Assembly: GCF_014805525.1 (NCBI RefSeq) | Contig: NZ_JACFSZ010000008.1 | Location: 1 to 64,000, forward strand | Origin: Rhabdothermincola sediminis | Lineage (GTDB): Bacteria > Actinomycetota > Acidimicrobiia > Acidimicrobiales > Acidimicrobilacustridaceae | Direction: 5' to 3' | Length of the DNA stretch: 64,000 nt | Program-made: the position numbers and the translations under genes | Shown: in pieces, positions 1 to 64,000 of the stretch | How positions within the stretch are numbered: the stretch's first letter is position 1 | How the letters are laid out: each line of letters opens with the position of its first letter | Notes under the pieces: model-generated | Databases searched by the model: none | The model's input: the letters and a program-made list of their open reading frames with translations, nothing else | What the model was told of the DNA's origin: nothing

Positions 1-96
1 GAGATCATCCGCTGCCTCAAGCGCTACCTCATCCGCGAGGTCTACCGGCTGCTGCCCGAACCCTGCTCGACCGCAGAACTCGCGTCAGCCGCGTAG
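1..96 (+). pseudogene. IS110-family transposase, C-terminal fragment
   Basis: The reading frame is open from the window edge and ends at TAG 94-96. The peptide contains RCLKRYLIREVYRLL, which resembles the conserved RCLKR-type end of IS110/IS116/IS902 transposases. The DEDD catalytic domain would lie outside the window, so I cannot tell whether the upstream part is intact; the adjoining IS debris suggests it is not. Confidence 0.6.
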
Positions 97-98
97 AC

Positions 99-329
99 GC
101 GCTTGACATCTATAGGAGCTTCAACGCCGTCGCGGAATCGTTCTGGTCATCGCTCAAACGTGAGGTCGTGCACCGCTACCGGTTCTCGACCCGAGCCGAC
201 GCCCGCCGGGCGATCTTCGCCTGGATCAACCGCTACAACCACCGCCGGCCCCACTCCAGCCTCGGCTACCTCCCGCCCATCGAGTGGGAGAACCAGTACC
301 GTCAACCCCAGGCCACCCTGGCCGCGTAA
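99..329 (+). pseudogene. IS3-family transposase OrfB, C-terminal fragment
   Basis: About 76 codons of the C-terminal part of an IS3 DDE integrase (rve fold) are readable in frame 3. They include FNAVAESFWSSLKREV, then a segment ending NHRRPHSSLGYLPP, the classic end of OrfB around the last catalytic Glu (in AESFWSSLKRE). The frame ends with TAA 327-329. There is no start, no first two catalytic Asp residues and no orfA on the same strand, so this is a dead remnant fused directly behind the IS110 fragment. Confidence 0.75.
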
Positions 330-357
330 CCAACGTGACCGGTCAACGGGGGGAACC

Positions 358-627
358 TCACAGCTCCTGCTCGAGCGCCTTCTTCTCGGCCTCCAACTCG
401 CGGACCCTCAACGCTTCCGGCCCGGCCAGTCCGTCGACGACATCGCGTTCACGGACCCACTTGCGAACCGACTCAACGCCGTAGCCCAACTGGGCAGCGA
501 CCCGCTGCACCGTGCCGTGCTCGGTGCCGAGCTCCGCACGGAGCTGGCGCACCAGCCGAACAGCCTGATCCTTCTCCGCCTCGCTGCAGCGACGCGTCGT
601 CGGCTTCCCTGGCGACTTCTCTCGTGG
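358..627 (-). pseudogene. IS3-family transposase OrfA, truncated at its 3' end
   Basis: The N-terminal helix-turn-helix part of an IS3 OrfA starts at ATG 627-629 region (MPREKSPGKPTTRR) and runs through a DNA-binding segment with QLGYGVESVRKWVRE. It stops abruptly after ALEQEL, where a full OrfA would continue its leucine-zipper helix (ELRRANEIL-type) into the frameshift site. The TGA at 358-360 is formed by the end of the neighbouring element. No orfB follows on this strand. Confidence 0.7.
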
Positions 628-894
628 CATGACACCACCCTCGTTTCCAAGGTCAGGAGCCTCCAACGAACCCAGGGCGGTTCAGGACCGCAGCGTGACT
701 TGCTTGTCGAGGTCGGCCTGGGTGTCGGCCCTCTCGACGCGCTCCATCTTGTGCCGTGACCCGTGGGGGAGGCGCACCCAGGGCGCCCACCGCTGCCTGC
801 TCTCGTTCCACCCAACGGTGGATCGCCGTGCCAGCGCGGCCTCCGATGACGTAGCCGGGATCTGCGGCTCATCTTCCGATTACCGACGTTGAAG

Positions 895-968
895 TGGAGC
901 TGATGGGACTCGAACCCACGACCCCCTGCTTGCAAAGCAGGTGCTCTAGCCAGCTGAGCTACAGCCCC
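895..968 (-). tRNA. tRNA-Ala (anticodon TGC)
   Basis: The reverse complement folds as a cloverleaf. The acceptor arm GGGGCTG pairs with CAGCTCC (one G-U), the anticodon stem-loop is CTGCTTTGCAAGCAG with TGC, and the T-arm carries GGTTCGAGTCC. The 3' CCA is not encoded. The long minus-strand frame crossing this gene is an artefact. Confidence 0.95.
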
Positions 969-1118
969 GAGAGAGATCCAATCGTAGTGGTGGCGGCGCC
1001 CCTCACCGACCGCTGACCCGGTAGGCCCCCGCCGCTGCTCACCGAGCATCGCCGCCGCTGTGCGCGACCTGTGCGGACCTGGCAACACGGGGGCAACGGT
1101 TTCGACCTGCAGGATCCG

Positions 1119-1124
1119 TACCGT
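1119..1124 (+). promoter_or_regulatory. -10 box TACCGT, leaderless start of the ABC importer operon
   Basis: TACCGT lies 7 nt before ATG 1132. This supports the start at MDRRHFLRT rather than the longer frame beginning at 1060. Confidence 0.45.
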
Positions 1125-1131
1125 CCCCCGC

Positions 1132-2406
1132 ATGGATCGAAGACACTTCCTACGTACTGCCGCCACCGCCGCGCTCGCCATGCCCGCGGCCAAGGTTCTC
1201 ACCGCGTGCAGCGGTGAGAGCACCGCGTCCACCTCAGCCTCCGGCGGGTCCGCGGGAACGGGTAGGGGCCAGGCACGAAAGGTCACGCTCGGGTTCATCT
1301 CGCTGACCGACTGCGCGCCGCTCGTCGTCGCCAAGGAGAAGGGCTTTTTCGCGGAACGCGGGCTCGACGTCACGCTCGAGAACGGCAAGAGCTGGCCAGG
1401 AGTGCGCGACAAGCTCGCCTCGGGGGAGTTCCACGCGGCGCACGCGCTGTTCAGCCTCCCGCTGTCGGTCGCCGCGGGCGTCTCGAAGGTCGAGATCGGT
1501 GGGGTGCCGGCGCAGCCGTTCCGCATCGCGATGGTGCTCAGCAACAACGGACAGGGCATCACCCTCGCGAGCGATCTCGCCGCCGCGGGCTACGGCGACC
1601 CGGCGCGTGCTGCAGAGGTGATCCGTTCCTCCGGCGCCCGCCAGTTCGGCATGACCTTCCCCGGGGGGACTCACGACACGTGGCTCCGCTACTGGATCAC
1701 CGCTGGCGGTCTCGATCCGAAGATGGACAGCCTCGAGCTCAAACCGATCCCGCCGCCGGAGATGTTCAACAACCTCAACCAGGAGAACGTTCGCGGCTAC
1801 TGCGTCGGGGAGCCGTGGAATGCGCGAGCGGTGCTGAAGCAGAAGGGCTTCACCACCATGACCTCCCAGGACATCTGGGAGCACCACCCGGAGAAGGCCC
1901 TGGTGGTCAACGCCGCGTTCGCCGAGGAGCAGCGCGACACGCTCACCGACCTCATGGGGGCGATCCTCGCCGCGCAGCGCTGGGCGGACGACCCGGCCAA
2001 CGTCGGAGAGGTCGCGGAGCTGATCGGCGTCGAGAAGTACGTGAACGCCACGGTCGACGAGATCCGCAGCCGCCTCGCCGGCGACTACGAGCTGGGTGAG
2101 GGCCTGGGGACCAGGAGCTACCCCGACACGCGGATGCGCTTCTACCGCGACGGTCTCACCCCGTTCCCCCGCAAGGCGCACGCGCTGTGGTTCCTCGCCC
2201 AATACGCCCGTTTCGGGCTGATCCCACAGATGCCCGCCGAATCCCGCCGCATCGTCGACGAGATCCTGCTGACGGACCTCTACGCGGAGGTGGCGGCGAA
2301 AGAAGGGGTACCGGTACCCGACGACGACCTCGCACCGTTCACCGTCGCGCTCGACCGAGCGACGTTCGATCCGACCAAGCCCGAGGAGGAGGTGAACCGG
2401 CGATGA
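1132..2406 (+). CDS. ABC transporter substrate-binding lipoprotein, NrtA/CmpA/SsuA class
   Basis: A 424-residue periplasmic solute-binding protein. The N-terminus is a twin-arginine lipoprotein signal: RRHFLRT at residues 3-9 and lipobox LTAC with lipidated Cys26. The mature domain has features of the nitrate/bicarbonate/sulfonate family: TDCAPLVVAKEKGFF near the N-terminus, FPGGTHDTWLRYWI in the middle and a GEPWNARAV segment. The permease and ATPase genes follow with stop-start overlaps (ATGA at 2403). The close match to NrtA-type proteins and the broken ammonium transporter downstream suggest nitrogen uptake, but the ligand cannot be settled from sequence alone. Confidence 0.85.
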   Translation: MDRRHFLRTAATAALAMPAAKVLTACSGESTASTSASGGSAGTGRGQARKVTLGFISLTDCAPLVVAKEKGFFAERGLDVTLENGKSWPGVRDKLASGEFHAAHALFSLPLSVAAGVSKVEIGGVPAQPFRIAMVLSNNGQGITLASDLAAAGYGDPARAAEVIRSSGARQFGMTFPGGTHDTWLRYWITAGGLDPKMDSLELKPIPPPEMFNNLNQENVRGYCVGEPWNARAVLKQKGFTTMTSQDIWEHHPEKALVVNAAFAEEQRDTLTDLMGAILAAQRWADDPANVGEVAELIGVEKYVNATVDEIRSRLAGDYELGEGLGTRSYPDTRMRFYRDGLTPFPRKAHALWFLAQYARFGLIPQMPAESRRIVDEILLTDLYAEVAAKEGVPVPDDDLAPFTVALDRATFDPTKPEEEVNRR

Positions 2407-3308
2407 GCGTCCCCAGCGGCCTCGTCATACCCGAGCCCACCGTCGTCGAACCGGACGGCACAGTACCGAACGCGGCTACCGAGCCTCGCGTGGTGGGCGA
2501 GCCGCCACCGCTCCGGCGGGGTCCCGGCCGGCTGGCCGAAGGCATCAGGTCAGTAGTATTCGGCCTGCTCGGCGTCGTGTTGTTCGGCGTGGCGTGGGCG
2601 GTCGTGAGTGCTCGGTCGGGCCAGCTTCCGGGGCCTCTCCAGACGTCGAGCACCCTCATCCAACTGCTCACCCGAGCGTTCGAGGCGGACGGACCGGCCG
2701 GTCAAGGTATCGGGTTGCAGTTGCGAGACTCGCTGGTGCGGGTGCTCAAGGGGTTCCTCCTCGCGGCGGCCATCGGTGTCCCGGTCGGCTTCGCGATGGG
2801 GGTGGTGCCGCCGATCCGCCGGATGCTCAACCCGATCGTGCAGGTACTACGGCCGGTGTCGCCTCTGGCGTGGTTCCCCATCTGGCTCACGATCATGGTC
2901 AAGGCCGACCCGGCTGCGGTGTGGGTGATCTTCGTGTCCGCCGTGTGGCCGACGATCCTCAACACCGCTGCGGGTGCGGTGAGCGTCCCACTCGACCAGC
3001 TCGAGGTGGCGAGGGTGTTCCGGTTCTCCCGAGCCACGCAGCTTCGCGAGGTGGTGATCCCCCACGCCTTGCCGTCGGTGGTGACGGGGCTGCGCCTCTC
3101 CATGGGGGTGGCGTGGATGGTGATCGTCGCCGCGGAGATGCTCTCCGCTGCGTCGGGCATCGGGTTCTACGTCTGGCAGTCCTACAACGGTCCAGGTCTG
3201 ACGCATGTCATCTCCGCGGTACTGCTCATCGGCGCCACGGGCCTCGTGCTCGACCTGGGGTTCCAGGCGCTGGGACGGCGGGTCGCTCACGAGGAGGTGC
3301 GGTCGTGA
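2403..3308 (+). CDS. ABC transporter permease, NrtB/SsuC/TauC type
   Basis: A 301-residue inner-membrane permease of the binding-protein-dependent family. About 55 polar N-terminal residues precede the first membrane helix, followed by five to six hydrophobic segments. The EAA loop that docks to the ATPase lies in the cytoplasmic stretch around LEVARVFRFSRATQLREV, preceding IPHALPSVVTGLR. The ATG at 2403 overlaps the stop of the binding-protein gene, and the ATPase GTG overlaps its own stop, so the three genes are translationally coupled. Confidence 0.88.
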   Translation: MSVPSGLVIPEPTVVEPDGTVPNAATEPRVVGEPPPLRRGPGRLAEGIRSVVFGLLGVVLFGVAWAVVSARSGQLPGPLQTSSTLIQLLTRAFEADGPAGQGIGLQLRDSLVRVLKGFLLAAAIGVPVGFAMGVVPPIRRMLNPIVQVLRPVSPLAWFPIWLTIMVKADPAAVWVIFVSAVWPTILNTAAGAVSVPLDQLEVARVFRFSRATQLREVVIPHALPSVVTGLRLSMGVAWMVIVAAEMLSAASGIGFYVWQSYNGPGLTHVISAVLLIGATGLVLDLGFQALGRRVAHEEVRS

Positions 3309-4093
3309 GTTTGGTCGTCGACGGTGTCTGGAAGGGGTTCGCGACCCGTTCCGGGACCCAGTGGGTGCTGCGCGACGTATCCCTCACGATCGAACCCGGA
3401 GAGTTCATCGCGCTGATCGGGCATTCTGGCTGTGGGAAGTCGACGCTGCTGAGCGCGCTCGGTGGGTTGCTCCCGGTCGACGCGGGACGGATCGCCCTCG
3501 ATGGGGAGGAGGTGCGCGCTCCGGGCCCGGACCGGGCGATCGTCTTCCAGCGATACTCCCTTCTGCCCCGGCTCTCGCTGGCTCGGAACGTGGCAGTGGC
3601 CGTGCGCTCCTCGCGGCGGAGTTGGTCGAAGGCCAAGGTCGACGAGGCGGTAGAGCGGACGTTGCGAGCCGTCGGGCTCTGGGAGCACCGGGACAAGAAG
3701 CCACACCAGGTCTCCGGTGGGATGCAGCAGCGGTGCGCGGTCGCTCGGGCCTTCGCCGTGGAACCTCGAGCTCTGCTCCTGGATGAGCCGTTCGGTGCCC
3801 TCGACGCGCTGACCCGCGCGCGTCTGCAAGGCCTGCTCGTCGACTTGTGGAGCTCCGAGAGCGACACCGAGTTGGTGGCGATGGTGACCCACGGGGTGGA
3901 CGAGGCGATCCTGCTCGCGGATCGAGTGGTCGTCATGTCCGGGCCCCCCGGCCCGAGCATCATCGACGTCATCGACGTCGACATCCCCCGACCCCGCAAC
4001 CGGGTGACGATCGTCGACGACCCGGGCTTTCGGGCCGCCCAGGCCCGGTTGCTCGCGCTCCTCGAGCGCGACACCGGCTGGGACGCTGCCTGA
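3305..4093 (+). CDS. ABC transporter ATP-binding protein, NrtD/SsuB/TauB type
   Basis: A 262-residue ATPase that powers the importer. It has Walker A GHSGCGKST, the Q-loop IVFQRYSLLP, the signature VSGGMQQR, Walker B LLLDEPFGALD and the switch His in MVTHGVDEA. All are intact, so the operon looks functional. The GTG start at 3305 overlaps the permease stop (GTGA). It has no C-terminal substrate-binding regulatory domain of the cyanobacterial NrtC kind. Confidence 0.9.
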   Translation: MSLVVDGVWKGFATRSGTQWVLRDVSLTIEPGEFIALIGHSGCGKSTLLSALGGLLPVDAGRIALDGEEVRAPGPDRAIVFQRYSLLPRLSLARNVAVAVRSSRRSWSKAKVDEAVERTLRAVGLWEHRDKKPHQVSGGMQQRCAVARAFAVEPRALLLDEPFGALDALTRARLQGLLVDLWSSESDTELVAMVTHGVDEAILLADRVVVMSGPPGPSIIDVIDVDIPRPRNRVTIVDDPGFRAAQARLLALLERDTGWDAA

Positions 4094-4140
4094 GGAGGCC
4101 ACGACCCGCCCGTCAGATACGGGGAAGGAGTCGGACGAGT

Positions 4141-4210
4141 GGGTGTCATCGGCTCAAGACACCCGGAGACACCCTTTCCGTAGGTTCACCCTCGCGCGCC
4201 GGGGCGCGCG
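4141..4210 (+). terminator. Two GC-rich hairpins after the importer operon
   Basis: GGGTGTC (4141-4147) pairs with GACACCC (4158-4164). CGCGCGCC (4193-4200) is mirrored by GGCGCGCG (4203-4210). Neither has a T tract, so a terminator role is only plausible. Confidence 0.3.
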
Positions 4211-4308
4211 ACGGGCGACGGGCGTCCCGCATGCGTTTCCCATCGGACGGGCCAGCCGGGGCAGCCATTCGACCCGTACCGCGAGTGACACGAAAGGAAG
4301 GAAGTGCT

Positions 4309-4708
4309 GTGCGAGTAGATCCTGGTTCTCAGCGGGACCCTTGCCGACCGACTCGTCAGAGGTCGTTCGTGCGAGCCGCCTTCGCTCCCAGACGATTGGC
4401 GGCCGCGGTCGCAGCAGGCGTGATCCTCATCGGTGCTCTTCGTCGGCGCGGCCTTGGCCCAGGACGAGGGGCCGGTCACCATGGAGACGGTCAGCGAGCA
4501 CGTCGCCACGCTCACGCAGACGGCCAATCTCACCTGGATCGTCATCGGCGCCGCGTTGGTGATCTGCATGGAGGCCGGTTTCGCCATGATCGAGAGCATG
4601 CCCGGCGTCAGCCCCGCTCATGGGCCCGGTGATCGCTCGACCACCGGGGCCGGCCGCGCCCGGAGCCGCTGGGCCACGATCCTCGGAGGAGGACGGCGGC
4701 GGGAGTAG
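4309..4708 (+). pseudogene. Ammonium transporter (Amt) pseudogene, frameshifted and truncated
   Basis: A GGAAGGAA ribosome site precedes GTG 4309, which opens a basic then hydrophobic signal-like segment ending ILIGAL. Around 4430-4436 the reading frame must shift by one base to continue as FVGAALAQDEGP and then TWIVIGAALVICMEAGFAMI, the first membrane helix of Amt/MEP proteins (usual form TWIVIGAALVIFMQAGFA). Homology stops after MIES near 4600; the remaining ten or so helices are absent. Both a frameshift and a deletion are present, so the gene is dead. It lies 215 nt behind the importer operon. Confidence 0.75.
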
Positions 4709-4714
4709 CGGCGA

Positions 4715-6730
4715 TCAGGGAACGCTGCGGCAGGGTCGGCCGGTCTCGCAGACGTCGATCAGCTCGCCGGTGGTGAGGAAGTGCGAGACCATCCGCAGCA
4801 CCGCCGGATCGTCCCGCCCCTGGCCGTGGGGGTCCCTTCCTGCCCGGTTCGGCACGTTCGCCACCGGCGGGGCTGGGGTGCCGAAGTCCCACATCACGTA
4901 CGCCGAGCCCGCATAGGGGAACGAGTCGATCGTGTCGATGCCCCAGAACGGTGGGTTCCCCGGCGACCGCCCGTCCGCGAGCCCCGGGGCCCGCAGTCGT
5001 AGCCCCATGGTGCGTGCCATCACGTCGGTGGCCCAGTTCGTCACCTGATGGTCGCCGAACGCCGCGAACACCAGCACCTTCTTGGCCGGGGAACCGGGCA
5101 GGGGATCAGCAGTCAGGTGCGCGGCGTACCCGTTGTTCTCGCCCCGGTCCCACAGCATCTGCACCAGCGCGAAGTTCAGCTGCTGAACGAGCGGGTCGGG
5201 ATAGGGGGCGTTGAACAGGGGGGCGAAGTCGTCGAAGTCGATGCTCCGCTGCAGCAGCGTCGAGTAGTTCATGGCCGGGACCCCGAGGAATACGGTGTCC
5301 CAGTCCGAGGCCACCGCGCTCAGGGCACCGCCGATGATCCCTCCCTGGCTGTTGCCCACGTAGGCCAGATCCCGGCCGAGCAGCGGCGAGCCGTCCGCCC
5401 GCTGGAACGCGGGGTCGGTACGCAGACCGCCTGGGCTCTGCATGGCCCGACCGAGCGCCAGCATGTTCATCATCGCCTGCTGCAGGCGGTCCGGGATCAT
5501 GCGGAAGCCGCTCAGGTCGGACAGCATCCCGGCGATCGGTCCGACGTCCTGGGCGGACATGCCGATCCAGTCGGTGGCGCAGACCACCGCGTTCAGCTCG
5601 TCGCCGACGGCCTGGCCGACGCCGCGCCCTTCGAAGCGGCTGCCGAGCAGCCCGTGCCCGTAGAGCACGTCGATCGGCTCGGCCTGCTCCGCGGTGGTGG
5701 GGATCACGCACACGAACGGCGCGTCGAGGGTCCCGTCGACGGTAGGCACCCCATCGGGGTTGTCGCCGTTGTTGAGCACCGACCCCGGCGCACCGCCGTC
5801 GGTGAGGAAGTTGGGTACCTGCACCGATCCCTCGACCACCCGCAGCACTCCCGATCCGGGCTCACCCGGTGTCACCGAGGTGACCGTGAACGGTGGTGAG
5901 GTCGTGTCACCCGGCGGCACCGCCGCGTCGCGCATGGCCAGCACCCGGCCGGTCAGGTTCTGAGTGGAGGCGACCGTGAAGTCCCAAGCCAGGTACAGGT
6001 CGTCACGGCCGACGCCCGCCGCCTCCAGGGTGGCGAGCACCGCTTCCATGGCCGGCCGGCGATCCTCGACCGCGGGGTCCGTGCTCGAGGTGCCGTCGCG
6101 CAGCGCGGCGAACGCCGGTGACGGGTCGACGGTGGAGCCGTCGGCTCGTCTCAGGTTGCGGAGGGCCACCACGTAGCGGTGACCCTCCTGGAAGTTCACC
6201 GCCGGGCGGATCAGCAGCGCACCCTGCCCGGGCGGCGCGTTGGCGTCGAGCTCTGCCCAGAACGGGTGGCGGTCGCCGGTCTCGGCGTCGACGATGACGA
6301 TTGGTGAGTCGCTGGCCAGGGAGCGGGCGAGATCGGTCAGTCCCGGCGCGCCGGTCACCGCCAGGTCGAGGTCCCGCACATAGAGCACGATCGGCCCGCC
6401 GGGGCTGAACCCGTCGTTGCGGTTCCACTCGGTGGGGTCGATCGCCACCCCCGAGGTGTTCACCGGCATCGAGCCGCGAGCGAAGGCCACCCGCCGGCCC
6501 GTGGGTGTCGCCGGGTCGGGGCGGGTGAAGGTGTTGCTCGGGAACGGGAACAGGCAATGGCCGGCGTCGAACAGCTCGCAGTCCCGGGTCGGCGGGTAGA
6601 CGGCGGCGACCGTCGTGGGGGTCGTGGGTCGCGTACCGGCGGTCTCGTTCGAGGTGCAGGCCGCCACGAAGAGCGCCGCTCCCACCACGGCGGCGGGGAG
6701 GACACGTCGATGCCGGCGCTCTGTCTTCAC
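4715..6730 (-). CDS. Lipase-like lipoprotein with alpha/beta hydrolase fold
   Basis: A 671-residue predicted exported lipoprotein: basic N-terminus, hydrophobic core and lipobox FVAAC at about residue 25. The start is GTG 6730 behind a G-rich stretch. The segment CLFPFPSNTFTRPDP resembles the N-terminal domain of bacterial virulence-factor-lipase-like proteins (Lipase_bact_N). A nucleophile elbow YVGNSQGG lies near residue 462, and AFGDHQV near residue 565 could supply the catalytic His. Substrate is unknown; long-chain esters or polymers are possible. No partner genes adjoin it. Confidence 0.65.
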   Translation of the reverse strand: MKTERRHRRVLPAAVVGAALFVAACTSNETAGTRPTTPTTVAAVYPPTRDCELFDAGHCLFPFPSNTFTRPDPATPTGRRVAFARGSMPVNTSGVAIDPTEWNRNDGFSPGGPIVLYVRDLDLAVTGAPGLTDLARSLASDSPIVIVDAETGDRHPFWAELDANAPPGQGALLIRPAVNFQEGHRYVVALRNLRRADGSTVDPSPAFAALRDGTSSTDPAVEDRRPAMEAVLATLEAAGVGRDDLYLAWDFTVASTQNLTGRVLAMRDAAVPPGDTTSPPFTVTSVTPGEPGSGVLRVVEGSVQVPNFLTDGGAPGSVLNNGDNPDGVPTVDGTLDAPFVCVIPTTAEQAEPIDVLYGHGLLGSRFEGRGVGQAVGDELNAVVCATDWIGMSAQDVGPIAGMLSDLSGFRMIPDRLQQAMMNMLALGRAMQSPGGLRTDPAFQRADGSPLLGRDLAYVGNSQGGIIGGALSAVASDWDTVFLGVPAMNYSTLLQRSIDFDDFAPLFNAPYPDPLVQQLNFALVQMLWDRGENNGYAAHLTADPLPGSPAKKVLVFAAFGDHQVTNWATDVMARTMGLRLRAPGLADGRSPGNPPFWGIDTIDSFPYAGSAYVMWDFGTPAPPVANVPNRAGRDPHGQGRDDPAVLRMVSHFLTTGELIDVCETGRPCRSVP

Positions 6731-6807
6731 AGGACCCCCCCTCGTCCGGATGGCCGAAGCGTACCGTCCTCGTCGGTCGTGGTCCGGCGCTCGGCGGTGG
6801 TGCCACG

Positions 6808-7761
6808 ATGTCGGCCATGGAGTCCGGCGGCGACCCGGCCGAGCGTTCGGGGCACGCCCATGCGCACGCTCACGGGGCCGCGGTGAGGTCGGGGGCGCGT
6901 CACCTGCGGCGGTTGTGGATGGCGTTCGCGCTGATCGCCGTGTTCTTCGTGGTCGAAGCCGTCGGTGGCCTGCTGACGAACTCCCTGGCCCTGCTCTCCG
7001 ACGCAGCCCACATGCTCACCGACCTGCTGGGCCTCGGCATGGCCCTCGCCGCCATCCACGTCGCCAACCGACCCATCCAGCGGGCCCAGCACACCTTCGG
7101 TCTCTACCGGCTGGAGATCCTGGCCGCGCTGGCCAACGCGGTGCTGCTCCTCGGGGTCGGGGTGTACGTGCTCGTCGAGGCGATCCAGCGGGTGCAGCAT
7201 CCTGAGGAGGTCCTCGGCGTCGAGATGCTCGTGATCGCGGTCGTGGGACTGGTGGTCAACGTGGTCGCCATGGCCTGGTTGCGGCCGGGCTCGAAGGAGA
7301 GCTTGAACGTGCGGGGTGCGTACCTCGAGGTGCTCGCCGACCTGCTCAGCTCCGTCGGCGTGATCGTCGCAGCGGTGATCGTGGGATCGACCGGCTGGAC
7401 CTACGCCGACCCGCTGATCGCCGCCGCCATCGGGCTGTTCATCTTCCCCCGCACCTTCCGTCTCGGCGGCCAGGCCCTCCGCGTGCTGGTGCAGGCTGCG
7501 CCGCCGGGCATCGACGTCGAGGAGGTGCGGGCCCAGCTCGCCGCGCTGCCCACGGTGGTGGACGTCCACGACCTGCACCTGTGGACCCTCACCTCCGACA
7601 TGGAGGTGGCGTCCGCCCACCTGATGATCACCGACGGGGCCGACAGCCACGCGGTACTCGACCAGGCCCGGGCGGTGCTCGCGGGTCGCTTCGGCATCGA
7701 TCACGCCACCCTGCAGGTCGAGCCCGAGTCGCACACCGGCTGCGACGAGGTGACCTGGTGA
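6808..7761 (+). CDS. Cation diffusion facilitator, Zn/Cd/Co exporter (CzcD/ZitB-like)
   Basis: A 317-residue CDF family metal-proton antiporter of the inner membrane. A short His-rich N-terminus (HAHAHAHG) is followed by six hydrophobic helices. The metal site in helix II is SDAAHMLTD (HxxxD), with the matching Asp in helix V within WTYADPLIA. The C-terminal cytoplasmic domain contains VHDLHLWTLT and a His-rich end typical of zinc-sensing CDFs. ATG 6808 and ATG 6817 are both possible starts. It stands alone between convergent and divergent neighbours; a metal regulator (Fur) lies 5 kb away. Confidence 0.88.
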   Translation: MSAMESGGDPAERSGHAHAHAHGAAVRSGARHLRRLWMAFALIAVFFVVEAVGGLLTNSLALLSDAAHMLTDLLGLGMALAAIHVANRPIQRAQHTFGLYRLEILAALANAVLLLGVGVYVLVEAIQRVQHPEEVLGVEMLVIAVVGLVVNVVAMAWLRPGSKESLNVRGAYLEVLADLLSSVGVIVAAVIVGSTGWTYADPLIAAAIGLFIFPRTFRLGGQALRVLVQAAPPGIDVEEVRAQLAALPTVVDVHDLHLWTLTSDMEVASAHLMITDGADSHAVLDQARAVLAGRFGIDHATLQVEPESHTGCDEVTW

Positions 7762-7771
7762 GCGGGCCGGC

Positions 7772-9448
7772 TCAGCGGTCGGAGCGGCCCGCTGCGGCCT
7801 CGGTGGCCGGGCTCCGGCGGTCGGCCGGCGGGTCGCCGATGGCGTAGAACTTCCCGCCCCGGGCTCCGACGAAGATCCGGCCCTTCCACACCGCGGGGGT
7901 CGACTCGATGCAGCCGTCGAGCTTCACCGACCACAGCTCGGGTGGGTCCCGGCGGGTGTCTCGCACGTCGTAGGCGTGGAGGTTGCCGTCGCAATCCCCC
8001 TCGATGAGCACGTCGTCGACGACCACCGGGGACTGCCAGGTCTGGCTGCCTAGGTCCTTGCGCCACACCACCTGGCCGGTCACGCGGTCGATGCCGAGCA
8101 ACTCCCCGGCGTTGGTCGGCACGTAGACCATGTCCTTCCAGATCGCGGGGGTCCCCCAGACCCCGCTCTTGCCCGGCTTCTGGTCCTTGACCGACCACAC
8201 CAGCGGGTCGTCGGGCTTGCGGGGATCGAGCTTGAGGATCTGGCCCACCTCCCGGGCCCGCGCGTTGCCCCGCTCGAACTCCGCCCCCACGTAGAGGAAC
8301 CCCTCGGCGTCGACCACGATCGAGGCGTCCACGTCGTCACCGGTCCAGTAGCGGAAGACCCGGGCGGGGCGCTCGCCGTTCTTCAGCCCCGAGATGTCCC
8401 ATCCCTGGACCAGGCCGCCGCTGTTGGCGAAGTAGACGGTGTTGCCGGAGATGGCCACCGAGTTCTCGATCGACACCTGGTTGTCGCCCAGGTCGCTGAG
8501 GAGCTGGGAGTCCCAGCCCGGGGTGTTGAACACGAGCTTCGGGTCGACGGTCACCTTGCCGTCGGGGCCGTAGCCCCGGTTCAGCTTGACGATGTGGAAC
8601 TGGCTGTTCTCGCCGCCCTCGAAGAGGTAGTCGTCGATGATCAGCCCGGAACCGTCCCAGTCGTCGTTCCACAGTGTGGGGCTGACCGCCTTGGCGTGGA
8701 TCTTCCATAGTTCGACGGGCTGCTCGCGGTCCATGGCGATGATCCGGTAGTAGTTGTCGCGCGAGCCGGTGTAGAGGAGCGGGTAGCCGTCCGGGTCGAC
8801 GGTCACCGAGCCCTTGATGATGTCGCCGGTGCGGAAGTCGGGCAGCAGCCGGGCCCCCGACTCGTAGTCGAGCCAGTGGACCGCGTAGTCGTACCCGCCG
8901 AACGCCACCCAGGTCCTGCCGTCCCGGTGCTCCCAGACCGAGGGTTGGCCGGTCCAGCCGGTGCCGCACCAGGTCTGCGTGCCGCTCCCGTCGGTGGATG
9001 TCCCGCACATGCCGCCCTCGGCGGGGAAGCTCCACAGCACCACGGGGTTGGTGGGCACGGGGCCCACGCCGTAGAAGCTGCGGGTCGGGTTGCCGCGGAA
9101 GGTCAGGATGCCCGGCACGGTCTCGCTCCACGGGCGACCGGACGACGCGGGGTTGACCCAGCCGTCGAAGGGGGGCAGCGGCGCGAGTGTGGGCTCAGTG
9201 CTCGCGGGCGACGGATCGTCCCCGGCCTCGGTGGCGTCTCCCGACGGTCGGGCGGCGAGGTCCTGGTCACCACCGCCGCCCGAGTCCACCACCGCCACCA
9301 CACCCCAGGCGGCGACCAGGGCGGCGAGGATGATCACCGGGACCAGCCAGGGACGCCCCCGTTCGGGTGAGCGCCGCGTCGGTGGGGTCAGGCCGAGATC
9401 GGCCAGGCGCACCGGCCCGCCTCGGTAGCCCGGTTCCCGATCGGTCAT
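7772..9448 (-). CDS. Membrane-anchored PQQ-like beta-propeller protein
   Basis: A 558-residue protein with a cytoplasmic N-terminus of about 33 residues, one membrane helix (about 34-54), a Ser/Thr/Pro-rich linker and then repeated blades of the PQQ/quinoprotein-like type. Blade signatures such as VVDDVLIEGDCDGNLHAYD and TPAIWKDMVYVPTN recur. No quinoprotein dehydrogenase active-site signature is evident, so it is more likely a scaffold or binding propeller. ATG 9448 lies 4 nt after the prfC stop, so the two are probably cotranscribed, though a functional link is not obvious. Confidence 0.75.
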   Translation of the reverse strand: MTDREPGYRGGPVRLADLGLTPPTRRSPERGRPWLVPVIILAALVAAWGVVAVVDSGGGGDQDLAARPSGDATEAGDDPSPASTEPTLAPLPPFDGWVNPASSGRPWSETVPGILTFRGNPTRSFYGVGPVPTNPVVLWSFPAEGGMCGTSTDGSGTQTWCGTGWTGQPSVWEHRDGRTWVAFGGYDYAVHWLDYESGARLLPDFRTGDIIKGSVTVDPDGYPLLYTGSRDNYYRIIAMDREQPVELWKIHAKAVSPTLWNDDWDGSGLIIDDYLFEGGENSQFHIVKLNRGYGPDGKVTVDPKLVFNTPGWDSQLLSDLGDNQVSIENSVAISGNTVYFANSGGLVQGWDISGLKNGERPARVFRYWTGDDVDASIVVDAEGFLYVGAEFERGNARAREVGQILKLDPRKPDDPLVWSVKDQKPGKSGVWGTPAIWKDMVYVPTNAGELLGIDRVTGQVVWRKDLGSQTWQSPVVVDDVLIEGDCDGNLHAYDVRDTRRDPPELWSVKLDGCIESTPAVWKGRIFVGARGGKFYAIGDPPADRRSPATEAAAGRSDR

Positions 9449-9452
9449 GGGT

Positions 9453-11042
9453 TCACCCCACGCTTCCCTCCGCCACGAGACGTTCGAGCAGCAGCTCGGG
9501 GTGCTCTTGTTCCAGGCGCTCCACCCAGTACTGGCTCTCGAACAGCGCCAGAAGGGTACCGTCGGCCCGCTCCAGGATCCGGACACCGCGCATGCCTCGC
9601 AGCGAGTCCGCGCTCGAGCGGTTGGTGCGGCGGGCCAGTCGGAAGCTGGTCGGGCTCAGCTCGGCCGGCGCGCCGAACTCATGCTCAAGGCGGTGCAGGG
9701 CCACGTCGAACTGCATGGGGCCGACCGCGGCGAGCACCGGTTCCTGGTCGCCCAGGTCGGGGTCGCGCAGCACCTGCACCACGCCCTCCTCGTCGAGCTG
9801 CGCGATGCCGCGGCGGAACTGCTTGAACCGGCCGGTGTCGCGTACCCGGGCCACGGAGAAGTGCTCGGGGGCGAAGCTCGGGATCGCAGGGAAGGTCACC
9901 GGCTCGTCGAGGAACAGGCTGTCGCCGACCCGTACCTCGGTGGCGTTCACCAGACCCACCACGTCTCCCGGGTACGCCTCGTCGATGGTCTCGCGCTCCT
10001 GGCCGAAGACCTGGTGGGCGTACTTGGTGGCGAAGGGCTTGCCGGTGGGGCCGTGGGTGACGACCATCCCCCGCTCGAAGCGGCCCGAGCAGACCCGCAC
10101 GAAGGCGATGCGGTCCCGGTGCGAGGGGTCCATGTTTGCTTGCACCTTGAACACGAAGCCGGAGAACGGCGCGTCCAACGGGCGCGGCGTGCCGTCCGCG
10201 TCGAGTCTGGGCGCCGGGGCGGGGACCAGGTCCACCACCGCGTCGAGCAGCTTGCGCACCCCGAAGTTGGTGAGCGCCGAGCCGAAGAACGTCGGGGTGG
10301 ACTCGGCAGCGAGGAAGGTCTTCGGGTCGAGGTCCGCGGCCACGGAGTCGAGCAGCTCCAGCTCCTCTCGGGCTCGGTCCCAGGCTTCGCCCTCCTCGCC
10401 GGCAGCCCGTTCCGCCTCCACGAGCTCTTCGGGTGCTTCGGTCGCGCCCCGGCTGACTCGGGTGAAGCGGGTGTAGAGGCCGTCGCGCCGGTCGATCACC
10501 CCCCGGAAGTCACCGGCGATACCCACTGGCCAGGTGACGGGGGTGGCCACCAGGCCGATCTGCTGTTCGATTTCGTCGAGCAGCTCCAGCGGGTCACGAC
10601 CGGGTCGATCCCACTTGTTGACGAACGTGAGCAGCGGCAGGCCGCGTTGGCGGCAGACGTCGAACAGCTTGAGGGTCTGGGGCTCGATGCCCTTGGCCGC
10701 GTCGAGGACCATCACCGCGGCGTCGGCCGCGGCGAGCACCCGGTAGGTGTCCTCCGAGAAGTCACGGTGCCCGGGGGTGTCGAGCAGGTTGACCACGTGG
10801 TCCCGGTAGGGGAACTGCAGGACGGTGGAGGTGATGGAGATGCCCCGCTGGCGCTCGAGCTCCATCCAGTCCGAGGTGGCGGCCCGGCGACCGGCTCGGG
10901 CCTTGACCGCTCCGGCTTCGGCGGTGAGCGCACCGCCGTAGAGCAGGAACTTCTCGGTGAGGGTGGTCTTGCCCGCGTCGGGGTGCGAGATGATCGCGAA
11001 CGTGCGCCGGCGCGCCGCTTCCGCGGTCGGTGTGGGAGTCAC
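9453..11042 (-). CDS. prfC: Peptide chain release factor 3
   Basis: A 529-residue translational GTPase that recycles RF1/RF2 from the ribosome. The G motifs are intact: SHPDAGKTT (G1), an RGISIT-type switch, DTPGH (G3) and NKWD (G4). The RF3-specific segment SDWMELERQRGISIT follows the first GTPase motif. The length matches the family (about 525-530). GTG 11042 has TAGCCT 6 nt upstream (11049-11054 on the minus strand), so the transcript is probably leaderless. Confidence 0.95.
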   Translation of the reverse strand: MTPTPTAEAARRRTFAIISHPDAGKTTLTEKFLLYGGALTAEAGAVKARAGRRAATSDWMELERQRGISITSTVLQFPYRDHVVNLLDTPGHRDFSEDTYRVLAAADAAVMVLDAAKGIEPQTLKLFDVCRQRGLPLLTFVNKWDRPGRDPLELLDEIEQQIGLVATPVTWPVGIAGDFRGVIDRRDGLYTRFTRVSRGATEAPEELVEAERAAGEEGEAWDRAREELELLDSVAADLDPKTFLAAESTPTFFGSALTNFGVRKLLDAVVDLVPAPAPRLDADGTPRPLDAPFSGFVFKVQANMDPSHRDRIAFVRVCSGRFERGMVVTHGPTGKPFATKYAHQVFGQERETIDEAYPGDVVGLVNATEVRVGDSLFLDEPVTFPAIPSFAPEHFSVARVRDTGRFKQFRRGIAQLDEEGVVQVLRDPDLGDQEPVLAAVGPMQFDVALHRLEHEFGAPAELSPTSFRLARRTNRSSADSLRGMRGVRILERADGTLLALFESQYWVERLEQEHPELLLERLVAEGSVG

Positions 11043-11101
11043 CGGACCAGGCTACCGGCGGCCGCACCCCGTCCTTCGAGCGCGCTCCACCGGCTCGAGG
11101 A

Positions 11102-12289
11102 TCAGGCGATGGCGTCGTAGCAGGCCGTGACCAGCCGGAAGCTGCGGGGGTCGCCCGCCAGGCCCATATCCATGCGGTTCATGACGTAGCCGAAGGCGAG
11201 CTCCGCGTCGGGATCGGCCCAGCCCATCGAGCCACCGGCACCGAAGTGCCCGAAGCTGCGGGGGCCGCCCAGCGCGACCATGCTCGAATGGAGCATGAAG
11301 CCCAGCCCGAACTGGATGTCCATGTCCATGAGCACGGTGTTCGGGCCGGTGGTGCGCTGCTCGGTGGCCCGCTTCACCTGCTCCTCGGTGAGGATGCGGA
11401 CGCCGTCGACCTCGCCGATGCACGCCGCGTAGAGGCGGGCAACCGATCGGGCGTCGGTGACCCCGTTGGCCGCCGGGACCTCCGCAGCCCGCATGGCGCG
11501 TGAGTTCCACACGTCCTGGTCGGTGAGCGCGCCGCCGGGGGCGAACAGGGCCTTGCCGAGCGGGGTGTCGGGACCGAGGAAGGTGGCGATCATCTGCGCC
11601 ACCGGGTCGTCCCCCGGGTTGGCGAGCATGTCGACCGAGATGCTGGCGGGGATCATCGACTGCAGCCGCGCCACCCGGTGCTCCTCGGATTCCGGCAGCC
11701 CGATCCAGAAGTCCGCCCCGAGGGGCTCGGCGATCTCCTCCCGGAAGTAGGTGCCCACGCTGCGGCCCGCGATCCGGCGTACCACCTCGCCGACCAGCCA
11801 CCCGTAGGTGGTGGCGTGATAGCCGTGCTGGGATCCCGGCACCCAGGCGGGGTGCTGGTTCTCGAGGGCCTCGATCACCGGTTCCCACGAGAGGGCTTCC
11901 TCGGCGGTCATGTCGCCGTCGACCCAGGCCAGCCCCGCCTGGTGGGAGAGCAGGTGGGCGACGGTGATGTCGTCCTTGCCGTTCTTGGCGAACTCCGGCC
12001 AGTAGGTCGCCACCGGGGCCTCGACATCGAGCCGGCCCTCCTGGGCCAGCTTGTTGGCGCACATGGCGGTGGCTCCCTTGGTGGTGGAGAACACCAGGAT
12101 GATGGTGTCCTCGCGCCAGGGAGCGCCGGTCTCCACGTCGGCGGTCCCACCCCACAGGTCGACCACCTTCTCGCCCCGGTGGTAGGCGCTGAACGCCGCG
12201 CCGATCTCGAGGCCCTCGGAGAAGTTCTGCTCGAAGGCGGCGCGTACGGCTTCGAAGCCCGGTGCCACCTCCCCCTCGATGTCGGCCAT
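11102..12289 (-). CDS. Serine beta-lactamase-like esterase (class C/EstB family)
   Basis: A 395-residue hydrolase of the beta-lactamase/D-alanyl-D-alanine carboxypeptidase-like fold. The nucleophile motif is STTK (SxxK), the Tyr motif lies in YHATTYGWL, and HFGAGGS stands where KTG would be, as in EstB-type esterases. There is no signal peptide, so it is likely cytoplasmic and a carboxylesterase rather than an antibiotic-resistance enzyme. An AGGAGGG ribosome site lies 4 nt before ATG 12289. It is transcribed in the same direction as the upstream Fur gene, about 80 nt away. Confidence 0.8.
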   Translation of the reverse strand: MADIEGEVAPGFEAVRAAFEQNFSEGLEIGAAFSAYHRGEKVVDLWGGTADVETGAPWREDTIILVFSTTKGATAMCANKLAQEGRLDVEAPVATYWPEFAKNGKDDITVAHLLSHQAGLAWVDGDMTAEEALSWEPVIEALENQHPAWVPGSQHGYHATTYGWLVGEVVRRIAGRSVGTYFREEIAEPLGADFWIGLPESEEHRVARLQSMIPASISVDMLANPGDDPVAQMIATFLGPDTPLGKALFAPGGALTDQDVWNSRAMRAAEVPAANGVTDARSVARLYAACIGEVDGVRILTEEQVKRATEQRTTGPNTVLMDMDIQFGLGFMLHSSMVALGGPRSFGHFGAGGSMGWADPDAELAFGYVMNRMDMGLAGDPRSFRLVTACYDAIA

Positions 12290-12372
12290 GTGCCCTCCTG
12301 TGATCCGCTGGTCCGCACCGGTCCGGGAGCCGGGTGCCTGCGCTGCGACGGTAGCCGTTCTCGCCCGCGCGG

Positions 12373-12849
12373 TCAGCGAGCGTCGCGGCAGCCGGCGCAG
12401 GTGCCGACCAGGTCGAGGCGGTGGTGCGCGGTCCGGAAGCCGGTGTCGGCCCCCACTCGCTGCGCGGCCTCCGCCAGCAGCACCTCCAGTGCCGGGTCGA
12501 CCGTGAAGTCGGCCACGTCACCGCAGGAGGAGCAGATGAGGTGATGGTGGTGGCCGGCGAGCTCCTCGGTCAGCTCGAACCGGGCGAACTCGTCGGTGCC
12601 GATGACCCGGTGCACGATCCGGGCCTGCTCGAGGACCGCCAGGTTCCGGTAAGTCGAGCTCTGGGCGAGCGTCGGCACCCGCGCCAGCAACTCGGCGATG
12701 GTCAGCGGCCGGGGAGCTTCGGCCAGGGCGGCCACGATGGCCCGGCGGCCAGCGGTGTAGCGCTGGCCGTCGTGGCGGAGGCGTTCGGCGGCGGTGCGGT
12801 GGACGTCCACCGGCTCGGCGGCGGCGTCGGTTTCGGGATTCGATCCCAC
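12373..12849 (-). CDS. Fur-family metal-dependent transcriptional regulator
   Basis: A 158-residue repressor with a winged helix (QSSTYRNLAVLEQA is the recognition-helix region) and a dimerisation domain with metal ligands: the HHHH run, CSSC and CAGC. The two CxxC pairs are the structural zinc site. Fur, Zur and PerR cannot be separated with confidence; the four-Cys site and the nearby Zur-like sequence lean towards Zur. Two GTG codons stand in tandem; the second (12849) has TAGGCT 6 nt upstream and is preferred. Confidence 0.88.
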   Translation of the reverse strand: MGSNPETDAAAEPVDVHRTAAERLRHDGQRYTAGRRAIVAALAEAPRPLTIAELLARVPTLAQSSTYRNLAVLEQARIVHRVIGTDEFARFELTEELAGHHHHLICSSCGDVADFTVDPALEVLLAEAAQRVGADTGFRTAHHRLDLVGTCAGCRDAR

Positions 12850-12855
12850 CACCGA

Positions 12856-12861
12856 AGCCTA
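12856..12861 (-). promoter_or_regulatory. -10 box TAGGCT of the Fur-family gene
   Basis: The minus strand reads TAGGCT, then 6 nt, then GTG 12849. With the GTG at 12852 the gap would be only 3 nt, so this box decides between the two tandem GTG codons. Confidence 0.45.
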
Positions 12862-12870
12862 TCCAGGTGA

Positions 12871-12885
12871 TGAGAATCGGTGAGA
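12871..12885. promoter_or_regulatory. Possible Fur/Zur operator
   Basis: TGAGAATCGGTGAGA sits between the divergent promoters of the Fur-type gene and the hydrolase. It matches about 10 of 15 positions of the actinobacterial Zur pattern TGAAAATCGTTTTCA. Its position suits autoregulation, but the right half is poor. Confidence 0.25.
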
Positions 12886-12954
12886 AGAGCCGGCGGGGCA
12901 CTCGCCTGTGGGTCAGGTCGGTCCTGGGCTGGCGGCTGCGTAGGCTCCGGGGCC

Positions 12955-13908
12955 ATGACCACGGCGCCGGTTGTCCCCCCGATCGACCGCCCGACAGACC
13001 TGCCGGGATTCCCCGGGGCCCGGCGCCCCGACCGATCCCGCTGGGTCACCACCAGCGGTGTCGCCATCGCCACCTACGAGTGGGGCCCGCGGGACGCGCC
13101 CCCGATCCTCGCCGCCCACGGGGGCTTCGACTTCGCCGGGACATTCGACGTCTTCGCCCCGATGCTCGTCGAGGGCGGCTGGAGGGTCGTGGCCTGGGAT
13201 GCTCGCGGTCACGGTGACTCCGAGCACGCAGTGCTCTACAACTGGGGTGCCGACCTGCGAGACGCCCTCGCCGTGCTCGACAGCGTGGGCGAGGAGCCGA
13301 TGGTGTTCCTCGGTCACTCCAAGGGCGGCGGGCTCATGCTGGAGCTGGCGGATGCGCTGCCCCACCGGGTCTCCCACCTCGTCAATCTCGACGGTCTCCC
13401 GTCGAAGAACAACTGGCCCGACGTCTCGGACCATGAGCGCACCCGGATGCTCCACGACGAGCTGTCGGGCTGGCTCGACCACCGCCGGCGCTGTGCCACT
13501 GCGGTACGGCGAGCAGGCACGCTGGAGGAGCTGGCCGAGCGTCGGGCCCGGATGAACCCGCGGTTGCCGATCGAGTGGCTCCGGTACCTCGTCACGGTCG
13601 GCGCCCGGCACGACGAGGACGGCTGGCGCTGGAAGATCGACCCCACCCTCCGCCTGGGTGGTTTCGGGCCGTGGCGTCCGGAGTGGTCCATGGAGCGCAT
13701 GCCGGGCCTGTCCGTTCCCGTGCTCGGTGTGTTGGGGCTCGAGGTCGAGGTCATGGGTTGGGGGACCCGTCCCGCCGACGTGGAGCCCTACCTGCCCCCC
13801 GGTGGTCGGCTGGAGGCCCTCGACGGCGTGGGGCACTTCGTGCACATCGAGCAGCCCCGGCTGGTGGCCGACCTGGTGCTCGAGTTCCTGGGGAGCCCAC
13901 CACGATGA
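12955..13908 (+). CDS. Alpha/beta hydrolase
   Basis: A 317-residue soluble alpha/beta hydrolase. The oxyanion region is AAHGGFDFAGT, the nucleophile elbow GHSKGGG (Ser in GxSxG), the strand-6 to -7 Asp is likely in VLGLEVEV, and the catalytic His lies in GVGHFVHIEQP near the C-terminus. TAGGCT at 12941-12946 lies 8 nt before ATG 12955 and supports this start over the longer frame. The next gene overlaps by ATGA and encodes a second, degenerate hydrolase. The substrate is unknown. Confidence 0.8.
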   Translation: MTTAPVVPPIDRPTDLPGFPGARRPDRSRWVTTSGVAIATYEWGPRDAPPILAAHGGFDFAGTFDVFAPMLVEGGWRVVAWDARGHGDSEHAVLYNWGADLRDALAVLDSVGEEPMVFLGHSKGGGLMLELADALPHRVSHLVNLDGLPSKNNWPDVSDHERTRMLHDELSGWLDHRRRCATAVRRAGTLEELAERRARMNPRLPIEWLRYLVTVGARHDEDGWRWKIDPTLRLGGFGPWRPEWSMERMPGLSVPVLGVLGLEVEVMGWGTRPADVEPYLPPGGRLEALDGVGHFVHIEQPRLVADLVLEFLGSPPR

Positions 13909-14618
13909 GGTTCGTGATCCACAACCGGGCCCAGCTCGCCCTGCATCCGCTGCGCGACGCCATCGCGGGGCTCGACCGGCCGCTGCTGCTCCTCCACGGG
14001 CTGGGCGAGCGGACACCGTCAGCGCCGCCGCCGTGGGCAGAGGCGTGGCCCGGGCCGATCTGGGGGCTGGATTTCACCGGGCACGGCGCCTCCACCGTCC
14101 CCACCGGAGGGGGCTACACGGCTGAGATGCTCATGGCCGACGCCGACGCTGCCCTGGCGGAGCTGGGCCCGTCGACCGTACTCGGCCGGGGGCTGGGTGC
14201 CTATGTCGCGCTACTGATCGCGGGTGGGCGGCCCGAGCTGGTGCGAGGGGCGATCCTGGCCGACGGCCCAGGGTTGGCGGGCGGAGGGGTCCGGCCCGGC
14301 ACGGCGTACGTCCCGCGGCTCAGCCGGCTGGGATCGGGCGCGGAGGCGAAACCGTCGGCCCCCGACCCCTGGGCGCTGTTCGAGCTGTCGCGCGACGTGC
14401 GCCCGCCGGACTACGCCTCGGAGTACGTCCGCCAAGCCGTGCAGTGGTCCGGCCTCGAACGCCCCTTCGTGGTGGCGGCGGTGACCCGACCCGAGTGGCT
14501 GGCAGCAGTGGTGGCCGAGCCGGGGGTGGTCGAGGGCTCGATCGTTGAGGCACTCAGGTGGTTCGCCGGTCCGGGGGGCGAGGGGAGCCCGGCATCGCTG
14601 TCGATCCCGACGCGCTGA
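13905..14618 (+). CDS. Alpha/beta-hydrolase-like protein lacking the nucleophile Ser
   Basis: A 237-residue protein with hydrolase-fold landmarks: LLLLHGLGER near residue 30 and GLDFTGHGAS, the usual strand before the elbow. The elbow reads LGRGLGAYV, so the GxSxG serine is replaced by Gly. A late catalytic His is not evident either. It is translationally coupled (ATGA) to the intact hydrolase upstream, which suggests a regulatory or binding partner, or decay. The C-terminus is Gly/Pro-rich. Confidence 0.6.
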   Translation: MRFVIHNRAQLALHPLRDAIAGLDRPLLLLHGLGERTPSAPPPWAEAWPGPIWGLDFTGHGASTVPTGGGYTAEMLMADADAALAELGPSTVLGRGLGAYVALLIAGGRPELVRGAILADGPGLAGGGVRPGTAYVPRLSRLGSGAEAKPSAPDPWALFELSRDVRPPDYASEYVRQAVQWSGLERPFVVAAVTRPEWLAAVVAEPGVVEGSIVEALRWFAGPGGEGSPASLSIPTR

Positions 14619-14631
14619 CCGCAGTCGGCGA

Positions 14632-15210
14632 TCAGCGCCGCAAGCCGGCGATGAGCGTCTCGATGAGCGAGTCGATGAGCGCTGCGGTGGTGTCCTGATC
14701 GAACCCGAAGCCGAGGAGCAACACCTCGGCTGCGCCGTGCACGCCCGTCCAGAGGGTCAGCGCCACCAGGAGCGGGTCATCAGAGCGCAGCAGTCCCTGG
14801 TCGACGGCCTCGACGGCCGCATCGTGCGCGATCTCGAACGCCTTGGTCGCCGCCGGCAGCTCCTGGCCGGTGGCGTCGGCCACGCTCAGGCGGGGCGGGA
14901 AGAGGAACATCGTACGGAACAGCCCCGGATTGCTCACCGCGTGCTCGATGTAGGCCCGGCTGAACTGCCGGATGCGTGCCAGCGGGTCTGGGTCGTCGAC
15001 CCGTTCGAGCAGGTCGATCAGGCGCTCGAACTCGCCTTCCGCCACCGCGCGGAGCAGGTCCCGCTTGTCGTTGACGTGGGCGTACAGCGCTGGTGCGGTG
15101 ACCCCGAGCAGGCCGGCGATGCGCCGCAACGAGACCGACTCGAGGCCTTCCCGCTTGATCAGCTCGCGGGTGACGGCCACGATCGACTCGCGGCTCAGGG
15201 ATCCGGCCAT
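14632..15210 (-). CDS. TetR-family transcriptional regulator
   Basis: A 192-residue repressor. The N-terminal helix-turn-helix is RIAGLLGVTAPALYAHVNDK (about residues 30-49), typical of TetR. The C-terminal ligand domain resembles the TetR_C_33/WHG type with LTLWTGVHGAAEVLLLG. Its target is unclear: the convergent hydrolase pair lies only 13 nt away at the 3' end, and a GGDEF-EAL gene on the same strand follows upstream. Confidence 0.88.
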   Translation of the reverse strand: MAGSLSRESIVAVTRELIKREGLESVSLRRIAGLLGVTAPALYAHVNDKRDLLRAVAEGEFERLIDLLERVDDPDPLARIRQFSRAYIEHAVSNPGLFRTMFLFPPRLSVADATGQELPAATKAFEIAHDAAVEAVDQGLLRSDDPLLVALTLWTGVHGAAEVLLLGFGFDQDTTAALIDSLIETLIAGLRR

Positions 15211-15280
15211 GTCCCCAGCTTCGCACGTCCCGTCGCCGGGCTCATCGTGGTCGGGTCGGCGCGACCGGGCCGGCCGGCCG

Positions 15281-18200
15281 TCACCATCGGCCCCCGCTGG
15301 TCAGTAGCTGTTCGATCACCCCTTCGGGTGCCGGCCGGGCGATGTGGAACCCCTGTGCCTTGTCACAACCCAACTGGCGCAGCTCGGCGAGCTGTTGCGC
15401 GGTCTCGACCCCCTCGGCCACGGCTTCCAGGCCGAGCGTGTGCGCGAGGGTGATGATCGCGGTGACGATCGCCGAGTCACCCGGATCGCGCCCCAGCCCG
15501 TGCACGAACGATCGGTCGACCTTCAACAGATCGACCGGGAAGCGGCGCAGGTAGCTGAGCGACGAGTAGCCGGTCCCGAAGTCGTCGACCGCCAGCTTGA
15601 CGCCCAGGTGCTTGAGTCGACCCAGGGTCTCGTGGGACATCTCGACGTCGTCCATGAGCACGCTCTCGGTGATTTCGATCTCCACCAGGGCCGGGTCGAC
15701 GCCGGTCGAGGTGAGCACCGTCGCCACCTCGTCCACCACGTCCGGATGGCCGAGCTGGCGCCCGGAGAGGTTGACCGAGACCACGAGCTGGTCGAGCGAC
15801 GGTGTCTGGGCCCGCCAGCGCTGCACTTGGCGGCACGCCTGCTCGAGCACCCATGCCCCGATGGGCACGATGAGCCCGGTCTCTTCCGCCACCCGGATGA
15901 AATCGCCGGGGTTGAGCATTCCTCGCTCGGGGTGTTCCCATCGCAGCAGCGCTTCGACCCCGGAGATGTCGCCGCTCGCGAGGCAGACGACCGGTTGGTA
16001 GAAGACCCGCAGCTCCCGTCGCTCGAGTGCTCGGCGCAGGGCGCTCTCGATGTCGAGCCGGTCGATGGCGTGGGCCCGCATCGTGCTGTCGAACACCACC
16101 CACCGGCCGCGGCCTCGCTCCTTGGCTCGGTACATCGCAGCGTCCGCGTCCCGGATGAGAGCTTCGGGTTCGGCAGTCGGATCCTCCGGGAAGGCGAGGC
16201 CGATGCTGGCCCCGACGAAGACCTCGTTTTCATCTGCCGGGAACGGGCTGTCGAGCGCGGCGATCAACCGTTCCGCGATGGCGATCGCGTCCTTGCGATC
16301 GACCAGGTCCTCGCAGAGCACCACGAACTCGTCTCCACCGAAACGGGCGATCGTGTCGCCCGGGCGAACGGCAGCCTGGAGCCGTTCGGAGATGGCGACC
16401 AGCAGCCGGTCCCCCAGCCCGTGCCCCAGGCTGTCGTTCACGACCTTGAAGTGATCGAGGTCCAGGAAAAGCACGGCCAGCGGGCGCTGGTGTCGCCGGG
16501 ATCGAGCGAGCGCCATCGTGAGCCGATCGATCAACAGGGTGCGGTTGGGGAGGCCCGTGAGCGGGTCGTGGGTGGCCTGGTGCGCGAGCCGGTGCTCGAA
16601 GGCCTTGAGTTCGGAGATGTCTCGCAGCACCGCCGAGTAGTACTCGGCACGACCACGGTGGTCGCGATGGACGAGCAACTGCGCGAGGTGCGGCACTTCG
16701 CTGCCATCGTGGCGCACCAGAGGGATCTCGCCGCTCCAGACGTCGTGGGCGTCGAGCGCGGGGGCGGCGTCCAGCGCCAATCGCTCGATCAGCTCTCCGG
16801 GAAGGTGTTCGAACACATCGAACCCTTCGAGTTCGGCATGCTCGGACAAACCGAAGAACTGTCGGCTCGCTCGGTTGAGGTACAGCAGCCGCCCGCTCGC
16901 GTCGGCCATCGCCACGAGGTCGTTAGTGGCCTCGAAGATGTCGATGAGCCGTTGCGAGTCCTGTTGGGCAGCGATCCGCTCGGTGATGTCTTCGATCGCG
17001 CCGACCGTCCCTGCGAAGGTGCCGTCGTCGTCGTAGAGGGGCGCCGTCTGCACCGCCACCCAGCGGATGTCGCCGTCGGGCCGCACCACCCGGAACTCTT
17101 CTTTCGCAGCTGCCCGCCGTGCCCCGGCCTGCCCGGCGTCCAAGCGGGCGCGGTCGTCGGGGTGGATGATGCGCCGCCAGCCGTGGCCGAGCGCGTGCTC
17201 GATGGCGAAACCGGTGATCTCCTGCCAGCGATGGTTGACGTAGATGCACTCGCCGAGCGCGTTCTGCTGGAAGATCCCCGTAGGCGAGGATCGGGCCAGT
17301 GACCGGAAGAGGCGTTCACTCTCTCGCAGAGCCTGCTCCGCCTGGCGCTGGTCGGTGACGTCGCGGTAATTGGCCACCATCCCGGCGATGGTGCGGTCCT
17401 TGCGCCGGTTGGTGAAGGTGCACTCAAGCCATCGCCAGCTACCGTCACGGTGCCGAACCCGGCACACGATGCTGGACGTCGACCCCGGCTTGCGGAGCGC
17501 GGTCAGGAAGGCCTCGGTCGCCGCTTTGAGGTCATCAGGGTGCGCGTAGTCACCGACCCAGGCACCGAGCAGTTCGTCGTCTGTGTAGCCGATCACCTCG
17601 ACCGCCGAAGGGCTGCACCATCGCACCCTGGCGTCGTCGTCGAGGATCTGGACGACCGAACCGGAGAAGCGCACCAGTGACCGGAACCGCTCTTCGCTCG
17701 CCCGCAGGGCCTCCTCGGCCCGCTTCTGGTCGGTCACGTCGCGGATGTTGATCACCACGGCGCGCACCGCATCGTGGTCGAGGAGGTTGACCGCGACCGC
17801 TTCGGCCCACCGGTAGGTGCCATCCGCGTGCAGCACCCTTGCCTGCAGGCTGGCTCTGGACTGAGGTTCGCTCATCACCTCGGCCAGCGCGGTGGCTACC
17901 CGTTCGACGTCGTCGGGATGCACCCATTCGAAGCGTCTGCTCCTCTGCACCTCCTCGAAGGGCCGGCCGAAGAGCTTTTCGATCGACGGGGTGGCGTAGG
18001 TGATCACCGCCTGACCATCGAGCAGGAGGATGCCGTCGTGGCTGTTGCGCACCAGTGCTTCGAAGCGTTCCTCGCTCTGCTTGCGCACCTGTTCCGCGGT
18101 GAGCCGCCAGCGCACGTCGCGGACGTTGATCACCACACCCTCCAGCCGATCGTCGGTGCGCCACGCGCTGCCCACCACCTCGGCCGGGAGCCACTCCCCG

Positions 18201-18850
18201 GTCGATCGGCGGATGCGCACCACGATCGGATCCGCCGGTCGGTCCGACGTCACCGCTTCGGCCAATCGGTCGAAGGCGGGGGAACGGTCCTCGGGGTGGA
18301 CGAGATCGAAGGCGTTGGTGCCTGTGAGCTCGTCGGTCGACCACCCGAGCATCTCGGTCACCCCGGGACTGACCCAGACGATCTGGCCATGCTCGGAGAT
18401 AACGGCAATGAGATCACGACTGTTCTGCAGCACCGCACGGAGTCGGTCCTCGCTCGCTCTGAGGGCGTCCTCGGCGTGGCGCCGCTCAGTCACGTCTCGG
18501 TAGTTGGCGAAGATCGCACCGATGGACGGGTCGTCCAGATGGTTGCTGGCGACGATCTCGATCCAGCGCCAGGAACCGTCGGCATGGCGCATGCGAAGTT
18601 CCCATCGAAGGGGCTCGCCGGTCCCCGTGATCACTCGCTCCCAGTGAGTTCGGGAGGTCTGGCGATCCTCAGGGTGCAGGATCGTGGTGGGGTCCAAAGC
18701 CAGGTATTGCTCCACCGTGTAGCCCAGCGTGCGCTCCACGGAGGGCGACACGTACCGGACCCGCCCGTCCGGGCCGAGCAGGCTCACGACGTCTCCGGGC
18801 AACCGGGAGAGCATCGAGAGCCGCTCTTCGATGGTGGTCATCGGTTCCAT
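15281..18850 (-). CDS. Multi-PAS diguanylate cyclase/phosphodiesterase (GGDEF-EAL)
   Basis: A 1,189-residue soluble signalling protein controlling cyclic di-GMP. Six PAS domains fill about residues 10-760; most carry a PAC-like HRDGSWRWLE-type segment. GGDEF follows with an intact RFGGDEF at about 838. The EAL domain has EALLRW at about 966, then SVNLSGRQL, EITESVL, DDFGTGYSSL, KVDRSFV and an AEGVET loop. Both catalytic sites look complete, so synthesis and hydrolysis are both possible. No membrane helix is seen. ATG 18850 (or 18841) follows a G-rich site and is preferred over a longer frame from 18907. Confidence 0.92.
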   Translation of the reverse strand: MEPMTTIEERLSMLSRLPGDVVSLLGPDGRVRYVSPSVERTLGYTVEQYLALDPTTILHPEDRQTSRTHWERVITGTGEPLRWELRMRHADGSWRWIEIVASNHLDDPSIGAIFANYRDVTERRHAEDALRASEDRLRAVLQNSRDLIAVISEHGQIVWVSPGVTEMLGWSTDELTGTNAFDLVHPEDRSPAFDRLAEAVTSDRPADPIVVRIRRSTGEWLPAEVVGSAWRTDDRLEGVVINVRDVRWRLTAEQVRKQSEERFEALVRNSHDGILLLDGQAVITYATPSIEKLFGRPFEEVQRSRRFEWVHPDDVERVATALAEVMSEPQSRASLQARVLHADGTYRWAEAVAVNLLDHDAVRAVVINIRDVTDQKRAEEALRASEERFRSLVRFSGSVVQILDDDARVRWCSPSAVEVIGYTDDELLGAWVGDYAHPDDLKAATEAFLTALRKPGSTSSIVCRVRHRDGSWRWLECTFTNRRKDRTIAGMVANYRDVTDQRQAEQALRESERLFRSLARSSPTGIFQQNALGECIYVNHRWQEITGFAIEHALGHGWRRIIHPDDRARLDAGQAGARRAAAKEEFRVVRPDGDIRWVAVQTAPLYDDDGTFAGTVGAIEDITERIAAQQDSQRLIDIFEATNDLVAMADASGRLLYLNRASRQFFGLSEHAELEGFDVFEHLPGELIERLALDAAPALDAHDVWSGEIPLVRHDGSEVPHLAQLLVHRDHRGRAEYYSAVLRDISELKAFEHRLAHQATHDPLTGLPNRTLLIDRLTMALARSRRHQRPLAVLFLDLDHFKVVNDSLGHGLGDRLLVAISERLQAAVRPGDTIARFGGDEFVVLCEDLVDRKDAIAIAERLIAALDSPFPADENEVFVGASIGLAFPEDPTAEPEALIRDADAAMYRAKERGRGRWVVFDSTMRAHAIDRLDIESALRRALERRELRVFYQPVVCLASGDISGVEALLRWEHPERGMLNPGDFIRVAEETGLIVPIGAWVLEQACRQVQRWRAQTPSLDQLVVSVNLSGRQLGHPDVVDEVATVLTSTGVDPALVEIEITESVLMDDVEMSHETLGRLKHLGVKLAVDDFGTGYSSLSYLRRFPVDLLKVDRSFVHGLGRDPGDSAIVTAIITLAHTLGLEAVAEGVETAQQLAELRQLGCDKAQGFHIARPAPEGVIEQLLTSGGRW

Positions 18851-18963
18851 CGAGCTCGTCCGCTCCCCCCAGCTGACCGGCACGCCCGGCCGCGGGCAAC
18901 GCCCCACGGGTTGGTGGGACCATGCTACGGGTCGGTCAGGTGCCGTGCCGGGGGTCGACCTCC

Positions 18964-20079
18964 TCAGCGGTCACGAGTAGCGACGTAGCCGGCCAAGGCG
19001 ACGAGCGCAGCGCGAGCCTCGTCCCGCAACGGCGCTCGTCGTGCCGCGTCGATCGCCTGGTCGGTGAGCGCGGTGATCGACCGCTCGATCTCCCTACGAG
19101 CTCCGCAGGACTCGAGCAACGCTTGGAGGGCGGCGATGCCATTCTCGTCGAGCATCGGGTCGCCCACTCGCTCGAGCAGCGCCGCCTCGTCGCCGGTGCA
19201 GCGCTGCCGGGCCACCGCCAGCAGCGGGGTGGGCTTGCCTTCGAGGAGGTCCTCACCGACCGGCTTGCCCATCCGAGCCGGGTCGCCGAACACGCCGAGC
19301 AGGTCGTCGCGGAGCTGGAAGGCTTCACCCAGCGGCTCGCCGTAGGCGGAGAGCGGACCGGCCAGCTCGTCGAGGAGGCCGGCCAGTGCCGCGCCCAGGT
19401 GCAGGGGCCGCTCGATCGTGTACTTCCCCGACTTGTAGCGCGAAATCCGCCGCGCGGTGGGCAGATCGACCGACCCCCGGGCGGTGCCGACCACATCGAG
19501 GTACTGGCCGATGTTGACCTCGATCGCGAGCTGGTTCCACATCCGGGCTGCTCGCTCGCCCAACCCCACGACCAGCTCGTTCGCCAGGACGTGGGCCAGG
19601 TCGCCCACCAGGATCGCCACCCCCTCCCCGAACCGCCCCGGGTCGCCGACCCAGCCCTCTGCCCGGTGGATCGCCGCGTATTCGACGTGGACCGTCGGCG
19701 CGCCGCGCCGCCGGACGGACTCGTCCATCACGTCGTCGTGGATCAGCGCGAAGGCGTGCAGCAGCTCGAGCGCAGCACCAGCGTCGACGACGACGGGATC
19801 GTCAGGCCTTCCGCCCGCGCCGACGAACGCCCAGTAGCAGAATGCTGGCCGGAGCCGCTTGCCGCCGGACAGCACCAGTCGCCGGATCGACGCCAGCGGT
19901 CGCTCCAGTTCCGGATCGATCGGCACCCACTCGGCGATCGCCTGATCGACCACGGCGGCGAGACGCTCCCGCACCGGTGCTCCGATGACCTCCACCTCAC
20001 CGGGCAGGTCGGGCGGGTCAGCTCGATCGGCTCGCTCGGCAGCCCGCTCGCCCTCCATCGACCCGGACCAGGCGGTCAT
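18964..20079 (-). CDS. Polyprenyl diphosphate synthase (IdsA/GGPP synthase type)
   Basis: A 371-residue trans-prenyltransferase that condenses isopentenyl diphosphate with allylic diphosphates. It contains GGKRLRPAF, the first Asp-rich motif DDVMDES and the second LRDDLLGVFGD, plus RYKSGKYTIERPL before the second site. Chain length is not predictable with confidence. The ATG overlaps the xseB stop (ATGA), so it is cotranscribed with the exonuclease VII genes, an arrangement known in other bacteria where ispA/idsA follows xseB. Confidence 0.9.
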   Translation of the reverse strand: MTAWSGSMEGERAAERADRADPPDLPGEVEVIGAPVRERLAAVVDQAIAEWVPIDPELERPLASIRRLVLSGGKRLRPAFCYWAFVGAGGRPDDPVVVDAGAALELLHAFALIHDDVMDESVRRRGAPTVHVEYAAIHRAEGWVGDPGRFGEGVAILVGDLAHVLANELVVGLGERAARMWNQLAIEVNIGQYLDVVGTARGSVDLPTARRISRYKSGKYTIERPLHLGAALAGLLDELAGPLSAYGEPLGEAFQLRDDLLGVFGDPARMGKPVGEDLLEGKPTPLLAVARQRCTGDEAALLERVGDPMLDENGIAALQALLESCGARREIERSITALTDQAIDAARRAPLRDEARAALVALAGYVATRDR

Positions 20080-20279
20080 TCGGCAGGTTCCTCGAGGATC
20101 TGCTCGATCTCCACCCGGGCATCGAGGATCCGGCCCCGGCAGAAGCGGACGAGGGCCGCCGCTCGGCGGACCTGGGCCGCGAGCCGGTCCACGTCCACGT
20201 CGTCGCCCTCGAGCTCGGCGAGGATCGCCTCCAGCTCGGCGACGGCCGCCGCGTACGTGAGCTCCTCGTCCTCAGCCAT
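20076..20279 (-). CDS. xseB: Exodeoxyribonuclease VII small subunit
   Basis: A 67-residue coiled-coil protein starting MAEDEELTYAAAVAELEAIL, with the conserved AELEAILAELE and ALVRFCRG segments of XseB. Several copies bind each large subunit. It overlaps the xseA stop by 8 nt and the next gene by 4 nt. Confidence 0.93.
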   Translation of the reverse strand: MAEDEELTYAAAVAELEAILAELEGDDVDVDRLAAQVRRAAALVRFCRGRILDARVEIEQILEEPAE

Positions 20280-21552
20280 CGCTAGCCATCGTTCCCACTG
20301 CCCCGCGTCGGTCGAGCTCGACCCGCTCTACCCGGCTCACCACCGTCCCGTCGACGAGCACGGTCACGAGCTGCTGGCCCTCGGTGAGGTCCCGAGCCGT
20401 GCGAACCACCCGACCGGACGGATCCGTGGTGATCGACCAGCCCCGGGCCATCGCCCGTTCGGGGTCGACCGCAGCCACCCGGGCCGTGTCCCGGTCGAGC
20501 CGCAGCTCGGCCCTCTCCAGCGCGGCGAGCGCGGCTCGTGCGGCGCGCCGCTCGGCGTCGATCGTGCGTTGGTGCTGGCGCTCGAGGGTCGCGCTCGACA
20601 AACGGACGAGCGAGGCGAGCGATGCGTCGAGGCGCCGCTCGTAGCGCTGGACGAGCACGGAGGACCGGGAGCCGATCGCGTGCCACAGCGTGTCCACCCG
20701 TTCGATCGAGCGCCGGACGTGTTCCACTAGCCGCGCCGCGCAGGCGGTGGGCGTCTTGCAGGAGGAGTGCGCCACGGCATCGGTGACCGATGTGTCGGTC
20801 TCGTGCCCGATGCCGGTCGTCACGGGCACCGGCATCATCGCCACCGCGCGGGCCACGATCTCGTGGTCGAACAGCGCCAGGTCGGTCTTGGCGCCGCCGC
20901 CCCGGATGATCGCCACCACGTCGACCGGTGCGTCACGGAGGTGCTCGAGGGCCGCCACCAGCGTGTGCTCCGCCCCCTGGCCTTGCATCCGCGCCGGTGC
21001 CAGCACGACCCGCCATGCCAGCCCGCTCGCTTCCAGCTCGTGCACGAAGTCGGCCATCGCGGCACTGCCCGGGCTGGTGACCAGCCCGACCCGTAGCGGC
21101 CCGGGAGGCAACGTCAGGTTCCGGTTGCGTTCCGCCAGCCCTTCACGGGTCAGGATCTCGAGCACCCGCTGGCGGTCGGTGGCGATCAGACCGAGTGTGT
21201 AGTCCGGGTCGATCCCCGACATGCGGAGCTGCAGCCGTCCCTGCTGGGTGAACAGCTCGATCCGCCCCCGGATGCGGATGCTCATCCCGTCGGCCATGCG
21301 TACACCCCCCGCCTGCCGGAGCACCGTGTTGACGTACTGCCGCGCGGCGGCGAACAACACCACCCCGATCGAGGCGTCGGGCGGCTCGCCCGGCGGACCG
21401 GGATCGACGAGGTGGAAGTAGACGTGACCGGCTGGCGAGCGCGACAAGTTGGCGATCTGGCCCTGCACCCACACCTCGCGAGGGAACCAGGCGTTCAGCG
21501 CGGTGTGGATGCCGGACGTGAGCTCGCGGACCGTGAAGGTGCCGGACTCCAT
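20272..21552 (-). CDS. xseA: Exodeoxyribonuclease VII large subunit
   Basis: A 426-residue nuclease subunit that degrades single-stranded DNA from both ends. The N-terminal OB fold holds VWVQGQIANLSRSPAGHVYF. The catalytic domain includes VGLVTSPGSAAMADF, AIIRGGGAKTDL and GIGHETDTSVTD, followed by a long C-terminal coiled coil that binds XseB. TAGGTT (21559-21564, minus) lies 6 nt before ATG 21552, so it is probably the leaderless first gene of xseA-xseB-prenyltransferase. Confidence 0.95.
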   Translation of the reverse strand: MESGTFTVRELTSGIHTALNAWFPREVWVQGQIANLSRSPAGHVYFHLVDPGPPGEPPDASIGVVLFAAARQYVNTVLRQAGGVRMADGMSIRIRGRIELFTQQGRLQLRMSGIDPDYTLGLIATDRQRVLEILTREGLAERNRNLTLPPGPLRVGLVTSPGSAAMADFVHELEASGLAWRVVLAPARMQGQGAEHTLVAALEHLRDAPVDVVAIIRGGGAKTDLALFDHEIVARAVAMMPVPVTTGIGHETDTSVTDAVAHSSCKTPTACAARLVEHVRRSIERVDTLWHAIGSRSSVLVQRYERRLDASLASLVRLSSATLERQHQRTIDAERRAARAALAALERAELRLDRDTARVAAVDPERAMARGWSITTDPSGRVVRTARDLTEGQQLVTVLVDGTVVSRVERVELDRRGAVGTMASDG

Positions 21553-21638
21553 CGCCCGAACCTACCCCGGGCCGGCCCTCACCCCCATCCCGTGTCGAGC
21601 TCCCTGGCCGACGGGGGATCCTGGTCGTGGGGCCGTCG

Positions 21639-21644
21639 TAGGAT
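21639..21644 (+). promoter_or_regulatory. -10 box TAGGAT of the GH36 gene
   Basis: TAGGAT lies 8 nt before GTG 21653 and supports that start over the frame that opens at 21449 inside the antisense xseA gene. Confidence 0.45.
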
Positions 21645-21652
21645 CCCCGCTC

Positions 21653-23416
21653 GTGGAGCCGGTGGTCGAGCGCATCGTGGCAACGATCGGGGATGTGTCC
21701 TGTTCATCGCCGGTCACGGGCCCGGGCACTGTGCACGTGGGCGGCCTCGACGTCGCGTTGGGCGAGGTACGGCCGGGCACCCCCGTGGCGTGGTCCCTGA
21801 CCAATGCCGGGGACGCGCCGGTGCGGGTGCGGTCGGTCGCGGTCGTGTTCCGGCTTCCCGGGATCACCGGGCCCCTACGGATGCTGCGCCACGGGTACCA
21901 GTCGTGGTCCCGCACCGACGTCGCGGTCTTCGGGGTCGACCGGGATCCGTCCACCACCCCGGGCTCGGTCGAGATGATGCAGGGCATCCACCACGCTGAC
22001 CAGCGCCGGGCGTTGGACGGCGAGCTGCGCTCCGAGTGGCTCACCGTGCTCCGGGACGCCGGTGGGCGCTCGATGCTCGCCGGGTTCGATGCGGGGGTCG
22101 AGCACGACGGCACGTGGCGGCTACGACCGTCCGGCGATCCGGGCGCCACCCCCGAGCTGTGGGCGGAGGCGTTTCTCGGTGATGCCCAGCTCGGGCCGGG
22201 CGAGTCCCGAGCGTTGCACCCGTTCGTGACCGAGCCGGTCGCCGACGGTGACGTGTGCGCGGCCCTCGATCGCTGGGCCCGCCGGGTCGGCTCGCTGGGC
22301 GGGGCCCGGATCTCGGCGCCGTACCAGGTCGGCTGGTGCTCCTGGTACCACTACTTCCACGGGGTCACCGAGCAGCACGTCCGCGACAACTTGTCCCTGG
22401 CGGGGAACTGGCCCTTCGAGGTGTTCCAGATCGACGACGGCTATCAGTCCGCGATCGGCGACTGGCTCACCACCAACGAGAAGTTCCCCTCGTCACTCGA
22501 CGCGCTGGCCGGCGTGATCGCGGCGGCCGGACGCCGGCCGGGGATCTGGTTGGCGCCGTTCATCGTGGCCCCCGATTCGGAGATCGCCCGGCGCCATCCC
22601 GAGTGGTTGGCCCGCTTCGCCGACGGCCAGCCGCTGTGGGGCATGGTCAACCCGGAGTGGGGTGGTGGTCGCGGTGGGGTCATGTACGCGCTCGACACCA
22701 CCCGGCCCGAGGTCCTCGCCCACATCGAGGAGGTCTGCCGCTCGCTCGTGGAAGCGGGCTTCACCTACCTGAAGCTCGATTTCACCTTCGCGCCCTCATT
22801 CGACGGCGTGTGGTCCGATCCGTCGTGCACCCCTGCCCAGCGGGTGCGCGCCGGCTACGAGGCGGTCAGGCGAGGGGCGGGTGACGGCACGTTCCTGCTG
22901 GGGTGCGGGGTTCCGCTCAGCCACGTGGTCGGACTGGTCGACGGCAACCGCATCGGCCCTGATGTCGCTCCGTCGTGGTCGTTGCCGGGCACTGCGGTCA
23001 CGTTGCCGGGCTACGAGGCCACCGCGCCCGCCACCCTGCACAGCTGGGCGAGCACCCTGTCCCGGAGCTTCATGCACCGGCGGCTGTGGCTGAACGATCC
23101 GGACTGCCTGATGCTGCGCACCGACGAGACGGATCTCACCGTCGAGGCGATCACGACATGGGCGCACGCGGTGGCGGTGTCCGGCGGCATGGCCCTCGTG
23201 TCCGATGACCTCGCCCTGCTCGGTGCCGGTGCCCGATCGCTCCTCGACGACGTGGTGGTGATCGGGCGCGCCGCCGATCGGGCCGCGATCGAAGGTGCTG
23301 CACCCCGCTGCGAGGACCTGATGGACGCAGCGGTCCCCACGACCCTCACCGCCGCCGGCTACGCACTCACGGCCGATCCGGCCACCGCCACGTCCACGCT
23401 GTCACGCCCGGCTTGA
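21653..23416 (+). CDS. Glycoside hydrolase family 36 (alpha-galactosidase-like)
   Basis: A 587-residue glycosidase. The N-terminal beta-sandwich is followed by a TIM barrel with [24 protein letters not shown] and the nucleophile Asp in TYLKLDFTF. The acid/base Asp is probably in [10 protein letters not shown], and a C-terminal beta domain follows. It is shorter than the classic 700-residue enzymes. No signal peptide is present, so it acts on imported oligosaccharides. No sugar transporter adjoins it, and the exact linkage specificity is not predictable. Confidence 0.85.
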
Positions 23417-23463
23417 GCATCGGGCCGCCAGGGGCGGCGGGAGGCGACGCTACGGTGAGGACG

Positions 23464-24234
23464 ATGCTCATCGGTGGTCACGTCAGCCCGGACGATCCCA
23501 TCGGCACGGCCGCCGCCGAGGGGGCCGAGTGCGTGCAGATCTTCCTCGGCAACCCGCAGAGCTGGAAGGCACCCAAGCCCCGTGACGACGCGGACGCCCT
23601 GCGGGCCTCGCCGGTGCCGATCTACGTGCACGCGCCCTACCTGGTGAACCTGGCATCGCCGAACAACCGGGTGCGGATCCCCTCCCGCAAGATCCTCCAA
23701 CAGACCTGCGACGCCGCCTCCGCCATCGGCGCCCGAGCCGTGATCGTGCACGGCGGGCACATCACCGAGGACGACGACGAGCGAGCGGGCTTCGAACGGT
23801 GGCGCAAGGCGATGGAGCAGCTCGAGTCCGACGTGCCCGTCTATCTCGAGAACACCGCGGGTGGCGATCACGCCATGGCTCGCCACTTCGACACCATCGC
23901 CCGGCTGTGGGATCACATCGCGGAGTTCGGCGTGGGGTTCTGCCTCGACACCTGCCATGCCCACGCTGCCGGCGAGGACCTCCTGAGTGCCGTCGACCGG
24001 ATCAGGTCGATCACCGGCCGCATCGACCTGGTCCACTGCAACGACTCCAAGGACGCCTACGGCTCGGGTCGCGACCGCCACGAGCACCTCGGGCGGGGGA
24101 TGATCGACCCCGACGCCCTGGTGGTGGTCGTGCGCGAGGCAGGAGCCCCGGTCATCTGCGAGACCGGGGACGACGCCCGCAAGGACGACATCGCCTGGTT
24201 GCGCCAGCGGGTCCAGGTCGACTCGAGCACCTAG
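23464..24234 (+). CDS. nfo: Endonuclease IV (AP endonuclease family 2)
   Basis: A 256-residue TIM-barrel zinc endonuclease that incises DNA at abasic sites. It begins MLIGGHVS, like other Nfo proteins, and carries metal-ligand segments [37 protein letters not shown] and [26 protein letters not shown] at 23451-23456 lies 7 nt before ATG 23464. A TTG overlapping the GH36 stop would add 17 unconserved residues and is not favoured. Confidence 0.92.
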
Positions 24235-24243
24235 TCTCCGGCC

Positions 24244-25014
24244 ATGAGCAACGACGGGGGATCCCTGTTCGACCTCGATGGCCGGGTGGCCATCGTCACC
24301 GGTGGGAGCCGGGGGCTCGGCCGGGCCATCAGTCTGGGCTACGCAGCGGCCGGGGCGAAGGTCGTGATCGCCAGCCGCAAGCAGGCCAACTGCGAGGCTC
24401 TGGCCCGGGAGATCGAAGCGGCGGGTGGTGAGGCCCTCCCCGTCGCCACCCACGTGGGCAAGGTCGAGGAGATCGAGCGGCTGGTCGACACCACGGTCGC
24501 CACCTTCGGCCGGCTGGACATCCTGGTCAACAACGCGGCCAACCCCCTGGGCGGGATGCTGACCGAGGTCACCGAGCTGGCCTTCGAGAAGAGCTACGCG
24601 GTGAACGTCAAGGGCCCGCTGTTCCTCTCGGCCCGAGCGGTCGATCACCTGGCCGCATCGGGACACGGGGTGATCGTGAACGTGATCACGGCGGGAGCAT
24701 TCAACCCGGGCGAGTCGCTCGGGCTGTACTGCTCGGGCAAGGCCGCGCTGTGGAACCTGACGAAGGTCATGGCCAAGGAGTGGGCACCGCGAGGTGTGCG
24801 GGTGAACGCCCTCGCGCCAGGGCCGTTCGCCACCGACATGATGGCGGCGACCTACGAGGTCCCCGAGTTCCGCGACGCCATCGTGGCGTCGACCCTGCTG
24901 AAGCGCATCGCCGACCCCGAGGAGATCGTGGGGGCCGCCCTGTTCCTCGCCAGTGACGCCTCGTCGTACATGACCGGATCGGTGCTCCCGATCGACGGCG
25001 GCATCATGGCCTGA
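24244..25014 (+). CDS. Short-chain dehydrogenase/reductase
   Basis: A 256-residue NAD(P)-dependent oxidoreductase. The Rossmann motif is TGGSRGLG, the stabilising motif is NNAA and the catalytic Tyr-Lys pair is YCSGK. The usual catalytic Ser 13 residues before Tyr is a Thr here (VNVITAGAF), which may still function. The substrate is unknown; the sequence resembles 3-oxoacyl-ACP reductase-like SDRs. TAGTCT lies 6 nt before ATG 24244. Confidence 0.85.
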   Translation: MSNDGGSLFDLDGRVAIVTGGSRGLGRAISLGYAAAGAKVVIASRKQANCEALAREIEAAGGEALPVATHVGKVEEIERLVDTTVATFGRLDILVNNAANPLGGMLTEVTELAFEKSYAVNVKGPLFLSARAVDHLAASGHGVIVNVITAGAFNPGESLGLYCSGKAALWNLTKVMAKEWAPRGVRVNALAPGPFATDMMAATYEVPEFRDAIVASTLLKRIADPEEIVGAALFLASDASSYMTGSVLPIDGGIMA

Positions 25015-25020
25015 CGCGGA

Positions 25021-26934
25021 TCACGCCGGCGCAGCGGCGCCGGAGGTGTCGGCCGTGTCGGATCCGGCAGCCTCGACGGCCGACCGCACGAGGACCCGGT
25101 ACAGGTCCGCGTACAGGCCACCTGCCGCCAGCAAGGTGGTGTGCGTGCCCCGCTCGACGAGCCGGCCCTCGTCGAGCACCAGGATCTGGTCCGCTGCCAC
25201 GATGGTCGACAAGCGGTGGGCGATGACGATCGAGGTCCGCCCGGCCAGCGCAGCGCCCAGGGCCTGCTGCACCAGCGCTTCGTTCTCCGAGTCGAGATGG
25301 CTGGTGGCCTCGTCGAGGATCACGATCGCCGGGTCTTTCAACAGCATCCGGGCGATGGCCAGGCGCTGTTTCTCGCCGCCGGAGAGCCGGTAGCCCCGCT
25401 CGCCGACGATGGTGTGGTAGCCGTCGGGCAGCGCGGCGATGACGTCATGGATCTGCGCCGCTCGGCAGGCCGCTTCGATCTCTGCGTCGGTGGCCGACGG
25501 CCGCGCGTAGCGCAGGTTGGCCACGACCGAGTCGTGGAACAGGTGGGGGTCCTGGGTGACGACGCCGATCGCCTCGCGCAGCGACACCTGTGTCAGGTCG
25601 CGCACGTCGCGCCCGTCGATCCTCACCGCCCCCGAGGTGACGTCGTAGAGCCGGGGGATGAGCGACGTGAGCGTGGTCTTGCCCGCCCCCGATGGCCCCA
25701 CGAGGGCCACGAGCTGGCCGGGCTCGATCGTGGCGGTGATGCCGCGGAGCACTGGCTCACCTGGCTCGGCGTTCAGGGCGACGCCGATCTCGGACTCAAG
25801 CGAGGCGACCGACACCTCCGCCGGGGTCGGGTAGCGGAACCACACCCGGTCCAGCTCGATGTGACCCCGCGGCTCGATCAGGTCCACCGCGCCGGGGCGG
25901 TCGATGATCGGGTTGGGCGCGTCGAGCACCTCGAAGACCCGATCGAACGACACGAACGCGGTCATGATGTCGACGCGGGCGTTGGTCAGGCTGGTGAGCG
26001 GGGTGTAGATGCGGGTCACGTACGCCGCCATCGCCACGAGGGTGCCCAGGCTGACGGCGCCGGAGATCACCAGCTGGCCGCCGACCCAGTAGACGGCTGC
26101 GGTGCCCACCGCGCCGACGAGGCCGAGCGCGATGAAGAAGGTGCGGCCGTACATGGCGCTCTTGATGCCGATGTCGCGCACGCTGCCGGCGCGCTGGGCG
26201 AAGTCCCGGGACTCGCGATCGGGATTCCCGAACAGCTTCACCAGCAGGGCGCCCGCCACGTTGAACCGCTCGGTCATCTGGGTGTTCATCGCCGCGTTGA
26301 GGTTCATGCTCTCCCGGGTGATCGCCTGTAGGCGGCGGCCGACCCGCTTCGCGGGAACGATGAACAGCGGCAGCAGCACCAGGGCGAGCACCGTGAGCCG
26401 CCATTCGAGGACGAACATCGCCCCGAGCGTGGTGGCCAGGACGATCACGTTGGACACCACCGAACCCAGCGTCGCGGTCATGGCCCGTTGGGCGCCGATG
26501 ACGTCGTTGTTCAACCGGCTGATCAGCGAGCCGGTCTGGGTACGGGTGAAGAAGGCGATGGGCATCCGTTGCACGTGATCGAACAGCGCCCTGCGGAGAT
26601 CGAAGATGAGGCCTTCACCTATCCGGGAGGAGTACCAGCGCTCCGCGAACGCCAGCGCGGCATCAGCTACCGCGGCCACCACCACCAGGCCCGCGAGGAG
26701 ATGAAGCTGGCCGCGGTTGCCTTCGGGGACTGCGCTGTCGATGATCTGGCGGAACAGCAACGGCGGGGCGAGGGCCACCAGAGCCGCGCCGAGGATGACC
26801 GCGACGAAGCCCGCGAGCATCCAGCGGTAGGGCTTGGCCAGGTGCAGCACCCGACGCACCACGTCCTTGCCCACCGTGGCCCCCTTGATCGCCTCGGGGT
26901 CGGCACCCATGGCCAGGTGCGGCGGCATGCGCAT
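25021..26934 (-). CDS. ABC exporter, fused permease and ATPase (MsbA/LmrA-like)
   Basis: A 637-residue half-transporter working as a dimer. Six membrane helices occupy about residues 35-330. The ATPase domain has Walker A GPSGAGKTT, signature LSGGEKQR and Walker B IVILDEATSHLD, with a His switch in IVIAHRLST. It belongs to the lipid/multidrug exporter group; the substrate is not predictable. TAACCT at 26941-26946 (minus) lies 6 nt before ATG 26934, so the transcript is probably leaderless and monocistronic. Confidence 0.92.
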   Translation of the reverse strand: MRMPPHLAMGADPEAIKGATVGKDVVRRVLHLAKPYRWMLAGFVAVILGAALVALAPPLLFRQIIDSAVPEGNRGQLHLLAGLVVVAAVADAALAFAERWYSSRIGEGLIFDLRRALFDHVQRMPIAFFTRTQTGSLISRLNNDVIGAQRAMTATLGSVVSNVIVLATTLGAMFVLEWRLTVLALVLLPLFIVPAKRVGRRLQAITRESMNLNAAMNTQMTERFNVAGALLVKLFGNPDRESRDFAQRAGSVRDIGIKSAMYGRTFFIALGLVGAVGTAAVYWVGGQLVISGAVSLGTLVAMAAYVTRIYTPLTSLTNARVDIMTAFVSFDRVFEVLDAPNPIIDRPGAVDLIEPRGHIELDRVWFRYPTPAEVSVASLESEIGVALNAEPGEPVLRGITATIEPGQLVALVGPSGAGKTTLTSLIPRLYDVTSGAVRIDGRDVRDLTQVSLREAIGVVTQDPHLFHDSVVANLRYARPSATDAEIEAACRAAQIHDVIAALPDGYHTIVGERGYRLSGGEKQRLAIARMLLKDPAIVILDEATSHLDSENEALVQQALGAALAGRTSIVIAHRLSTIVAADQILVLDEGRLVERGTHTTLLAAGGLYADLYRVLVRSAVEAAGSDTADTSGAAAPA

Positions 26935-26970
26935 GAGGCCAGGTTACGGGTGTGACCCGGCGATGAGCCG

Positions 26971-27768
26971 CTACGACGAGCGCAGCTGGAGGGCCCGCTG
27001 GCTCTTGGTGAGGGTGAGCGTGGGGCCGTCGATCCGGTAGCTGACCGTCCCCTCGAGGATCTCGTCCAGGGTGCGAGCAAGACTCGCCGCCGCAGCGTCG
27101 GTCTCGGGCGGCGGTCGCTGGCAGTCGAAGGTGCGGGGTCGGGCGGGCCCGATGACGAGCGTCGAGCCGGTCACCTGCAGTGGCGCGGAGGCACCGTCGC
27201 ACCCCACGCTCCACTCGATGGCGTCGTTGCCGATCTGGACCGTCGCGGTGACCCCGGCGGGCGCGCTCGACGCCGTCTCGCCCTCGATAAGCCCGGTGAG
27301 GGTCCACGTGCCAGCGAGTGGCCGGTCGGGCTCCGCGACCCGTTGGTCGGTGAACACGATGGTCGTGTCGCCGCCGGTGAGGGTGAGCTCGGTGGCGGTC
27401 ACCTGCAGCGTCGGCCGGGCGAGGAGCAGGCCCGCGAACCAGCGGTCCTGATCCATGAGCGCCGGGTCCTCGCACGCCATCTCGGTCATGGCGAGGTCCT
27501 CGACGAGAAGGCGGTCACCGTCGAGACGGAAGTCGCCGCCGAGCGAGTTGCAGCCGGGGCTGGCTGCGAGTCGCCCGTCCTCGAACGAGAGCCGGATCGG
27601 CTGGAGCCCCGCGAGCTGGCGGGAGGCACCGCTCTCCGTCACGGAGACCGAGAGGAAACTCCTTCCGGACAGCTCGGACGGGGAGGTGACCGCCGTTCCC
27701 GACGGCGTCCCACGGCCGCAGCCCGCGACCGCCAGCGTGACGGCGACCGCGGCGAGGAATGCTCTCAT
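26971..27768 (-). CDS. Lipoprotein with two META (HslJ-like) domains
   Basis: A 265-residue exported lipoprotein: MRAFLAAVAVTLAVAGC gives a signal peptide with lipobox VAGC. Two META-type domains follow. The first contains ASPGCNSLGGDF and EMACEDPALMDQD; the second covers LAGTWTLTGL to the end, with paired Cys residues in each. The family is linked to heat shock and aminoglycoside tolerance in E. coli (HslJ), but no specific role can be assigned here. ATG 27768 was chosen because longer frames run through the tRNA gene upstream. Confidence 0.82.
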   Translation of the reverse strand: MRAFLAAVAVTLAVAGCGRGTPSGTAVTSPSELSGRSFLSVSVTESGASRQLAGLQPIRLSFEDGRLAASPGCNSLGGDFRLDGDRLLVEDLAMTEMACEDPALMDQDRWFAGLLLARPTLQVTATELTLTGGDTTIVFTDQRVAEPDRPLAGTWTLTGLIEGETASSAPAGVTATVQIGNDAIEWSVGCDGASAPLQVTGSTLVIGPARPRTFDCQRPPPETDAAAASLARTLDEILEGTVSYRIDGPTLTLTKSQRALQLRSS

Positions 27769-27827
27769 GGCTGGTTCGACGTCGCTTGATCGCGGGTGGT
27801 TCCCGACCGGTGGGCGAGCTGCACAGG

Positions 27828-27917
27828 TGGCGGAGGGTGTGGGATTCGAACCCACGGTGACCCGGAGGCCACAACGGCTTTCGAGGCCGCCCCATTCGTC
27901 CGCTCTGGCAACCCTCC
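27828..27917 (-). tRNA. tRNA-Ser (anticodon CGA), CCA encoded
   Basis: A class II tRNA with a long variable arm. The acceptor GGAGGGT pairs with ACCCTCC, the discriminator is G and the encoded CCA occupies 27828-27830. The anticodon loop CCTCGAAAG shows CGA, and the T-arm carries GGTTCGAATCC. Confidence 0.94.
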
Positions 27918-27973
27918 GGCGTGGACTCTAGCGGTCGCGGCCTGCCCCCGGATCCGGCACGTGCCGGCGGTGA

Positions 27974-28420
27974 TCAGCGGCGGTCCCGGAAGAACGACGT
28001 GAGCAGCGCCCCACAGGCCTCGGCTTGCACCCCGCCGGTGAGCTCGAACTCGTGGTTCAGGCGTGGGTCGCACGAGAGGTTGTAGAGCGAGCCGCACGCT
28101 CCGGCCTTGGGGTCGGTGGCGCCGAAGACCAGACGCCCGATGCGGGCGTTGACGAGCGCGCCGGCGCACATCGGGCAGGGCTCCAGCGTCACGACCATCG
28201 TCGCCCCGTCGAGGCGCCAGCGGCCGAGTGCCTCCGCGGCGTCGCGCAGGGCGAGCAACTCCGCGTGCGCCGTGGGGTCCCCCAGCTTCTCCCGCTCGTT
28301 GTGCCGCCGCGCCACCACCCGCCCGCCGATGACCACCACCGCGCCGATCGGCACGTCACCATGGTTCGGCGCACGGCGCGCTTCGTCGAGGGCGATGGCC
28401 ATGGCTGCGTCGTCGTCCAC
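27974..28420 (-). CDS. tadA: tRNA-specific adenosine deaminase
   Basis: A 148-residue zinc deaminase that converts A34 to inosine in tRNA-Arg(ACG). The active site is HAE (in THAE-like TAHAELLAL) and PCPMC, giving one His and two Cys zinc ligands plus the proton-shuttle Glu. The C-terminal FGATDPKAGACGSLYNL is typical of TadA. TAGGGT (28429-28434, minus) lies 8 nt before GTG 28420. It lies next to the two tRNA-Ser genes. Confidence 0.93.
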   Translation of the reverse strand: MDDDAAMAIALDEARRAPNHGDVPIGAVVVIGGRVVARRHNEREKLGDPTAHAELLALRDAAEALGRWRLDGATMVVTLEPCPMCAGALVNARIGRLVFGATDPKAGACGSLYNLSCDPRLNHEFELTGGVQAEACGALLTSFFRDRR

Positions 28421-28476
28421 GGAGCGGGACCCTAGCGGCGGCCGGGTCGGTCCCCCGGATCACCCGGCCGGCCGTC

Positions 28477-28482
28477 TACGGT
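28477..28482 (+). promoter_or_regulatory. -10 box TACGGT before an upstream ORF
   Basis: TACGGT lies 7 nt before GTG 28490, the first codon of a 14-codon frame that ends in TGATG at the start of the fused MFS/synthase gene. Confidence 0.4.
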
Positions 28483-28489
28483 CGGGAGC

Positions 28490-28534
28490 GTGGGCTGCTC
28501 GTCGACGCTCCTGGCGGAGTGGCCGCGCAACTGA
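28490..28534 (+). CDS. Possible 14-residue leader peptide (upstream ORF)
   Basis: GTG 28490 opens the frame MGCSSTLLAEWPRN and stops at TGA 28532-28534, whose A is the first base of the next gene's ATG. The -10 box upstream would place the 5' transcript end at this GTG. The peptide could couple or regulate translation of the large membrane protein that follows. No ribosome site is seen before the downstream ATG except a GGAG inside this frame. Its expression is an inference. Confidence 0.4.
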   Translation: MGCSSTLLAEWPRN

Positions 28535-30918
28535 TGGTCGCTCTCCCTGAGGTCATGAACGCTCCCGTCACCGGCCATGGCGACGACCGGCACCGGCGTC
28601 GGGGGTGGCGGGTCGTGCTCTTCGCCGTCTTCACCCTCACGGGGTTCTCCGCGCTCACCCTCCAGGTGGTGTGGCAGCGGGTGATCGCGCTGCATTCGGG
28701 GGTGGATCTCGTCTCGTTCACCACGGTGGTCGCCGCCTTCCTCGCGGGGCTCGGTCTGGGCAGCCTGCTCGGTGGCTGGCTGGCTGACCGTCTGGGCCCG
28801 GCCCGTTCGCTCGTCGCGTTCGCTTGCTCGAACGTGGCCATCGCCGGGTACGCCTTCGCGAGCATCTGGTTGCTCTACGACGTCTACGAGGACTGGGCCG
28901 GTGATCTCACCTCCCCGGGGGCCAAGTTCGCGTTCAACGTGATCCTGTTGATCATCCCCACCATCCTGATGGGGCTGTCCCTTCCGCTGGTCGCCCGGGG
29001 CGTCGTGGCCAGGGTGCGGGACGCAGGCTCGCTGGTCGGGCGGCTGTACGCCCTCAACACCCTCGGCGCGGCCGCCGGTGCGGCGACGAGCGGATGGGTG
29101 CTACAGGGATCGCTGGGTTTCGTGGACACCGTCCGCCTGGCCGGGGTGTTGAACCTCCTCGCGGCGGTCCTGGTGGGCTTGTCGGCTCGATCACCTCTCC
29201 GGAGCATCGACCGACCGGCCCGGTCCCTGCCCGGCACCGGGGCAGGCGATGACCCCGAGATGAGCGGGGCGGGCCAAGGCGGCCGAGCGGTGTGGCCCTG
29301 GTACGTGATCTACGGGCTCACCGGCGCGGTGGCCCTCGGCTTCGAGCTGGTCTTCTTCCGGCTGGTCGACGGCATCATGCGATCGAACAGCTACACGTTC
29401 GCTCACGTGCTCGCCAGCTACCTGACCTTCTTCGGCCTCGGGGTAGCCGTCGGGTCGGTGATCGTCAGGCGCACCGCCCGCCCCGATCGCTGGTTCCTCG
29501 GGTTGCAGTTCCTCGTCGGGTTGTGCGCGCTCGCCGGGGTCATCGCGTTCGTGCGTGTGCTCCCGCACACCCCCGTCTGGGACCGGGCCGCGGACTATCT
29601 CACCGGCGACGGGTTGAGCACCGGGTTCCGCCATCCCGACGGCTCGCTCAACCGGGCGTTCGGCCCGGTGCTGCTCGGCGTGCCGCTGCTGATCATGGCC
29701 GCACCCGTGGCCTGCATGGGGGCGGCGTTCCCGTGCGCGCAAGCGCTGGTGAGCCAGCGTGTGGAGACGCTCGGCCGGCACACGGGCCTGCTCCAGTTCT
29801 CGAACATCGTGGGCAACGTCGCGGGCACGTTGCTGGTGGGGTTCGTGGCGATCGATCATCTGGGCACCGCGGGCACCTACCGGGTGCTGGCGCTCGCCCT
29901 CCTGGTGCCCGGCCTGGCGGCTGCCTGGCTGACCACCGGCGGGCGGCGCCTGCTGCTCGCCGGGGGCGTGATCACGGCCCTGTCGGCGCTGCTCGTGCTG
30001 TTTCCGAGCAACCAGCGGCTGTGGGCGCAGCTCAACGGGGTGCCGGGTGATCACCTCATGCTCGCCGAGGATCGCTCCTGCGCCACCGCGCTCAAGCTGG
30101 TCGACGGTCAGTGGGTGCTCACCGTGAACAGCGCGTCGCAGAACAACTATCCCTTCGACGACTACCACGTGCTCATCGGGATGATGCCCACCCTGGTACA
30201 CCCCGAGCCGGACACCGGCATGGCGCTGGGGCTCGGCATCGGCGCCACCCCTTACGGGCTGGCGGTCGACCCCCGCCTCGAGCGGATCACCACCGTCGAG
30301 ATCTGCGGTGGGGAGCTCGACCTGCTCCGTGGTCTAGCGGACGGTGGGGCGTTCGAGCTGCAGCGCTTCTTCACCGATCCCCGCCAGCATCTGGTGGTCG
30401 GCGACGGTCGGGATCATCTGCTGCGCACCGGCAAGCGCTACGACGTGATCGTGGTCGACACCCTCCGCCCGCAGGCCGCGTTCAGTGGCAGCCTCTACTC
30501 CAAGGAGTTCTACGAGCTCGTGGCCTCTCGCCTCGACGGCGGTGGTCTCATGGCGCAGTGGGCCCCGAGCCCGCGGGTGACCAACACCATCACCGAGGTG
30601 TTCCCGCACGCGGTGCGGGTGACCGTGCCCCAGTACGGGAACTCCACGTTCATCGTGGCCAGCCGCTCGCCGATCGCCATCGATCGCGGCGCGCTGGTGG
30701 AGCGCTTCCGTGCCGGGCGCGACGCGTTCTCGACGACCCAGGCGGCCAGCCTCGAGGCCTATCTCGCCTCAGCGGTGGTGGAGTGCCTGGCCGACGGTGA
30801 ACCGTTGCCCCCGGTGGCGCCGGAGGCAATCAACCGCGACCTGCGACCCCGCGACGAGTACTTCGTGAACGATCCAGGTCAGGTGGCCGAGCGCGCGCCG
30901 TCCTGCGGGTCCGGATGA
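28534..30918 (+). CDS. Fused MFS-type membrane protein with spermidine-synthase-like domain
   Basis: About 794 residues. The N-terminal two-thirds is a membrane domain with roughly 12 or more hydrophobic segments. The C-terminus (about 520-770) is a Rossmann methyltransferase-like domain of the spermidine synthase family: LGLGIGATPYGLAVDP, then TVEICGGEL, VVGDGRDHLL and DVIVVDTLRP. The aminopropyl-acceptor residues are not clearly conserved, so polyamine synthesis is doubtful. Starts at 28519 (GTG), 28534 (ATG) and 28555 (ATG) are possible; coupling to the leader ORF favours 28534. The function is unknown. Confidence 0.75.
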   Translation: MVALPEVMNAPVTGHGDDRHRRRGWRVVLFAVFTLTGFSALTLQVVWQRVIALHSGVDLVSFTTVVAAFLAGLGLGSLLGGWLADRLGPARSLVAFACSNVAIAGYAFASIWLLYDVYEDWAGDLTSPGAKFAFNVILLIIPTILMGLSLPLVARGVVARVRDAGSLVGRLYALNTLGAAAGAATSGWVLQGSLGFVDTVRLAGVLNLLAAVLVGLSARSPLRSIDRPARSLPGTGAGDDPEMSGAGQGGRAVWPWYVIYGLTGAVALGFELVFFRLVDGIMRSNSYTFAHVLASYLTFFGLGVAVGSVIVRRTARPDRWFLGLQFLVGLCALAGVIAFVRVLPHTPVWDRAADYLTGDGLSTGFRHPDGSLNRAFGPVLLGVPLLIMAAPVACMGAAFPCAQALVSQRVETLGRHTGLLQFSNIVGNVAGTLLVGFVAIDHLGTAGTYRVLALALLVPGLAAAWLTTGGRRLLLAGGVITALSALLVLFPSNQRLWAQLNGVPGDHLMLAEDRSCATALKLVDGQWVLTVNSASQNNYPFDDYHVLIGMMPTLVHPEPDTGMALGLGIGATPYGLAVDPRLERITTVEICGGELDLLRGLADGGAFELQRFFTDPRQHLVVGDGRDHLLRTGKRYDVIVVDTLRPQAAFSGSLYSKEFYELVASRLDGGGLMAQWAPSPRVTNTITEVFPHAVRVTVPQYGNSTFIVASRSPIAIDRGALVERFRAGRDAFSTTQAASLEAYLASAVVECLADGEPLPPVAPEAINRDLRPRDEYFVNDPGQVAERAPSCGSG

Positions 30919-30947
30919 CCGGCTCGGTACCGGATCCGCAGGCTCGG

Positions 30948-31032
30948 CGGAGGGAGTGGGATTCGAACCCACGGTGGGTTGCCCCACACACGCTTTCCAA
31001 GCGTGCCGATTCGGCCGCTCTCGCATCCCTCC
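30948..31032 (-). tRNA. tRNA-Ser (anticodon GGA)
   Basis: A class II tRNA of 85 nt without encoded CCA. The acceptor GGAGGGA pairs with TCCCTCC, the anticodon loop CTTGGAAAG shows GGA, and a long variable arm and GGTTCGAATCC T-arm follow. It is nearly identical in its ends to the CGA tRNA-Ser 3 kb away. Confidence 0.94.
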
Positions 31033-31070
31033 AGGGTGACGTCCCAGCACGGGAACGCAACCGGTGAGGC

Positions 31071-31076
31071 TATCCT
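31071..31076 (+). promoter_or_regulatory. -10 box TATCCT of the SRP RNA gene
   Basis: TATCCT ends 7 nt before the first paired base of the SRP RNA at 31084, the spacing expected for a transcription start there. No clear -35 was found. Confidence 0.4.
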
Positions 31077-31083
31077 GTGGGCC

Positions 31084-31219
31084 GGCCCGCTCTCGCACGT
31101 GGTGGTCGGGTCCTGTGCAATCGGAGCCCGTGAACCGAGTCAGGGCCGGGAGGCAGCAGCTCTCAGCGGGACCTGCGGTGTGCCGCAGATCGCCTGACCA
31201 CCACGTGGGAGAGCGGGCC
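31084..31219 (+). ncRNA. ffs: Signal recognition particle RNA (4.5S type)
   Basis: The region holds the SRP core: GTGAACC, then GTCAGGGCCGGGAGGCAGCA, and later GTGCCGCAGAT and GCCTGACC. Its ends (31084-31107 and 31196-31219) pair over 24 positions with a single mismatch, forming a long closing helix. The RNA binds Ffh and targets membrane proteins. It lies just upstream of dnaX, a common actinobacterial position. The exact ends are inferred from the helix. Confidence 0.85.
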
Positions 31220-31255
31220 GCGGCGTCCCCGTGAGGCGACCGGTAGAGTCCGCTC

Positions 31256-33097
31256 GTGGCCTACCAGTCCCTCTACCGCCGCTACCGGCCGCAGCGCTTC
31301 TCGGAGGTCCGGGGTCAGGAGCACCTCGTGCGGGCGCTGCAGAACGCGGTGCGGGAGAACCGGGTGGGTCACGCCTACCTCTTCAGCGGCCCGCGCGGCA
31401 CCGGCAAGACCTCCACGGCGCGGATCCTGGCCAAGGTCCTCAATTGCGAGCATCCCGTCGACGGCGAGCCCTGCTGCGCCTGCGAGTCCTGCGTCGCCAT
31501 CGAGCAAGGAACCTCGTTCGACGTCCACGAGCTCGACGCCGCCTCGAACAACAAGGTCGAGGACATCCGTGAGCTGGTCAACAAGGCCGCGCTCGGCACT
31601 CCCGGGCGCACGAAGGTCTACATCCTCGACGAGGTGCACATGCTGACGCAGGCCGCGTCCAACGCGCTCCTCAAGACGCTCGAGGAGCCGCCCGAGCACG
31701 TGGTGTTCGTGCTGGCCACGACCGACCCGCAGAAGGTCCTCCCGACCGTGCGGAGCCGCTGCCAGCCCTTCGAGGTGCGGCTGCTGTCGGCCGACGAGCT
31801 GCGGAGCCTGGCCGAGTACATCGTGAAGGACGCCGGGCTCGACGTCTCCCCGGAGGCCATCGACTACGTCGTGCGGGTCGGTGCCGGCTCGGCCCGGGAC
31901 ATGGAGTCGGCCCTCGACCAGGTGGTCGCCGCGGGGGGCATCCCCGACGACGGCGACACCCTCGACGAGTTGGTGGAGGCGCTGTGCGAGCGCGACACCG
32001 GGCGGGCGCTGCTGGCGGTCGACCAGGCGATCGCCGCGGGGCGCAGCCCACGGGTGGTCGGCGAGCAGCTCGTCGGTCGGTTGCGCGACGTGTTCCTGGC
32101 CGCGGTCGGAGCCGACCTGTCCCGCCTCGACGACCGGGCCCGCGAGCGGGTCACGGACCAGGCGGCACGACTCACCGCACCGGGTGCGACGCGCGCCCTG
32201 GAGGTCATCGGTGAGGCGTTCGTGGGGATCCAGGACGCCCCGGATCCTCGCATTCCCCTCGAGGTCGCGCTGGTGCGCCTCACTCGCGACGACGCCGAGC
32301 TGAGCCTGGCCGCGCTCGCCGATCGGGTGGCGCGCCTCGAGCGGGGGGGTACGGCTCCCCGGGTGCCCGGCGGGGCTGGATCGGAAGGGATCGATGGGGG
32401 ATCGGATCCCGGGAATGATGTGGAAGGAGCGGCCAGCGAAGGTGCTGGCGCTGCGGCGGGCACCGGCCGTCGTGGTCCCCGCCCCGCCGACGGTGCCCGG
32501 GAGGCGCTGGCGCAGCGTCGACGGGCCTCCCAACCGCAGGAGCGACCCCGGCCGCCGGCCGCCGCCGGGCCCTCGGCGCGCCCCTCGCCCGCTCGAGCGC
32601 TTCGTGACGCCGCGCCCGCTCCGCCGAGCACGCCCACCCCGCCAGCGGCAGCCGGTTCACCGGGAGGGGCAGCCGACGACCTGCCGTCCCGCGACGAGCT
32701 GACTCTCGCCTGGGGGGACACGATCCTGGCGTCACTATCGAATCGGGCCCGGTCGCGTTTCGCCGGGGGGCGGTTCATCACCGTGGAGGGTGGCGCGGCC
32801 GTGTTCGGCCTGCCCAACGTGCACCACGCCCGGCGTTGCGAAGAGGTGCGTGAGGAGGTGGAGCAGGCACTCGCCTCTCACTTCGCTCGACCGGTCCCGT
32901 TGCGGGTGGTGGTCGACGAGGGTGGGGCCACCGTTCAGGGTGGGTCCGCGACGGTCCCCGACCCCGAGCCCGATGAGGAGATCTCGCTGCAGGAGTTGAG
33001 CGAGTTGACCGATGCCACCGACGTCGCGACCTCTGGTCTGGAGCGGATCGCCGAGATCTTCCCCGGGGCCGAGCTCGTCGACGGTGGGGACAGCTGA
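31256..33097 (+). CDS. dnaX: DNA polymerase III subunit gamma/tau
   Basis: A 613-residue clamp-loader subunit. The N-terminal AAA+ part (about 1-370) has Walker A GPRGTGKTS, a four-Cys zinc module (LNCEHP to CESC), ILDEVHML and the sensor TVRSRCQPF. A long low-complexity Pro/Ala/Arg linker (about 370-480) leads to a folded C-terminal domain. TAGAGT at 31244-31249 lies 6 nt before GTG 31256, so the gene is probably leaderless, starting an operon with ybaB and recR. Confidence 0.95.
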   Translation: MAYQSLYRRYRPQRFSEVRGQEHLVRALQNAVRENRVGHAYLFSGPRGTGKTSTARILAKVLNCEHPVDGEPCCACESCVAIEQGTSFDVHELDAASNNKVEDIRELVNKAALGTPGRTKVYILDEVHMLTQAASNALLKTLEEPPEHVVFVLATTDPQKVLPTVRSRCQPFEVRLLSADELRSLAEYIVKDAGLDVSPEAIDYVVRVGAGSARDMESALDQVVAAGGIPDDGDTLDELVEALCERDTGRALLAVDQAIAAGRSPRVVGEQLVGRLRDVFLAAVGADLSRLDDRARERVTDQAARLTAPGATRALEVIGEAFVGIQDAPDPRIPLEVALVRLTRDDAELSLAALADRVARLERGGTAPRVPGGAGSEGIDGGSDPGNDVEGAASEGAGAAAGTGRRGPRPADGAREALAQRRRASQPQERPRPPAAAGPSARPSPARALRDAAPAPPSTPTPPAAAGSPGGAADDLPSRDELTLAWGDTILASLSNRARSRFAGGRFITVEGGAAVFGLPNVHHARRCEEVREEVEQALASHFARPVPLRVVVDEGGATVQGGSATVPDPEPDEEISLQELSELTDATDVATSGLERIAEIFPGAELVDGGDS

Positions 33098-33120
33098 ACG
33101 ATCGCCGAAGGAGCAGCGAC

Positions 33121-33549
33121 GTGAGCGACCAGCCTTCCATGCCCGACTTCGACGCCTTGTTGTCGCAGGCGATGCAGATGCAACAACAGGTGATGGCGGC
33201 CCAGGCCGAGGCGGCGGCACGCCAGGTCACCGGGGTGGCGGGGGGCGGCGCGGTGGAGGTCGACGTCACCGGCGCGCTCGAGTTCATCGCGGTGCGCATC
33301 GCGCCGGAGGCGGTCGACCCCGACGACGTCGACTTGCTCGAGGACCTCGTACTCGCAGCCCTGCACGACGCGACGGCCAAGGTCCACGCACTCCAGGCCG
33401 AATCTCTGGGCGGGTTCGGTGAGCTGCTCGCCGAGTCGGGGCTCGGTGGGGTGCTGGGTGGTCCGGTGATGGACGTCGCCGCCGGCGAGGACCTCGACGA
33501 GGACTCGGGTGAGGGTCCCGGCGAGGCCCATCCGCCCGAGCGGGGTTGA
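33121..33549 (+). CDS. YbaB/EbfC-family nucleoid-associated protein
   Basis: A 142-residue DNA-binding protein usually encoded between dnaX and recR. The helical start [19 protein letters not shown] is followed by the beta core [15 protein letters not shown] and [11 protein letters not shown]. The C-terminal tail of about 35 residues is acidic and Gly-rich, longer than in E. coli YbaB. A GAAGGAG site lies 7 nt before GTG 33121. TGATG couples it to recR. Confidence 0.9.
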
Positions 33550-34166
33550 TGCTCGGCATGAGCATGTACGCGGGGCCGGTGCAGGACCTGATCGACGAGC
33601 TCGGTCGGCTGCCCGGTGTGGGGCCCAAGTCGGCCCAGCGCATTGCCTTCCACCTGCTGAAGGTGCCAGCGGAAGACGCCCTGCGCCTGTCGCGGGCGAT
33701 CATCGAGGCCAAAGAGCGGGTCACCTTCTGTACCCGCTGCTTCAACCTCGCCGAAGGCCAGGAGTGCTCGATCTGTACCGACGACCGCCGGGACCCGTCG
33801 CTGATCTGTGTCGTCGAGGAGTCCCGTGACATCGTGGCCGTGGAGAAGACGGGCGAGTTCCGTGGTCGCTATCACGTCCTCCAGGGAGCGATCAGCCCCA
33901 TCGAGGGCATCGGTCCCGACCAGCTCCGGGTGAAGGAGCTGCTGGCCCGCCTCGAGCCGGAGGGGGTGCAGGAGGTGATCTTGTGCACCAACCCCAACAT
34001 CGAGGGCGAGGCCACCGCGATGTACCTGGGGCGGTTGCTCAAGCCGCTCGGCGTCAAGGTGACCCGCATCGCCTCCGGGCTGCCAGTCGGCGGTGACCTG
34101 GAGTACGCCGACGAGCTCACGCTCGGCCGGGCTCTCGAGGGTCGCCGGGAGGTCGACGCGGGCTGA
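33549..34166 (+). CDS. recR: Recombination mediator protein RecR
   Basis: About 205 residues; part of the RecFOR system that loads RecA on gaps. It has a helix-hairpin-helix ([17 protein letters not shown]), a four-Cys zinc finger (CTRCFNL to CSIC) and the Toprim core [22 protein letters not shown] 33549 overlaps the ybaB stop (TGATG); ATG 33558 and 33564 ([10 protein letters not shown]) are also plausible and nearer to the usual RecR N-terminus. Confidence 0.95.
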
Positions 34167-34204
34167 GCCTGCTGTCACCGGGCGCGCGCGTCCCGGCGCG
34201 CAGA

Positions 34205-34226
34205 GGCCCCGGCCGAAGCCGAGGCC
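34205..34226. terminator. Hairpin between convergent recR and thiolase genes
   Basis: GGCCCCGGC pairs with GCCGAGGCC around a CGAA tetraloop (one mismatch). It may end transcription from both sides. There is no T tract. Confidence 0.4.
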
Positions 34227-34261
34227 CCTACGCAGCAGACCGCCCGGAGGCGGGACCGGAT

Positions 34262-34280
34262 CGCCTGGTGCGATCAGGCG
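34262..34280 (-). terminator. Hairpin directly after the thiolase stop
   Basis: CGCCTG (34262-34267) pairs with CAGGCG (34275-34280) over a 7-nt loop, 4 nt beyond the thiolase stop codon on the minus strand. Confidence 0.35.
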
Positions 34281-34284
34281 TGCA

Positions 34285-35466
34285 TCACAGCGCCCTGACG
34301 ATGATGCCGTCGCCCTGTCCGCCGCCACCGCAGAGGGCGGCAGCACCGAGACCGCCGCCGCGGCGCTTGAGCTCGAGGAGCAGATGGAGTGCCAGCCGGG
34401 TTCCTGACATGCCGATCGGGTGGCCGAGGGCGATGGCCCCCCCGTTGACGTTGGTGACCTCCGCCGTGATGCCGAGATCGGCCATCGATGCCACCCCGAC
34501 CGCGGCGAAGGCCTCGTTCAGCTCGAACAGGTCGATGTCGGTCACCTTGATCCCGGCTGACTCCGCGGCCACTTTGATCGCCCTGGACGGCTGGGTGAGC
34601 AGTGACGGGTCCGGGCCGGCCACCTGCCCGTAGCCGACGATCTCGCCCAGTGGGGCGACGCCGAGCTCCTCGGCCTTGGCCTTGGACATCACGATCACCG
34701 CCGCCGCGCCGTCGGAGATCTGTGAGGCATTGCCGGCCGTGATGTTGCCGGCCTTGTCGAATGCCGGGCGCAACGCCGCCAGCGACTCCACGGTGGTGCC
34801 GGGACGCACGCCTTCGTCCTCGCGCACGACGATGGGATCGCCCTTCCGCTGCGGCACCTCGACAGGCACGATCTCATCGTCGAAGAGCCCGTCCTTCTGG
34901 GCGGTGGCCGCCCGCTCGTGGGACTGGGCAGCCAGCTCGTCCTGCGAGGCACGATCGATCCCGGCGGACGCCGCGTACTTCTCGGTGCCCGCGCCCATGG
35001 CGCACTGGTCGAAGGCGCAGAACAGCCCGTCGTGCATCATCGAGTCGACGACCGTCTGATCACCCATCCGGTAACCCGCGCGGGCTCCGGGCAGCAGGTA
35101 GGGGGCGTTGGTCATGGACTCCATACCCCCGGCCACCACGATGTCCGCATCACCCTGGCTGATCATCAGGTCGGCGAGGTAGATGCTGTTGAGGCCGGAC
35201 AGGCACACCTTGTTGACGGTGGTGGCGGGCACGCTCATCGGGATGCCCGCGTTGACCGCTGCCTGGCGGGCAGTGATCTGGCCGGCCCCGGCGAGCAGCA
35301 CCTGGCCCATGAACACGTAGTCGACCTGGTCGGGGGCGACGCTCGCCCGCTCGAGCGCGGCCTTGATGGCGAAGCCACCGAGCTCGGTGGCGGCGAACGA
35401 TGACAAGCCCCCCGAGAGCTTGCCGATCGGTGTGCGAGCGCCGGCGACGATGACGGAACCAGCCAT
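34285..35466 (-). CDS. Acetyl-CoA acetyltransferase (thiolase)
   Basis: A 393-residue thiolase. The acyl-accepting Cys88 is in NKVCLSGLNS, the His in GGAIALGHPIGMSG, and the second Cys in CGGGGQGDG. The sequence is typical of biosynthetic acetoacetyl-CoA thiolases (PhaA/AtoB). A GGGGGA ribosome site precedes ATG 35466, and TACACT lies about 40 nt upstream as a possible -10. In context it could make acetoacetyl-CoA for the crotonyl-CoA carboxylase/reductase gene nearby; a degradative role is also possible. Confidence 0.92.
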   Translation of the reverse strand: MAGSVIVAGARTPIGKLSGGLSSFAATELGGFAIKAALERASVAPDQVDYVFMGQVLLAGAGQITARQAAVNAGIPMSVPATTVNKVCLSGLNSIYLADLMISQGDADIVVAGGMESMTNAPYLLPGARAGYRMGDQTVVDSMMHDGLFCAFDQCAMGAGTEKYAASAGIDRASQDELAAQSHERAATAQKDGLFDDEIVPVEVPQRKGDPIVVREDEGVRPGTTVESLAALRPAFDKAGNITAGNASQISDGAAAVIVMSKAKAEELGVAPLGEIVGYGQVAGPDPSLLTQPSRAIKVAAESAGIKVTDIDLFELNEAFAAVGVASMADLGITAEVTNVNGGAIALGHPIGMSGTRLALHLLLELKRRGGGLGAAALCGGGGQGDGIIVRAL

Positions 35467-35562
35467 GGAATCCCCCAGGTGTGTGTCCGGAAACGGCTGG
35501 GTGCAGTGTAGGGACCACGGAGCCGGGCTGAGCAATCCGGGGCGGGCCCATGGTGGAGGGGA

Positions 35563-36567
35563 TCAGTGGCTGCCCGGCGAGTCCCCTGGGTCCGAGGCAC
35601 TCGGGTGGCCGGTTGGCGTACCCACTGCTTGTCGGCCAACAACCCCGTCCTGATCCCGGACGGTCTGCCTGGCGGGCGGGCCGGGATGATCGGCGTCCGC
35701 GGCGGCGTGCTCGGCGGCCCGCAGGACCGCTGCTCGAACCATCCGACGCAGGGAATCCCGCTCTCGTTCCTCGTCGACGTCCCGATCCGAGGGCGTCCCA
35801 GCCGTGAGGTGTGGGTGTTCCCGACCGGCGGAGGGATGGCGGTGTTCCGGCGTCGAGTCGGTGTCGGCGGCCGAGCCGGAGTCCTCGGGCTCCCGGCCGC
35901 TCGGGGCGCCCGGCGGGAAGTCCCCGATCCGGACCACCGGCTCGCCTGAGGTGAGATCGACCACGGGCTCGGTCTCCGAGCCCGCCACCCGGACGATCGC
36001 GGTGTCGATCTCGTCGCGCACGGCCCGCAACCGTTCGACGGCGGCCTGCTCGGCGCGCACCATCTGCTCGGCCCGGCGGCGTACCCCGGCGAGGACTCGG
36101 TGGGCGCGCTGCTCGGCTTCGGCCTCCACTAGCGCCAGGCGCTCCTCCGCCTGGCGCTCGGCTTCCCGCACGAGGGTCTCGGCCTGCTGCTGTGCCCGCA
36201 GCAACGCTTTCTTGGCCTGCTGACGCTGCTGGTCGGCCTCGGCCCGGATGCGGGCCGCGTCGGCGGCGGCCGCGGAGCGGATCTCGGCGGCCTCCTGATC
36301 GGCCTCCGAGCGCAGGGACTCGCCGACCCGCTCGGCCGCCCGCAGGATGTCGGCAACCTCGGCGCTCACCCGCTGATGCAGCTCGTGGCCGCCATCGCCG
36401 GAGGTAGAGGTGTCGGCATGGCGGTGCACACCCGGGAGCAGATGGTGCATCGCATACCGATAGGACGCGGCCACCTCGGTGAGGAAGCGATCGACCTGTT
36501 TCGGGTCGTAGCCCCTGGCCACCAGCGGGAACCGGCGACCTTCGATCTCCTCCGGCGTGAGCGCCAC
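35563..36567 (-). CDS. DivIVA-domain coiled-coil protein
   Basis: A 334-residue protein. The N-terminal DivIVA-like domain has FPLVARGYDPKQVDRFLTEV. A long coiled coil rich in Ala, Glu, Arg and Gln (about 65-200) follows, then a disordered Pro/Ser/His-rich tail. Such proteins mark cell poles or septa or organise wall growth in actinobacteria; this one is a divergent relative rather than a clear Wag31. The GTG 36567 follows GGGGGACGAGAG. It is divergent from ccr with about 220 nt between start codons. Confidence 0.82.
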   Translation of the reverse strand: MALTPEEIEGRRFPLVARGYDPKQVDRFLTEVAASYRYAMHHLLPGVHRHADTSTSGDGGHELHQRVSAEVADILRAAERVGESLRSEADQEAAEIRSAAAADAARIRAEADQQRQQAKKALLRAQQQAETLVREAERQAEERLALVEAEAEQRAHRVLAGVRRRAEQMVRAEQAAVERLRAVRDEIDTAIVRVAGSETEPVVDLTSGEPVVRIGDFPPGAPSGREPEDSGSAADTDSTPEHRHPSAGREHPHLTAGTPSDRDVDEERERDSLRRMVRAAVLRAAEHAAADADHPGPPARQTVRDQDGVVGRQAVGTPTGHPSASDPGDSPGSH

Positions 36568-36670
36568 CGCTCTCGTCCCCCGTCCGTCTGTGTCGGGCCC
36601 ACCTGGTCACGGGTGCCCGCCTGCTGTTGCTCCACCGAGATCTGGTGTCCCAGAGCGGTCGAAGCTCAGA

Positions 36671-36686
36671 TAGGTCGTATGACCTA
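36671..36686. promoter_or_regulatory. 16-bp palindrome upstream of ccr, possible operator
   Basis: TAGGTCGTATGACCTA has perfect 6-bp inverted arms around GTAT. It lies about 115 nt before the ccr start and 104 nt before the divergent divIVA-like gene, a typical place for a repressor or activator site. Confidence 0.4.
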
Positions 36687-36773
36687 CGAGTCTACGCAAC
36701 CGCGGAGGGTGGCGTGAAGGATGATTGATTATTCGTGAATCGCACTAGTTTGGTCGCGGTTTTCGGAGCCGGG

Positions 36774-36779
36774 TACGTT
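36774..36779 (+). promoter_or_regulatory. -10 box TACGTT of ccr
   Basis: TACGTT lies 6 nt before ATG 36786, supporting this start over the longer frame at 36735. TTGGTC (36750-36755) is a weak possible -35 at 18 nt. Confidence 0.45.
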
Positions 36780-36785
36780 CGTGTC

Positions 36786-38126
36786 ATGCAGGAGATCGTC
36801 GAAGCCATCCAGTCGGGCGCGCCGGGCGAGGAGCTCGCCAACCTTCCGCTCCCGGAGTCTTACCGGGCCGCGGTCGTGCTCGAGGCGGAGCAGGATATGT
36901 GGGAGGGCGTCGAGTCCGGTGACAAGGACCCGCGCAAGTCCCTCCACATCCAGGACGTCACCCTCCCCGAGCTGGCACCTGATGAAGCGGTGATCGCGGT
37001 GATGGCCAGCTCCATCAACTTCAACACCGTCTGGACGTCCATCTTCGAGCCGCTCCCCACCTTCGGCTTCCTGAAGCGTCTCGGCAAGGAGAGCGTGTGG
37101 GGGGCTCGCCACGACCAACCGTTCCACATCGTCGGATCGGATGCGTCCGGCGTCGTGCTCCGGGTTGGCTCCGCGGTGCGCAACTGGCGCCCGGGCGACC
37201 GGGTGACCGTCCACTGCAACTACGTGGACGATCAGGACCCTTCGGCCCACAACGACTCGATGCTGGCCGCGAACCAGCGCATCTGGGGCTTCGAGACCAA
37301 CTACGGGGGCCTCGCGGAGCTGTCGGTGGTCAAGGCCAACCAGCTCATGCCCAAGCCGGCGCACCTCACCTGGGAAGAGGCCGCGGTCAACGCCCTGTGC
37401 AACTCCACGAGCTACCGGATGCTGGTGTCGCCCCACGCTGCGGGCATGAAGCAGGGCGACGCGGTGCTCATCTGGGGAGCCACCGGCGGCCTCGGCGGGT
37501 ACGCGGTCCAGTACGTGCTCAACGGCGGTGGCACGCCCGTTGGGGTGGTCTCCTCACCCGAGAAGGGCGAGATCCTCAAGGCCATGGGCTGCGAGGCGGT
37601 CATCGACCGTAAGGCGGCCGGCTACCGGTTCTGGAAAGACGAGCACACCCAGGACGAGAGCGAGTGGCGCCGCCTGGGCAAGGACATCCGGGCGCTCATC
37701 GGTCGGGACGTCGACATCGTCTTCGAGCACCCCGGGCGCCAGACCTTCGGGGCGTCGGTGTTCGTCGCCGCTCGGGGTGGCACCGTCGTGACCTGCGCCG
37801 CCACGAGCGGGTACATGATCGAGTACGACAACCGCCACCTCTGGATGAAGCTGAAGCGGATCGTAAGCTCCCATTTCGCGAACTACGCCGAGGCCTGGGC
37901 CGCGAACCAGCTGATCTGCGAGGGCAAGGTGCAACCGATCCTCTCGGCGGTCTACCCGCTCGACCAGACCGGCGAAGCCGCGTACCAGGTCCACAAGAAC
38001 CTCCACGAAGGCAAGATCGGCGTGCTGTGCCTCGCCCCGAAGGAGGGGCTCGGCATCGACGATCCGGCCTTCCGCGAGGAGGTCGGCGAGGACAAGATCA
38101 CCCTCTTCCGCCGCCACGGCGCTTAG
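36786..38126 (+). CDS. ccrA: Crotonyl-CoA carboxylase/reductase
   Basis: A 446-residue medium-chain dehydrogenase/reductase that uses NADPH and CO2 to convert crotonyl-CoA to ethylmalonyl-CoA. It begins MQEIVEAI, with the length and start of known Ccr proteins (about 447). It contains HIVGSDASGVVLRVG, a Rossmann segment WGATGGLGGYAVQ and a CO2-pocket region with FEHPGRQTFGAS and an HLWMKLKRIVSSHFANY segment typical of Ccr. The mce gene follows 9 nt later behind AGGAGG. It is the committed step of the ethylmalonyl-CoA pathway, or supplies extender units. Confidence 0.93.
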   Translation: MQEIVEAIQSGAPGEELANLPLPESYRAAVVLEAEQDMWEGVESGDKDPRKSLHIQDVTLPELAPDEAVIAVMASSINFNTVWTSIFEPLPTFGFLKRLGKESVWGARHDQPFHIVGSDASGVVLRVGSAVRNWRPGDRVTVHCNYVDDQDPSAHNDSMLAANQRIWGFETNYGGLAELSVVKANQLMPKPAHLTWEEAAVNALCNSTSYRMLVSPHAAGMKQGDAVLIWGATGGLGGYAVQYVLNGGGTPVGVVSSPEKGEILKAMGCEAVIDRKAAGYRFWKDEHTQDESEWRRLGKDIRALIGRDVDIVFEHPGRQTFGASVFVAARGGTVVTCAATSGYMIEYDNRHLWMKLKRIVSSHFANYAEAWAANQLICEGKVQPILSAVYPLDQTGEAAYQVHKNLHEGKIGVLCLAPKEGLGIDDPAFREEVGEDKITLFRRHGA

Positions 38127-38135
38127 GAGGACGAC

Positions 38136-38612
38136 ATGAGCCCGGTGAGTGCCCGCATCCCAGGTCAAGACGGCGACGAGAACGAGGCCGCCGAGTCGGC
38201 CGCCGTCTCCCCGTTGCTGACCGAGATCGACCACGTGGCCATCGCGGTCAACGACCTCGGTGCGGCGATCGATTACTACCGCGACACCTTCGGGGCGGTC
38301 GTCGACCATCGGGAGATCGTCGACAGCGACGGCGTCGAGGAGGCGCTGTTGAAGGTGGCGGAGAGCTACATCCAGCTTCTGACGCCCACCCGGGACGACT
38401 CACCCGTCGCCAAGTTCCTGGAGCGCAAGGGTGAGGGGTTGCACCACATCGGGTACCGGGTGAAGGACTGCGCGGCGGCCTTGCAGGCGGTGAAGGATCA
38501 GGGCGGGAGGGTCATCGACGAGGCGCCTCGCCCCGGGTCGAGGGGGACGACCGTGGCGTTCGTGCACCCCAAGACCGCGTTCGGCACCCTCATCGAGCTC
38601 GTCCAGGAGTAG
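38136..38612 (+). CDS. mce: Methylmalonyl/ethylmalonyl-CoA epimerase
   Basis: A 158-residue glyoxalase/VOC-fold epimerase. The core starts at TEIDHVAIAVNDL (metal His) and continues with LHHIGYRVKD (His) and a C-terminal GTLIELVQE (Glu). A polar N-terminal extension of about 27 residues precedes the domain. AGGAGG lies 6 nt before ATG 38136. It acts on the products of Ccr and of the carboxylase encoded nearby. Confidence 0.92.
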   Translation: MSPVSARIPGQDGDENEAAESAAVSPLLTEIDHVAIAVNDLGAAIDYYRDTFGAVVDHREIVDSDGVEEALLKVAESYIQLLTPTRDDSPVAKFLERKGEGLHHIGYRVKDCAAALQAVKDQGGRVIDEAPRPGSRGTTVAFVHPKTAFGTLIELVQE

Positions 38613-38656
38613 GCCCGGTCGCCGGGCCTGCCGCTGATCGCGCGCGTGAGGGCCCC

Positions 38657-39538
38657 GTGCGCGTCCACCTCGTCGACGGCACCTACGAGCTGTTCCGCTA
38701 CTACTTCGCGCTGCCGTCGCACGTCACGGCCTCCGCTCAGGAAGTGGCCGCGGTGCGGGGGGTGGTCGGCTCGCTGCTCGGCCTGCTCGAAGAGGGCGCG
38801 ACGCACGTCGGGGTGGCCACCGACCACGTGATCGAGTCGTATCGCAACGACCTCTGGCCGGGCTACAAGTCGAGCGCCGGGGTGCCCGCCGACCTGCTGT
38901 CGCAATTCCCGATCCTGGAGGAAGCCTTGCAGGCCGCGGGCTTCGTGGTTTGGCCGATGGTGGAGCTCGAGGCCGATGACGCGCTGGCCGCGGCGGCAGC
39001 CGATCTCGCCGCAGACCCCCGGGTGGAGCAGGTGCTCATCTGCACTCCCGACAAGGACCTCGCCCAGTGCGTCTCGGGCCAGCGGGTCGTGCAGCTCGAT
39101 CGCCGCCGGGGCATCGTGCTCGACGAGGCCGCGGTGGTGGCCAAGTTCGGTGTGCCCCCGGCGTCGATCCCCGACTACCTGGCGCTGGTGGGTGACAGCG
39201 CCGACGGCTTCCCTGGCCTGCCCGGCTTCGGGGCCAAGTCGGCCGCCGCGCTGCTGGCCCGCTGGGGGCACCTCGAGGCCATCCCAGCGGACGGGGCGGC
39301 CTGGGACGCGAACGTCCGCGGGGCCACGAAGCTGGCGGCGACCCTGCGTGAACGCTGGGCCGACGCGCTGCTGTTCCGCCGGATCGCCACCCTGGAACGC
39401 GACGCCATCACGGTCGACGACGTGGAGGCGCTTCGTTGGCGCGGTCCGCGTGATGAGTTCGCATCCGTCGCTCGGCGCATCGATGCCGAGTCACTGGTGG
39501 CCCGCGCCTTGCGGATCGCGGCGGCCCGCGGGGGTTGA
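38657..39538 (+). CDS. 5'-3' exonuclease (FEN/PolI N-domain type)
   Basis: A 293-residue stand-alone flap-nuclease-like protein. It has VHLVDGTYELFRYYF, ELEADDALAAAA, CTPDKDLAQCV and the helix-hairpin-helix GLPGFGAKSAAALL after GDSADGFP, so most metal-binding Asp residues are in place. Proteins of this kind can process Okazaki fragments or back up PolI. GTG 38657 lies about 45 nt after mce. An ATP-dependent ligase is convergent with it. Confidence 0.85.
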   Translation: MRVHLVDGTYELFRYYFALPSHVTASAQEVAAVRGVVGSLLGLLEEGATHVGVATDHVIESYRNDLWPGYKSSAGVPADLLSQFPILEEALQAAGFVVWPMVELEADDALAAAAADLAADPRVEQVLICTPDKDLAQCVSGQRVVQLDRRRGIVLDEAAVVAKFGVPPASIPDYLALVGDSADGFPGLPGFGAKSAAALLARWGHLEAIPADGAAWDANVRGATKLAATLRERWADALLFRRIATLERDAITVDDVEALRWRGPRDEFASVARRIDAESLVARALRIAAARGG

Positions 39539-39572
39539 CGGCACCCCTCCAGCGGCCGCGCGCCCGGGCGGG

Positions 39573-40667
39573 CTAGCGCCGGAGGTCGAACAGCGCGCTC
39601 AGCTCGGCAGGGGCCACCTCCTCGAGCTGCGCGTAGGTGCACTGCTCGGGGGCCTTGTCGTCACGCCAGCGGACCAGCCGGGTGGCGTGCCGGAAGCGGT
39701 CACCCTGGAGGTGGTCGTAGGCGACCTCGCACACCCGCTCGGGGCGGAGCGGCGTCCACGACAGGTCCTTGCCTCCACTCCAGCGGCTGGGGGCACCGGG
39801 CATCCGACCGGCGGTGCCGTCGGCGCGGGCCTCCGCCAGGTACCACGCACGCCAGGGATGGCTGTCCAGGGCGCGGTCCCGGTAGGGCTCGATCTCCCCC
39901 ACGAGTTCGGCCCGCCGCTTCGCGGTGAACGACGTGGCCACGCCCACGTGGTGCAGCGTTCCCCGCTCGTCGTACAGGCCGAGCAGCAGCGATCCCACGC
40001 CGTCGCCATGCTTGTGGGTGCGGAACCCGGCGACCACGCAGTCGGCGGTGCGCAGGTGCTTCACCTTGAACTGGACTCGCCGGTCCTGCTCGTAGTGCCC
40101 GTCGAGCGGCTTGGCCATCACGCCGTCGAATCCCGCGCCCTCGAAGCGGACGAACCAGTCGTGCGCGACCGATCGGTCGGTGGTGGCGGGCGTGAGGTAC
40201 AGCGGTGACACTGCGGCGGCGAGCAGCTCGGCCAGTGCGTGGCGGCGCTCGCGGAACGGGGCCTCGGTCAGGGAGCGGTCACCGATCGCCAGCACGTCGA
40301 AGGCCACGAACGATGCCGGCGTCTCCCGGGCGAGGCGTTCGATGCGGGACACCGCGGGATGGATGCGCTGCTGGAGCGCGTCGAAGTCGAGCCCGTGGCC
40401 GGTCACGACGACCAGCTCGCCGTCGAGCACGCATCGCGCCGGGAGCTGGGCTCGCAGGGGATCGACCAGCTCGGGGAAGTAGCGGGTCAGCGGCCGGTCG
40501 TTGCGGCTGCCCAGCACGATCTGGTCGCCGTCGCGGAACACGATGCAGCGGAAGCCGTCCCACTTGGGCTCGAACAGGTAGTCGCCGTCGGGAAGCTCGT
40601 CCAGGCTGTGGATCGCTCGGGCCAGCATCGGGGCGACCGGCGGCGCGACGGGCAGGTCCATGTCCAC
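39573..40667 (-). CDS. ATP-dependent DNA ligase (LigC-like)
   Basis: A 364-residue ligase, close to the 350-360 residues of mycobacterial LigC. The nucleotidyl Lys lies in EPKWDGFR (KxDG). Later motifs are SRNDRPLTRYFPE, LDGELVV, FVAFDVLAIGD, GVMAKPLDG and VQFKVKHLRTADCVV. An OB-fold domain follows. It lacks polymerase and nuclease domains of LigD. The start is GTG 40667 or ATG 40661. It begins 6 nt after the LOG-family gene and is probably cotranscribed with it. Confidence 0.9.
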   Translation of the reverse strand: MDMDLPVAPPVAPMLARAIHSLDELPDGDYLFEPKWDGFRCIVFRDGDQIVLGSRNDRPLTRYFPELVDPLRAQLPARCVLDGELVVVTGHGLDFDALQQRIHPAVSRIERLARETPASFVAFDVLAIGDRSLTEAPFRERRHALAELLAAAVSPLYLTPATTDRSVAHDWFVRFEGAGFDGVMAKPLDGHYEQDRRVQFKVKHLRTADCVVAGFRTHKHGDGVGSLLLGLYDERGTLHHVGVATSFTAKRRAELVGEIEPYRDRALDSHPWRAWYLAEARADGTAGRMPGAPSRWSGGKDLSWTPLRPERVCEVAYDHLQGDRFRHATRLVRWRDDKAPEQCTYAQLEEVAPAELSALFDLRR

Positions 40668-40673
40668 CGGAGG

Positions 40674-41270
40674 CTATCCCCGGCGTCCCGGTGTCCCCGG
40701 GGTCAGCTGGTCGACCCGCCCCGGCCAGGCCCGGAGCTGGTCGAGCAGCGCTCGGGGGGACGAGGCGGTGAGCAGGAGGCGCCGGTTCTCCGCTCGCAGG
40801 ACGCCCACGGCCACCGCGTGGTCCAAGAAGGCGAGGAGCGAGTCGAAGAAGTCGCCCACCTCGAGCAGGCCGGTGGGCTTGGTGTGGAGACCGACCTGGG
40901 AGGCGGTCACCGCCTCGAAGAGCTCCTCGAGGGTGCCGAAGCCCCCAGGTAGGGCCACGAAGGCGTCCGACAGCTCTGCCATCAGCAGCTTGCGCTCCTG
41001 CATGGTCTCGACCACGTGCAGCTCGGAGAGGCCCGGGTGCGCGATCTCGGATTCCACCAGCCACGACGGGATGACCCCGATCACCTCGCCCCCCGCCGCC
41101 AGCACGGTGTCGGCGAGCACGCCCATGAGCCCCACGCTCGCGCCGCCGTAGACGAGGGTGAGGCCCTCCGCCACGATCAGCTCCCCGAGGGCCACCGCGG
41201 CCTCGGCGAACACCGGGTCCGTCCCGAGGCTCGACCCGCAATACACGCAGAGGCGCTCGATCGGCCGCAT
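40674..41270 (-). CDS. LOG-family protein (TIGR00730, nucleotide phosphoribohydrolase-like)
   Basis: A 198-residue Rossmann-like protein. The family motifs are GGASVGLMG and PGGFGTLEELFE (PGGxGTxxE), with ERKLLMAELSDAF between. Relatives release cytokinin bases from riboside 5'-monophosphates or cleave other nucleoside monophosphates. A longer upstream frame on this strand is antisense to the carboxylase genes and was rejected. TAGCGT (41278-41283, minus) lies 7 nt before ATG 41270. Confidence 0.88.
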   Translation of the reverse strand: MRPIERLCVYCGSSLGTDPVFAEAAVALGELIVAEGLTLVYGGASVGLMGVLADTVLAAGGEVIGVIPSWLVESEIAHPGLSELHVVETMQERKLLMAELSDAFVALPGGFGTLEELFEAVTASQVGLHTKPTGLLEVGDFFDSLLAFLDHAVAVGVLRAENRRLLLTASSPRALLDQLRAWPGRVDQLTPGTPGRRG

Positions 41271-41363
41271 CCGGGGCACGCTAACGCACCCGCCGGCGGC
41301 CCCCGGCGGCACCCGTGGAGCGATTCGGTCAGGGAGGAGAGGCGCCGGTAGATTCGGGCCTCT

Positions 41364-42920
41364 ATGTCCGATCATCCGATGACCGAGCGGCTCGAGGAGC
41401 TGGCCAAGCGCAAGGAGGAGGCTCTCCACCCGGGGTCCGAGCGCGCCGTCCAGCGTCAGCACGAGAAGGGCAAGATGCTCGCCCGCGAGCGCATCGAGTA
41501 CCTGCTCGACCCCGGTTCGTTCCACGAGCTCGACATGCTCGCCCGGCACCGGGCTTTCAACAGCGGCATCGAGGAGCGGCCCTACACCGACGGGGTGATC
41601 ACCGGCTGGGGCACCATCGACGGCCGCAAGGTCTTCGTGTTCTCCCAGGACTTCACGGTCTTCGGCGGCGCGCTGGGGGAGGTCTTCGCGGAGAAGATCC
41701 ACAAGGTGATGGACCTGGCCCTGTCGGTGGGTGCCCCGGTGATCGGGCTGAACGACGGTGCCGGCGCCCGAATCCAGGAAGGTGTGGTCTCGCTCGCCTC
41801 CTACGGCGGGATCTTTTACCGCAACGTCCTGGCGTCGGGGGTCACGCCCCAGATCTCGGTGATCCTCGGTCCGTGCGCGGGCGGCGCGGTGTACAGCCCG
41901 GCGATGACCGACTTCATCTTCATGGTCGAATCGACATCGCACATGTTCATCACCGGGCCGGACGTGGTGAAGACGGTCACCGGCGAAGAAGTGACGCTCG
42001 AGGAGCTCGGCGGCGCCCGGAGCCACGCCACGAAGTCGGGTGTGGCCACCTTCGTGGCCCCCGACGAGAAGACCTGCCTGGACGACGTCCGTTACCTGTT
42101 GTCGTTCCTGCCATCGAACAACCTCGAGCCGCCGCCGTACTACGAACCCACCGACGATCCCGAGCGCCGCTGTCCGGAGCTGATCGACCTCATGCCGGCC
42201 AGCCCGAACATGCCCTACGACATGAAGCAGGTCATCGCCGCGGTCGTCGACGACGGTGACTTCTTCGAGTACTTCCCGAGCTGGGCTGGGAGCATCGTGT
42301 GCGGCTTCGCCCGCCTCGACGGCCACCCGGTGGGGGTGGTCGGCAACCAGCCGATGCAGCTGGCGGGGGTGCTGGACATCGAGTCGTCGGAGAAGGCGGC
42401 CCGGTTCGTGCGGACCTGCGACGCGTTCAACATCCCGCTCGTCACGTTCGTGGACGTGCCCGGTTTCCTGCCCGGGGTGGACCAGGAATACGGCGGCATC
42501 ATCCGCCACGGCGCCAAGCTGCTCTACGCCTACTGCGAGGCGACCGTGCCCCGCATCCAGGTCATCACCCGCAAGGCCTACGGCGGGGCCTACGTGGTGA
42601 TGAACTCCAAGTCGATCGGCGCTGATCTCGCGTTCGCCTGGCCGTCGGCCGAGCTGGCGGTCATGGGCCCGCAAGGCGCGGTCGAGATCCTCTACCGGCG
42701 CGAGCTGCAGGCAGCCGCCGATCCGATCGCCCGCCGCAACGAGCTGGTGGAGGAGTACACGGAGCGCTTCGCCAACCCGTACGTGGCCGCCGAGCGAGGC
42801 TTCGTGGACGACGTGATCGACCCGGCCGACACCAGGATCAAGCTGATCGCCGGCCTGGAGCTGCTCCGCACGAAGCGTGAGGAGCTCCCAAAGCGCAAGC
42901 ACGGGAACATCCCGCTGTGA
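41364..42920 (+). CDS. pccB: Acyl-CoA (propionyl-CoA) carboxylase carboxyltransferase beta subunit
   Basis: A 518-residue carboxyltransferase with N and C crotonase-like domains. Landmarks are [20 protein letters not shown]-like start, [38 protein letters not shown] and, in the second half, [14 protein letters not shown] and [14 protein letters not shown]. The substrate-selecting residue in the second domain cannot be judged by eye; actinobacterial relatives carboxylate propionyl-CoA or acetyl-CoA. The biotin-carrying alpha subunit is not in the window. TAGATT lies 9 nt before ATG 41364. Confidence 0.93.
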
Positions 42921-43129
42921 CCGGCGCCGACCACCAGGCGGCGGCTGCGGCCGGGATCGGCGACGTCCGCCCGGTGCCCTCGGAGGAGGAGGTGGCGGCC
43001 ATCGTCGCCGCGATCGAGGCGGCCTGGCCGCGTGGCGTGCTGGCCGAGCCGTCGCAGGAGATGCCCCGGTGGCGGTTCTCCGGGCGGTGGTGGTCCAAGC
43101 CACTGCCCGCTCGCCGCGACCGCCCCTGA
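42917..43129 (+). CDS. Acyl-CoA carboxylase epsilon subunit
   Basis: A 70-residue protein; actinobacterial carboxylases use such small subunits to join alpha and beta. It has [16 protein letters not shown] followed by a basic Trp-rich end ([13 protein letters not shown]), as in AccE/PccE proteins. GTG 42917 overlaps the pccB stop (GTGA), which supports joint assembly. Confidence 0.85.
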
Positions 43130-43160
43130 TCGTCCCTCCCGGCCAACCTATGCTCCGCAC

Positions 43161-44159
43161 ATGGAGCTCACCTCGGTGGCCGACGACAGCGCGGTCGTCC
43201 ACGACGGTCTCGATGTCCGCCGGTACGAGGACCTCGAACCCGATCACCTCTATGAGTACGACGGCTTCGCCTTCCGTACCCTCGAGCGCCCGGGAGGTGA
43301 GCTGCTGTGCCGGTTCGCCACCGTCAACGACGTGCACTTCGGCGAGACGGAGTGCGGCATCATCGAGGGCCTCGAGATGGGCCCCATCTTCAGCGTGGAT
43401 GACGGCGAGGAGCCCTACCCGGAGACCATGAACCGGGGGGCCATCCACGAGATCGAGCAGATCGACCCCAGCGTGGTGGTGGTGAAAGGTGATCTCACCT
43501 CACTCGGCACCCGCGAGGAGTACGAGCTGTTCCTCGAGTACTACGGCGAGGCGTTCGGCGACCGCCTGGTGCACGTCCGGGGCAACCACGACGCCTATCA
43601 CGGTGAGACGTTCGCCTCCGACGCCCCTCTCGTCGTCGAGCTGCCCGGGGTCACGTTGGCCGTGCTCGACACCTCACGGGTTCGGCGAGCCAACGGCTAC
43701 CTTTCGGATGAGTCGCTGGTGTGGCTGCGTGACCTGGCGGCCAGCACGGATGGCCCGGTGCTGGTGTTCGGTCACCACCACGTCTGGAGCCCGGAGTCCG
43801 CGCAGCGGCCCGAGAGCTACTTCGGCATCAACCCCGACGACAGCGAGCGCCTGGTCGAGATCTTCGCCGCCCACCGGAACCTGCGCGGCTACTTCGCAGG
43901 GCACACCCACCGCAACCGGGTGCGCCGCTTCGGCCTCACCCATGACGTGCCCTGGGTGGAGGTGGCCTGCGTGAAGGACTATCCGGGGGCCTGGGCCGAG
44001 TACCGGGTGTACGAGGGAGGGATCCTGCAGGTCTTCCACCGCATCTCCACCCCCGAGGCCCTGGTGTGGACGGAGAAGACCCGGCACATGTTCAACGGCA
44101 CCTACGCCGAGTACGCGCTCGGCGAGCTCACCGACCGCTGCTTCGTCATCACCACCTGA
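43161..44159 (+). CDS. Calcineurin-like metallophosphoesterase
   Basis: A 332-residue phosphoesterase with the full dimetal signature: NDVHFG (DxH), KGDLTS (GD), GNHD, GHHH and GHTHRN. This order matches 3',5'-cyclic nucleotide phosphodiesterases (CpdA-like) and other class III enzymes; the true substrate is open. There is no signal peptide. TATGCT (43149-43154) lies 6 nt before ATG 43161, so the transcript seems leaderless. Confidence 0.88.
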   Translation: MELTSVADDSAVVHDGLDVRRYEDLEPDHLYEYDGFAFRTLERPGGELLCRFATVNDVHFGETECGIIEGLEMGPIFSVDDGEEPYPETMNRGAIHEIEQIDPSVVVVKGDLTSLGTREEYELFLEYYGEAFGDRLVHVRGNHDAYHGETFASDAPLVVELPGVTLAVLDTSRVRRANGYLSDESLVWLRDLAASTDGPVLVFGHHHVWSPESAQRPESYFGINPDDSERLVEIFAAHRNLRGYFAGHTHRNRVRRFGLTHDVPWVEVACVKDYPGAWAEYRVYEGGILQVFHRISTPEALVWTEKTRHMFNGTYAEYALGELTDRCFVITT

Positions 44160-44175
44160 CCCGGCTGATCCAGGT

Positions 44176-44949
44176 TCAGGAGTCGGCGGAGGCGACCTCG
44201 ATGCGGTCCTGGCGCCATTCCCGGGCCATGTCGAGTGCCAGGTCGGCCCGGTCCAGGACCTCCTCGGTGGACAACCCGTGAGCCGGGTAGCAGGCGACCC
44301 CGGCCCATACCGTCAGGCCGCTCGAGCGGCTCACCAGCCGCCGGCGGATCCGCTCGACGGTCCAGATGGCTCCGTTCTCGGTCGTGTCCTCCAGCACCAG
44401 CGCGTAGCCGCCGTCGAGCAAGCGGCAGGCGGTGTCGGCTTCGCGGACCGTTTCGCGGATCGTCTCGGCCACCAGCACCGGCTCGGCGGGACGGGGCAGC
44501 CCCGAGTCCAACCCTTCGATGACCTCCATGAGCACCACGGCCACCGGGCGCAGGTTGCGGCGGGCGGCGGCGATGCGGGCATCGAGCGCCACCGTGAAGT
44601 ACCCCTCGCTGAACAGCCCGCTCGGCCCGTCGGTCAAGGCGTCGCCCTGGGTGCTCTTGCGCATCGCCGTGAGCTCGATGCGCGAGGCGAGCTTCTTCTC
44701 CACCTCGGCCCGGGCCCGAGCCTCGTGGTCCACGGTCTGCTCGAGCTGCTGGACCTTCTCCTGGAGCTCGTCGATCTCGGTGCGGGCCCGGTAGAGCAGG
44801 CCCACGAGGCGGTAGCCGGCGACACCGGCCACCAGCGCCAGCGAGCCGGCGACGACCGCCAGGGTGATCGCGTCCCAGATAGCGGCGGCGACGCCGACCG
44901 CCAGACCGAGGGCGCCGACGGCGAGCACGGCGAGGGGCCGACGGTTCAC
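44176..44949 (-). CDS. Membrane protein with degenerate GGDEF domain
   Basis: A 257-residue protein: two N-terminal membrane helices (about 5-50), a coiled coil (about 55-95) and a GGDEF-like domain. Landmarks of GGDEF proteins are altered: DPLTGLPNR becomes DALTDGPSGLF and the catalytic GGDEF becomes DGGYA. It should not make cyclic di-GMP; binding of a nucleotide or protein is possible. GGAGAG precedes GTG 44949. It is convergent with the phosphoesterase gene, 16 nt apart. Confidence 0.7.
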   Translation of the reverse strand: MNRRPLAVLAVGALGLAVGVAAAIWDAITLAVVAGSLALVAGVAGYRLVGLLYRARTEIDELQEKVQQLEQTVDHEARARAEVEKKLASRIELTAMRKSTQGDALTDGPSGLFSEGYFTVALDARIAAARRNLRPVAVVLMEVIEGLDSGLPRPAEPVLVAETIRETVREADTACRLLDGGYALVLEDTTENGAIWTVERIRRRLVSRSSGLTVWAGVACYPAHGLSTEEVLDRADLALDMAREWRQDRIEVASADS

Positions 44950-45025
44950 GTTCTCTCCATCGGAACACCGCGACCCGAATCAAGGTGGCCCCCCGATTTT
45001 GGTCAGGCGAGTCCGCGAGGGGGGT

Positions 45026-47017
45026 TCAGCGTGACCGGTGGGCCACCACCAGGTCGACGATGTCGCCCATCAACCGGCCGAGCTCGAAGTCCTTCGGGGT
45101 GTAGACCGCGGCCACTCCTGATTCGAGCAGCCGGGGGCGGTCGTCCTCGGGGATGATCCCGCCCACCACCACGGGGCTGTCGATGCCCTCGGCTCGCAGC
45201 AGGCGGAGTACCTCCGGCACCAGGTCGAGGTGGCTGCCCGAGAGGATCGACAGTCCCACGAGGTCGACGTCTTCGTCCCGGGCCACCGCCGCGATCTGCT
45301 CGGGCGTCAAACGGATGCCCTGGTAGACGACCTCCATGCCGGCGTCGCGGGCGGCCACCGCGATCTGCTCGGCCCCGTTCGAGTGCCCGTCGAGACCGGG
45401 CTTGGCCACCAGGAATCGGGGGGGCCCGCCCGGCAGGGCCTTCACCCGCTCGGCCACCTCGCGAAGCGTCGTGCTCAACCCGCCCACGCCCACGGCGGCG
45501 GCCACACCCGTCGGCGCTCGGTACTCGCCGAACACCTCCCGCAGCGCACCGGCCCACTCGCCGGTGGTGCCGCCGGCATGGGCGAGGTCGATGGTGGCCG
45601 GCATGATGTTCGCGCCGGTCTCGGCGGCCCGGCGCAGCTCGTCGAGGGAGCGCTTCACGGCGTCGTTGTCGCGATTCGATCGCCAGGCCTGCACGTCGGC
45701 GATCATCTCTTCCTGCACCGCGGGGTCGACCTTGAGGATGTTCTCCTCCCCGCCGAGTGGGGACGCCTCGGTCTCGGTGAAGGCGTTGACCCCCACCACC
45801 ACCTGCTCGCCGGTCTCGATGCGGCGGGTGCGCTCGGTGTTCGAGGCCACCAGCCGCCCCTTCAGTTCCTCGATGGCTTCGAAGGCGCCGCCGAGGGCGA
45901 GGACCTCGTCGAGCTCGGCCTGCGCGGCCTCGATCAGCTCGGCGGTCTTGGCCTCGATGACCCGGGACCCGTCGAAGAGGTCATCGTACTCGAGCAGGTC
46001 GGTCTCGAAGGCCAGTACCTGCTGCATGCGCAACGACCACTGCTGGTCCCACGGCCGGGGAAGGCCGAGGGCCTCGTTCCACGCCGGGAGCTGGATCGAT
46101 CGGGCCCGAGCCCGCTTGGAGAGCGTGACCCCCAGCATCTCGAGCACGATGCGCTGCACGTTGTTCTCGGGCTGTGCCTCGGTGAGACCGAGTGAGTTGA
46201 CCTGCACGCCGTAGCGGAACCGGCGCAGCTTCGGGTCTTCCACGCCGTAGCGCTCGGCGGTGATGCGGTCCCAGAGGTGCGTGAACGCCCGCATCTTGCA
46301 GGTCTCCTCGACGAAGCGGATGCCGGCGTTGACGAAGAACGAGATCGAGCCCACCACCGCCGGGAACCGCTCCGGGGGCACCTGGTCGCTGGCCCGCACC
46401 GCGTCGAGCACGTCGATCGCGGTGGCCAGGCTGTAGGCGATCTCCTGTACGGGGGTGGCGCCCGCCTCCTGCAGGTGGTAGCTGCAGACGTTCATCGGGT
46501 TCCACTTGGGGATCCACTCCGAGCAGAAGGCGATCATGTCCACGATCAGCCTCTTGGACGGCTCGGGCGGGAAGATGTAGGTGCCCCGAGAGAGGTACTC
46601 CTTCACGATGTCGTTCTGGGTGGTGCCCCGGAGCTGGCGGGACTCGACCCCTTGGGTCTCGGCGTTGGCCACGTAGAGGCCGAGCAGCCACGCGGCGGTG
46701 GCGTTGATGGTCATCGACGTGTTCATCTCGCCCGGCGGGATGCCGTCGAGGAGCTGGCGCATGTGTCCGAGGTGGGCGACCGGGACCCCGACCTTGCCGA
46801 CCTCGCCTCGCGCCTGGGGGTCGTCGGGGTCGTAGCCGGTCTGGGTGGGCAGGTCGAAGGCGATCGACAGGCCGGTCTGTCCTTTCGCCAGGTTGGTGCG
46901 GTACAGCTCGTTGGACGCCTTGGCGGTGGAGTGCCCCGAGTAGGTGCGCATGAGCCAGGGTTTGTCCCGCTCGCGGGCGGGAGGCTGGCGGGGGTGGTGG
47001 CGGCCGGGGTCGGTCAT
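45026..47017 (-). CDS. meaA: MeaA-type adenosylcobalamin mutase (ethylmalonyl-CoA mutase)
   Basis: A 663-residue single-chain acyl-CoA mutase. The N-terminal TIM barrel has TYSGHSTAKASNELY, GLSIAFDLPTQTGYD, MNTSMTINATAAWLL and RGTTQNDIVKEYLSRGTY. The C-terminal B12 domain carries GLDGHSNGA (DxHxxG, His ligates cobalt) and later VVGGIIP. The length and one-chain layout fit MeaA/Ecm rather than the 730-residue MCM or the 560-residue IcmA. It would convert ethylmalonyl-CoA to methylsuccinyl-CoA downstream of Ccr and Mce. Substrate specificity needs a biochemical check. Confidence 0.88.
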   Translation of the reverse strand: MTDPGRHHPRQPPARERDKPWLMRTYSGHSTAKASNELYRTNLAKGQTGLSIAFDLPTQTGYDPDDPQARGEVGKVGVPVAHLGHMRQLLDGIPPGEMNTSMTINATAAWLLGLYVANAETQGVESRQLRGTTQNDIVKEYLSRGTYIFPPEPSKRLIVDMIAFCSEWIPKWNPMNVCSYHLQEAGATPVQEIAYSLATAIDVLDAVRASDQVPPERFPAVVGSISFFVNAGIRFVEETCKMRAFTHLWDRITAERYGVEDPKLRRFRYGVQVNSLGLTEAQPENNVQRIVLEMLGVTLSKRARARSIQLPAWNEALGLPRPWDQQWSLRMQQVLAFETDLLEYDDLFDGSRVIEAKTAELIEAAQAELDEVLALGGAFEAIEELKGRLVASNTERTRRIETGEQVVVGVNAFTETEASPLGGEENILKVDPAVQEEMIADVQAWRSNRDNDAVKRSLDELRRAAETGANIMPATIDLAHAGGTTGEWAGALREVFGEYRAPTGVAAAVGVGGLSTTLREVAERVKALPGGPPRFLVAKPGLDGHSNGAEQIAVAARDAGMEVVYQGIRLTPEQIAAVARDEDVDLVGLSILSGSHLDLVPEVLRLLRAEGIDSPVVVGGIIPEDDRPRLLESGVAAVYTPKDFELGRLMGDIVDLVVAHRSR

Positions 47018-47099
47018 GGCTCAATGGTCGCCGACGCGAGCGCCCGATGTCACGGTGAGGGCGGGGTCGACCCGGGCGGGGCCGGTCGGAGAGCGCGGG

Positions 47100-47624
47100 T
47101 CACGGCCACGGGACGGGTGGCCGGTCGATTGCCTCGGCGAGCAGCTCGAGGTACCGGTCGCGGCTGACGTCGATGGCGCCGAGGGACCGCAGGTGCGGGG
47201 TGGTCCACTGCACGTCGAGCAGGCTGGCTCCGTTGCCGGCCAGCAGATCGACCAGCGCCACCAGGGCCACCTTCGACGCGTCACGCCGGCGGTGGAACAT
47301 CGACTCACCGGCGAACAGCCCGCCGATCGACACCCCGTACAGCCCCCCGGCGAGCGTGCCGTCGGCCCACGCTTCCACGCTGTGGGCCCACCCGAGCCGG
47401 TGGAGCCGGGTGTAGGCCCGGATGATGTCGGGGGTGATCCATCCTCCCTCACGCTCGGGTGACGCGCAGGCCTCGATCACCTCGGCGAAGGCGGTGTCGA
47501 TCCGGATTTCGAAGCGGCGCAGCGAGGCCCGAAGCGAGCGGGAGACGCGCAGGCTGTCGAGGGGCAGGATGCCTCGCGGGTCGGGCGACCACCAGGCGAT
47601 CCGCGGGCCTCGTCCGATCGGCAT
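47100..47624 (-). CDS. aat: Leucyl/phenylalanyl-tRNA-protein transferase, start codon unresolved
   Basis: The enzyme adds Leu/Phe to proteins with basic N-termini for ClpS-ClpAP-type degradation. The core GGLYGVSIGGLFAGESMF is intact, followed by LLDVQWTTPHLRSLGA. The first ATG (47624) gives 174 residues, but Aat homology continues upstream to about 47755: RWAFPP, then VVGIGADLEPGTLLAAYRAG, then IFP. That stretch has no in-frame ATG, GTG, TTG or CTG. Either a rare codon is used, a base is missing, or the protein is truncated. It follows the hydroxybutyryl-CoA dehydrogenase gene. Confidence 0.75.
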   Translation of the reverse strand: MPIGRGPRIAWWSPDPRGILPLDSLRVSRSLRASLRRFEIRIDTAFAEVIEACASPEREGGWITPDIIRAYTRLHRLGWAHSVEAWADGTLAGGLYGVSIGGLFAGESMFHRRRDASKVALVALVDLLAGNGASLLDVQWTTPHLRSLGAIDVSRDRYLELLAEAIDRPPVPWP

Positions 47625-47751
47625 GGGGAAGATGCCCGCCCGGTAGGCGGCGAGGAGGGTGCCGGGTTCGAGGTCGGCGCCGATGCCGACGACGCCGTTG
47701 TCGTCCGCGTCGGACGCCGGTGGGAACGCCCAGCGGCTCGGAGGGGGTTCC

Positions 47752-48603
47752 TCAGCCGTAGTCGTAGAAGCCCTTGCCCGACTTGCGACCGAGATGGCCG
47801 GCCGAGACCATCCGGCGCAGCAGCGGCTGGGGGGCGTAGTTGGGGTCGCGGAACTCGTCGTAGAGGGCGTCGAGGATGGCGAGGGAGGTGTCCAGGCCGA
47901 CGAGATCCAGCAGGGCCAGCGGGCCCATCGGGAAGTTGCACCCGCCCTTCATCGCCGCGTCGATGTCGTCGCGTGACGCCGTGCCGTTCTCGAGCATCCG
48001 CACCGCGTTATTCAGGTACGGGAACAGCAGCGCGTTGACGATGAAGCCGGCCCGGTCCTTCACCTCCACCGGGGTCTTGCCGCAGGCGGTGGCGAACTCC
48101 CGCACCTGTTCGATCGTCTCGTCCGAGGCGGTGAGGGGCCGGACGATCTCCACCAGCGACATCATCGGAGCCGGGTTGAAGAAGTGGACCCCGCACACCT
48201 GCGACGGGCGGTGGGTCTCCATGGCCAGCTCGATCACCGGCAGCGTCGAGGTGTTGGTGGCCAGGATGGCCTCGTCCTTGACGATGTGGTTGAGCTCGAC
48301 GAACAGCTCCTTCTTGGTGGCCAGGTCCTCGACGATGGACTCGATCACCAGGTCGCAGTCCGCCAGGTCACCCAAGCTGGAAGTGGCGCTCACCCGGGCC
48401 AGGGTGGCGTCGCGGTCGGCGGCCTCCAGCTTGCCCTTGTCGACCTGCTTGGCGAGCGACTTCTCCAGCGCGGCGATCATCGCGTCGGCGGTGTGCTGCT
48501 GGCGGGAGCGGAGTACCACGTCGAAGCCGGCTTTGGCCGCCACCTCCGCGATGCCCGACCCCATGATCCCCGAACCCACGATTCCCACGCGCTTGATCGT
48601 CAT
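47752..48603 (-). CDS. 3-hydroxybutyryl-CoA dehydrogenase
   Basis: A 283-residue NAD-dependent 3-hydroxyacyl-CoA dehydrogenase of the Hbd/PaaH/FadB2 type. The Rossmann motif is GIVGSGIMGSGIAEV; catalytic parts are NTSTLPVIELA, HFFNPAPMMSLVEIV (His-Glu) and a C-terminal GFYDYG. It interconverts acetoacetyl-CoA and (S)-3-hydroxybutyryl-CoA. TAACGT (48612-48617, minus) lies 8 nt before ATG 48603. In this region it may feed crotonyl-CoA formation, although a beta-oxidation role is also open. Confidence 0.92.
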   Translation of the reverse strand: MTIKRVGIVGSGIMGSGIAEVAAKAGFDVVLRSRQQHTADAMIAALEKSLAKQVDKGKLEAADRDATLARVSATSSLGDLADCDLVIESIVEDLATKKELFVELNHIVKDEAILATNTSTLPVIELAMETHRPSQVCGVHFFNPAPMMSLVEIVRPLTASDETIEQVREFATACGKTPVEVKDRAGFIVNALLFPYLNNAVRMLENGTASRDDIDAAMKGGCNFPMGPLALLDLVGLDTSLAILDALYDEFRDPNYAPQPLLRRMVSAGHLGRKSGKGFYDYG

Positions 48604-48662
48604 GGACGGCCACGTTACCGATCGGTAGGTTGCTGGTTCCACCGCGCCGGCCGGACCCGTTC

Positions 48663-48668
48663 TAGTGT
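48663..48668 (+). promoter_or_regulatory. -10 box TAGTGT of the methyltransferase-like gene
   Basis: TAGTGT lies 8 nt before GTG 48677. The longer frame from GTG 48665 would start inside the box, so 48677 is preferred. Confidence 0.4.
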
Positions 48669-48676
48669 CCGCGGCG

Positions 48677-49231
48677 GTGCGACCCCCCACGCTGGCTTGC
48701 CGACCGGTCGAGGGCGGGCATCCGTTCCCCGACGCGGTGCAACGGGAGATCGAGCAGCGCCGGCTGCGCGCCATGGGCCGGGCCCGGGGCCGGGTGCTGG
48801 ACCTGGGCTCTCCCGCGGGACGGGCCCGCCTGGCCGCGGTGATCAACGGCGCCGACCCGACCGAGCGCTACGACACGGTGGTGTCCGGTGGGGACCTCAC
48901 CCGCTTCCCGGACCTGGTCGCGGCGCTCCGGGCGGCCGTCGCCGTGCTGGCCCCCGGTGGCCAGGTGGAGGTCGTCGAGCCGGTGAACCACGTGTGTCGG
49001 GGGCACACGCTGCTGGCCACGCTGTGGTCCCGGCACCGGGCGGTGGCGGCGTTGCACGTGGAGCGCGACGTGCCCGCGGCGATGCGAGCGGTGGGCCTGA
49101 CGCTCGGTGACCTCGAGCGCGTCGACGTGCCCACCGTGGTGTGGCCGTTGCGCCAGCTGGTGCACGTCCGGGCGCGTATCGTGCCGTCCATGGCCAACAT
49201 GGGGCACGAGCGCGCGGGGGCGGTGGCGTGA
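48677..49231 (+). CDS. SAM-dependent methyltransferase-like protein
   Basis: A 184-residue protein with a class I methyltransferase outline: VLDLGSPAG (motif I), TVVSGGDLTRFPDLVAAL (post-I to motif II region), LAPGGQVEVVEPV. Motif I lacks the usual GxGxG pattern, and the chain is short, so activity is uncertain. The next gene overlaps by GTGA, giving a two-gene unit of unknown role. Confidence 0.55.
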   Translation: MRPPTLACRPVEGGHPFPDAVQREIEQRRLRAMGRARGRVLDLGSPAGRARLAAVINGADPTERYDTVVSGGDLTRFPDLVAALRAAVAVLAPGGQVEVVEPVNHVCRGHTLLATLWSRHRAVAALHVERDVPAAMRAVGLTLGDLERVDVPTVVWPLRQLVHVRARIVPSMANMGHERAGAVA

Positions 49232-49896
49232 CCGGCACGCTGGCCCTCGTCGGCGGCGGGGAGTGGACCGACGGCTGCACCTTCGACCGTGAGCTGCTGA
49301 GCCTCGCCGGTGCGGACGAGGTCGTCGTGGTGCCTGCCGGGTCGGCTTTCGAGAACCCGGGCGCGGTCGTCGAGCGGGCACGGGCGTGGTTCGCGCACCT
49401 CGGCGCCACCGCGGTGGAGGTACCGGTGCTCACCCGGGCCGACGGGCTGGTCGAGGAGCACGTGGCTCGGGTGCGCAACGCCCGGTTCGTCTACTTGCCC
49501 GGCACGTCGCCGATGCACCTGCGGGCGGTGCTCAAGGACAGCCCGTTGTACGAGGCGATCGTGGAGGCGTGGCGTGACGGCGCGGTTCTCGCCGGCTCCG
49601 GCGCGGGTGCCGACGTGCTGTGCGATCCCATGGTCGACACCAGAGGCGGGGCGTTCACCGTCGGTCTCGGGCTGGTGCCCGGCCTGGCGGTCATCCCCCG
49701 GTTCAACACCTGGTCGCCGGAGAAGGTCCACCGCACGGTGGAGCTGGCGCCCCGCGGTCTTCCGCTGGTCGGGGTGCCGGAGGCCACCGCGCTGATCCGC
49801 GATCCGGACGGTGGCTGGCGGGTAGGTGGCGTGGGCGACTGCGTCGTGTACCGCGACGGCGCGATCGCCGACCTGTCGGTGCTGCCGGGAGCCTGA
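49228..49896 (+). CDS. Peptidase S51/cyanophycinase-like protein without the Ser nucleophile
   Basis: A 222-residue type 1 glutamine-amidotransferase-like fold. It has LALVGGGEW at the start, VVVVPAGSAFENPG, YLPGTSPMHL and the nucleophile elbow LAGSGAGADVL. In S51 peptidases and cyanophycinases the elbow is G-T-S-A-G; here the Ser position is Gly. A shift of the Ser by one residue is possible but would alter geometry. The GTG 49228 overlaps the methyltransferase-like gene's stop. Confidence 0.6.
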   Translation: MTGTLALVGGGEWTDGCTFDRELLSLAGADEVVVVPAGSAFENPGAVVERARAWFAHLGATAVEVPVLTRADGLVEEHVARVRNARFVYLPGTSPMHLRAVLKDSPLYEAIVEAWRDGAVLAGSGAGADVLCDPMVDTRGGAFTVGLGLVPGLAVIPRFNTWSPEKVHRTVELAPRGLPLVGVPEATALIRDPDGGWRVGGVGDCVVYRDGAIADLSVLPGA

Positions 49897-49912
49897 GCCG
49901 GCTGCACCCGCC

Positions 49913-50587
49913 TCAGCCGGTGGTGGGGGGCTGGAAGCTGATCAGGTCGATCACGAAGAACAGGGTCTCGTCCGGTGCGATCTTGGGCGGGCTGCCGCTC
50001 GAGCCGTAGCCGAGGTCGGGGGGGATCACCAGCAGCCGTCGGCCTCCCGCCTTCATACCGGGGATCCCCTGCTGCCATCCCTGGATGAGCCCGTTGAGCG
50101 GGAAGGTGGCCGGGGCGCCCCGGGACCATGACGAGTCGAAGATCTGCCCGGTCGAGCAGGACACCCCGATGTAGTTGATGGTGACCGTGGCGTTCTCGGG
50201 CACCGGCTCGCCCTGGCCTTCGACGAGGTCCTCGACCACCAGCTCGGTGGGCGGCGGGCCCGGCTCGATCGGCACGTCGGGCGCACCGCTGGGGAGCGGT
50301 TCCGAGAGGGCGACGCAGGGCTTGCCGAGGGCGGACTCGACCTGGGGGGGCAGCGTCGCTGGCGTGCTGTCGGTGATCGGGTCGAGGGTGGTGCTGGTGG
50401 CGGCTGTCTCGCTCTTGTCGTCACGGTTGACCAGCGCGAGCACGCCGGCCACCGCGGCGACGAACACCACGATGCCGATGCTGAGCACGATCCGTCGGCG
50501 GGTCTCAGCCTTGCGCTGCGCGGTGCGGGCAGCCTCGATGCGTGCTTGCCGGCCAGCCTTCTGTCGTTCACGCTTCGCCGTTCCCAT
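49913..50587 (-). CDS. Membrane-anchored FKBP-type peptidyl-prolyl isomerase
   Basis: A 224-residue protein. A charged cytoplasmic N-terminus (MGTAKRERQKAGRQ) leads to one membrane helix (about 33-52), a Thr-rich linker and an extracytoplasmic FKBP domain (about 118-224) with VTINYIGVSC, FDSSW, GLIQGWQQGIPGMKAGG and LVIPPDLGYG, close to the FKBP consensus. It may fold exported proteins. It lies downstream of a cyclophilin-like gene of the same architecture. TAGCGT lies 11 nt before ATG 50587. Confidence 0.88.
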   Translation of the reverse strand: MGTAKRERQKAGRQARIEAARTAQRKAETRRRIVLSIGIVVFVAAVAGVLALVNRDDKSETAATSTTLDPITDSTPATLPPQVESALGKPCVALSEPLPSGAPDVPIEPGPPPTELVVEDLVEGQGEPVPENATVTINYIGVSCSTGQIFDSSWSRGAPATFPLNGLIQGWQQGIPGMKAGGRRLLVIPPDLGYGSSGSPPKIAPDETLFFVIDLISFQPPTTG

Positions 50588-50668
50588 ATCGGCCGGGGAC
50601 GCTAGCAACCCGCCATGACCCTCGGGGATCGGCACCCACCCGGGGCGGTGCCGGGTCGGTGGGGATAC

Positions 50669-51532
50669 TCAGTCGATGGGGCTCGACGCGGTGATGGTGA
50701 TCGAGTCGATGACCACCGCGCGGGCCGGGGAGCCCGCTTCGCTGCCGGAGCGGTCGATGGCGATCAGGGTCTGCTGCCCGTCGAGCATCAGGCCGAAGGA
50801 GGTGAAGTTCTGCGGGAGGTCGGCGGCCAGCTCGAAGGTGGCCAGCACGAAGGAGGCGGCGTAGTCGTCGGTGTCGGGGGTGGCCGGTACGAACGCGATG
50901 GTGCCCGGCACGAAGATCTGGCCCCGTTCGGGGGCTTCGCCGGGCAGGGTGTAGCCGGGGCTGTCGGTCTCGGGTGGTTCGAAGCGCGGGCGGATCTGGG
51001 CCGCCTTGCGGGGCAGGATCGTGGTGAAGGGTTGGCCGTCGTAGTAGTGGTAGCGGGCCAGCACCACGAAGTTGTTGACCGCGTTGGGTGCCTGCTCGGG
51101 GTTGAGGAGCAGCTTGAGGTCGCCGACGGTGGTGTGCAGGACGGCCTCGTAGAAGCGGGTGGGGTCGATGCAGCGGGGCGGCGGTCCCTCGAACCTGGTC
51201 ACTTTGGGCGACGAGCCGTCCTCGGCGGGGCACGGGGTGGGTCCGCTCATGGTGGTGCCGGGGGCGGGGAACGTCAGCTCCGCGGAGCCGGTGGCGGGCA
51301 CGGTGGTGGTGCTCGCCGTGGTGGAGGTGGAGGTCGTGGCGGCGGTGCGCGAGGAGCTCCGGTCCCCGAAGAGCGCGCCGGCGGTGCCGGCGAGCAGGGC
51401 CAGCAGGAGCACGAGCGCCACCAAGCCCAGGGTCCGCCGCTGGCGGCGGGCGAGCGCGGCGCGCTGCTCCCCGGCACGGGCCCGGGCCTGTCGGGCGCGC
51501 TCGCGCTCGGTACGGGTGGAGGTCCTGGGCAT
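50669..51532 (-). CDS. Membrane-anchored cyclophilin-like protein
   Basis: A 287-residue protein with a basic, Ala-rich N-terminus, one membrane helix (about 35-55), a Ser/Thr-rich linker and a cyclophilin domain (about 125-287). Landmarks are LLLNPEQAPNAVNNFVVLA, GQPFTTILPRKAAQ and the later FVLATFELAADLPQNFTSFG. The catalytic FHR-type motif reads FTT, so the Arg is missing, and the QGGD-like segment is replaced. Isomerase activity is doubtful. TAGCGT (51542-51547, minus) lies 9 nt before ATG 51532. Confidence 0.78.
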   Translation of the reverse strand: MPRTSTRTERERARQARARAGEQRAALARRQRRTLGLVALVLLLALLAGTAGALFGDRSSSRTAATTSTSTTASTTTVPATGSAELTFPAPGTTMSGPTPCPAEDGSSPKVTRFEGPPPRCIDPTRFYEAVLHTTVGDLKLLLNPEQAPNAVNNFVVLARYHYYDGQPFTTILPRKAAQIRPRFEPPETDSPGYTLPGEAPERGQIFVPGTIAFVPATPDTDDYAASFVLATFELAADLPQNFTSFGLMLDGQQTLIAIDRSGSEAGSPARAVVIDSITITASSPID

Positions 51533-51651
51533 GGTCCCCCGACGCTACCGGTTCACCTGCCGGTCGGTCCGCGCACCCGGTCGTCGGGTGGCCGAGCGGA
51601 TGGTGGCCCAGCGGATGGTGGCGGCGCGCAGGCGAGCGTTAGCCTGCCGCC

Positions 51652-52884
51652 GTGGCCCTCCTCGTCCAGAAGTTCGGTGGCACCTCCGTCGCCGACCCCG
51701 ACCGGATGCGCGCCGTGGCCGACCATGTGGCGCGCACGGTCCGGCGTGGCAACCAGGTGGTGGTGGTCATCTCCGCCATGGGCAAGGAGACCGACGAGCT
51801 GCTGCGCCTGGCCTCGGAGGTGTCCAGCACCCGCCCCGGCCGGGAGATGGACATGCTGATCACCGCCGGAGAGCGCAAGGCGATGGCCCTGCTCTGCATG
51901 GCGCTGCACGACGCCGGGGTGCCCGCCGATTCGTTCACCGGCAGCCAGGCGGGGTTCATCACCGACGACACGCACACCAACGCCAAGATCGTGGAGGTCC
52001 GCCCGGAGCGGGTCCGCCAGGCGCTGGAGGGCGGGCGGGTCCCGGTCGTGGGCGGCGCGCAGGGTGTGTCGGGCAGCGGTGACGTGACCTTCCTGGGCCG
52101 CGGCGGCTCCGACACCACCGCGGTGGCCCTCGCCCATGCGCTCGGCGCCGACCTCTGCGAGCTGTACACGGACGTGCCGGGGGTGTTCACCAGCGACCCC
52201 CGTGTCGTGCCGGACGCCCGGAAGATGGATCGCATCTCGTTCGACGAGCTGCTGGAGATGACCGCCAACGGCTGCCCGAAGCCGGCGATGCGGTCGGTCG
52301 AGTACGCGCGCACCCATGGCGTCGACCTGCACGTGCGCTCGGCGTTCACCTGGGAGCCGGGCACGCTGGTCACCAAGGAGGAGCAGGACATGGAGCAGGC
52401 GATCATCTCGGCGGTCACCCACGACGTGGACGAGTCGAAGATCACCCTCATCGGCGTGCCCGACCGGCCGGGCATCGCCGGCCAGCTCTTCAGGGCCTTG
52501 GCCGACCACAGCATCAACGTCGACGTGATCGTGCAGAACGTCTCCGAGCACGGGGTGACCGACATCTCCTTCACGGTCCCGCGCTCGGAGTACGAGCGGG
52601 CGGTCGCCATCGCCCGTGAGCAGGCCCCCGCACTCGGCGCCCAGGACGTGAAAGGCGACCCCGACATCGCCCGGGTCAGCGTGATCGGCGCCGGCATGAA
52701 GTCCCACCCCGGGGTGGCGGCCACGGTGTTCGAGACCCTGGCGAAGGAGGGCATCAACATCGAGATGATCTCCACCTCGGCGATCCGCATCAGCTGCATC
52801 ATCAGCGAGGACCAGGTGGAGCAGGCGGTGCAGCTCCTCCACGACGCGTTCGACCTCTCGCACGGTCCGGCCCTGGTGGACTGA
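51652..52884 (+). CDS. lysC: Aspartate kinase
   Basis: A 410-residue kinase, the first step to lysine, threonine, methionine and diaminopimelate. The kinase domain has [14 protein letters not shown], then [24 protein letters not shown] and [13 protein letters not shown]. Two ACT domains (about 265-410) bind feedback inhibitors. TAGCCT lies 6 nt before GTG 51652. An internal start with a strong ribosome site at 52375 would yield the ACT part as a beta subunit. asd follows 51 nt later. Confidence 0.96.
52375..52381 (+). promoter_or_regulatory. Internal ribosome binding site for an aspartate kinase beta subunit
   Basis: AAGGAGG lies 8 nt before ATG 52390 inside lysC, in frame. It would give a 164-residue product covering both ACT domains, matching the alpha2beta2 kinases of Corynebacterium and Bacillus made from one gene. 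Confidence 0.6.
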
Positions 52885-52923
52885 GGCCGATCTCGATCGC
52901 CGGCCCTGTGCCGGCACCGGTAG

Positions 52924-53961
<1,038 letters not shown>

Positions 53962-54053
53962 CCCAGGACGTCCCACGGGCTTGGTGGCCGGTGGGTCAAC
54001 CTGGGCTAGTGAGTTAGGTGCTTACTGGTCCTTGACCAATCGCCGTGGGGGAT

Positions 54054-54086
54054 ACTCCCTCGCCATGGTGGACATGGTGAGGGAGT
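54054..54086 (+). terminator. 14-bp hairpin downstream of asd
   Basis: ACTCCCTCGCCATG pairs fully with CATGGTGAGGGAGT (one G-U) around the loop GTGGA. It lies about 93 nt after asd, in a 266-nt gap where I see no gene. No T tract follows, so factor-independent termination is uncertain. Confidence 0.4.
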
Positions 54087-54227
54087 CGGGTGGGTGGTGC
54101 AGGGTCGGCGTTGGCGGGTGTGGCGTTGGGTCCTGGTTTTCGTGGGCTACGCGGCGTAGTGCGGCGGTTGGGTCGGCCCTGCGATCCCCCAGTGGGTCAT
54201 GACTGCTCGATCTGCACCGAGCGATGG

Positions 54228-54491
54228 TCAGCTCGGGGGACGAGGCGGGTCGGTGACGTAGCGCTGCGCAGCCTCGGCCAGTGCGAGGTCGAGCTGGTTG
54301 GCGAGCGACGCCAACCAGGCGAGCACGTCACCGAGCTCGTGGAGCTGCTCGTGGCGCGACCCCTTGCGCACGGCCTGCGCCAGCTCGCCCAGCTCCTCGC
54401 ACAACCAGGCGACGGTGGCGGGGATGCCCCGTTCCCGGTCGGCCTCGCCGTAGAGTTCGGCCATCAGGTCCTGGAACGCCTCGATCTCCAC
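54228..54491 (-). CDS. MazG-like nucleotide pyrophosphohydrolase
   Basis: An 87-residue all-alpha NTP pyrophosphatase. The metal site is formed by EELGELAQAVRKG (ExxE) and ELGDVLAWLASLANQ (ExxD), as in single-domain MazG/iMazG proteins. It probably removes non-canonical NTPs. TACGCT (54498-54503, minus) lies 6 nt before GTG 54491. Confidence 0.85.
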   Translation of the reverse strand: MEIEAFQDLMAELYGEADRERGIPATVAWLCEELGELAQAVRKGSRHEQLHELGDVLAWLASLANQLDLALAEAAQRYVTDPPRPPS

Positions 54492-54587
54492 CGGGCGAGC
54501 GTAGGCGACGGGCGCCGGCGTCCCGGGCGGCCGAGAGCGCCGGCATGGCGACTATCAGGAGCCACCGTCGGTGGCCGGTGTCCGTAG

Positions 54588-54661
54588 TCGGGGTGGCGGG
54601 ATTTGAACCCACGACCTCTTCGTCCCGAACGAAGCGCGCTGCCAAACTGCGCTACACCCCG
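54588..54661 (-). tRNA. tRNA-Pro (anticodon CGG)
   Basis: The reverse complement folds with acceptor CGGGGTG/CACCCCG, anticodon stem CTTCG/CGAAG with loop TTCGGGA (CGG) and T-arm GGTTCAAATCC. CCA is not encoded. Confidence 0.94.
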
Positions 54662-54715
54662 GAAGGAGACGAGCGTACCCGAGCCGGCACGCCCCTCCGA
54701 ACCCGATCGGCCGCC

Positions 54716-55150
54716 TCATGCCTCCACGGTGGCGACATCGGCCCGCAGGTCAGTGTCTGCGTCGACCCCCTCGAAGTAGCTGTAGCCGTCGAGGAGCACC
54801 TCGGCCGCCTTGCGCAGCCGAAAGGCGTCGAGGGGCTTGATGAGCCACCCGTCCGCGTCGGCCCGGTGCGCGAGGAACACGTCGGCCGCCCGGTCGAGCA
54901 ACATGAGCACCGCGGTGATCGGCAGCCGGTCGGCGCCCTCCTCGTTGCGGATGGCCATGCACGTGGCCATGCCCCCCATGTTGCCGATCTGCAGGTCGAG
55001 CACCACCAGATCGGGTTGCAGCTCGCGGATGGCGGGGATCACGTCGACCCCACGGCGCACCCGGTACACCGTCGTCTGGTCGTCGGCGAGGGCCGCGTCG
55101 ACCTCGTCGAACACCCAATCTGCGTCGGTGGCGAGCAATACGGTCGGCAC
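54716..55150 (-). CDS. Stand-alone response-regulator receiver domain
   Basis: A 144-residue CheY-like receiver without an output domain. The phosphoacceptor Asp is in LVVLDLQIGN (about residue 52), the Thr/Ser switch region is ITAVLML and the conserved Lys is in WLIKPLDAF. The N-terminal acidic pair is ATDADWVF. No kinase lies nearby. It is divergent from a STAS protein (67 nt between). TAACCT (55158-55163, minus) lies 7 nt before GTG 55150. Confidence 0.85.
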   Translation of the reverse strand: MPTVLLATDADWVFDEVDAALADDQTTVYRVRRGVDVIPAIRELQPDLVVLDLQIGNMGGMATCMAIRNEEGADRLPITAVLMLLDRAADVFLAHRADADGWLIKPLDAFRLRKAAEVLLDGYSYFEGVDADTDLRADVATVEA

Positions 55151-55217
55151 GGCGGCGAGGTTACCGGAACACCCCCGAGCACCGATAACCGTCAGGGGGC
55201 TTGGCTAGAGTCGCCCC

Positions 55218-55571
55218 GTGCTCCAGATCCACGTCGAGGACGCGAACAGCTACACGATCTGTCGCCCCATCGGCGAGCTCGACGCCTACACCGTCGGCCA
55301 GTTCCGCGAGGCCCTGGCCGAACTGGCAGCGGTGCCTCGGCTGCTCATCGACCTCTCCGAGGTGCCCTTCATGGATTCCGCCGGCCTTGGCGCGCTCATC
55401 GGTGGCATCCGCCGGGCCCGCGAGGCCGACGGCGAGGTGACCGTCGCGTGCAGCCGCCCCACCCTCACTCGGCTGCTGCACACCACCGGCTTCGATCGCA
55501 TCGTCCCCGTCACCGAGACCGTCGACGAGGCCGTCGACGCGTTGCTGAACCCCGACGCCGACGCCACCTGA
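55218..55571 (+). CDS. STAS-domain anti-sigma factor antagonist
   Basis: A 117-residue SpoIIAA/RsbV-like protein. The phosphorylatable Ser lies in PFMDSAGLGALIG. Such proteins free sigma factors by binding anti-sigma kinases when unphosphorylated. No RsbW-like kinase or sigma factor lies in the window, so the partner is elsewhere. TAGAGT (55206-55211) lies 6 nt before GTG 55218. Confidence 0.88.
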   Translation: MLQIHVEDANSYTICRPIGELDAYTVGQFREALAELAAVPRLLIDLSEVPFMDSAGLGALIGGIRRAREADGEVTVACSRPTLTRLLHTTGFDRIVPVTETVDEAVDALLNPDADAT

Positions 55572-55595
55572 GCTGGCTGTCCGGGTGCGCCCCGG

Positions 55596-56729
55596 TCAGG
55601 CCCGCAGGCGGCCCTCCCGGGGGAATAGGTGGCGAGCCACCTCGGCCAGACCGTCGAGGTCGTGCACGTCCGAGCGCAGGAACGGCACCCGCACCACCGG
55701 TGCCGGCGCCACCCGTTCGGCCAGACCGGCCAGGTGCGCCTCCTCGCGGGCCGCGACCGTGGTGAAGTCCGCGAGGTTGTCGTAGAGCCCGCCGAGCGCC
55801 GTGCCCTCCCAGGTGCGTGCCCGCTCGCGCAGCGCCTCGGGGGACGCGTCGCTGAACCGGGGGTGCATCCGGTTCACGATCAGCGCCCGCACCGGGATGC
55901 CCGCTTCCCCGAGCTTCTCGGCGAAGAACGTGGCCTCCACGACCACGTCGGCGCGGGGCGCGGTGACCAGCACGAAGGCGGTCTCCTCGTGCGTGAGCAG
56001 CTCCAACACCCTCGCCGCCCGGTCCCGGAACCCCTTCTCCATGCCGTCGAAGGCTTGGAAGAAGGTGATGGCGTCGCGAACCACTTCGCCGCCCACCACC
56101 TTCGAGACGGTCCGCAGGAACGCCTGCGCGGCCACGTTGACCGCCTTCACGATGCCGCGGGTGGGTGCCATGAGCACCCGGTAGAGCCGATGGTCGAGGA
56201 AGCGCGTCAGCCGCCTCGGCGCTTCGAGGAAGTCGAGCGCGTTGCGGGTCGGTGGGGTGTCGACGACGATCAGCTCGAAGCGGCCGTCCTCGTGCAGCTC
56301 GTAGAGCTTCTCCATGGCCATGTACTCCTGCGTGCCGGACAGGGCCCCGGAGATGTTGCGGTAGAAGCGGTTGTTGAGGATGTTCTCCGCCTGCTCGGGC
56401 GACTCGGCGTGCTTGAGCACCAGGGCGTCGAAGGTGCTCTTGGTGTCGAGCATCAGCGCCCACAGCTCGCCGGGCCAAGGGCCGCTCACCTGGGTCGGCG
56501 TGTTCGTCAGCCCCTCGAGCCCCATGGCGTTCGCCAGCCGGCGTGCCGGATCGATGGTGACCACGCAGGCCCGCAGCCCGAGGTGCGCGGCTTCGAGAGC
56601 CATGACCGCCGCGGTGGTGGTCTTGCCGACGCCACCACTGCCGGTGCAGACCACGATCTCGTTGCCCGTGAGCAGGGCGCGCAGATCCGCCCGTGGTTGC
56701 TCGCGGAGGTGGAGCGGCGCGGCGCTCAC
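55596..56729 (-). CDS. ArsA/Get3-family ATPase (second of pair)
   Basis: A 377-residue P-loop ATPase with a deviant Walker A (GSGGVGKTTT), a Walker B-like VVDTPPTRNALDF and a switch containing TIDPARRLANAMG. It resembles the mycobacterial Rv3680-type protein, the partner of Rv3679. No arsenite-binding Cys pattern is apparent, so arsenic export is unlikely. It overlaps the upstream gene's stop (the ATG/GTG at 56729 versus stop 56726), so both are made from one message and probably form a heteromer. Confidence 0.85.
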   Translation of the reverse strand: MSAAPLHLREQPRADLRALLTGNEIVVCTGSGGVGKTTTAAVMALEAAHLGLRACVVTIDPARRLANAMGLEGLTNTPTQVSGPWPGELWALMLDTKSTFDALVLKHAESPEQAENILNNRFYRNISGALSGTQEYMAMEKLYELHEDGRFELIVVDTPPTRNALDFLEAPRRLTRFLDHRLYRVLMAPTRGIVKAVNVAAQAFLRTVSKVVGGEVVRDAITFFQAFDGMEKGFRDRAARVLELLTHEETAFVLVTAPRADVVVEATFFAEKLGEAGIPVRALIVNRMHPRFSDASPEALRERARTWEGTALGGLYDNLADFTTVAAREEAHLAGLAERVAPAPVVRVPFLRSDVHDLDGLAEVARHLFPREGRLRA

Positions 56730-57715
56730 AGCGTGGCGAGCTCCTCGACACCGGCGAGGAACGCCCCGGCGAGGCGCTCCACGTCGTCAGGTCCGAGGTC
56801 CGCGGTGAACGAATAGGGGAGCCGGATCTGCGGCAGCGGCAGCCGTTCGGCTAGCCGGTCGATCTGCTCCTGCTGCAACGCCATACGGTGCCGGCGGAAC
56901 TCGGCTGCGGACGCCAGCGCCTCCGCCTCCCCCGCGTGGAGGAACGCGCCGGCCTCGCGGGCCGCGCCCACGGGGTCGGCGTCGAGGCCGTCGATCGGTG
57001 GGTACAGGCCGTTGACCACCACCGGCCCCAACTGGAGTCCGATCTCGTCCTCCAGGCTGAACGCCGTCTCGACCAGCTCGTTCACCGGTGTCTCCTCCGG
57101 TAGCGTGACCAGCACGACCTGGCAGCGCGACCCGTCCGAGAGCATGTCCATGACGTCTCGGGCCTGGCTGTGGATGGGCCCCACGCGCACCGCGTCCAGC
57201 AGGCCGCTCGCGGAGCGCAGGAAGGTGATGGCGTGGCCGGCGGCGGGCGCGTCGAGCACGATGAGGTCGAAGCGCCCCTCCCGCTCGAGCTGCTTGACCT
57301 TGCCGAGTATGAGGATGTCCTTGATGCCCGGCGCCGCGGTGGCGACCACGTCCAGCGCGCCGGTGGTGATGAGCCGGCGGGAGATGCGGCTCATGCCGTG
57401 GTCCTGCAGGTACTCGACCAGCGCGTCGTCGGGGGTCAGGGTGCGGGCGCACACGTCACCCGCGGCATCGGGGCCACCCCCCACCGCGAGGGTCACCTCT
57501 TGGTAGTCGAACGGCGGCTGGCCGAACAGCGCCGCCAGCCCGCTCTTGCCCTCGACCTCGACGATCAGCGTCGAGAGGCCCGTGAGCGCCGCGGCCCGGG
57601 CGAGCGCGGCGCTGACCGTGGTTTTGCCGACACCGCCCTTCCCGGCCACGATGAGCACGCGGGCTGCTGCGAAGAACTGCGCAGGGTCCAAGCTCTTCCC
57701 CTCGGAGGCACCCAC
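56726..57715 (-). CDS. ArsA/Get3-family ATPase (first of pair)
   Basis: About 329 residues. The deviant Walker A is GKGGVGKTTV, with LIVEVEGKSGLAALFG and VLDAPAAGHAITFL as switch and Walker B regions. It resembles mycobacterial Rv3679. GTG 57715 is preferred because GTG 57745 would overlap the start of the divergent NfeD gene by 26 nt. TAGTCT (57735-57740, minus) is a possible -10 that would sit inside that gene. Its role may be targeting or assembly of membrane-associated cargo, by analogy with Get3. Confidence 0.82.
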   Translation of the reverse strand: MGASEGKSLDPAQFFAAARVLIVAGKGGVGKTTVSAALARAAALTGLSTLIVEVEGKSGLAALFGQPPFDYQEVTLAVGGGPDAAGDVCARTLTPDDALVEYLQDHGMSRISRRLITTGALDVVATAAPGIKDILILGKVKQLEREGRFDLIVLDAPAAGHAITFLRSASGLLDAVRVGPIHSQARDVMDMLSDGSRCQVVLVTLPEETPVNELVETAFSLEDEIGLQLGPVVVNGLYPPIDGLDADPVGAAREAGAFLHAGEAEALASAAEFRRHRMALQQEQIDRLAERLPLPQIRLPYSFTADLGPDDVERLAGAFLAGVEELATL

Positions 57716-57719
57716 CCGG

Positions 57720-59003
57720 ATGCATCTGGTGCGCAGACTATCCACGCTCGGGGCGACCCTCGTCGCCCTCGGTGTCGCGCTTCTCGGAGTGTCGCCCGCT
57801 CACGCCCAGCCGGATGCGGCGTCCACGGTGGTCGACGTCGTCAAGGTTGACGGCTTGTTCGATCCGGTGCTGACCGACTTCGTGCAGCGTTCGGTCATCG
57901 AGGCGAATCAGGCGGGGTCGACGGCGCTGGTCCTGCAGGTCGACACCGACGGCGCGGTGGTGAGCGAAGAGCGCTTCCAGGAGCTCATCGACGTGATCGC
58001 CGGCTCGCAGGTGCCCGTCGACGTGTGGATCGGGCCGAGCGGATCGCAGATGACCGGGCGGCCCGCGCAGCTCCTCGGGGTGGCGAGCGAGATCGCCATG
58101 GCGCCAGGCACCCGGGTGGGGGATGCGGGCACGCTCGACAACCCGGACCTCGACCAGCGCCGGCTCGACCTGATCCGTGACCGCACCCTGAACGACGCCG
58201 AGGCCGCCCAGTTCGGCCTCACCACCCAGGACGGGCCGACCATCGGGGACTTCATCGTTAACCTGCCGGGGGTCGAGACCCGGGAGGTGACAGCCGAGGA
58301 CGGCCAGGTGCGCCGGGAGCCGGTCACCCAGGTGCGCTTCGGGCAGCTCTCGCTCATCGACCAGCTCATGCACACGGTGGCCAGCCCGGCGGTGGCCTAC
58401 CTGCTCTTCGCCGCCGGGCTGGCCCTGATGATCTTCGAGCTGTTCACCGCTGGGGTGGGCGTGGCGGGTGTGGTCGGCGCCGGCTCCTTCGTGCTCGCGT
58501 GCTACGGGCTCGCGGTGCTGCCCTCCACCTGGTACGGCATCGCGCTGCTGTGCCTCTCGATGGTCGCCTTCGCGGTCGACGTGCAGACCGGGGTCCCGCG
58601 CTTTTGGACCGGGGTGGGGATGGTCAGCTTCGTGGTCGGGTCGCTGGTCCTCTACGACGGGGTGTCGCTGTCGTGGGTCACCCTCGTGGTGGCGATCGTC
58701 GGGGTGGCGCTGGCCTTCCTTGCGGGCATGCCGTCGATGGTGCGCACCCGGTTCTCCACCCCGACCATCGGGCGGGAGTGGATGATCGGCGAGATGGGCC
58801 GGGCCGTCACCCCCATCGCCCCCGATGGCGTGGTGCAGATCCGTGAGGCTCTGTGGCGGGCCTACACCAACCGGGCCACGCCGATCGAGGAGCTCGACCG
58901 GGTGCGGGTGGTCGGCATCGAGGGGCTGGTGCTCGAGGTGGAGCCCGAAGAGGGCGGGGCCCGGGACTACCGGGACCGGGGTCGCCGGGCGGGCGGGAGC
59001 TGA
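57720..59003 (+). CDS. NfeD-family membrane protein (ClpP-class protease-like)
   Basis: A 427-residue protein. A signal peptide ends near HAQPDA (about residue 30). A ClpP/crotonase-like domain (about 35-210) follows, then four to five membrane helices (about 220-335) and a C-terminal OB-like NfeD domain (about 340-415). The usual SAGAY-type nucleophile is not evident: the equivalent stretch is WIGPSGSQMTGRPA, so protease activity is doubtful. ATG 57720 lies only 4 nt from the divergent ATPase start. Confidence 0.8.
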   Translation: MHLVRRLSTLGATLVALGVALLGVSPAHAQPDAASTVVDVVKVDGLFDPVLTDFVQRSVIEANQAGSTALVLQVDTDGAVVSEERFQELIDVIAGSQVPVDVWIGPSGSQMTGRPAQLLGVASEIAMAPGTRVGDAGTLDNPDLDQRRLDLIRDRTLNDAEAAQFGLTTQDGPTIGDFIVNLPGVETREVTAEDGQVRREPVTQVRFGQLSLIDQLMHTVASPAVAYLLFAAGLALMIFELFTAGVGVAGVVGAGSFVLACYGLAVLPSTWYGIALLCLSMVAFAVDVQTGVPRFWTGVGMVSFVVGSLVLYDGVSLSWVTLVVAIVGVALAFLAGMPSMVRTRFSTPTIGREWMIGEMGRAVTPIAPDGVVQIREALWRAYTNRATPIEELDRVRVVGIEGLVLEVEPEEGGARDYRDRGRRAGGS

Positions 59004-59199
59004 GCCGGTAGAGGGGTCTGGTTCCCAGCCTGTGCTCGTGGTTGCCATGTGCGGGAATCACGCCAATGTCATCTTTCTTCCGGTGAGCTTCTGGGAGACC
59101 GGCGATATGAGCAGGGCCGCTCAGCACCATCTCCCCAACAGGCCGCTGACCAGCACTTCTCGGACGATCATCCTTGTAAACACGAACTGAACTTCACCC

Positions 59200-59228
59200 T
59201 TGTTTCAGGCAAATGGGAGGTTTAGGGT
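59200..59228 (+). promoter_or_regulatory. Promoter of the whiB gene
   Basis: TTGTTT (59200-59205) and TAGGGT (59223-59228) are 17 nt apart in an unusually AT-rich 249-nt gap. The transcript would have a short leader with purine-rich GGAGAAAGGGGGG before TTG 59253. Confidence 0.5.
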
Positions 59229-59252
59229 CCCCGGAGAAAGGGGGGAACGAGG

Positions 59253-59516
59253 TTGATCGCTCAGCGTGCAGAAGACTCCTGGCAGGTGAAGGCGGCGTGC
59301 AGGGGACCGCAAGCAGCCGTGTTCTTCCCGCCTGCGCAGTTCGAACGCAAGGAGGACAAGCTCCGGCGCGAAGCGCGGGCGAAGGAGATCTGCCTGACTT
59401 GCGGGGTCAAGAAGGAGTGCCTCGAGTACGCGCTCAGCATCCGGGAGCCGCACGGCATCTGGGGAGGGCTCAACGAGGCGGAGCGCAGCCGGCTGCTCGC
59501 GGAGCGGGCAGGCTGA
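59253..59516 (+). CDS. WhiB-family iron-sulfur transcriptional regulator
   Basis: An 87-residue regulator. Four Cys residues (16, 47, 50, 56; pattern C-x30-C-x2-C-x5-C) would hold a [4Fe-4S] cluster, followed by the family turn GIWGGL and a basic tail. The start is TTG 59253 behind a G-rich site. The subtype (WhiB1/2/4) is not clear; the position near the ATPase pair recalls whiB4 beside Rv3679-Rv3680 in Mycobacterium. Confidence 0.92.
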   Translation: MIAQRAEDSWQVKAACRGPQAAVFFPPAQFERKEDKLRREARAKEICLTCGVKKECLEYALSIREPHGIWGGLNEAERSRLLAERAG

Positions 59517-59533
59517 GCGCGCCGGTGCCGCGT

Positions 59534-59569
59534 CCTCGGGGGCTCGTTCGGGGGGACGAGCACCCGAGG
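59534..59569 (+). terminator. Terminator-like hairpin after whiB
   Basis: CCTCGGG pairs with CCCGAGG and GCTCGT with ACGAGC, with a one-base internal mismatch and an 8-nt loop, 17 nt after the whiB stop. No T tract follows. Confidence 0.5.
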
Positions 59570-59665
59570 ATGCGCCCGTAGCCACCCGAGCGGCGCGGCA
59601 TGCCGGGCGGGGCCCGGTTCTTCCGCCCAGGGCATCGCCGGGGCCCGCCGGTAGGATGATCGTCC

Positions 59666-60172
59666 ATGATCGGCGTGCTGTTCCTGCTTTTCCTGATCGT
59701 GCCGATCATCGAGCTGTGGGTCATCCTGCAGGTGGGGCAGGCCTTGGGAGTGCTCCCGACCCTCGCGCTCCTGATCGCCGTGAGCGTCGCCGGTGCCTGG
59801 CTGGTGAAGCGCGAAGGCCTCGGCGTGTGGCGCCGGGCTCGCCGCCAGATCGAGCGGGGTGAGGTGCCGGCGAACGAGCTCGTCGACGGGCTGCTCGTGC
59901 TCCTCGCCGGGGCCCTGATGCTCACCCCCGGCTTTGTCACCGACGCGGCGGGCGTCCTGCTGCTGCTGCCGCCGAGCCGCGCCGCTCTGCGCACGTTCCT
60001 CGTGCGGCGGTACCGCGATCGACTGCGGGTGACGTCCCGGTTCTCCGGGTTCCGCGGCTCGGGAGGAGCCTTCGTCGCTACCGCCGTGTACGACGTGGAG
60101 CACGTCCGCGACGCCACGCCGCCTGGCTGGCGGTCGCCGTCGCCCGGGCCGTCGCGGGAGCTGGGCGCCTGA
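59666..60172 (+). CDS. fxsA: FxsA-family membrane protein
   Basis: A 168-residue inner-membrane protein with four short hydrophobic segments. The family stretch ELVDGLLVLLAGALMLTPGF is followed by TDAAGVLLLLPPSR. FxsA in E. coli relieves phage T7 exclusion when overproduced; its normal role is unknown. TAGGAT (59652-59657) lies 8 nt before ATG 59666. The next gene overlaps by one base (TGATG). Confidence 0.9.
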   Translation: MIGVLFLLFLIVPIIELWVILQVGQALGVLPTLALLIAVSVAGAWLVKREGLGVWRRARRQIERGEVPANELVDGLLVLLAGALMLTPGFVTDAAGVLLLLPPSRAALRTFLVRRYRDRLRVTSRFSGFRGSGGAFVATAVYDVEHVRDATPPGWRSPSPGPSRELGA

Positions 60173-61056
60173 TGGGCACCGTCGAGCTGCGCCCCGCGGC
60201 GACGATCATGCTGGTGCGCGACGGCTCGGAAGGCCTCGAGGTCTTCATGCTGCGACGCAACCTCCGCTCGGACTTCGTTGGTGGGGCGTACGTGTTCCCC
60301 GGGGGCGCGGTCGACGACCACGACCGGCACGAGAACCTGGAGGCGGTCTGCGCCGGCCGCACCGATGCCGAGGCGTCCGCCCAGCTCGGCGTGGAACGCG
60401 GTGGCCTCGCCTTCTGGGTGGCCGCCATCCGCGAGTCGTTCGAGGAAGCAGGGGTGCTGCTGGCGTACGGGCCGGACGGTGCGGTCGTGCGGCTCGACGA
60501 TCCTGGCGCCGGGGCCAGGTTCGCCTCCCACCGCCGCGACGTCGACCGGGGCGCTCGCCGGTTGGTCGACATCTGCGCGGAGGAGGGCCTGCGCCTGGCG
60601 GTCGACGGCATCTTCTACTTCAGCCACTGGATCACGCCCGAAGGGGCACCCCGCCGCTACGACACCCGCTTCTTCGTCGCCCGGGCCCCCGACGGTCAGG
60701 TCCCCTTCCACGACGACCACGAGGTCATCGCCAGCCTCTGGGTCCGCCCGTCGGAGGCGCTGGCGCGACATCGAGCCGGTGAGTTCGAGCTCATCTACCC
60801 GACCATGCGCAGCCTGGTGACGCTCGAACGGTTCGCCAGCGCGGACGAGCTGCTGGGGGCCGCGGCCGCCATCGAGGAGGTCCCGGCCATCGAGCCCCGC
60901 ATCGTCGAAGACGAGGGTGGCGGGGGGTACCGCATCGTGTTGCCGGGCGACCCCGGCTACGACGACGTCGTGCCGGCCGTCCTGCCGGAGGGTGTGCCGA
61001 TGAACAAGCTGCTCGTGCGGCGCGAGCACGTGCCGGTGACGGAGGGCGGGCGGTGA
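60172..61056 (+). CDS. NUDIX hydrolase (NUDT19-like)
   Basis: A 294-residue hydrolase. The Nudix fold starts at PAATIMLVRDG and has GAYVFPGGAVDDHD. The Nudix box is split by an insertion: the catalytic part AAIRESFEEAGVLL provides the RExxEE residues. This layout is like NUDT19 and CoA diphosphatases. It is coupled to fxsA (TGATG) and to the following metallo-hydrolase (GTGA). Confidence 0.85.
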   Translation: MGTVELRPAATIMLVRDGSEGLEVFMLRRNLRSDFVGGAYVFPGGAVDDHDRHENLEAVCAGRTDAEASAQLGVERGGLAFWVAAIRESFEEAGVLLAYGPDGAVVRLDDPGAGARFASHRRDVDRGARRLVDICAEEGLRLAVDGIFYFSHWITPEGAPRRYDTRFFVARAPDGQVPFHDDHEVIASLWVRPSEALARHRAGEFELIYPTMRSLVTLERFASADELLGAAAAIEEVPAIEPRIVEDEGGGGYRIVLPGDPGYDDVVPAVLPEGVPMNKLLVRREHVPVTEGGR

Positions 61057-61904
61057 GCGCCGGCGTGGTGCCCGAGATCCCCGAGCCCCCCCCGCTCGTG
61101 CCGGGCGTGGCCCGAGCGCTCAGCCCACTGGTACGTCGGATCATCGCCCCCAACGCCGGCCTGATGACCGGAGCGGGTACCAACACCTATCTCGTCGGCA
61201 TCGACGAGATCGCGGTGATCGACCCCGGCCCCGACGACGAGGGCCATCTCGACGCGATCGTCGGCTGCGGTGGCGACCGGATCCGGTGGATTCTGTGCAC
61301 CCACACCCATCCCGATCACGCCCCGGGCGCGGCCGGTCTGAAGGCGCGCACCGGCGCCGAGGTGCTGGCCTTCAAGTCGAAGGACGGGCTCAAGGTCGAC
61401 CGCCGGATCGGCGACGGGTTCCGCATCAGCGCCACCGAATTCCGCCTGACCGCCCATCACACGCCCGGGCACGCGTCCAACCACCTGTGCTTCCTGCTCG
61501 AAGAGGAGCGCATGCTCTTCTCGGGCGACCACATCATGCAGGGCTCGACCGTCGTGATCCGCCCACCGGACGGCGACATGGCCGCGTACCTGGAGTCGCT
61601 GGCTCGCACCCGCCAGCTCCGCCTGCGCTCCATCGCTCCCGGGCACGGGCACCTGATCGAGAACCCGAACGAGGTGATCGACTACTACCTCGCGCACCGC
61701 TCGGAACGTGAGCGCCAGATCTACGACGCGCTCGCCGCCGCGGGGACCGCGAAGATCGACGTGCTGGTGAAGCAGATCTACACCGACGTGCCGGAAGAGC
61801 TGCACCCGGTGGCGCGCCACTCGGTGCATGCCCATCTCCTCAAGCTCGCCGCGGAGGGCAAGGTGAAGGGCAAGACCCTCACGGGCCCGTGGTCGGTGGT
61901 CTGA
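61053..61904 (+). CDS. MBL-fold metallo-hydrolase (LACTB2-like)
   Basis: A 283-residue metallo-beta-lactamase-fold protein. The metal motif is THTHPDHAPG (HxHxDH), with HHTPGHASNH and LFSGDHIMQG as further ligands and a late His in APGHGHLI. The C-terminal 60 residues form a winged-helix-like end seen in LACTB2-type endoribonucleases and related hydrolases. GTG 61053 overlaps the NUDIX stop, so the two genes are coupled. Confidence 0.87.
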   Translation: MSAGVVPEIPEPPPLVPGVARALSPLVRRIIAPNAGLMTGAGTNTYLVGIDEIAVIDPGPDDEGHLDAIVGCGGDRIRWILCTHTHPDHAPGAAGLKARTGAEVLAFKSKDGLKVDRRIGDGFRISATEFRLTAHHTPGHASNHLCFLLEEERMLFSGDHIMQGSTVVIRPPDGDMAAYLESLARTRQLRLRSIAPGHGHLIENPNEVIDYYLAHRSERERQIYDALAAAGTAKIDVLVKQIYTDVPEELHPVARHSVHAHLLKLAAEGKVKGKTLTGPWSVV

Positions 61905-61916
61905 GCCGAGCCGTCG

Positions 61917-62435
61917 GTGCTGCACGAAGGGCCAGCAGCGCAGCGGGCCTTCCCGTCGTTCACGGCGCGACTCGACCAGACGGTCTTCATCGTCACCACC
62001 GTCGGCGATCGAGGCGAGCGGGCCGGGTGCCTCGTCGGCTTCGCCGCGCAGTGCAGCATCAGTCCCCCACGCTTCCTCGCGCTGCTGTCGGTGCTGAACC
62101 GCACCCACCAGGTCGCCGAGTCCGCGGACCTGCTGGCGGTGCACACCGTTGCTCGCGGCGCGCAACCGCTGGCCGCCCTGTTCGCCGGTGAGACCGGGGA
62201 CGAGGTCGACAAGTTCGCCCGCTGCGCCTGGACGCCGGGCCCCGGCGGCGTGCCGATCCTCGAAGAGTGCCCCAACTGGTTCGCCGGGCGGATCCTGTCT
62301 CGGGTCCGGGGCCTCGGTGACCACACCGGCTACCTCCTGGAACCGGTGGCGGTAGAGCTCGGCGACCCCGGTGAAGCCCTGCTCGGGATCCACGACGTGG
62401 CCGGCATCGAGGCTGGTCATCCGGAGAGCAGCTGA
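61917..62435 (+). CDS. Flavin reductase domain protein
   Basis: A 172-residue FMN-binding split-barrel protein. Relevant segments are FIVTTVGDRGE, CLVGFAAQCSISPPRFLALLS and FAGETGDEVDKF, as in flavin reductase-like proteins that serve two-component monooxygenases or bind flavin in redox reactions. It starts 12 nt after the MBL gene (GTG 61917), so it closes the fxsA-NUDIX-MBL-flavin reductase operon. Confidence 0.82.
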   Translation: MLHEGPAAQRAFPSFTARLDQTVFIVTTVGDRGERAGCLVGFAAQCSISPPRFLALLSVLNRTHQVAESADLLAVHTVARGAQPLAALFAGETGDEVDKFARCAWTPGPGGVPILEECPNWFAGRILSRVRGLGDHTGYLLEPVAVELGDPGEALLGIHDVAGIEAGHPESS

Positions 62436-62445
62436 GCGGTACCGC

Positions 62446-62476
62446 GCACACCTCTGACGGCCCGTCAGGCCTGTGC
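62446..62476 (+). terminator. Hairpin after the flavin reductase gene
   Basis: CTGACG pairs with CGTCAG (loop GCC) inside an outer GCACA/TGTGC stem. It lies 10 nt after the stop and before the aldehyde dehydrogenase promoter region. Confidence 0.4.
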
Positions 62477-62573
62477 GATGCGCCGATCCCGCGAGTACCG
62501 TCCAGCCAGCCAGCGAGTGACGGGCGAGGGTCGAGACGGTCGACCTGCCTGCGAGACACAAGGGGGATCGGCT

Positions 62574-64000
62574 ATGGCCGACTACCAGCTCTTCATCGAC
62601 GGAGCGTTCACCGACGCCGCGTCGGGTGAGACGTTCGCCACCTACAACCCGGGCACCGGCCAGAAGCTCGCCGACCTCCCGAAGGCCGGGCGCGACGATG
62701 CGATCCGGGCCATCGAAGCAGCCCGCAAGGCGTTCGACGAGGGGCCGTGGCCGAAGATGTCGGGTGCCGAGCGGGCGGCCAAGCTCCGGCGCATCGTCGA
62801 GCTCATCAACCAGCACTCGGCCGAGCTGGCCGAACTCGAAGCCCTCGACAGCGGCGGCACCATCCTCAAGGCCCAGATGGCCGACGTACCCGGCGCGGTC
62901 TCGGCGTTCGAGTGGTTCGCACGCATGGCCGAGGAGCGCCCGGACCGGGTTGACCTCGAGGGGTCCCCGTTCCCCGTGTCGCAGAACTACATCCGCTACG
63001 AGCCGATCGGCGTGTGCACCGGCATCATCCCCTGGAACTTCCCGCTCATCATGGCTGCCTGGAAGATCGCCCCGGCACTCGCCGCGGGGAACACCTCGGT
63101 ACTCAAGCCCGCCTCCCTCACCTCGCTCTCCGCGCTGAAGCTGGCCCAGATCATCGCCGAGGCCGACCTGCCGCCCGGGGTGGTGAACATCCTCGCCGGG
63201 CCCGGTGGCACGGTCGGCGAGGAGCTGGCCTCGAACCCGCTGGTCGACAAGACTGCGTTCACCGGCTCCACCGAGGTCGGCCGCCGGATCATGCAGCTGG
63301 CGTCGGGCACCGTGAAGGCGGTGACCCTCGAGCTCGGTGGCAAGTCGGCCAACATCGTGCTCGACGACGCCGATCTCGACCTGGCGGCTGCCGGCGTGCT
63401 GTGGGGCACCTTCTTCCACGGCGGTCAGGTCTGCGAGTCCGGCACCCGGGCGCTCGTCCAGCGAGGTATCTACGACGAGTTCATCAGCCTCCTGGTGGAG
63501 AAGGCCAACAACATCGTGGTCGGTGACCAGATGGAGATGACCACCAACATCGGCCCGCTGGTGTCACGGGGCCAGGTGGAGACCGTGGAGCGCTACGTGA
63601 AGCTCGGGCGCGACGAGGTGGGCGAGCCGCTGTGCGGCGGCGGGGCCCCCGACAACCTGCCCGACCACCTCGACAAGGGGGCGTTCTACCGTCCGACGAT
63701 CTTCGCCGATGTCGACAACAAGGCCAAGATCGCCCAGGAGGAGATCTTCGGCCCGGTGCTCTGCGTGATCCCCTTCGACACCGACGACGAGGCGGTGGCC
63801 ATCGCCAACGACTCGATCTACGGGCTCGCCGGCGGGGTGCAGAGCGGCAACATCGAGCGGGCGGAGGCGGTCGCGGCCCGGATGCGTACCGGCACGGTGT
63901 GGATCAACGACTACCACTTGATCTCCCCCGAGCGGCCCTTCGGAGGGTACAAGCAGTCCGGCATCGGTCGCGAGCTGGGCACCCAGGGCTACGACATCTA
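62574..64000 (+). CDS. Aldehyde dehydrogenase, 3' end beyond the window
   Basis: 475 complete codons are visible. It is an NAD(P)-dependent ALDH with NAD-binding IIPWNFPLIMAAWKIAPAL, FTGSTEVGR, the general base Glu in LELGGKSANIV and the catalytic Cys in FFHGGQVCESGTRALV. The C-terminal PFGGYKQSGIGRELG is reached, so only a few residues are missing. AAGGGGG lies about 8 nt before ATG 62574. The substrate is not predictable; betaine-aldehyde and broad aldehyde dehydrogenases are the nearest styles. Confidence 0.9.
   Translation, partial: MADYQLFIDGAFTDAASGETFATYNPGTGQKLADLPKAGRDDAIRAIEAARKAFDEGPWPKMSGAERAAKLRRIVELINQHSAELAELEALDSGGTILKAQMADVPGAVSAFEWFARMAEERPDRVDLEGSPFPVSQNYIRYEPIGVCTGIIPWNFPLIMAAWKIAPALAAGNTSVLKPASLTSLSALKLAQIIAEADLPPGVVNILAGPGGTVGEELASNPLVDKTAFTGSTEVGRRIMQLASGTVKAVTLELGGKSANIVLDDADLDLAAAGVLWGTFFHGGQVCESGTRALVQRGIYDEFISLLVEKANNIVVGDQMEMTTNIGPLVSRGQVETVERYVKLGRDEVGEPLCGGGAPDNLPDHLDKGAFYRPTIFADVDNKAKIAQEEIFGPVLCVIPFDTDDEAVAIANDSIYGLAGGVQSGNIERAEAVAARMRTGTVWINDYHLISPERPFGGYKQSGIGRELGTQGYDI

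Follow-up and report, generated by a model that had tools for sequence, protein, structure and literature searches.

A leucyl/phenylalanyl-tRNA–protein transferase gene without a canonical start codon behind hbd in Rhabdothermincola sediminis, and its startless counterparts in related genomes

Background

How is a conserved protein to be translated, when its homology begins well upstream of the first usable start codon of its frame? The question is raised by aat, the gene for leucyl/phenylalanyl-tRNA–protein transferase, in a stretch of 64,000 nucleotides of the R. sediminis genome (G000:C8:1-64000, here called the window), a 3.29 Mb draft of 49 contigs. An earlier note, made from the letters alone, had found no start codon for the N-terminal domain of this gene, and had left the choice between a rare start coupled to the stop of the preceding gene, a sequencing indel and a real truncation. 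Non-canonical starts and translational coupling are both already known; what appears to be new is the recurrence of startless aat genes. Judged by titles and the first lines of abstracts, the literature held no report of such a recurrence, no publication on aat start codons, those of Acidimicrobiia included, and nothing relevant on ACG starts in bacteria.

An intact aat gene without a canonical start

The frame, open from stop to stop at 47100-47948 of the minus strand, contains the following features:

47100..47759, minus strand: aat, leucyl/phenylalanyl-tRNA–protein transferase, 219 codons, stop excluded, for a start at ACG
47622..47624, minus strand: ATG, first canonical start codon, coding for residue M45 by codon count of the aat frame

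The product belongs to the Aat family: PF03588 matches it with 4.5e-67 and 225.3 bits, against a cut-off of 22.7, and TIGR00667 with 190.4 bits, against a curated cut-off of 143.55 in the profile search, and both fold and conserved residues fit. It is the only aat match in the genome. The AlphaFold model has a mean pLDDT of 95, with values of 89-98 in the five ten-residue blocks at its N-terminus, where a strand (22-25) and a helix (31-39) are predicted, and its nine best PDB matches, found by Foldseek, are all E. coli Aat. The E. coli enzyme (PDB 2Z3K, 2CXA, 2DPS) is of the same family and fold, with TM scores (query) of 0.88-0.90 and 42-44% identity; compared with it, the protein has no unusual feature, and the difference lies in the start only.

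Within the 108 codons leading from the upstream in-frame TGA to the ATG at 47624, hence along the conserved N-terminus, ATG, GTG, TTG, CTG, ATA and ATT are all absent, which bears out the earlier note for the four codons it had named. Its further remark, that only ATC and ACG occur, was right about their presence (4 and 6 instances, respectively), but overlooked GTC, found three times. Homology does extend upstream of the first ATG, as had been claimed, over about 42 codons rather than 45, ending near 47750 and not 47770: for 167 of the 217 loci similarity sets in at residue 3, the E of the motif EPPPSRW (codon 47750), for the others within residues 1-9, so that the conserved part of Aat begins about 42 codons ahead of the ATG. 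A codon-usage score obtained by training on long frames of the genome itself (coding windows average 0.54, sd 0.31) is 0.46 for residues 1-44 and falls to -0.92 over the 44 codons upstream, a drop which places the beginning of the coding region near the stop of the preceding gene. As judged from its sequence, aat is an intact, conserved gene for a housekeeping enzyme, lacking the usual start codon.

The junction with hbd

The aat frame overlaps, as previously noticed, the 3' end of a hydroxybutyryl-CoA dehydrogenase gene, which reads ...TTC TAC GAC TAC GGC TGA, the terminal TGA lying at 47754-47752. The junction and its surroundings are made up as follows:

47752..48603, minus strand: hbd, 3-hydroxybutyryl-CoA dehydrogenase, upstream partner (Pfam PF02737/PF00725, NCBIfam PRK07819)
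47752..47754, minus strand: TGA, stop of hbd, 1 nt ahead of aat residue 3
47757..47759, minus strand: ACG, putative start of aat, where relatives most often start, with an overlap of 8 nt with hbd
47763..47765, minus strand: second ACG (-5), alternative start, located by codon count
47771..47775, minus strand: AAGGG, weak Shine-Dalgarno-like sequence, 11 nt ahead of the ACG, a match of only 4 nt
45026..47017, minus strand: methylmalonyl-CoA mutase gene, downstream of aat (PF01642 4.4e-128, PF02310)

In 84 of 175 unique loci a canonical start is found exactly 3 codons before EPPPSRW (GTG in 43, ATG in 33, TTG in 8); at this position, the commonest one among relatives, the window carries the ACG at 47759-47757. 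Were aat to start there, the two same-strand genes would overlap by 8 nt, within the overlaps or short distances typical of coupled pairs. The presence of the ACG is by itself no evidence of selection, since the FYDY(G) end of Hbd (TAC|G) forces this codon into the aat frame; as TAC makes up 95.3% of the tyrosine codons in the genome sample, an ATG at the overlap would require the rare TAT.

The best Shine-Dalgarno match is 4 nt long, unlike the strong or extended sites of the sigR and S. aureus cases discussed below. Of the relatives with a canonical start, just 18% (linked) and 21% (unlinked) have a match of 4 nt or longer, which makes weak sites normal for aat. A homologue of the mutase lies downstream of aat in 34 of the 41 hbd-linked loci with enough DNA; it is also seen in 27 of 79 unlinked ones.

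Conservation of the N-terminal segment

Translation from the ATG at 47624 would drop eight near-invariant residues (W9, G26, D28, T33, Y38, G41, F43 and P44), each present in no fewer than 97% of rows. Over residues 3-43 the window protein is well conserved for its divergence, ranking 194 of 216 from the bottom, and all 55 near-invariant Aat residues are kept; the 216 proteins used for the rank, the tree and the near-invariant residues do not include L189. No mark of a pseudogene, be it a stop, a frameshift or a lost near-invariant residue, was found in the gene.

None of 217 aat loci contains an early stop, defined as one before residue 211 in the best alignment, while 51 single changes in the window gene would produce a stop and 7 would destroy a start. 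This speaks against decay as an explanation for startless aat genes in general, with the proviso that the loci were drawn from the better matches, so that broken copies are under-sampled; in G050, not among the fetched loci, aat is split between frames. The gene is dispensable in the order, given that an Aat match is present in 197 of 298 genomes. The partner adaptor of Aat, ClpS, occurs in 58 of 61 genomes, R. sediminis included, and a patchy aat is thus set against a nearly universal ClpS across relatives.

Startless aat genes in related genomes

The survey comprised, after collapsing identical ones, 217 aat loci, 60 linked to hbd and 157 unlinked, some of them from actinobacteria outside the order; they are part of the matches, lower-scoring and some contig-edge ones being left out, and one search contributed its best 80. 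Loci were called startless when ATG, GTG and TTG were all missing from 40 codons before to two codons after the anchor. By this definition startless genes number 7 of 60 among linked and 0 of 157 among unlinked loci (p=9e-5), a comparison whose underlying hypothesis had itself been derived from part of these data. The seven are L001 (the window), L014, L126, L136, L174, L218 and L258, three of which expose fewer upstream codons: 12 in L136 (contig end), 14 in L014 and 16 in L258 (the open frame itself). As L136 sits in a truncated contig, where hbd linkage and a 7-nt gap were assigned by eye, the count was repeated without it and without the window, giving 5/58 against 0/157 (p=0.0013).

Shorter limits preserve the excess down to a point. 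At 16 codons, 9/60 linked and 3/157 unlinked loci are startless (p=6e-4; 7/58 and 3/157 without L136 and the window, p=0.005), at 12 codons 11/60 and 7/157 (p=0.002), while at 8 codons, in an earlier set of 175, the excess is gone (9/48 and 30/127), because many unlinked aat genes start 9-12 codons upstream. The hbd genes themselves provide a baseline: a start within 16 codons is missing in none of 40 (p=0.010 against the 9/60 of aat). The linked/unlinked contrast is somewhat inflated, since fewer in-frame starts arise by chance in linked loci: per codon, 1.6% (unlinked 2.3%) at -40..-25 and 1.8% (unlinked 4.0%) at -24..-17. On the tree, the startless state requires at least 7 changes for eight rows (L211, described below, included) and hbd linkage 24; a tree-aware comparison of the two yields only 3 independent pairs on supported branches, with a median p of 1.

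Startless genes are over-represented at tight junctions. Where at most 10 nt separate the hbd stop from the motif, 3 of 4 loci are startless, against 4 of 56 with a larger gap (p=0.004); apart from the window, these short junctions are those of L136 (7 nt), L126 and L133 (both 10 nt). In four of the seven startless linked loci the distance is 25-48 nt, and their near-cognate candidates are ambiguous; such codons near the hbd stop of the startless loci other than the window were not counted as evidence. The codon at -3 is ATC in L126, and L174 has CTG at -7; residue 11, just after W9, is encoded by ATG in L174 and L218 and by TTG in L126. L174 and L218 form a pair of mutually nearest rows, and the lack of a start which they share speaks against random error. 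The best-scoring relative of the same family, L002 (G009), has a GTG start and 26 nt from hbd stop to motif, against 1 nt in the window. Taken together, the recurrence of startless aat genes behind hbd suggests that translation may restart at an unusual codon after the hbd stop.

Some loci deserve separate mention. L211 (G077), unlinked to hbd, has CTG at -3, 1 nt after another apparent TGA, and no canonical start within 35 codons upstream. The startless gene of G166 (L174/L217) departs from the consensus at near-invariant Y38, A114 and R199, and may be decaying, as far as its sequence indicates. The hbd of L002 (G009:C10) aligns in two pieces of one frame (residues 1-182 and 206-283), with about 74 extra codons between them, and its identity was for this reason left unused.

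Start codons elsewhere in the genome

A frequent use of odd starts in this genome was rejected: among 283 gene-like frames in 384 kb, coding signal ahead of the first canonical start was found only in aat and in one frame of L143, by a scan that detects cases with at least 25 codons ahead of that start and would therefore miss closer ones. The L143 frame (L143:3180-4190, G000:C4) resembles, by eye, a relaxase/helicase of a conjugative element and is interrupted in frame by a stop near 3225, beyond which Pfam gives no match.

A further case lies outside the 384-kb sample. In infC (L221 about 1474; G000:C5 near 168036) no canonical start occurs between the upstream stop and the conserved N-terminus, and the likely start, on sequence grounds, is an ATA 9 nt after GAGGAG; an ATA start of infC is also described for S. 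aureus (PMC13009471).

As to other elements, the window carries at 30946-31202 a tRNA-Ser(GGA) gene (minus strand) and a gene for the bacterial small SRP RNA (plus strand), divergent and 71 nt apart. A PADLOC search returned 0 families, and a scan of viral contigs gave 5 pattern stretches and no relative.

Discussion

The reading that we favour, with a probability somewhat above one half (about 0.56), is that aat is functional and starts at a non-canonical codon, most likely the ACG at 47759-47757, by re-initiation after the hbd TGA. Ribosomes would terminate at this TGA and re-initiate five bases back, at a weak ACG overlapping hbd by 8 nt; such termination-reinitiation coupling would keep Aat at a low level, in step with hbd. 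What we infer here comprises initiation itself, the codon used, the coupling and the low level. Among the options of the earlier note, the rare start with coupling to the hbd stop thus has the best support, as the ACG occupies the position at which relatives most often start, and startless aat genes are found behind hbd in other loci too. In E. coli, ACG is a very weak start. All 64 codons have reportedly been measured as starts there (Hecht 2017).

Aat might, on the other hand, be made hardly or not at all in this strain, its start having been recently lost, either by a deletion in the hbd-aat spacer or by a start-codon change silent in hbd, with no decay yet. We regard this as unlikely, in spite of the dispensability of aat in the order, of the 26-nt gap and GTG of L002 where the window has 1 nt, and of the bias towards TAC, by which codon preference would favour ACG over ATG at the overlap: the gene has no other lesion, its N-terminus is well conserved with every near-invariant residue in place, the partner adaptor ClpS is present, and startless genes recur with no early stop in the whole survey, under-sampled as broken copies are in it. 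An error in sequencing or assembly, hiding a base or spacer that in reality supplies a canonical start, is to be considered improbable. A single base change from ACG to ATG, silent for hbd, would be enough to account for it, in a draft of 49 contigs and with no congener among the 60 other relatives searched. Both aat and hbd, however, are intact, each in its own frame, and junctions of 7-10 nt exist in other genomes, which leaves the indel proposed by the earlier note unsupported; the other startless loci, the nearest-neighbour pair and the hbd baseline make random error improbable across genomes, though not for a single one.

Two further possibilities were rejected. A shortened Aat, beginning at the ATG at 47624, has in its favour that this is the first canonical start in frame, and is very improbable, because it would lose a well-conserved segment: eight near-invariant residues (W9 to P44) would go, along with a strand and a helix of high pLDDT in the model and the beginning of the Pfam domain; the same observations speak against the truncation considered in the earlier note. 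A +1 frameshift at the hbd stop, resulting in a Hbd-Aat fusion, would suit the aat frame, which is +1 relative to hbd with no stop in between, and is nevertheless hardly credible: the hbd stop precedes the aat motif in 60 of 60 linked loci, with a smallest gap of 1 nt (L136 assessed by eye), none of these relatives is fused, and GGC TGA lacks the slippery character of the prfB site.

A start at ACG by re-initiation would share features with several known systems. In Streptomyces, a GTC start of sigR, repressed by IF3, has been proven experimentally (PMC5472188): like aat, this is an actinobacterial non-canonical start missed by annotation, with low translation, a property only proposed for aat, but sigR has a AGGAGGTG ribosome-binding site and experimental proof, while aat features ACG, a weak site and a proposed overlap with the end of the upstream gene. 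S. aureus uses AUU and AUA starts, and near-cognate starts, in cvfC1, ccpN and citZ as well as in infC with its AUA-type start, keep expression low, as suggested for aat; extended Shine-Dalgarno motifs are described for these cases, in contrast to the 4-nt match of aat (PMC13009471). Overlap or very short distance favours termination-reinitiation, which was nearly abolished by about 20 nt in the pairs tested, and a spacing of -8 nt, that proposed for hbd-aat, is shared by 62 H. volcanii pairs (PMC10666635). Coupled overlapping genes resemble hbd-aat in their overlap or closeness, differing from it in the ATG or GTG starts described for them (PMC6728339, PMC10666635).

More tentatively, and with more doubt than confidence on our part, the pattern might extend to the hbd-aat-mutase operons of Acidimicrobiales as a whole, where canonical initiation of aat would have been given up repeatedly, re-initiation on ACG, ATC, CTG or GTC tying an N-degron enzyme, at a low level, to acyl-CoA metabolism.

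Should this view hold, the demands on the start codon would be relaxed wherever a ribosome is passed on from an upstream stop, and gene-finding programs would overlook such genes or cut them short. Startless aat genes would then offer natural junctions for measuring near-cognate re-initiation without a strong Shine-Dalgarno sequence, and would provide a case of an N-degron enzyme kept low by its own start codon.
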